From positions 1 through 33,039 of the forward strand of contig CAIOKW010000014.1 of assembly GCA_903858975.1 (NCBI GenBank): DNA of 33,039 nucleotides. Reading direction: 5' to 3'. Positions 1-33,039 of the stretch are shown one piece after another; the stretch's first letter is position 1; each line of letters opens with the position of its first letter. The notes beneath the pieces were generated by a model. It worked only from the letters and a program-made list of their open reading frames with translations, made no database searches and was not told where the DNA came from. A program made the position numbers and the translations under genes. The stretch is from Oligoflexia bacterium (GTDB lineage: Bacteria; Bdellovibrionota; UBA1018; CAIMNF01).

Positions 1-791
1 TGGGCATACTGTCGATTGAGGAGTGTGGTCGTGCTAAAAAATGGGACTCCAAGTCTTAACCAGTAGACCTGTAAAATCAAAAACAAACCAAAATAGAGTA
101 CCCCCAAACCCACGGGCGCTCGGCCCGAGTGAAGGGCGCCCTCGAGGGGGATCACACTCCCCAAAATAATCAAGAACGCCATCAAAATAAGACCCAATTG
201 GCTTCCCGAGTACTTTGGAATCAACACCATCCAATCGCTCATGAAAATAGACCCGAGCAAGTGGGTTGCCAGAACATAAAACAGGGAGAGGACCACCGCC
301 CAAACCCCAAACATCAGCGTTCTTTGTCGGATGAGTCGCACCCAGTTTTGACTCTTTTTAGATTCAATTAAAATGAGGCTGGTGGAACAGAAGTACATCC
401 CAAGAGCCGCACCCAGAAAGAGGACTAGATTATTTGCCTGAAACAAAATCGAAATAAAGAGAGCATTAAACACAAGAAAGAGACTTGTATTTTGCTGATC
501 ACGAACGCTCAATTCCCGGTGGAAATAAAACAAGAGCCCAAAAATTGCTAGGGACCCAAGTGAAAGCAAGCGTCCAAAATAAGACAAGGAATCTGAATAG
601 AGAACCTGAAGTGGGGATTCAAAAAATGCAAGATCCGTTCTAAACGTGAAATAAACGAGTATCGCAGCAATCGCGGGGGAAAGAATCAGTGCCAAGGCCT
701 TCAGGCTCAGCACTCGAAAATTGACAACGACGAGAGATACAAACAAACACCCGATCAAACTAATTTCGGGCAGCCAATTTAATAGAGTCAC
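1..791 (-). CDS. NuoN-like (antiporter-like complex I membrane subunit), 3'-partial at window edge
   Basis: Manual translation from GTG at 791 (GTGA overlap with the stop of the upstream gene). Open reading to window edge: (M)TLLNWLPEISLIGCLFVSLVVVNFRVLSLKALALIL...SLFLVFNALFISILFQANNLVLFLGAALGMYF... Multi-TM; position after M-like gene matches nuo order. Absent from ORF track because of the GTG start and missing stop. Confidence 0.6.
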   Translation of the reverse strand, partial: MTLLNWLPEISLIGCLFVSLVVVNFRVLSLKALALILSPAIAAILVYFTFRTDLAFFESPLQVLYSDSLSYFGRLLSLGSLAIFGLLFYFHRELSVRDQQNTSLFLVFNALFISILFQANNLVLFLGAALGMYFCSTSLILIESKKSQNWVRLIRQRTLMFGVWAVVLSLFYVLATHLLGSIFMSDWMVLIPKYSGSQLGLILMAFLIILGSVIPLEGALHSGRAPVGLGVLYFGLFLILQVYWLRLGVPFFSTTTLLNRQYA

Positions 792-1771
792 TTGATACCG
801 CCCATCCAATAAAATCCAATTCCTGAACAAATCTGGACTGCCACCACCAACCAGAAACGAACCTTAAGTCGAAGGGTCGCAACTGAAGGCTGGTAACTTT
901 GATACGCAATCAATGTAATGGCTTGTAAGAAATAGCCGGCTAAGAGCACAGAGAGCCAAACGAGATTCAAGGAGATCGCCATTTTAGCCGCGAAAAAAAT
1001 GGCCGTAAAACCAACTAAGCCCGGTAACCCCAAACAAGCTACTTTTGAGAACGCATGATAGCGGGGACCCATTTGAGCTGCAAGTCCCATCAGGGACAGT
1101 GAGCTGACGATCGATACTGAAATTGCGGCAAAGGTCACTTTACCGAGCGCCTCGTTATCAATCATCAAAATAAAGAGCGCAAGTCCAACCCCCGCCAAGG
1201 AAAGATAGATGATCGAGGACTTCATGCGCTGGCGCAAAAAAGCCATCAAGCTTGAATAAATGTAAGTAAAAATTCCGAGCACCGATAGCGCAACGTCCCA
1301 GAGCTGCGCGTTTTCTATTTTCATTTCAGGTCTAATCTTTAAAAGAATCTCAATTCCCACCAGAGATGGAATCACCGCTGCCCCCATAAATGAGGACAGT
1401 GTCAAACGCTCATAATAGCGGTTGAAAAAAAGAACGTGTGGGCCTGTCGGCAATGAAATCAATACTCCCAAGAACATGAGCACGCGAGAAGCTGGCTCAT
1501 CTCCCATCGCCGCCCCCAGAATGGCGCAAAAGATTCCTAGAAAGCTAATAAAGAATTTTTTTTGCACCAAAGGATTACTTGCACGTCTCGCGCCCAAAGT
1601 AGACTGAATGAATGCAACCATGTTTAGAGTTAAAAGCAACAATAGACTCATTGGAATCGACTTTGAAAAGAACACAAGTGCTGCAATCAACACCGACAAC
1701 CAAGATTGAGGCGCTAGGCTCAAGGCCCATGAGGCAGCAACACAAGTACCCAATAAGTTGAGCTCCATCAT
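788..1771 (-). CDS. NuoM-like (Mrp-antiporter-like complex I subunit), reduced size
   Basis: ORF 788..1816; the better start is ATG at 1771 (ATGA overlap with the upstream stop). 'YSSLMAFLRQRMKSSIIYLSLAGVGLAL' resembles the TM8 region 'alxQxDlKrllAYSSisHxG' of NuoL/M/N. Confidence 0.65.
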   Translation of the reverse strand: MMELNLLGTCVAASWALSLAPQSWLSVLIAALVFFSKSIPMSLLLLLTLNMVAFIQSTLGARRASNPLVQKKFFISFLGIFCAILGAAMGDEPASRVLMFLGVLISLPTGPHVLFFNRYYERLTLSSFMGAAVIPSLVGIEILLKIRPEMKIENAQLWDVALSVLGIFTYIYSSLMAFLRQRMKSSIIYLSLAGVGLALFILMIDNEALGKVTFAAISVSIVSSLSLMGLAAQMGPRYHAFSKVACLGLPGLVGFTAIFFAAKMAISLNLVWLSVLLAGYFLQAITLIAYQSYQPSVATLRLKVRFWLVVAVQICSGIGFYWMGGIK

Positions 1772-2616
1772 GATAGAAAGCCTCCACGTCCGATGAGAAT
1801 AAAAATACCAACACAAATCATGGTGCCTAAAACCACGTAGAACATTCGGTCAAAACCTGACTCGAGTGAGACCGAAGATGTCGCAGGCTCTCGCCCCTCC
1901 CAAACATCTCGATCTGATATCATCCGTCCACCCACCGTAAGTGCCTTCAACATATTGACTCTAAACGCTCGATAGGTTTTCAAAAATCCTTCATTACGCC
2001 ACTTCACCCATGCAAAGAGAGCCGCCACAATAAACACAAAAGAAGATGCCAGGATTACCAGCGAAGATTCTTCTGCCCACTTCTGAATATCCACATGGAA
2101 TCCAAAAAGGATCGCGAGCGTACAGACTGCCTCTAGGAAGGGCAGAATTTTTTGTTCGTGTTTGGCCTTAGACCATCTCAAGAGCTCTGCTGAAAACCAA
2201 TATACTCCAGCCCCTATGAGTGGAATCTCAAGTTGTTCTGGCTGAGGAAAATACTGTCTAAACAATACCAGTGCAGGAATGGTTCCCAGCATCCCGCCAC
2301 CAAAACTCATCGAAATGAGGATCACTCCCAATAGACCACTAAACTCCCTAAATGGCTCGGGTGAAATCGCTCCCATCATAATCAAAAAGAATCCAATAAA
2401 GTCCTTTAGTTGAATCCAAGCGGAAGCCTTCGAATCAATTCGGTGCCAGAGCACCAGACCCGAAAATAAAATTGCTACGAGCGGCCCATGTAGCAATGAA
2501 CCCAAAAGAACCATGACAAATGGAAGAACCCTGCGCTCCCGAATGAGCCCAATGGCACTAAAAATAAAAAACAAGATTGTCGTCTGATCTAGGCGACTCA
2601 ACTCAAGATTCATCAT
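1768..2616 (-). CDS. NuoL-like membrane subunit, strongly shortened
   Basis: ORF 1768..2649 with probable start at M12 (2616). Multi-TM protein located between K-like and M-like genes. Homology weak by eye, mainly positional. Confidence 0.5.
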   Translation of the reverse strand: MMNLELSRLDQTTILFFIFSAIGLIRERRVLPFVMVLLGSLLHGPLVAILFSGLVLWHRIDSKASAWIQLKDFIGFFLIMMGAISPEPFREFSGLLGVILISMSFGGGMLGTIPALVLFRQYFPQPEQLEIPLIGAGVYWFSAELLRWSKAKHEQKILPFLEAVCTLAILFGFHVDIQKWAEESSLVILASSFVFIVAALFAWVKWRNEGFLKTYRAFRVNMLKALTVGGRMISDRDVWEGREPATSSVSLESGFDRMFYVVLGTMICVGIFILIGRGGFLS

Positions 2617-2842
2617 GATCGATTTGAACCTCCCCACGGGAAATGGCAAGTTGCGCCACTGCTAGAATTGCGAACAAAAAGACAGCCGTTGAGATGACGC
2701 TTTCTTCAGAAAAGCGGGCACCCACAATTCCAAGAATCGAGAGCGACACTCGCAATACGGCACCCGCGAAGTCAAGGGCATCGCCCGCAATGAATAAGGT
2801 ATAGAGTGAAAAAGTAAGGAGAAGCACGCCTAGAATAATCAT
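2603..2842 (-). CDS. NuoK-like small membrane subunit (79 aa)
   Basis: Three predicted TM segments; C-terminal 'STAVFLFAILAVAQLAISRGEVQID' resembles NuoK 'fvltvAAaEaaiGLAixxxxR'. Position after J-like gene. Confidence 0.55.
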   Translation of the reverse strand: MIILGVLLLTFSLYTLFIAGDALDFAGAVLRVSLSILGIVGARFSEESVISTAVFLFAILAVAQLAISRGEVQIDHDES

Positions 2843-3219
2843 CGCTTCCTCTTTTCTACCGCAACCCCAACCATCATCGCAGCAGAGAAAAGAGACACCA
2901 CGACCACCAGGGGGAGTAGGGAATCAAAAACAAATGGCTTGTCACTCCCCGTGGCCGGAGTTCCAGCATCCATTAAAAGAGGAGTCAGAGACACGCCCAA
3001 TAACACCGCAAGGACTGCCGCCTTTATTTTCTTTCCTGTCGTGATGGTTTGATCTGAACTACCCAGCAAAAACCTCACGCGAGAATTCTGAAACTGAATC
3101 AAAAGGCTCAACACCAATACTAAGACCCCTAAAAAGGGAACCTTCAAACAGAGAAATGCCGAGACCACTAAAAGGAAAACACCATCAAAAATTCGCAACT
3201 TAAAGGTCCCCTCTACCAA
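2839..3219 (-). CDS. NuoJ-like membrane subunit (126 aa)
   Basis: Multi-TM protein between I-like and K-like genes with a 4-bp overlap to the K-like gene. Call mostly positional. Confidence 0.5.
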   Translation of the reverse strand: MVEGTFKLRIFDGVFLLVVSAFLCLKVPFLGVLVLVLSLLIQFQNSRVRFLLGSSDQTITTGKKIKAAVLAVLLGVSLTPLLMDAGTPATGSDKPFVFDSLLPLVVVVSLFSAAMMVGVAVEKRKR

Positions 3220-3610
3220 AACTCATTTTAAGATCCTTCACTTCAAACACCGCAGCCTGAACTTCCTTGGTTTGAATGAGAGAATTAGGTTCACAGACCT
3301 CAACGCAAAGACCACAAAAAATACATTTCGAAAAGTCGATGTCGAATCGAGAAACCCAAGGGCGATTGTTTCGCGCATTTACTTTTGCATCTACCTCGAT
3401 GCATGCCGAGGGACACACCTTTACGCAATCTCCACAGCCGGTGCATTTTTCAATTTCATTAAACAGGAGTCCGCGCGCTCGAGCAGGGAAGTCGTCTTTA
3501 CCTCGAGAAGATACCGGATCCGGATAGAACTCGGTGTCGATCTTTCGAGTTTCATTTTTATTGGTGAAATGACCTAAGATTTTCTTAAACACGCGCCCCT
3601 CCTGGCTCAA
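3200..3610 (-). CDS. NuoI-like 2x[4Fe-4S] ferredoxin subunit
   Basis: CTGCGDCVKVCPSACIEVD and CIFCGLCVEVCEPNSL: eight cysteines of two [4Fe-4S] motifs. Confidence 0.8.
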   Translation of the reverse strand: MSQEGRVFKKILGHFTNKNETRKIDTEFYPDPVSSRGKDDFPARARGLLFNEIEKCTGCGDCVKVCPSACIEVDAKVNARNNRPWVSRFDIDFSKCIFCGLCVEVCEPNSLIQTKEVQAAVFEVKDLKMSFGRGDL

Positions 3611-4382
3611 AGAGTGCGAAACCTAACATCGCAATCAACCAAAGTACTCCCGTAATCGGGAAGAGATACAGAATGCTGATTCGAAGGAGGTCTTTTTGGT
3701 GGAATCGTGGGAAGTAAATTCCACAGATGCGAAACCCTAGATAGAGAATCGTTGCCTTTAAGTGAAAATCAAAAAAGTATTCTCCGCCGCCCAAGAAGAG
3801 TTTCGCCGTTAGCATGGACCAAACGTAGAACCGCGCAGATTGGAGCCAGCCTTTTTTGTCGAGCATGCCTTGAAAGGGGTGCTCTCCAAAGAGGATCATC
3901 CCAGAAAGCTGAAAGGGAATAACGAACAATAACTGACCAAAATTCCAACTCACACTACTCATGTTCGTTGTTTTAGAAATCGTAAAACATCCAAACAGAC
4001 AAAGAATAGCAATAGCACTTGAAACCGCAAAACGAACCTGCTGCCCATCGGATTCAATTCGCTTCGTAACCTGGTTCTTTCCATGCGCCAAGGCAATGAG
4101 CAAATAACCGCTGACCGCGAGGTAAATAAAAATCAAGTAATCAAAATTGAGTGCGATTAAGCCAACAATTGACAACTGGAATGCATAAAGGATCCAAGTC
4201 GTTTTAGACTCGATGTTTTTAATTTCAAGTCTTGCATCCACCCAGGTTTGCCAAATGAAATTACGAAACGCGATTTGCTTTCCGACTCGAGACTCATGGC
4301 GAGCCACCATTCTTTCGCTCATGGCGTACATCAGAAAAGAAAGTGGAAAAATTGAGATGATGGCTAAAATGGCTGAAATCAT
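3585..4382 (-). CDS. NuoH-like membrane subunit (265 aa)
   Basis: 'SERMVARHESRVG' resembles NuoH 'ERRvxxxxQxRxGP'; 'LFLGGGEYF...FPRFHQKDLLRISILYLFPI' resembles 'LFLGGw...xPRfRyDqLMxxxWkxLLPl'. Confidence 0.75.
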   Translation of the reverse strand: MISAILAIISIFPLSFLMYAMSERMVARHESRVGKQIAFRNFIWQTWVDARLEIKNIESKTTWILYAFQLSIVGLIALNFDYLIFIYLAVSGYLLIALAHGKNQVTKRIESDGQQVRFAVSSAIAILCLFGCFTISKTTNMSSVSWNFGQLLFVIPFQLSGMILFGEHPFQGMLDKKGWLQSARFYVWSMLTAKLFLGGGEYFFDFHLKATILYLGFRICGIYFPRFHQKDLLRISILYLFPITGVLWLIAMLGFALFEPGGARV

Positions 4383-5389
4383 CGATCAAGCTCCGGGATA
4401 GACAGCGACAGACTCTCGAGAATGATGGACACATCCTCGAGTGATTCTCCCTCGAGCGCCGGCGCGATTGCATTTTGAATAAGTTCGGACGGGGAGTGAG
4501 TCACCAGTGACTTCACCTTTAAATCTTGATCAAGCGATAGCTTCATTTTCCAAACTCCTCGCGCAGTTTCAAGCTCTAGGTTCGCGTCTCCGCCACGCCC
4601 CTGGCCCAGCGCCTGAAGATGCACGCTGGATTTTCTTTCTACCAAATGAGCCTCGATGGACTGGCTCATTTTCAAACAATGCTTCAGAGAATAAACCAAT
4701 CTCGACTCAACATGGCTTACCCGTCCGTATCGAGTGGTTTCAATCGAAGCCTCGCTGACAAAGCCGCAATCTCCAAGATCCACAATTTGCCCAAGCGTTC
4801 TCATTCGATTTTGAAAGGTATGCGTCCAACAAAAAAGGGCTTCAAGCCTAGCGTAGTCATTTTGGAAAGTCTTCACCCAGGTTTCAAGACGCTCTTGAAA
4901 TCCTTCCGTCAGATCGTAACGTGCGCCCCCTGGAACCAGATAATAGTAACCGTATCGGGAGCCCGTGAGGAGCTCAAGTAGATCAAGGAGAGACTCTCGA
5001 TGCTTTAAAACAGCATGAAATAGAATTTGAATTCCCATTCGATGCGCCATTTTCGCCAAGTATTTCAGCTGAAAATTAATCTCACTCAGATCACTCGTAA
5101 TGTCTCGAATCCACTCGATTCGATCGCTGACTTCCGTTTTTGTAATTTCTTCAACCGCCTCACTGAAGAGCCGATCAAGCAGCAGAGCACTTTCTGGCTC
5201 TAGGCGGCTCACTCTCAATTGAGCATCACGTATGGGTAAACCCTCTACGGTTTTCTCGATCAGGCGGCTAGCGAAACCAAACTGGGTTTCGACTTTTACA
5301 ATACGATCCCCGCTCATTCCTAAGCGAAGCTTCATGGGTCCAGGGAGCCATTCGTGAATAGGTCCAAGCTCAAGTGTTTCTTGAATCAT
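4379..5389 (-). CDS. NuoD-like (49-kDa / hydrogenase large-subunit fold) protein
   Basis: N-terminus 'LGPIHEWLPGPMKLRLGMSGDRIVKVETQFGFASRLIEKTVEGLPIRDAQLRVS' aligns with NuoD 'LGPxHPxxHGxxRxxxxxdGExixxxxxxxGyxHRGxEKxxExxxxxPYxDRxxYxS'; 'LVPGGARYDLT' resembles the NuoD 'xRPGGV' motif. No hydrogenase CxxC pairs. Confidence 0.7.
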   Translation of the reverse strand: MIQETLELGPIHEWLPGPMKLRLGMSGDRIVKVETQFGFASRLIEKTVEGLPIRDAQLRVSRLEPESALLLDRLFSEAVEEITKTEVSDRIEWIRDITSDLSEINFQLKYLAKMAHRMGIQILFHAVLKHRESLLDLLELLTGSRYGYYYLVPGGARYDLTEGFQERLETWVKTFQNDYARLEALFCWTHTFQNRMRTLGQIVDLGDCGFVSEASIETTRYGRVSHVESRLVYSLKHCLKMSQSIEAHLVERKSSVHLQALGQGRGGDANLELETARGVWKMKLSLDQDLKVKSLVTHSPSELIQNAIAPALEGESLEDVSIILESLSLSIPELDR

Positions 5390-5763
5390 TTTTGAACCTC
5401 ACGCAAAGACAAAATTCCATTCATAATCGCTTCGGGGCGGGGCGGACATCCGGTGACATAAATATCTACCGGAATTTTCTCGCTCGAATTCAAGGGGAAC
5501 AAGCCCCCTCCACATGCGCAGGTTCCTACAGCGATGACGTATTTAGGAGCTCGCATCTTTGCATAGAAGCTTTCCACTTCGGTCTGTAGGCTCGCGTTAA
5601 GGGTTCCCTGGATCACTAACAAATTGGCATCCTCTACCTGCTCGGCACGGATGCAACCCAGTCGCTCTAAATCGTAACGACTCGATTCCGTCTGAATCCA
5701 ATCGTCTCCACAGCAAGAGAGTCCAACACGAACGTATTTAAGGGTGGGTTTAAAGGTCTTCAT
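5386..5763 (-). CDS. NuoB-like (PSST, N2 cluster) subunit
   Basis: 'LSCCGDDWIQTESSRYDLERLG', 'AVGTCACGGGLF' and 'VDIYVTGCPPRPEAIMNGIL' match NuoB CC / GSCAxxGG / PGCPPRPEA motifs. Confidence 0.88.
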   Translation of the reverse strand: MKTFKPTLKYVRVGLSCCGDDWIQTESSRYDLERLGCIRAEQVEDANLLVIQGTLNASLQTEVESFYAKMRAPKYVIAVGTCACGGGLFPLNSSEKIPVDIYVTGCPPRPEAIMNGILSLREVQK

Positions 5764-5974
5764 CGGAGTCTTTCTTCAAGTAGTTCTGCGTTGCCAAGAA
5801 GAATGACAAAAAGACTATCATCATGACCAAAATCGCGATTAAATAGGGGATGATCCGAATCTCACTGGAGATGAAAACCGGAAGGGCCATAAGCAGCGGA
5901 ATCCACAAGTAAAGAATCACTTGGGTTATCTGCGTGGTCTTGATCTCAAAGGGCAAAATTCTTTTCGGATCCAT
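5750..5974 (-). CDS. NuoA-like small membrane subunit (start uncertain; ORF extends to 6073)
   Basis: 'DPKRILPFE...YLWIPLLMALPVFISSE...' weakly resembles NuoA 'KxxPYECG...fYLxAxLFxxFDxE'. Two TM segments. First gene of the cluster, overlaps nuoB-like by 14 bp. Confidence 0.45.
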   Translation of the reverse strand: MDPKRILPFEIKTTQITQVILYLWIPLLMALPVFISSEIRIIPYLIAILVMMIVFLSFFLATQNYLKKDSDEDL

Positions 5975-6014
5975 TTGTAATGAAAAGGCTACTTGAAAGT
6001 GAAAGGGTGAGTCA

Positions 6015-9000
6015 ATGCCTGCCGATTCGCGTGAGATAAAATTATCTTCATCCCTAGCCCAAGCCTTCTCCACCTATCGATCTGCCACACAGCAAAAAAG
6101 ATCAATTCAGGTGATGCTTCTCCCTCGTACTGAGCAAATCGAGGAGCTTCAACTCTTGCTTCAGAGCTTTATTGATGCGGAACGAAATGAAGTGGCGCGC
6201 CCCATTGAGGTGTGCCTTTGGCCTGCCTGGGAACATTCGCCCTTTTCACCCGTGTCCTCGTCCATCACCCAAAAGACAGATCGACTTCGAACCTTATCGC
6301 TCCTCAGCAATCCTTCACCCTCCTTGATTATTCTTGCCTCTTTAGAGTCCTGGATCCAACCCACCCTTCCAAAATCAGCGTTTGATCAAGCCCAATTTGA
6401 AATTGAGCTCAATGACGATGCGGGCCTAAGGGATGTGCTTCGCCAAAGACTCAGGAACCTGGGTTATGTTCCCAGTGAACTCGTTCAAGAGCCGGGGCAG
6501 TTTGCATTTCGGGGTGAGATCTTGGATGTCTTTATTCCCACTCATCCCATGCCGGCTCGAATTGAGTTTTTTGATACCATTCCTGAAACCATTCGATTCT
6601 TTCATCCTGAGACTCAGCGCACACAAAAAACGGAAAAACCGCTCCAATCCATCCTCATCTCGCCAGCAGAAGAGGTCTTGTTTCCCTGGAACGAGCAGGG
6701 AAAAATCTTGGAGCGCATTAAGGAATATTGCGATCTAAATCAAATATCCAGGAAAGTTCGGGACCCGATATTTGAAAACGTTCGGAATGGCTTTCTTCCA
6801 GATCATTTTAGGACCTGGTTTCCATTCGTTTATGAAAACTTAGGTCATTTAAAGGACTACTTACCTGAAGATGCGGTATTAAGTGTTCTTGAGCCAGAAC
6901 AGATTCAATTAGAACTGACTCGAACCACTGAATTTTTAAAAAAAGAAGAAACCAAATACTCACAACCTTATTGGATCACACCTTCATTTGATCGCCTCTA
7001 TCCAGCCCTGAGCGCACTGATCGATCAAACCCTGAACCAGGCTCAGAGAATCGTCCGGGCTGCGCCTGAAGACTTAAAAGCAAAGGGACCTATTCCTTTT
7101 GACCCACTCCCTTCGGCAAGGGTGACTGAAAATGAAATTGAAGAGTGGCTAGAGGATGGTTTTAAAGTTTGGGTGGGAACTCGGGGGCTCACCCATCAAG
7201 AACGTCTTCGCTTTTCATTAAAAAAAGTCCAGAAGAACATTGGATTTAAGCTCTTAGGTTTTGATTCAGGGGAATCGTTTCAGTTTCTGACCGAGAAGCA
7301 AATCATTCTTTCAGAGACCGCAATCTTTGGTCAGGCACACCAACACTCCAAGCGCCCCAGTCAACCCAGGCATCCCAAATTTGAACAAACCGAGGGTCTC
7401 GACTTTCAACACCATCAAGATCTGGCGGTGGGTGATTTTGTGGTCCACTCCCTTCATGGGGTTGGAAAGTATGTGGGCCTCCAGGAATTAAAATCCGGAA
7501 ACAAACACCTCGGGGAATATCTTTTGATTGAGTATTCAGGAGGAGATAAGCTCTACCTTCCCGTCTATCGACTGAACACGATTCAGCGTTACGTTGCCTC
7601 TGGAGGAAGCGCTTCACTTGATAAGCTTGGGACGGGTCAATTTGAGAAAGCGAAGCAAAAAGCGCGCGAATCAGCTCGAAAACTCGCAATTAACTTGGTC
7701 GAGATTTACGCCAAACGCGCCCTATTAAAGGGGCCTCGTTTTGATCCGCCTGGCGACGAATACTATGAGTTTTGTGATCAATTTGAATTCACAGAAACCG
7801 AGGGTCAACTGAAGGCCATTCAAGATGTCCTGCAAGACCTAGAGGCCGGAAAACTACTCGATCGCTTGGTGTGCGGAGACGTCGGCTTTGGTAAAACTGA
7901 AGTCGCCATTCGAGCCGCCTTTCAGGCTGTTCAAAGTGGCCATCAGGTGGCACTCTTGGTGCCCACCACGCTCCTTGCGTTTCAGCACGAGCAATCATTT
8001 AAAAATCGAATGAAAGATTTCCCAATTCGAATTGAGTCGATTTCTCGATTTAAGACGAAAAAAATTCAGAATGAAACACTGAAGGAACTGAAAGAGGGAA
8101 AGATCGATATTTTGATTGGCACCCACCGCATACTTTCGAAAGACGTTGAGTGGAATCGCCTGGGTCTACTCATGATTGATGAAGAACATCGTTTTGGGGT
8201 TGAGCACAAAGAAAAAATTAAAGCCATTCAAGCAAATACCCACACTCTCACACTGACGGCGACACCGATTCCACGGACCCTCAACATGGCGATCAGTGGC
8301 CTTAAAGACATCAGCGTGATTAAGACACCTCCGACCAATCGACAGCCAATTAAAACCTACGTTTCAAGCTACTCCGAAGAACTCATCAAGGGCGCACTCG
8401 AGACCGAGCTTGCTCGTGGGGGGCAGATTTTCTACCTCTACAATCGTGTTCAAAGCATTCAGCACCAAGCCGACGAGATTCAAAAACTCGTTCCTCACGC
8501 AAAAGTGATTGTGGCTCACGGTCAAATGTCCGAAGCCGAAATTGAGTCCAAAATGCTTGAGTTTTATCAAGGCCAGGCTCAAATTTTGGTCTGTACCACA
8601 ATTATTGAATCCGGCATTGATGTCCCGAATGCTGGCACAATTCTCATTCATCGCGCCGACCAACTTGGACTCGCTCAGCTCTATCAAATTCGGGGTCGGG
8701 TGGGCCGAAGCCATCGTAAAGCGTTTGCCTATTTACTTGTGAATGATGAATCCACGCTCACTAATGACGCCAAGATGCGACTCGACGTCCTTCAGCGCTT
8801 TGTGGAACTCGGAAGTGGATTTCAAATCGCATCTTACGATTTAGAGATTCGTGGCGGTGGAAACTTCTTGGGTGGTGAACAGTCAGGACATGTGACTTCC
8901 GTAGGACTTGATCTCTTTACCGAGCTTCTGGAAGAGGCCATTCAAGAGCTCAAAGGACAAAAAATCGATGTGGAGGAACGTCATTTTGAGCCCGAAATTC

Positions 9001-9461
9001 AGGTGCCTGCCGTTTGTGAGATCAGTAGTACGCTCGTGCCGGATGCTAAGCTTCGTCTGTCTCTCTATCGGAAAATTTCAAACGCCAGAACGCCCGAGAT
9101 GGTGGATGCACTGTTTGAAGAGTTTCGAGATCGTTTCGGTGAGGTACCAATGGAGACCGAGAATTTATTTTGGCTCATCCGCCTAAAGAACTTACTGAAA
9201 AGAGCCGGCATTGAGCAACTCTCCGTAACTGGAGAGAGAACCTCGATGACCGTCAGAAAAACGTCGCAAGTCGATGCAGATGAGGTCATGAAGATCTATG
9301 CGGGCCCGAAAACGATTCGCGACCCGCGGGTACAACTGACTCCAGACTCCAAGATCCTCCTCACACTTCCATTTTTCAGCCTTCAGAGTCATCTTTTTGA
9401 GCTAGAGGCTTTTCTTAAGAAAATCGCGCCCAAAGCATTTGAAAATGCAAAAACCCACTGA
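6015..9461 (+). CDS. mfd: Transcription-repair coupling factor
   Basis: 1148 aa; CarD/RID region '[20 protein letters not shown]', Walker A '[16 protein letters not shown]', '[12 protein letters not shown]', '[16 protein letters not shown]'. Confidence 0.97.
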
Positions 9462-9473
9462 TAAACTAAATTT

Positions 9474-10295
9474 ATGAAAAAAATATTTTTGCCTCAGGTT
9501 TTAGCCGGAGTTTTGATTTCAACCCAAATGACTTTTGCGAGCACGGAAGCGGCTCGTGTTAACGATCGTGTCATTACCCTGGAAGACGTGAACTCCAAGC
9601 TCGCCGAGGTCGCTCGCGCCAATCCTCTCAATGCGCCAACTAGAAAACAAATTCTCGATGACCTCATTAAGCGGGAAGCGGCGATTCAAGAAGCTAAAAA
9701 ATTGCGTCTCGACCAAGATCCGGTGGTCACTGAACGCATCAACAACGTCTTATTCTTCGCACTTTTGGAAAAGAAACTGGGCGCTGATTTTGAACGCATG
9801 ACGCTTTCCGAGGCGGAAGCAAAGAACTGGTATGAGAAAAATCCAGAAATTCGTACAAGCCATATCTTTGTAGCGCTCCCCCCAGATGCAACTGCGGATG
9901 ACGAAGCAAAAGCATCAAAGAAACTGGCAAATGCACTTTCAGAAATTAAGTCAGGCAAAGTTTCCTTTGCTGAAGCAGCTCAAAAGTATTCTGAAGACCC
10001 AAGCTCTGCCATGGGCGGAGATCTCGACTACCGAATGAAAGATCGCTTGGACCCGAGCTTTTATAAAGCTGCAATTAAGCTCGGCAAGGTGGGTGATATC
10101 ACTAACCCGATTCGCACTCCATTTGGGATGCATTTGGTACGATTAACCGGTAAACACCCCTGGGTAGAAGTAGATCGCACCCGAGTGAAGCGACTCATCA
10201 TTGAAGAACGCAGACAAGAGCTCGTTGGGCGATTCTTGAACGATTTGCGTCAAAAGACTAAAGTTTCAATCAGCGACAAGTCCCTTAAAGACTAA
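9474..10295 (+). CDS. Periplasmic peptidyl-prolyl isomerase, parvulin family (PpiC/SurA-like)
   Basis: Signal peptide MKKIFLPQVLAGVLISTQMTFAS; rotamase 'SHIFVALPPDA...FAEAAQKYSEDPSSAMGGDLDY...FGMHLVRLTGK'. Confidence 0.88.
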   Translation: MKKIFLPQVLAGVLISTQMTFASTEAARVNDRVITLEDVNSKLAEVARANPLNAPTRKQILDDLIKREAAIQEAKKLRLDQDPVVTERINNVLFFALLEKKLGADFERMTLSEAEAKNWYEKNPEIRTSHIFVALPPDATADDEAKASKKLANALSEIKSGKVSFAEAAQKYSEDPSSAMGGDLDYRMKDRLDPSFYKAAIKLGKVGDITNPIRTPFGMHLVRLTGKHPWVEVDRTRVKRLIIEERRQELVGRFLNDLRQKTKVSISDKSLKD

Positions 10296-10353
10296 GCTTT
10301 TCTGCTCCTTTAACATTGGAATTACTAGCGTTTTATGAGAAATCTTGGAGGTG

Positions 10354-11310
10354 ATGAACTTTCAAGATTTTTCTTTTTTAGGGCTCGCTCTTTCCTTAAT
10401 GCTGAATCCAGCACACGCTGAAATCGTGGATCGCGTTGAGGCAATTATCAACAAAAAGGCCATCTACAAATCGGATGTGGATTTATACAAGTCAACAATC
10501 TCACTTCGCGCAAAGGTAGATCCCCTTTTTGCCAGTGAGCCGCTCTCAAAGAAAATGAAACCTGCGGACTCTGAGGTCATTGATTTCTTAATTAATGAAA
10601 ATCTGATTCTTGAAAAGTTTCCCGTGGCTGATTCCGAGGTAGAACAAGAGATCAATGGAATCCAAGGTAACCTCAAGATTGATCGGGACTCCTTAAAGGC
10701 CGCTATTCGGCGCGAAGGGTTTAAGTTTGATGACTACTTTAAACTCATGCGCGCCTCTATTTCAAAGAGACAGCTGATTGATCGCGAAATTAGAAATAAG
10801 GCCGCTGTATCTGATGACGACATTCGCGCTGATTTTAACCGCGCGCACGCAGGCTCAAAATCATTCAGGGGCTCGTTTCATCTTTTTCTCATTAAGATCA
10901 CAAAAAAGAATTTTAAAACATCTCAGCTCGCAAAAGAACAGGCGCAAGCGGCGCTTGATTCCATCAAAAAAGCCGAGGCTTTTGAAGAGGTCGCAAAGCG
11001 CTTCAGCGATGATGAGTCTCAAGCGGCGGGTGGCGATTTGGGATACCTTTCTTACAGCGACATGTCGCCTATGCTTCAAAAGGAAGTTCAAAAGATTGGA
11101 CCCGAAAAGGTGGGCGGTCTGATCGAGGACAAACTTAATTACATGATTGTTAAGACAGGAGAGATCAAGGCCGAGAGTGATGCTGGGCTTGAGAAAGAAC
11201 GTGAGTCGATTCGAGGCCGCTTAATGGAAACCGAATTTCGCCACCAAGTTCAACTTTGGCTTGAGCGTGAACGCTCCAAAAACTTCGTAAAAATTAATAC
11301 AAAATCATGA
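10354..11310 (+). CDS. SurA-like periplasmic chaperone/parvulin (start uncertain: track gives TTG at 10345)
   Basis: N-terminal secretion signal followed by 'EIVDRVEAIINKKAIYKSDVDLYK', SurA-like; rotamase 'FEEVAKRFSDDESQAAGGDLGYLSYSDM'. Confidence 0.82.
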   Translation: MNFQDFSFLGLALSLMLNPAHAEIVDRVEAIINKKAIYKSDVDLYKSTISLRAKVDPLFASEPLSKKMKPADSEVIDFLINENLILEKFPVADSEVEQEINGIQGNLKIDRDSLKAAIRREGFKFDDYFKLMRASISKRQLIDREIRNKAAVSDDDIRADFNRAHAGSKSFRGSFHLFLIKITKKNFKTSQLAKEQAQAALDSIKKAEAFEEVAKRFSDDESQAAGGDLGYLSYSDMSPMLQKEVQKIGPEKVGGLIEDKLNYMIVKTGEIKAESDAGLEKERESIRGRLMETEFRHQVQLWLERERSKNFVKINTKS

Positions 11311-12251
11311 AACCCTTTGATCTTGTCATCACTCCCGGCGATCCCGATGGAATTGGTCCAGAAGTGACCGCAAAAGCGATCTTATCGCTTGCGCCGAAAC
11401 TAAAGCATCACTCGCTCGTTATTGTTGGTTCCTCGAAACCTTTTAAAGGCTCCTTTTCAAAACTTCAGCGGCTCGGGGTTGAGTTCTTTGAACCGCCCAC
11501 ACGATCAAGCCCCGGCTATCAATCGGGCTGGGCCATTGAAACGGCCACTCAGTTTGTAATGGCGGCACCCAAATCTCGCGCCCTCATCACGGGGCCCATT
11601 AGCAAGGAGCGTCTTCAAGCGGGTGGTTTTATATTTAAAGGCCACACGGATTTCCTAGCAAACCTCACTGATACAAAAAATGTAACGATGTTATTAGCGA
11701 ATGAGCTTTTCAGGGTCGCGCTCGTTACAAACCACTGCGCACTGAAAGACGTATCAAAAAGGATTACCGAAAAAGCGATTGAGACCACCTTCAGCCACAG
11801 TTTTGATTATGCATCTCAGCTCTTAAATAAAAAGCGACCGAAGATCGCGATCCTGGGTCTGAACCCCCATTCCGGAGAAAACGGAATCCTAGGAGAAGAA
11901 GAGAAGAATGTCATTATCCCAACTATAGCAAAACTGAGGAAGAAATATAAATCAGCCATCATTACTGGTCCTCATCCTGCAGACTCATTTTTTGCAATGG
12001 AAGCTAGAGCTAAGCCCAAGGATCACCATGACGTGATTCTAGCGATGTACCACGACCAAGGACTGATCCCTGTAAAGCTATCTGATTTTAGTCACAGCCT
12101 AAATATGACCTTAGGCCTCCCCATCGTTCGAACATCGGTAGACCACGGAACCGCTTTTGATATTGCAAAGAAAAACAAGGCCGACCCGAGCAGCATGATT
12201 TATGCGATCACTCAGGCGATTCAATATTTAAACTCAAGGAGCAAAGCATGA
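11307..12251 (+). CDS. pdxA: 4-hydroxythreonine-4-phosphate dehydrogenase
   Basis: 'TPGDPDGIGPEV', 'GHTDFLANL', 'GLNPHSGENGILGEEE', 'MYHDQGLIPVK', 'RTSVDHGTAFDIA'. Confidence 0.95.
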   Translation: MKPFDLVITPGDPDGIGPEVTAKAILSLAPKLKHHSLVIVGSSKPFKGSFSKLQRLGVEFFEPPTRSSPGYQSGWAIETATQFVMAAPKSRALITGPISKERLQAGGFIFKGHTDFLANLTDTKNVTMLLANELFRVALVTNHCALKDVSKRITEKAIETTFSHSFDYASQLLNKKRPKIAILGLNPHSGENGILGEEEKNVIIPTIAKLRKKYKSAIITGPHPADSFFAMEARAKPKDHHDVILAMYHDQGLIPVKLSDFSHSLNMTLGLPIVRTSVDHGTAFDIAKKNKADPSSMIYAITQAIQYLNSRSKA

Positions 12252-13639
12252 ACCCCACTATTTTTAGAGAGTATGACATCAGAGGAATTGCCGGGACCGA
12301 TCTCACTAAAGACTTCGCCTATGATCTGGGTCGAACCTACGCCGAGTGGGCGCTTGAGAAGTCCAAAAAAGAGACTCTCCTGATTTCAGTTGGGCGTGAT
12401 TGCCGCCTAACGAGTGATGAATATTCTGAGGCGCTTATCCGCGGGCTTCGCGAAGCTGGTTTGTCGGTAATTGACATTGGCGTGTGTCCGACACCGCTCA
12501 CCTATTTTTCTATCCATCACTATAAGACCGATGGCGGAATCATGATCACGGGGTCTCATAACCCTGCTGAATATAATGGTTTTAAAATTGGCCTTGGAAA
12601 AGACACCCTTCATGGCGAGCAAATCCAAGAACTTAAGCATGTGATGATGAAGGGGAACTATAAAAATCGCCCCGTGGGATCACTCACTCAGGCGGAGATC
12701 ATCCCGCATTATCTAAAATATGTGGCCGATCAGATGAAGCCCGCGAAAAAACTGAAAGTGGTGCTCGATGCAGGAAATGGAACCGCATCCAATGTTGCTC
12801 CACAACTTTTTCGAATGATGGGGGCTGAAGTCATTGAGCTCTATTGCGAGCTCGATGGCCGCTTTCCGAATCATCACCCGGACCCTACGGTTCCTAAAAA
12901 CCTGAAGGCCTTGATTGCAGCCGTGAAAGAACATAAAGCCGATTTTGGTGTCGGATATGATGGAGATTCTGACCGGATCGGTGCAGTCGATGAGAATGGC
13001 AAGATCATTTACGGCGATGAACTCATGGTGATTTTTTCTCGAGAGGTTTTGAAGAGCTTCCCTGGGGCTACCATCATTTCTGAAGTGAAATCGAGCCAAC
13101 GACTTTATCAAGATATCCAAAAGCATGGCGGCAACGGAATTATGTGGAAGACGGGCCACTCTCTGATCAAGTCGAAAATGAAGGAAACGAAAGCTCACCT
13201 TGCGGGCGAAATGTCAGGACATATTTTCTTCGCTGATCGCTGGTTTGGATTTGATGATGCGATTTATTCATCGGCTAGGCTCTATGAGATTGTAGCAAGA
13301 GAGGGAAAGCTCTCTTCCCTCACTGCTGATCTGCCCGCGGCGGTGAACACTCCTGAGATCCGTATCGACTGTGAGGAGGATAAGAAATTCACCCTCATTG
13401 AAGAGGCTGCTAAGCTCCTACAAGACCCATCCGCTAAGCTCACCAGCATCGATGGGCTTCGGGTCGATTATCCAGATCACTGGGGACTGATTCGCGCCTC
13501 CAACACCCAGCCAGTTGTCGTGATGCGTTTTGAAGCTCAGACCGAAGAAAAGCTAAAAGAGATTCAAACCAAGTTCGAAAATGCACTTGCGGCTGCCGCA
13601 AAGAAATGTGGTCATGGAGAATTCAAATACGGGCACTGA
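12248..13639 (+). CDS. Phosphomannomutase/phosphoglucomutase
   Basis: 'FREYDIRGIAGTDL', catalytic 'TGSHNPAEYNGFKI', Mg2+ loop 'GYDGDSDRIG'; 4-bp overlap with pdxA. Confidence 0.93.
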   Translation: MNPTIFREYDIRGIAGTDLTKDFAYDLGRTYAEWALEKSKKETLLISVGRDCRLTSDEYSEALIRGLREAGLSVIDIGVCPTPLTYFSIHHYKTDGGIMITGSHNPAEYNGFKIGLGKDTLHGEQIQELKHVMMKGNYKNRPVGSLTQAEIIPHYLKYVADQMKPAKKLKVVLDAGNGTASNVAPQLFRMMGAEVIELYCELDGRFPNHHPDPTVPKNLKALIAAVKEHKADFGVGYDGDSDRIGAVDENGKIIYGDELMVIFSREVLKSFPGATIISEVKSSQRLYQDIQKHGGNGIMWKTGHSLIKSKMKETKAHLAGEMSGHIFFADRWFGFDDAIYSSARLYEIVAREGKLSSLTADLPAAVNTPEIRIDCEEDKKFTLIEEAAKLLQDPSAKLTSIDGLRVDYPDHWGLIRASNTQPVVVMRFEAQTEEKLKEIQTKFENALAAAAKKCGHGEFKYGH

Positions 13640-16184
13640 GATTTTGGTTAAGGGCGCTCGCGTCCATAATTTGAAAAATATCTCAGTCAAAATACCTCAT
13701 CAAACTCTCACCGTGATTACCGGCCCCTCGGGCTCCGGGAAATCCTCTCTTGCGTTTGATACCATTCACGCCGAGGGGCAACGCCGCTACATTGAAACGT
13801 TTTCTACTTATGCTCGCCAGTTTCTAGAGCAAATCGAAAAGCCCGACGTAGACGAACTGAGTGGTCTCTCGCCCACAATTGCCATCTTACAGAAGACCAC
13901 CTCTTATAATCCACGCTCAACCGTTGGAACCGTAACTGAGATCTACGATCACTTTCGACTCTTGTACTCAAGGGTTTCAAAAGCATTTTGCCCAGGGTGT
14001 GGAGACCCCATTGAGTCTCTCTCCACTCAGCAAATTGTTGATTCGATACTAGCGTCCCCCGAGGGTTCTCGACTATCCATTTTGTCTCCCATCGCACGCG
14101 AGAAAAAGGGTGAGTTCCAAAAGGAGCTGCTTTCACTTAGACAAAAAGGCTTCACCAAGGCGCGCGTCGATGGTGAGATGAAGGACCTATCTGAGCCAAT
14201 CCGCCTTGAGAAAAACTTTAAACACACTATTGAAGTCGTCATTGATCGGGTGATCATCAAAAAGAAGGAAGAGTCGCTTCAGGCTCGTCTTTACGAAAGC
14301 ATTGAGCTGGGTCTCAAACTTTCAAAAGGCCTCCTCACGGTGGTCGAGCATCAAACTTCTGGTAAAAATCCGGAGCGCACCCTTTCACAAAATTTCGCGT
14401 GCAGTAAATGCGATATTTATCTACCGACGCCTGAGCCCAGAGTTTTTTCATTCAATAGTCCACTCGGTGCCTGTAAGCGCTGTGATGGGCTCGGTTTTGA
14501 ATCCTTTTCAGAAGCCTCGGATCAAGATGAGGATGGCGGTGGCTCCGAAGACCAGTCCTATGATTATAAAGAGCCCTGTAAAGAATGTAAGGGCGCTCGG
14601 ATTTCAAGCGAATCCCGCTCCTTTAAAATTTCGAACCTCGATATTGCAGAAGTTTGCGCAAAACCCATCGATGAGCTCGATGCATTTTTAAGTTCCATTA
14701 AGTTAAGCGATCGCGAGATGAAAATTGCAGGCGGTCTTATTAGAGAGACCAAAGAGAGGGTCGGGTTTCTCAGTAAAGTGGGCGTGGGTTATCTATCCGT
14801 AGATCGACCTCTTTTTTCTCTCTCAGGAGGGGAATCTCAAAGGATTCGACTGGCCTCTCAGCTGGGTAGCTCACTCGTTGGAATTACCTATATCTTGGAT
14901 GAGCCATCGATCGGACTTCATCCGAGGGACAATAAACTTCTCATTAACAGCCTGAAGCGCCTCCGGGATCTTGGAAATACTGTCATCGTTGTGGAGCATG
15001 ATGAAGAGACGATGATGGAAAGTGATTTTTTAATCGATGTTGGCCCAGGCGCTGGCGTGCATGGTGGGAATATTATTGCTTCAGGCCTACCCTCAGAAAT
15101 CTTAAAGCATCCGGAAAGTATTACCGGGAAATACCTGTCTCACCGATTAAAAGTTAATCCACCGAAGTTTAGACGCCCGGTTGATCCGAAAAAGATTCTG
15201 AAACTTGAAAAGGTGAACCTACACAATCTGAAAAATGTAGAGGCAGAATTCCCGCTTGGAATCTTCACCTGTGTCACGGGGGTTTCAGGCAGCGGCAAAA
15301 GCTCTCTGATCATGGATACGCTCTACCCCTTACTCCTAAACCACTTCTATGATTCCAATATTCCTGAGATGAGCGCCAAGATTACGAAGGGGATCAAAGA
15401 GGTAGATAAGGTCATCCAAATTGATCAAAGCCCCATTGGTCGTACGCCGCGATCCAATCCAGCAACCTATACCGGCATCTTCAGTTTCATTCGAAGTCTT
15501 TATGCTCAGTTGCCCGAATCTCAGCTACGTTCTTTTAAACCCGGTCGTTTCTCCTTTAACGTAAAGGGCGGAAGATGTGATGACTGTGAAGGGGACGGCC
15601 TCAAAAAAATCTCGATGAGCTTCATGGCTGATGCTTATATCACCTGTGACACTTGCAAAGGCGCACGCTACAAGGCGGATACCCTTCAAGTTCTCTTTAA
15701 GGGAAAGAATATCGCTGAGGTACTTGCGATGTCTGTGGATGAAGCGCTTCCATTTTTCATTAACATTCCTCCGATCAAAGAAAAACTTCAGGTGATGTCG
15801 GACGTGGGCCTGGGCTACATCAAGCTAGGACAAGCTGCGACGACGCTTTCGGGTGGAGAAGCTCAACGAATCAAACTTGCAAAAGAACTTTCACGCCGAG
15901 CTACCGGGAAAACCTTCTTCATTTTAGATGAGCCCTCGACAGGCCTCCATTTTGATGACATCAAAAAACTCCTGGGAATTCTTCACCGTCTGGTGGATCA
16001 AGGAAATACCGTACTCGTGATTGAGCACAATCTCGACATCATCTGTTCAGCTGACCACTTAATGGATTTAGGTCCAGAAGGCGGAAATGCGGGCGGAAAA
16101 ATCATTGCAACCGGCACCCCTGAAGAGCTTTCGAAATCAAAGACGAGTAAGATTGCGCCATTCTTGAAGGCCAAATTAAAATAA
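13614..16184 (+). CDS. uvrA: UvrABC excinuclease subunit A, apparently lacking the insertion domain
   Basis: Start taken at M12 of ORF 13581 (MENSNTGTEILVKGARVHNLKNIS). Two ABC modules: 'GPSGSGKSS', 'SGGESQRIRLASQLGSSLVG', 'GVSGSGKSS', 'LSGGEAQRIKLAKELSRR'; zinc module 'CDDCEGDGLKKISMSFMADAYITCDTCKGARY'. Confidence 0.96.
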   Translation: MENSNTGTEILVKGARVHNLKNISVKIPHQTLTVITGPSGSGKSSLAFDTIHAEGQRRYIETFSTYARQFLEQIEKPDVDELSGLSPTIAILQKTTSYNPRSTVGTVTEIYDHFRLLYSRVSKAFCPGCGDPIESLSTQQIVDSILASPEGSRLSILSPIAREKKGEFQKELLSLRQKGFTKARVDGEMKDLSEPIRLEKNFKHTIEVVIDRVIIKKKEESLQARLYESIELGLKLSKGLLTVVEHQTSGKNPERTLSQNFACSKCDIYLPTPEPRVFSFNSPLGACKRCDGLGFESFSEASDQDEDGGGSEDQSYDYKEPCKECKGARISSESRSFKISNLDIAEVCAKPIDELDAFLSSIKLSDREMKIAGGLIRETKERVGFLSKVGVGYLSVDRPLFSLSGGESQRIRLASQLGSSLVGITYILDEPSIGLHPRDNKLLINSLKRLRDLGNTVIVVEHDEETMMESDFLIDVGPGAGVHGGNIIASGLPSEILKHPESITGKYLSHRLKVNPPKFRRPVDPKKILKLEKVNLHNLKNVEAEFPLGIFTCVTGVSGSGKSSLIMDTLYPLLLNHFYDSNIPEMSAKITKGIKEVDKVIQIDQSPIGRTPRSNPATYTGIFSFIRSLYAQLPESQLRSFKPGRFSFNVKGGRCDDCEGDGLKKISMSFMADAYITCDTCKGARYKADTLQVLFKGKNIAEVLAMSVDEALPFFINIPPIKEKLQVMSDVGLGYIKLGQAATTLSGGEAQRIKLAKELSRRATGKTFFILDEPSTGLHFDDIKKLLGILHRLVDQGNTVLVIEHNLDIICSADHLMDLGPEGGNAGGKIIATGTPEELSKSKTSKIAPFLKAKLK

Positions 16185-16188
16185 AAAA

Positions 16189-16214
16189 CCCCCGAACCTT
16201 TTCAGGTCCGGGGG
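16189..16214 (-). terminator. Rho-independent terminator for atpE (convergent with uvrA)
   Basis: On the minus strand: CCCCCGGACCT-GAAA-AGGTTCGGGGG followed by TTTTTT; one G-U wobble. The plus-strand version has an A-C mismatch and lacks a good T tract. Confidence 0.85.
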
Positions 16215-16241
16215 CCTTTGAACTCTTCAGTTCACTTAAAA

Positions 16242-16568
16242 CTACTTGATTTTAAGGAACGCGATTACGAATGCGTAAAGAACGAGAGACTCGATCAACG
16301 CAAGACCGATAATCATTGGAGTGAATACTTTGTCAGAAGCGGCTGGGTTACGTGAAATCCCTTCAAGCGCTGCTGCTGCAGTTTTACCTTGTCCCATAGC
16401 TCCGCCAAGAGCTGCAAGACCAAGACCCAGACCTGCGCCAAGACCTGCTAGGTCCATAGCTCCGGTGCTAGTTGCTGCTGCCGCTGCAGTGTGAGCTGCT
16501 TCTTGTGCGAATGCCGCGCCTGTCATGAACAAACCTGCTACTGTCATCATTACTGTTTTCATTTTCAT
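16242..16568 (-). CDS. atpE: ATP synthase Fo subunit c with signal-peptide-like N-terminal extension
   Basis: '[29 protein letters not shown]...[19 protein letters not shown]' c-subunit hairpin; start at 16568 (M7 of ORF) preceded by AAGGAAA. Confidence 0.93.
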
Positions 16569-16615
16569 TTTCTGTTTTCCTTTCATTGAGTTAATTACGA
16601 CGAAACTTTTTCAAA

Positions 16616-17326
16616 TCAGTGATCGTGACTTGCTGATAACGAGATATAGACCATAGTCATCAAACAAAATACGAACGCCTGAACTAGAGCAACAAAGAGC
16701 CCGATCCCGTAGAATATAGCAGGAACTCCATAGGGCACCAAGTTATTAAAAATTCCAAGAACCACGTGGTCTCCCATGATGTTTCCTCGAAGACGAAGTC
16801 CGAGAGAAATCGGGCGAAATACATGGGATGCGATCTCCACGATCAACATCAAGGGAGATAGCCACAAAATTGGGCCAGCAAAATGCTTCAAATATCCAAT
16901 TCCGTTTTCACGGAGGCCAACGTAATTGTAATAAAGAAATACGAAAAGGCCGAGCGCGAAAGTCGTATTGAGATTATCCGTTGGAGGCAACAATCCTGGG
17001 ATCATTCCAATTAAGTTAGACGCAAAAATAAAAATAAAGAGTGCCCCTACAATTGGGAAATACTTCTCTGCTCCGTGCTTGCCCATGACGTTCACAGCAA
17101 GCCCATAAAGTTTTTCGGCAAGGATTTCGAAAAAGTTTCTGAAGGTGAGCTTAGCATCCGGTACGAGGCCTTCATCTTCACGCTTTTTCGCTGCATTCAA
17201 TTGAATGCGAGCAATGAGACCTGCAATGATCACCATCGCTACCACAGCAGTTGCCATGAAAACGTGCCCGTATTCATGAACTTCAAATCCTGGAATCAAG
17301 CTTAACCAATTAAAACCGTGTTCCAC
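16616..17326 (-). CDS. atpB: ATP synthase Fo subunit a
   Basis: 'FRPISLGLRLRGNIMGDHVVL' contains the conserved stator Arg motif; multi-TM. Confidence 0.95.
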   Translation of the reverse strand: MEHGFNWLSLIPGFEVHEYGHVFMATAVVAMVIIAGLIARIQLNAAKKREDEGLVPDAKLTFRNFFEILAEKLYGLAVNVMGKHGAEKYFPIVGALFIFIFASNLIGMIPGLLPPTDNLNTTFALGLFVFLYYNYVGLRENGIGYLKHFAGPILWLSPLMLIVEIASHVFRPISLGLRLRGNIMGDHVVLGIFNNLVPYGVPAIFYGIGLFVALVQAFVFCLMTMVYISLSASHDH

Positions 17327-17332
17327 TATGCT

Positions 17333-17722
17333 TCACCCTTGTTGAGTTTCATTATATCTCCGAGAAATTACCGCAGAAACGAGCGGACCCACAGCCATGA
17401 ATCCAATCCCGAGTAGCGCAGCAGCGTCTGGAGCATTTCTTAATCTTTTCAGCGTTATAGCCAAAAATCCGAGACAAACCAACTTAAAAGTGAGGAAAAT
17501 CACCACCTGAAGGTTTCTGCCGCGCTGCTCAGGCGGGGTAAAGAAGAGTCGCCAAAAGAGAAACACCAAAAAAAGGAGGTCCAGCAGGGTTAGGAGGAAG
17601 ACCTGACAGAAGGCGGATCGCCCTTCAGGCTGATTCCAATAAATCCCAGTACCCATGAGGAGCCACGTGAGACTTACGAGTAGAAGGATATTTAAGAATT
17701 TTTTACTTTGTTCCGGTTTCAT
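17333..17722 (-). CDS. AtpI-like membrane protein
   Basis: Four-TM protein of about 130 aa directly upstream of atpB; position and size typical of ATP synthase protein I. Confidence 0.55.
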   Translation of the reverse strand: MKPEQSKKFLNILLLVSLTWLLMGTGIYWNQPEGRSAFCQVFLLTLLDLLFLVFLFWRLFFTPPEQRGRNLQVVIFLTFKLVCLGFLAITLKRLRNAPDAAALLGIGFMAVGPLVSAVISRRYNETQQG

Positions 17723-17930
17723 GATTCTTCTGATTCTTTTGGATCAAATACACCCGATAAAATCCGATGAGAAGCCCAATAAAGGCTCCCAGGACGGTTG
17801 CAATGTTTTGAAAGGGACGGTTTCGAGTGAGCCAATGGAGCAAACCCCCAAGCGCACTCGGGGTTACGACCACCTCGGCAATGATCACAGTAAAAAGGGC
17901 GAGTTGGCGGTATCGGTTTTCTTCACTCAT
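17703..17930 (-). CDS. AtpZ/AtpI-type small two-TM protein
   Basis: 75 aa, two TM, Gly-rich 'LGAFIGLLIGFYRVY'; 20-bp overlap with the AtpI-like ORF. Confidence 0.55.
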   Translation of the reverse strand: MSEENRYRQLALFTVIIAEVVVTPSALGGLLHWLTRNRPFQNIATVLGAFIGLLIGFYRVYLIQKNQKNHETGTK

Positions 17931-18754
17931 TTTCGCTTCTTCTTCATTCGTTCATTGAGGCGCACCATCCGCACCTGAATCACGTTTGGTGCTGGATAAT
18001 CTGCTTTGATGGATTGAAAGAGATCGTATGCCTCTTCAAGCTGATCAAGTTCTTCCCGCGTGGCTGCCTCACCAAAGATGGCTTCGACATACATTCTATG
18101 ATTTTTAACCTGACTCTTCTGTTTTAGATCCTGATAAATTTTCAGTGCCTTATTATAAGCCTGTTTATCATTTTCACCCATGGCGTAGCAGGCACCCGCA
18201 AGGTCAAACATAACCTTCATTGCGACTGGAGAATCCGGGTATTCAGTGAGAACGCTTTCATACCACTCGATTGATTTTTTAATACGATTCGTTTGAAAGT
18301 AGGAGCGGGCAATTCGATATTTAAAGTTCGCGATATCCTGCGGTTGAAATCGCTTCGAGGGAAGAAGTTTAGTATAAAACTCAATTGCCTTTTGAAACTG
18401 ACCAAGTTTAGAGAAGTATAATTCCCCAATTTCCATTTGCGCTTGCGGCGCTAACTCTGAATTAGATGCGCGCTCAAGAAATAACTCAAAACCCTTCAGC
18501 GCATCTTCGGGAGCGTTTAAAAAAAGCGCCTTCGTCATTGAAGATCGCCAGAGTGCTTGAAGGCCAATTGCTGAATTCGGTGCCTCCTTCACAACGCGAT
18601 CAAACTCCGAAACCGCGGCCGGATAGTTCTTCTCTGTCCATAGCTTCTCAGCGGTCAAATAGTGATTTGAAGTGGATGACTGAACCGTACATGCCGAAAT
18701 GAGGAAAACGCACAGGGGAGTGAGAGTTTCACCCCCCTTGTAAAACCATTTCAT
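17927..18754 (-). CDS. TPR-repeat outer-membrane lipoprotein (BamD/YbgF-like)
   Basis: Start at M24 (MKWFYKGG...LCVFLISAC, lipobox); TPR-like helices 'AEKLWTEKNYPAAVSEFDRVVKEAPNS', 'FQKAIEFYTKLL', 'IKKSIEWYESVLTEYPDSP'. Confidence 0.78.
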   Translation of the reverse strand: MKWFYKGGETLTPLCVFLISACTVQSSTSNHYLTAEKLWTEKNYPAAVSEFDRVVKEAPNSAIGLQALWRSSMTKALFLNAPEDALKGFELFLERASNSELAPQAQMEIGELYFSKLGQFQKAIEFYTKLLPSKRFQPQDIANFKYRIARSYFQTNRIKKSIEWYESVLTEYPDSPVAMKVMFDLAGACYAMGENDKQAYNKALKIYQDLKQKSQVKNHRMYVEAIFGEAATREELDQLEEAYDLFQSIKADYPAPNVIQVRMVRLNERMKKKRK

Positions 18755-18755
18755 T

Positions 18756-21233
18756 CTATTGCGTAACTTCCGTCGCAACACCATCATCAGGAATGTTTTC
18801 AACAGCGACCACTTTTTCTCCACTGTCTACCGTCATTAAGCGAACCCCTTGAGTGTTCCGGCTTTGTTCACTAATTTCACCGATTTTAATTCGAATCAAC
18901 TTGCCTCGACTTGAGAAGAGCATGAGGTCATCGCTTGGCGTGACTTGACGAGCGGACATCAGTTGTCCGGTCTTGTCGGTTACTTTTAATGTGATGATTC
19001 CCTTACCTCCGCGGGTTTGAACGCGGTATTCACTGACTGGGGTCCGTTTTCCATATCCCAATTCAGAAACAACCAGAATTTCATTTGAAGATTCTGCTGG
19101 ATGAATAAGTTCCATTCCCACCACTGAATCACCCTCATCTAGGGACATTCCGTATACTCCGTAAGCCGTACGGCCCATCGGGCGAACATCTTTTTCGGCA
19201 AAGCGTATACTCATTCCACTTGCTGAGGTCATGAAAATTTCATTACTTCCATCAGAAATGCGCGCACCAATTAAAGCGTCTCCTTCTTCGATCGAGATCG
19301 CATTAATACCGGTCGTGCGAACGTTTTTGTATTCAGAAAGCGCGGTTTTCTTCACGATTCCCGATTTCGTTGCCATCACGAGGAAGTTGTTCTCGTTATA
19401 GTCTTTCACCGGGAGAATCATCATTACCTTTTCATCCGCTTGAAGCGTAAGAAGGTTCACAATGGCTTTTCCTTTTGAAGTTCGGGTGGCTTCAGGAATC
19501 TTATAAACCTTCACTACGTGGAGGCGCCCTTTGTCTGTCAAACAAAACAATTGACTGAGAGTGGTGGTCTTAAAGATTTGATTCACAAAATCTTCATCAT
19601 CGGTATTCATTCCGATGATTCCTTTTCCGCCTCGGCCCTGGGATTTAAATTGATTTGGATCCTGACGCTTGATGTAGCCAGTACGAGTAATCGTTAGAAG
19701 TGTCGGCTCATCAGTAATCAAGGATTCAATATCAATATCAGAACTTTCATCCAAAGTGATCTCGGTTCGGCGATCATCGGCATAGCGTTCACGAATCTCA
19801 GTCAATTCACCGCTAATGATTTCATATACGCGTGACTCTTTTGAAAGGATGTCTTTTAAGTCGCCAATGATTCGGAGGACTTCGTTGTACTCATCGATAA
19901 TTTTGTCACGCTCAAGACCGGTCAAGCGCTGAAGTCGCATATCAAGAATGGCTTGGGCTTGAAGTTGTGAAAATGCAAATTTAGTCATGAGGCCCGTGAG
20001 GGCTTCAGGTGCGTTTGCGCTTGCACGAATGAGTGCGATCACTTCGTCTAGATGCTCAACTGCACGCTTTAAGCCTTCCAAGATATGAAGCCTTGCTTCC
20101 GCTTTTCTGAGATCAAACACAGTTCTTCGAATGACGACGTCTTTACGGTGCTCAATAAAGGCCTGAATCATGTCCTTCAGGTTGAACATCTTCGGTTGAT
20201 GATGATCAATCGCAAGGAGTGCGATCCCGTAGCTATCTTGTAGTTGGGTCATTTTATAGAGTCGATTGAGGACTACGCTTGAGCTCTCGTTCTTCTTAAT
20301 TTCGATTACAATGCGCATTCCGGTACGGTCTGATTCATCCCGAATATCAGAAATACCCTCAAGCTTGTCGTCGTTCACGAGATCTGCAATTTTCTCAATG
20401 AGCTTTGCTTTGTTCACCTGATAAGGAAGTTCAGTGACGATAATGCGTTCTCGATCGTTCTTATAAGTTTCGATCTCGCTTTTAGCGCGAATGGTAATGA
20501 CGGCACGTCCTGTTTTATAAGCAAGCTTCAGCACGTTACCACCAAAGATCGTTCCACCGGTTGGAAAATCAGGGCCCTTCACAAACTCCATCAATCCATC
20601 TACGTCGAGGCTTGGATTATTGATCAGAGCAAGCGTTGCATCTACCACTTCACCTAAGTTGTGAGGAGGAATGTTCGTCGCCATCCCAACCGCAATCCCG
20701 GTTGAGCCATTAATGAGCAAATTAGGAATCTTTGTCGGAAACACCAATGGCTCTTGTAATGAACCATCGTAGTTCGGTCCAAAATCTACGGTTTCTTTTT
20801 CAAGATCCGCTAGGATTTCATCCGTGATTTTTTCCATCCGAATTTCGGTATATCGCATCGCCGCTGCTGAATCCCCATCGATCGATCCGAAGTTTCCTTG
20901 CCCATCAATCAGCGGATAACGGAGCGAGAAATCCTGTGCCATCCGAACGATGGTGTCATAAACTGCGCTGTCGCCGTGCGGGTGATACTTACCAATGACA
21001 TCCCCGACGATACGCGCGGATTTTTTATAAGCCTTATTATAGGTATTCCCTAAATCATACATCGCATAAAGTGCGCGACGGTGAACGGGTTTTAGTCCAT
21101 CTCTAACATCAGGCAATGCTCGTCCAATAATGACGGACATGGCGTAATCGAGATAGGCTCCGCGCATCTCATCTTCAATATTAACTTGAACAACGTTGCT
21201 CATTTTTTCAGGTGGTTGATTTGGTGTTTCCAT
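18756..21233 (-). CDS. gyrA: DNA gyrase subunit A
   Basis: '[48 protein letters not shown]'; GyrA-box-like 'QGRGGKG'. Confidence 0.97.
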
Positions 21234-21246
21234 GTGTCTCTATTTC

Positions 21247-22269
21247 CTAAAAACGATAAACTGCGGATCCCCAGGTGAATCCACTTCCGAATGCTGCTGA
21301 TGCGACCAGCATTCCTTTTTTGAGTTTTCCTGCTCTGACGGCTTCATCTAATCCAATGGGAATGGTTGCTGCCGTCGTATTTGCAAATTTTTGAATCGTA
21401 TTAAAGACCTTGTGTTCTGGAATATTGAACTGCTTTGCGATCATGTCATTGATGCGGAGATTGGCTTGGTGAAAAATGAATAGATCAATGTCTTCGATCG
21501 ACAATTCGTTTTGCTTAAACGCCGCCTGAAGCGCTTCTGGCATGCGCTTCACAGCGTTCAAGAATACAGTTTTGCCATTCATCTGTGGGAAATGAAGCTT
21601 GTCTTCTATTTCTTTGGTTCCAATGCGATCACTGGAGTTTCCGCTCCCAGGAGCAGCAACCCAAAGCTCCTCGGCAAAGGTGCCATCTGCGTAAAGATGG
21701 GTAGAGAGAACGTGAGAGTCTGTTTTGACATCTTTCACTTCTGTGGCACACATTACCACGGCTCCGGCTCCATCTCCGAAGAGTACTGCGACGTCGCGCC
21801 CCTGATCATTCTTTTCAAGCCCTTTTGATTGAAGCTCTGCCCCTACGACCAAAATTTTCTGGTACATACCGGTGCGAATGAATTGGTCAGCAATCGACAT
21901 GGCATAGATGAAACCCGTACATTGTTGGCGAACATCGAGGGCCGGGATTCCTGGCACACCCAGTTTCTTTTGAAGGAAACATGCGGTACCCGGAAACTCA
22001 TGGTCTGGTGAAAGCGTTGCTACGATAAGCATATCGATTTCACTCTTATCCATGTTCGCATTTTTAAGTGCGACTAGAGCAGCTTCATACGCAAGATCAG
22101 AGGTTGAAGTGTCATCAGCAGCCCAATGACGTTGTTCAATCCCGGTCCTTTGACGAATCCACTCATCAGAAGTATCCATCATTTTTGCCAAATCATCATT
22201 TTTGATGATCTGAGGCGGGACATACATTCCTGTAGAAACAATTTTTGAACGTAGCATTGAATTCTCCAA
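21247..22269 (-). CDS. fabH: Beta-ketoacyl-ACP synthase III (FabH-like)
   Basis: Catalytic 'DVRQQCTGFIYAM', 'FHQANLRI', 'NTTAATIP'; C-terminal 'ASAAFGSGFTWGSAVYRF'. Alternative start at 22257. Confidence 0.88.
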   Translation of the reverse strand: MENSMLRSKIVSTGMYVPPQIIKNDDLAKMMDTSDEWIRQRTGIEQRHWAADDTSTSDLAYEAALVALKNANMDKSEIDMLIVATLSPDHEFPGTACFLQKKLGVPGIPALDVRQQCTGFIYAMSIADQFIRTGMYQKILVVGAELQSKGLEKNDQGRDVAVLFGDGAGAVVMCATEVKDVKTDSHVLSTHLYADGTFAEELWVAAPGSGNSSDRIGTKEIEDKLHFPQMNGKTVFLNAVKRMPEALQAAFKQNELSIEDIDLFIFHQANLRINDMIAKQFNIPEHKVFNTIQKFANTTAATIPIGLDEAVRAGKLKKGMLVASAAFGSGFTWGSAVYRF

Positions 22270-24696
<2,427 letters not shown>

Positions 24697-24712
24697 TCAC
24701 TTCGGGGTATTC

Positions 24713-25882
24713 TTAAATTACTTTTCCTTGATTCATTTGAATCGATATTCCTCTTGAACCTAAACTTCGTGAAAGGTCGTCCGTTGACGTCACGAAAATT
24801 TGTAGCTCGGAATTCTCCAAGTAATTTAATAAAAATCCCCTACGAGTCGAATCAAGCTCCGATGAAAAATCATCAATGAGCAGCACAGGTTGAACCTCAG
24901 TCTTTTTTTCAAACTCCTCAAGCTCTGCAAGCTTAAGAGCCAAAAGGACTGATCTAATTTCACCCTGGGAACCTACATTCACTAAATCCGCATCAAGGTG
25001 AGATTTTTGGTTCCCAACCTTAAACACCAGATCATCCCGGTGAGGACCCACCAGACTCGTTTTACGGACCCTTTCCAGGGGTCCTTTTTCGGTGAGTTTT
25101 TGATGTAAGTTTTCCATTAAAATTTGTATCGACGGGAGATCAAAATGTCCAGTAAAATGAAGGGTTTCCCCTTGTTTATATGCTAAATTTACGGGCGTTT
25201 GATGGGGTGCAATATTTGATAAAAATTCTAAGACGGGTGCAGCAATTTTCTGGAGGTAGGATAGTCTCCAAAAGATCAATTCTGCTCCCGATTTAATGAT
25301 GTTTTCATTGAGGATTTTAAGTAGCTGAAAATCAAATCGTTCTTCCTGCTTTAAGAGTGCATTTTTTTGATCGAGTGACTTTTGATAGTGTTTCAGAATG
25401 TTCAAGTATTCGGGATTTTCACTGGAGATGACTTGGTTCAAGTAATTGCGCCTGAGGCTCGGCTCGCCCCTCATGAGGTCCGTGGAAGTGGGATTGAGGT
25501 TGATGGCATGGAATTGAATCGGAGAGTGATGGAGCTTGACCCCGAAGTAATCGAGAGCGCTCTTAGAGAGCTTTTGATTAATATAGGCCCTCTTTTCAAA
25601 TCGGGAGGGTCCCTGAACCAGCTCAACTTTGAGTTCAGCCTCCGTCGTGGCATCAATTTTAAAGGCCCCCTTGACCTGTCCAAACTCTTTTCCCTGTTTG
25701 AGTAAGGCATGGAGGTCGGAATCTCTAAATGATCTTAAATTGGAAAGGAGGTAGATCGATTCAAGGATGCTGGTCTTTCCTTGAGCATTCAAACCATGAA
25801 TGAAATGAATCCCTCGATCACAAGGAATTGCAACCTCTTCTAGGTTCCTAATATTTCTGATCGTGAGCTTCTCAAGTTTCAA
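24713..25882 (-). CDS. recF: DNA replication/repair protein RecF
   Basis: 'IHFIHGLNAQGKTSILESIYLLSNLRSFR', 'GSQGEIRSVLLALKLAE', 'VLLIDDFSSELD'. Confidence 0.95.
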   Translation of the reverse strand: MKLEKLTIRNIRNLEEVAIPCDRGIHFIHGLNAQGKTSILESIYLLSNLRSFRDSDLHALLKQGKEFGQVKGAFKIDATTEAELKVELVQGPSRFEKRAYINQKLSKSALDYFGVKLHHSPIQFHAINLNPTSTDLMRGEPSLRRNYLNQVISSENPEYLNILKHYQKSLDQKNALLKQEERFDFQLLKILNENIIKSGAELIFWRLSYLQKIAAPVLEFLSNIAPHQTPVNLAYKQGETLHFTGHFDLPSIQILMENLHQKLTEKGPLERVRKTSLVGPHRDDLVFKVGNQKSHLDADLVNVGSQGEIRSVLLALKLAELEEFEKKTEVQPVLLIDDFSSELDSTRRGFLLNYLENSELQIFVTSTDDLSRSLGSRGISIQMNQGKVI

Positions 25883-25887
25883 TGAAA

Positions 25888-26991
25888 CTAGATTCTCATC
25901 GGCATGATCACGTAACAGTGGTTTTTGTGACCCGCGGATTGAATGAGACCAGGCTTAGTCTTATCTTTAAAATTAAATTCAATATCGCTGTCTTTCATTA
26001 CTTCAAGACAATCGAGCATGTACTTCGCATTGAATCCAATTTCAAAATCTTCACCATGATAATCCAAACTGATCTCGTCGCGAGCTTCTCCCATATCTGG
26101 ATTCGATGAAGCGACTGAAAGTAATCCGTCATGAATATTCAATTTAACCCCTTTGCTCTTTTCATGAGCCATGAGGGATACTCGTTTTAAAGCTCCAAGA
26201 AGGTCTTCCCGTTTAAGCTTTGCTACCTTATCCAAATTTTGAGGAATCACTTGGCGGTAATCTGGATAATCAGCCTCAATTAAACGGATGAATAAGAATG
26301 AATTTTCACTCTTTGCGTAGAGGTATCCTTTTTCAAATGCAATTCCGATATTTTTAGTTCCCTGAAGCATTTTATGAAGTTCAGTAAGTCCTTTTTTAGG
26401 AATAACTACTCCACGTTTCAATTCGAGGGGTTTAGCAAAAACTTCATAGTCAATGTAGGAAAGTCGATGCCCATCGGTAGCTGTCATGCGCGTCAGGCCA
26501 TCCGGAAGGACTTCAAGATACACACCATTTAAGTGGTAACGAGTAGCATCGGTTGAAACAGCAAACTCAGTCTTATCAATCATCTCGCTTAAGCGTTCTG
26601 AATTTGCATAAATATAATTTTTTTCTTCAAATAGGGGAAGGCTTGGGAATCCTTCCGCTGAAATACTGACCACATTGAAGCGTGCCTTATTGCAATTAAT
26701 TTCAACCCAATGATTAGGCTTCAAATTAAAGTGCATCACTTGATTTGGAAGTTCTTTGGTAATGTCTAAAATGTGCTTTGTAGATAGAGTAAGCTTTCCA
26801 GGGTTTTCAATATTCGCATCTAAATTGATTTGAATACCTACTTCAAGGTCAGTTCCACTTAAAGTGAGTTTATCATTCTTGGCTTCAAAGAGAATGTTCC
26901 CCAGAATTTCCATTGTGTGTTTCTTCTCAATGACTGAAGAAATCTTTTGTAATGCGTTTAAAAGTTGATCCCTTTGAATACTGAACTTCAT
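25888..26991 (-). CDS. dnaN: DNA polymerase III beta clamp
   Basis: MKFSIQRDQLLNALQKISSVIEKKHTMEILGNILFEA...; C-terminal 'AGHKNHCYVIMPMRI'; clamp domain pattern and position next to recF. Confidence 0.97.
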   Translation of the reverse strand: MKFSIQRDQLLNALQKISSVIEKKHTMEILGNILFEAKNDKLTLSGTDLEVGIQINLDANIENPGKLTLSTKHILDITKELPNQVMHFNLKPNHWVEINCNKARFNVVSISAEGFPSLPLFEEKNYIYANSERLSEMIDKTEFAVSTDATRYHLNGVYLEVLPDGLTRMTATDGHRLSYIDYEVFAKPLELKRGVVIPKKGLTELHKMLQGTKNIGIAFEKGYLYAKSENSFLFIRLIEADYPDYRQVIPQNLDKVAKLKREDLLGALKRVSLMAHEKSKGVKLNIHDGLLSVASSNPDMGEARDEISLDYHGEDFEIGFNAKYMLDCLEVMKDSDIEFNFKDKTKPGLIQSAGHKNHCYVIMPMRI

Positions 26992-26999
26992 ATCTATTC

Positions 27000-27449
27000 A
27001 CCCACCTTGAATGAAGAAGGACTCTCATAAAAATATATATATATAAAGATCATAGTAGTCATAGGGGTGTGGACGGTGTGGAAAACTCATTAAGTGATTG
27101 AAATAATGATAGAAAGACCTTCAAGGTGCGGTGTAAAACCCCTGTGGGATAAAAACGAGCTTTTGGGGGATTACTCTGATTTTGAGGGAACATCCAAAAA
27201 GTGGGACTTATCCCCCCTTTTTTCCACCAAAAAAGAGACATTTTGTCCTAATGAGCGAGTCAGTGAGTCTCAAATTCTTGTTTATCCCCCGAAATCATTC
27301 ACCAAGATGGTGATTTAACGGTTAATGAATTGGGGATAAATAGTCTATCGGGGGGTCATTTTGGGGATAAGTTTAATAAATACCTAATTTAATTAGGAAT
27401 TTAATTCACCAACCCCATTTCAAGCTTTCGTGGATAAGTTACTAACCGC
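27000..27449. promoter_or_regulatory. oriC: Candidate oriC (DnaA-box-like cluster plus AT-rich stretch)
   Basis: TTATCCCC at 27208 and 27282 (+), and 27332 and 27363 (-); TTATCCACG at 27429-27437 (-); TTTTCCACA at 27077-27085 (-); TATATATATATAT near 27033-27045. Located upstream of dnaN. Confidence 0.6.
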
Positions 27450-30251
27450 TTAAAGTGCTTTCCCAGAACCAATTTCAATAGTTTTAGGGGAACACTCTGG
27501 TGCTGACTCCAATTGGATCTTTTTCTCACCATTTTCTTCAATGATTCGAAACTTATTCTCATGGTTTAGTTCTAGATTGGTCTTCACTTCATCGAGAGCC
27601 GCGATGTTTGCAGGTTTACCATTGATGGTCTTACCCATTGCTTCATTCATGAGAATAGAATCATCTTTAGAGAGGGTAGTCACCTTTGATGAACGAGGCT
27701 TAGTGAAATCATGAATCTCTATCTTACCTGATTCGATATCTTTTACGATAGCCATCTTCCCATTTTGATAAGACTCAACAACGTAGTTACCCGATTTTTT
27801 CATCGAGATACTTTGAGCAACACCGTCTGGAGTTTCAAACTCTAAGAGTCCTTTCTCAGGATTGTATTTTGTTTCAACGGCCTTTGATCCTTCAATCCCT
27901 TCAAGGTGTTTACTTTGAATTTTCTTCAGGCTCTCCAGTTTATCTTTCGCTGCTTGAGATGCACCGAAGATATCTTCTGATGGCTTAATCACATGAAGCT
28001 CTTCCACATCATTCATCGCAATTTTAGATGCTTCTTCACCCTTGCCTGAATTTCTGAGCTCTTGCAGTTTAGCAGCAGCCGTATGATTGATGGCATCGCC
28101 TTCAGGTACACCCAATTTAGAAACAGGGCGTTCCCACTCACTATCCATTTTATTAGTGATCGGAAATCCCTTTTTCTGCCACTCTTTGACTTCTTCAGGT
28201 TTTACTTTAGAAGCATCGAGGAGTTGGATGGTTCCCGTTTCAAGGTTCTTAACCACAATCTCACCCTCTTCACCTACTTTAATGCCTGTAGATTGAAGGT
28301 GATTTGGATCAAGAACTTTAAATGCTTGCGGGTGCTCTTTGGTGGTAAATACTGCTCCCTGGTCCCGAAGTTTGCTGACTTCTTCCAGGGTGAGAGTTTT
28401 CACCGCTTTCTCAGTCACTTGACTGCCTTGCTTGATCACCACGGTACCGTCTTTACTGATAGGAACTCCAAGTTCCTCACTGTAGCGAGTCGCAAATTTT
28501 CCATCCTTAAGATCACGGAAAGTTTTCTTACTCATTCGAAGGATCGTTTCACCGTCTGAGGACACTTCTGTAAGAGAAACCCCAGCACGATTAAACTGAG
28601 CCATTTGCTCGCTACTCAGTGAAGAAGCAGGGACTCGCATCACTTGATTGCCTTTTTTATCAAAGGTGATTCCAGCCTTCGATGCGCCTGCTACTTCAGT
28701 CAGTTTCGCGTACATGCGTGCAATTTGAAATTCGCTCATTCCAATCCCAGCACTACTGAGGAGGTTTGCACCCGTAACCGCTCCTGCACCCATGATTCGA
28801 TTATCAAAAGCGAGGTATTTACCGAAAGCATCTTTAGCTCCTCGGGCTGTGGAGATCACCACTTTTCCCGGAATGGATTTAGAGACCGCCTCACCGGTGA
28901 GTTTGATCCCATCAATCACTTTTGAATACTTGGGCTTCATGATTGCGGCGTAAACCTTGCCACTCTTGAACGCATTCCAAGATTTGATGACGGTTTTAGA
29001 GATTGGTTTAGTAGTGGTGACTACTGCTTTACCAATCCATTTCGCTTTAGTTTCTACAACATTCATAGCCTTAGTGATGGCAGTCGATTTTCCTGCTAGT
29101 TTAATTTTGGGAAGGGTCTTGGAAGCAGCAGCGATGACTTCAGCAAGTTTGGGTCCAAGCTTTGTTACTGCCGTTTTGAGTGCACCATAGCCTACGCCCA
29201 TTGTGAAGGTGAAGCCAACAACGTCAGAAGCGACTCGTCCACCAATTTCACACATGAGCTGACCTTTTTGGGCGCAGTTCATACATTTCGATTCTCTCTC
29301 AAAGAGACCCACATAGGTGAGTTCTTTGATGAAGTCGAGGACTTGGTTAAATTTGTGTTTTAACCATCCTTCTTTATCTTTTTCATAATCTTTTACTTCT
29401 TTTTGATCGGCTTGAGAAACAGCATGAATATTGGTTGCCGTTTTATCCTCAGTTTTGTGCCAGGCATCCCAGAAGAGCCACTTGGCACCTTTGGCAACTT
29501 TGTCGCCGCACCACTTGAGGCCTTCCCAAACGAGTTTTGCCAGGCCAGTGATGGATTCCCAAATCCCTTTCAGGAGTCCTTTCACCATATTCATAGCGCA
29601 AGAAGACACTTGTCCGACTATGGAAGTTTTAGGACAACCATCGTTTCCTTTGGTGAATGCATTGACGAGAAGAGTTCCCATGCCAGTGGTTGCCGCTGCG
29701 ATGGCTGGTTTCCAAAGGCAGTAGTTGTTACAGGGTTCTTTTTTAAATTTCATCTGGTCGGCAAGTGAGCAGGCTTCTCCGGGAGGTGTTGCGTCTGAAT
29801 CTTCTTTTAAGCTTTCGTGATGTACAATGGAGCATTGAGAACAATTGGGAGTTTCAACATCGATATTGTACTCAGCGATGAGTTCATCGGAGAGCTTGTT
29901 CATGTGGTAAAGTTTGTCTCGTTCTTGAGCGCAGTTTTTAATCTGCATGTCCTCATCAGAGATATGAGTAGAAAGTGTGAATGCTCTTGTTTCGTCGATT
30001 TCACCATCTTTGTTTGAGCATTGTTGTGAAAAAAGCTCATTTTGGTTCATGGTTTCACGAACATATTGCTCTGCTTCGATCGCAGTATCAATTTTAAGTT
30101 CTGATGCCGTCCTTGAACTCTCAGAGTCAAGTTGTTCAGAAACGCGTGTCCCAGTTTTAATCAATCCCATTTGGGCTTGAGATACAGGAATGTTGCCAAT
30201 GAAAAGTTGAAGGCATAGAATACTAAGAATAGTTTGATTAAGGGTCTTCAT
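27450..30251 (-). CDS. Large secreted Cys-rich protein of unknown function (933 aa)
   Basis: Signal peptide MKTLNQTILSILCLQLFIGNIPVSQAQ; many Cys in the N-terminal part (CSQC, CNNYC, CMNCAQKGQLMC); internal repeats in the central part; long intact ORF. Confidence 0.85.
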   Translation of the reverse strand: MKTLNQTILSILCLQLFIGNIPVSQAQMGLIKTGTRVSEQLDSESSRTASELKIDTAIEAEQYVRETMNQNELFSQQCSNKDGEIDETRAFTLSTHISDEDMQIKNCAQERDKLYHMNKLSDELIAEYNIDVETPNCSQCSIVHHESLKEDSDATPPGEACSLADQMKFKKEPCNNYCLWKPAIAAATTGMGTLLVNAFTKGNDGCPKTSIVGQVSSCAMNMVKGLLKGIWESITGLAKLVWEGLKWCGDKVAKGAKWLFWDAWHKTEDKTATNIHAVSQADQKEVKDYEKDKEGWLKHKFNQVLDFIKELTYVGLFERESKCMNCAQKGQLMCEIGGRVASDVVGFTFTMGVGYGALKTAVTKLGPKLAEVIAAASKTLPKIKLAGKSTAITKAMNVVETKAKWIGKAVVTTTKPISKTVIKSWNAFKSGKVYAAIMKPKYSKVIDGIKLTGEAVSKSIPGKVVISTARGAKDAFGKYLAFDNRIMGAGAVTGANLLSSAGIGMSEFQIARMYAKLTEVAGASKAGITFDKKGNQVMRVPASSLSSEQMAQFNRAGVSLTEVSSDGETILRMSKKTFRDLKDGKFATRYSEELGVPISKDGTVVIKQGSQVTEKAVKTLTLEEVSKLRDQGAVFTTKEHPQAFKVLDPNHLQSTGIKVGEEGEIVVKNLETGTIQLLDASKVKPEEVKEWQKKGFPITNKMDSEWERPVSKLGVPEGDAINHTAAAKLQELRNSGKGEEASKIAMNDVEELHVIKPSEDIFGASQAAKDKLESLKKIQSKHLEGIEGSKAVETKYNPEKGLLEFETPDGVAQSISMKKSGNYVVESYQNGKMAIVKDIESGKIEIHDFTKPRSSKVTTLSKDDSILMNEAMGKTINGKPANIAALDEVKTNLELNHENKFRIIEENGEKKIQLESAPECSPKTIEIGSGKAL

Positions 30252-30276
30252 GACCGAGTTCTCCTGTAAATTCGTT

Positions 30277-30855
30277 TTACTTGGTGGCAGGTTTTGTAGC
30301 GCTGGCTACAGTCTTTTCACATTTTAAAGTTTTGATGGTTTCATCCACAATCTTGTTATCTGTTTTTTCATATTCAGAATGAGTGATGGACTTTAAATGA
30401 TAGAGTCGTCGGCCATTGCAGAGAACGAATATAGACCGTTCATAGAATTTACCTGTGGGTAGTTCATAGTGGTAGCCAAGGGTGTGAGCCTCTTCGATGC
30501 CAGTCCATTTCGTTTTTTGGTAAGAGTCATAGCTAATGGATTTACCTTCAAATTTTTCAAGCCAGGCCTCCCTTCCGCTCATATAGGATTTAATGTCTTT
30601 ATCCCCTTGATCGAATACTTTGTCGGTATCAGCGGCACCTGAAGGGGTGATTCCAATCACGGTTCGATGGCCTTCTTTATTGTCGGGGCCTATGAGGGAT
30701 ACTGGGAATCCGTAGAAATCCTTTGGGGTTTGCCAACCATTCGGCACATTGATGGTGAATTGATCATCTCCGACCGTAAAGTTTTTCACGCTGGCGTGAG
30801 CAAGAGCAGAGGAGGTGAGGATAATAGTAGCGGTCCAGAGAACAAATTTTTTCAT
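30277..30855 (-). CDS. Secreted/periplasmic protein of unknown function (192 aa)
   Basis: Signal peptide MKKFVLWTATIILTSSALAHA; 'FTVGDDQFTINVPNGWQTPKDFYGFPVSLIGPDN' resembles small periplasmic PsbP/DcrB-type domains (weak). Confidence 0.75.
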   Translation of the reverse strand: MKKFVLWTATIILTSSALAHASVKNFTVGDDQFTINVPNGWQTPKDFYGFPVSLIGPDNKEGHRTVIGITPSGAADTDKVFDQGDKDIKSYMSGREAWLEKFEGKSISYDSYQKTKWTGIEEAHTLGYHYELPTGKFYERSIFVLCNGRRLYHLKSITHSEYEKTDNKIVDETIKTLKCEKTVASATKPATK

Positions 30856-30980
30856 GAATCAGGGCGTCCTTTCCCAATAGTTTCACTCTATTTAGGATGG
30901 AGGCTTTTATGCGCTAATTCAAAGTAAAAGTTCGTTGAAGAAAAGAATTTAACGTCAATCTTTTGAATGGTTTTAGTATT

Positions 30981-32432
30981 TTAGAGTTGTTCTCGAATGG
31001 TTTCGATATTTTTCCGAAGTTCCGGATTGGTTTCAATTTCCGCTTCAATTTTTTGATGAGCATGAACCGCAGTAGAATGATCTTTGCCAAAAATTTGACT
31101 AATTTCCCTGAACCCAAGATTTGTGTATCGGCGGATAAGGTACATCGCAATTTGACGTGGGAGTGAGAAATTCTTAGCTCGTGAGACCCCTTTGAGATCC
31201 TTGATTTTCAAATTGTAGTGTTTTGAGACGGCATTTAAAATCATCTCAACGGTATATTCTTGGCCTTCCTCAGGAATGGAGCTTTGAAGAACTTGTTTCG
31301 CGAGATCAAGGGTGATCTCAGATCCCGTGAGTGCTGCATATTGCTGGAGTTTCACAAGCGCCCCATGAAGATTTCGGACGGTATCTCGCACGTAGGTTCC
31401 TAGGAATGTCGCCACTTCATCTGGAAGGTAAACATCATCGGATTCTGCTTTGGCTTTTAGGATCGCGATTCGTGTTTCGATTTCGGGTGGACGAATATCA
31501 GCAACCAGTCCCATTTCAAATCGGGTTCGAATTCGTTCCTCAAGGCCATCAATATCCTTAGGCGCTTTATCGGAGGTCAACACGATCATTTTTTTCATGG
31601 ATACGAGGGTGTTGAAAGTGTGAATAAACTCTTCTTCAGATCTGTCCTTACCTACAATAAATTGAACATCATCGATGAGGAGTAGGTCTACGTTTTCCCT
31701 GTATTTTGCCCTGAAATCGCCTGGTTTTTTATGCTGAAGACTTTCGATAAATTCATTCACAAATTTTTCTGCAGAAACAAAATAGGCGCGAATGTGCGGG
31801 TTCTTCTTTTTAATGTGGTTTCCAATCGCGTGTAGAAGGTGTGTCTTTCCAACAGCAGGTTGCCCATAAATAAAGAGGGGATTAAATTGTACTGCAGGGT
31901 TTTCTGCAGTTGAGAAAGCGGATGCGTAGGCGAATTGATTTGAAGGGCCCACGATATAATTATCAAAGGTAAGATTTTGATCGATGTGGTCTTCGACAGG
32001 GCCGCGGGATGATTTTGATTGAAAGCCCCCTTTTGATGGAGAAGGGGAGTGGGTGTTTAATGTCGTAGTGGTTCGCTCCTCTGGGGTTTCACTGGGTGGT
32101 GCGAGCGGGTTTTCCATTGGTGATTGAAATGATTGAGATTTTTTCGCTGCCCCCTCATCTGAATCAGAGGATTTTTGAACGGCGATCGACACTTCGCAGG
32201 CTTCACCAATGACTTCGGAGACTGCGTTTTCGATGTCTGCTTTAAAGGTGGTTTCGATAAAATTGGCGTAATAGTGGTTGGGTGCGGAGAGATGGATTCT
32301 GACCCGGCCTGGGCCCAAACGTTCAGCATTTCCCCAGCTTAACGCGTCTAGCCAAAATTTAACTGCATTAGCATCCGGATGATTTTGGAGGATCTGGAGG
32401 TAGGCAGTGGCCCATAGGTTCGTTTGATTCAT
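30981..32432 (-). CDS. dnaA: Chromosomal replication initiator DnaA
   Basis: 'NPLFIYGQPAVGKTHLLHAIGNHI', 'LLLIDDVQFIVGKDRSEEEFIHTFNTL', 'GLEERIRTRFEMGLVADIRPPEIETRIAIL', 'LPRQIAMYLIRRYT...FGKDHSTAVHAHQKI'. Confidence 0.97.
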   Translation of the reverse strand: MNQTNLWATAYLQILQNHPDANAVKFWLDALSWGNAERLGPGRVRIHLSAPNHYYANFIETTFKADIENAVSEVIGEACEVSIAVQKSSDSDEGAAKKSQSFQSPMENPLAPPSETPEERTTTTLNTHSPSPSKGGFQSKSSRGPVEDHIDQNLTFDNYIVGPSNQFAYASAFSTAENPAVQFNPLFIYGQPAVGKTHLLHAIGNHIKKKNPHIRAYFVSAEKFVNEFIESLQHKKPGDFRAKYRENVDLLLIDDVQFIVGKDRSEEEFIHTFNTLVSMKKMIVLTSDKAPKDIDGLEERIRTRFEMGLVADIRPPEIETRIAILKAKAESDDVYLPDEVATFLGTYVRDTVRNLHGALVKLQQYAALTGSEITLDLAKQVLQSSIPEEGQEYTVEMILNAVSKHYNLKIKDLKGVSRAKNFSLPRQIAMYLIRRYTNLGFREISQIFGKDHSTAVHAHQKIEAEIETNPELRKNIETIREQL

Positions 32433-32511
32433 TTAAAGCGTCCTGGATTGGTGGAAGGGTCGAAGTTAGCATGAAGATTGGGGCCTGACAATGGTTTGGT
32501 GGATAGCTTGG

Positions 32512-32539
32512 TTGACAAGTACCCCCTGAATCCTATAAA
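32512..32539 (+). promoter_or_regulatory. Sigma70-like promoter for rpmH-rnpA
   Basis: TTGACA (32512-32517), 16-nt spacer, TATAAA (32534-32539); followed by AAGGAA RBS before ATG 32578. Confidence 0.7.
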
Positions 32540-32577
32540 ACATGTCTTCAACAAATTTTGGTTAAAGGAATTAGAGT

Positions 32578-32727
32578 ATGAAACGTACATTTCAACCTTC
32601 TCGCAAAAAGAGAACAAAGACCCACGGTTTCCGCGCACGCATGGCGACTGCAAACGGACAAAAAGTTTTGAAAGCACGCAGAGCACGCGGCCGCAAGAAC
32701 CTTGTTCCAACTGTAGCTTCTAAGTAA
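32578..32727 (+). CDS. rpmH: 50S ribosomal protein L34
   Basis: Manual translation [49 protein letters not shown]; below the ORF-track length cutoff. Confidence 0.98.
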
Positions 32728-32740
32728 TTTAAATCCTTTC

Positions 32741-33039
32741 ATGGATTTTCCGAAGAACGCGCGAGTTAGATTCAAATCAGAATACCTTGAGTTTTTTAAG
32801 GGTAGCGATGTGAAACGCTTGGGTGTTTGCACCTTATTTCGTATTGCAAACGAAAAGGGTGAGGCTCGTGTTGGGATGACCATCAAAGCCAAAGTGAATA
32901 GCGTTTATCGCAATAAATTAAAGAGACAAATTAGAGAGTGCTTCCGGGCGAACCGGAAAGCACTCTCTTCGTTTGATTACAACGTGGTGATTCCGGGTGG
33001 AGTGCGGGTTCAGTATAAAACTCCGAAACTGGTACGAAA
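32741..33039 (+). CDS. rnpA: Ribonuclease P protein component (3'-partial at window edge)
   Basis: Manual translation MDFPKNARVRFKSEYLEFFKGSDVKRLGVCTLFRIANEKGEARVGMTIKAKVNSVYRNKLKRQIRECFRANRK...; RNxxKRxxRExFR signature; follows rpmH. Confidence 0.93.
   Translation, partial: MDFPKNARVRFKSEYLEFFKGSDVKRLGVCTLFRIANEKGEARVGMTIKAKVNSVYRNKLKRQIRECFRANRKALSSFDYNVVIPGGVRVQYKTPKLVR

Follow-up and report, generated by a model that had tools for sequence, protein, structure and literature searches.

Introduction

The described variants of complex I mostly differ, to our knowledge, in their electron-input module, with quinone site and proton channels left in place. A D-like subunit devoid of the quinone His/Tyr occurs together with a small subunit carrying iron-sulfur (FeS) clusters and an antiporter-like arm in Group 4 [NiFe] hydrogenases, Mbs and related complexes without NiFe ligands. 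Set beside these is the locus considered here, which lies at one end of a 33,039-nucleotide stretch of DNA from an Oligoflexia bacterium (assembly GCA_903858975.1, contig CAIOKW010000014.1; the whole stretch is hereafter the window) and encodes a second complex I in tandem with a first, normal one. No description of this second complex was found in the open literature searched, coverage of which was partial.

Organization of the double nuo locus

Ten open frames on the minus strand occupy positions 1–5974 of the window in the Nuo order A'-B'-D'-H'-I'-J'-K'-L'-M'-N' (primes mark the second complex), and all nine junctions are overlaps: 14 bp at A/B, 4 at B/D, 4 at D/H, 8 at H/I, 20 at I/J, 4 at J/K, 14 at K/L and 4 at both L/M and M/N. 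The 4-bp overlaps, of the ATGA/GTGA type, fall at the five junctions named in the original prediction, which had described ten minus-strand genes in nuo order overlapping everywhere. Its further description of a miniaturized complex I-like operon without C and the NADH module also agrees with what is seen: C, E, F and G are all missing from the window's cluster, C' was not found in the window's genus, and the second cluster lacks the EFG module by which an NADH:quinone oxidoreductase would be recognized. An assembly artefact is ruled out, as the identical gene order recurs in other genomes of the genus. The divergent neighbor, mfd (6015–9461, plus strand), codes for a transcription-repair coupling factor with TRCF, CarD, UvrB_inter and DEAD domains; it lies outside the complex and marks a conserved slot.

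The NuoN-like N' (1–791, minus strand; GTG start at 791) is cut by the end of the contig. The window begins where contig C14 begins, and the first 19 bases of C14 are identical to the last 19 of contig C311, such that the two are joinable via the 19-bp duplicate, giving an N' frame of 454 aa as against 485 aa in the canonical NuoN. The join is supported by the N'–nuoA order, which is unbroken in other genomes of the genus whose contigs span the junction. In the joined contigs, a complete canonical nuoABCDEFGHIJKLMN operon starts 37 bp past N'; thus, a double nuo locus is present, with the cluster as its upstream half, and the 37-bp gap makes co-expression with nuo likely. The full nuo operon whose presence in the genome was to be checked lies directly downstream of the cluster. 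The earlier statement that the subunits are much shorter than typical is borne out by their lengths, but it fails for N', which is nearly full length once the contig break is repaired.

Identity of the subunits

Among the proteins of the window, the NuoB-like B' (125 aa; 5386–5763; this and all following genes on the minus strand) matches the Pfam family Oxidored_q6 (7.7e-21), the NuoD-like D' (336 aa; 4379–5389) matches Complex1_49kDa (1.3e-17), and the NuoI-like I' (130 aa; 3200–3592), with eight cysteines in two 4Fe-4S binding motifs, matches Fer4. The NuoH-like H' (265 aa; 3585–4382) matches NADHdh at 0.0017, which is below the cut-off, and Pfam gives no complex I match for the remaining six, A', J', K', L', M' and N'. 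The full-length orthologues in relatives match Complex1_30kDa (8.6e-22), Complex1_49kDa (2.6e-73), NADHdh (2.9e-52), Oxidored_q3 (the orthologue of J'), Oxidored_q2 (that of K') and Proton_antipo_M (1.8e-32 and 1.9e-34); the longer A' orthologue shows a weak, sub-cut-off match to Oxidored_q4, and the 659-aa L' orthologue has no Pfam match. Profile HMMs built without the window's family reach the window's B', D' and I' in one step; H' (at 1e-19), M' and N' are reached through intermediate species. The D' profile matches Thermus Nqo4 at 6.5e-72, and the best NCBIfam matches of B', D', I', M' and N' are Nuo subunits, not hydrogenase subunits.

The identity of the remaining four subunits in the window's genus is mainly positional, i.e., given by gene order: A' (74 aa; 5750–5974), which also has a low dN/dS; J' (about 126 aa, its start codon being uncertain; 2839–3219); K' (79 aa; 2603–2842), whose size fits as well; and L' (282 aa; 1768–2616), which is conserved in the genus. 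The AlphaFold model of the NuoM-like M' (327 aa; 788–1771) has a pLDDT of 88 and a pTM of 0.88, and its top Foldseek matches are antiporter-like subunits of complex I and Mrp (TM 0.80 to 4he8_G of Thermus; best E 1.4e-6). Going by this model, M' appears to retain the complex I antiporter fold despite the loss of its canonical sites. The L' model, of low confidence at a pLDDT of 65, gave no structure match, and the identity of L' therefore stays positional. Thus, Nuo-type subunits stand in Nuo order as in the complex I superfamily, with A', J', K' and L' of the genus placed by position, and the complex I homology that was to be verified is upheld for B', D' and I' by Pfam and for H', M' and N' via intermediates, but not for L', for which neither a family nor a structure match was found.

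Distribution, origin and shrinkage

By NuoB searches, almost every relative carries a pair of copies. The two lie 6.8 kb apart on the same strand in the genus; their distance is 7.2 kb for G015, 8.6 kb for G019 and about 10 kb for the other families. The window belongs to an uncultured class of Bdellovibrio-like bacteria, and the D' profile matches 61 of the 63 class genomes searched; for three of these (G014, G055, G057) the match is weak or partial. The two without D' are G004 and G007, both of the window's genus. Outside the class, no D' match exceeds 305 bits, and the canonical motifs HPSTHG/HPATHG and DY are retained in the best out-of-class matches checked. An alignment scan with the D' of the genus returned ten loci from metagenome-assembled genomes, recorded as uncultured 'Bdellovibrionales/Oligoflexia'.

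In the mapped loci, the second complex occupies the slot between mfd and nuoA, with the mfd neighbor confirmed by its domains in the window and three other loci checked; the conservation beside mfd that had been proposed as a check thus extends to the relatives. In G004 (locus L069) and G007 (L070), mfd and nuoA are about 100 bp apart and the canonical nuo is intact. These two are clean natural deletions of the whole second complex, and as both species lost the cluster without losing nuo, it is dispensable; the deletions are also useful for spotting partner genes that were lost along with it. In the NuoD tree, a 100/99 branch separates all D' sequences from canonical NuoD, which points to a single origin and rules out a recent duplication of the neighboring nuo. 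The second complex is conserved vertically across the class, directly upstream of nuo.

Other arrangements were also encountered. Several class genomes carry a further complete complex I-type operon (L067 on G043:C134 and L068 on G047:C354) with the canonical quinone motifs (HPSTHG and DRLDY/DRMDY) and pumping residues, save for a K234 equivalent in NuoM; in L067, E, F and G do not lie between D and H. Outside the class, L066 (G148:C1, positions 4831–7674), and likewise L064 and L065, hold a stand-alone nuoB-C-D-I with canonical quinone motifs. In L066, neither nuoH nor membrane subunits follow; this is an isolated Q-module, and its membrane partners have to be encoded at another place.

The second complex varies greatly in length, most families having the full-length form. 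In families f2, f4 and f6, it comprises 11 full-length genes, with L' at about 650, M' at about 500, N' at about 490 and H' at about 350 aa. L' passes through intermediates of 529 aa in G019 (family f5), about 458 aa in G005 and 414 aa in G015, to about 277–295 aa in the remainder of the genus; in the window's genus, the proteins are down to as little as half size and L' has shed more than half its length. Miniaturization is specific to the window's family and came late in a second complex that is class-wide. The miniaturized-operon reading was thus right as to the shrinkage itself, but it missed that this is a late, family-specific event and that residue replacement is class-wide.

Residues lost and kept

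The numbering follows Thermus for NuoD His38 and Tyr87, and E. coli for the sites of NuoH, NuoK, NuoL, NuoM and NuoN. Compared with Thermus Nqo4, the D' of the window has Pro at both the His38 and the Tyr87 positions. Across 56 species, His38 is kept in none and Tyr87 in six (in f3, f8 and f9), and the pair of residues expected of a functional quinone-reducing complex I is therefore lacking. The replacements are themselves regular, with conserved prolines for both ligands in most families: in 48 rows, full-length and reduced together, Pro stands for His38 in 44 and for Tyr87 in 41, and the residue after the Tyr87 position is Glu in 44. With a mean column identity of 0.55, these positions rank among the better conserved ones of D', and the replacement residues are new states that have become fixed, not drift. 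The Arg84 position of D' is Arg in most rows and otherwise mostly His or Lys.

The iron-sulfur ligands show the opposite tendency to persist. In B', 54 of 55 rows have all four N2 cysteines, the exception being a draft sequence (G050), and in I', 48 of 49 have all eight cysteines, the exception being an in-frame TAG in G017; the N2 cysteines in NuoB and the two 4Fe-4S motifs in NuoI that characterize the superfamily are both present. It might be supposed from these N2 ligands, the retained Arg84 position and the normal entry to the respiratory chain in the class that quinone is still reduced without pumping, being reached via a remodelled D'/B'/H' site uncoupled from proton transfer. But the loss of His38 throughout and of Tyr87 in all but six species, the deletion of the E-channel segment of H' in the genus, and own D' and H' sequences that suggest no other known quinone site make such a quinone reductase improbable.

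On the proton path, NuoK E36/E72, NuoM E144/K234/K265/E407, NuoN E133/K217, the NuoL Glu/Lys/His set and the E-channel Glu of NuoH are replaced in nearly all families examined. In the window, K' has no Glu at the E36/E72 positions, M' lacks E144, K234, K265 and E407, and the E-channel Glu of H' are gone; 48 of 53 species keep none of the four Glu counted in H', and the segment bearing the E-channel Glu is deleted in the window's genus. The NuoK, NuoL, NuoM and NuoN Glu/Lys residues and NuoH E-channel required of a functional proton pump are hence not in place, with several kept in f3. The exceptions come mostly from this earlier-branching family, which has Tyr in D', K265 and E407 in M', E133 in N' and some Glu in H'; since f3 keeps several canonical residues, complete functional loss across the class is not proven. 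The canonical operon of the window's own genome keeps all these sites but one (NuoN K247 is Thr). As the NuoM of L067 and L068, another complex I type of the class, is also without K234, single sites are no proof, while the overall pattern is.

The charged sites kept in f3, and the continued selection on the antiporter-like subunits, might be taken to mean that the second complex is still a proton or cation pump using non-canonical residues. Against this, the families share no new set of charged residues column by column, the replaced sites now holding Q, A, P, L, H or S, and less than half of L' remains in the genus, which leaves this idea barely credible. Overall, the second complex is very probably not a classical quinone-reducing proton pump, and the comparison between families shows that the replacement at its quinone site and proton path took place across the class and preceded the shrinkage, with the iron-sulfur ligands retained.

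Selection on the shrunken genes

Pairwise dN/dS values (NG86) were obtained with the close species G001, G006, G010 and G013, the comparison of the window's own genes with G013 being saturated at synonymous sites. For the least saturated pair, they are 0.00 for A', 0.03 for B', 0.03 for D', 0.02 for H', 0.01 for I', 0.08 for J', 0.04 for K', 0.06 for L', 0.02 for M' and 0.02 for N', against 0.00–0.05 for canonical nuo A-D in the least saturated pair. Over the four species, the values range from 0.00 to 0.10 apart from J' (up to 0.16), with L' at 0.04–0.06. Purifying selection thus acts on each of the ten shrunken genes, in line with the selection argued for in the original prediction, and the second complex evolves faster than the canonical nuo. 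Single in-frame TAG codons occur in L059 at about 6957 (I' of G017) and in L062 (D' of G020), the frames being otherwise intact; they may reflect sequencing error, readthrough or early decay.

Several of these facts could be strung together into the picture of an ancestral 11-subunit complex I that survives as a decaying relic, lost lineage by lineage: the clean losses in G004 and G007, the faster evolution relative to canonical nuo, the TAG codons within the D' frame of G020 and the I' frame of G017, and the progressive shortening. The picture is contradicted by dN/dS far under 1 in every gene, by the frames of the other congeneric species checked, which are intact and overlap, by a new and conserved motif where the quinone ligands used to be and by presence in nearly all class genomes, and a relic of this kind is very improbable. 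Decay as such is ruled out by the low dN/dS along with the conserved new residues at the old quinone site, and the second complex is very likely being maintained.

Proposed function

The simplest use of the kept I' clusters and N2 is a relay. On this ground, the second complex is proposed to be a maintained, non-pumping, complex I-derived iron-sulfur relay of the membrane, a proposal with about as much for it as against it. Electrons would enter at I' from a soluble carrier, and the I' clusters would pass them to N2 in B'; N2 would hand them on, not to quinone in the classical cavity, but to some other acceptor, either a carrier at the remodelled D' site or a partner protein. For the membrane arm this would leave a role as scaffold and anchor, one that fits its later shortening: with pumping lost first, the arm would have been free to shrink, as it did in the window's family.

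No gene for a donor or acceptor could be tied to the second complex, and none was found nearby. A pyruvate/2-oxoacid:ferredoxin oxidoreductase is clear in 3 of the 14 genus genomes and was not found in that of the window, which is 85% complete; a ferredoxin supply of this type is thus not supported as the general donor. NuoF has one match per genome in 13 of the 14 genus genomes, which indicates that there is no spare NADH module. It is possible that the canonical NADH module is shared with the second complex, less likely so where C' is gone.

The main rival has the second complex serve the complex I encoded with it, in a regulatory role or in assembly: a pseudo-enzyme would regulate or scaffold the adjacent canonical complex, as an iron-sulfur redox sensor or an assembly partner, with no net electron transfer. 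The fixed position directly upstream of nuo would suit such a role, as would the loss of the catalytic residues with retention of the fold and clusters, and the lack of donor or acceptor genes nearby. But G004 and G007 have an intact nuo without it, such that nuo does not need it, and the 12 Cys ligands kept in two subunits exceed what a scaffold needs; we regard this role as rather unlikely. Whether the body is an electron relay in preference to something purely structural or regulatory is, in our estimate, evenly balanced. The original prediction of a distinct membrane redox complex remains the best reading. A more specific version—a new membrane redox device, made by this class of Bdellovibrionota from a complete second complex I, in which the iron-sulfur wiring was kept, the quinone site remade with a conserved motif of Leu-Pro and Pro-Glu, pumping abolished and the arm, in one family, cut back in the direction of what is minimally required—is offered somewhat more tentatively.

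Comparison with known systems

The second complex provides natural homologues of complex I with the quinone site and proton channels replaced and the whole 10- to 11-gene assembly under purifying selection. The intermediates can be arranged from f3, then f2, then f5, G015, G005 and the remaining genus, along with two deletions within one genus. If the above reading is true, this is a natural series separating the structural from the pumping parts of complex I, and it lets one ask which parts of the three-antiporter arm serve assembly alone and whether complex I is reusable for a task other than energy conversion.

Among known systems, a parallel might be struck with Group 4 [NiFe] hydrogenases, Mbs and the related complexes, which the second complex resembles in its D-like subunit without the quinone His/Tyr, its FeS small subunit and its antiporter-like arm. 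A [NiFe] hydrogenase is itself ruled out, as the translated D' of the window has no NiFe-binding CxxC pair at either end and the best NCBIfam matches are to Nuo. The canonical 14-subunit complex I (NDH-1) encoded downstream is homologous, with the same order, N2 and NuoI clusters; in contrast to it, the second complex is without EFG and the pumping residues, and its D' sits on a separate branch of the tree; in the window's own genome, D' and canonical NuoD share only 25% identity over 203 aa. The 11-gene complex I without the NADH module matches the full-length class-wide form in gene order and subunit set (including C'), and NuoI is the presumed electron entry there as here. The full-length families can accordingly be counted with it, while a shared quinone chemistry is not supported: unlike the 11-gene complex I, the second complex has its quinone ligands and proton-path Glu/Lys replaced, in the window's genus it is without a detected C' and has subunits shortened to as little as half, and it stands in tandem with a complete 14-subunit operon.
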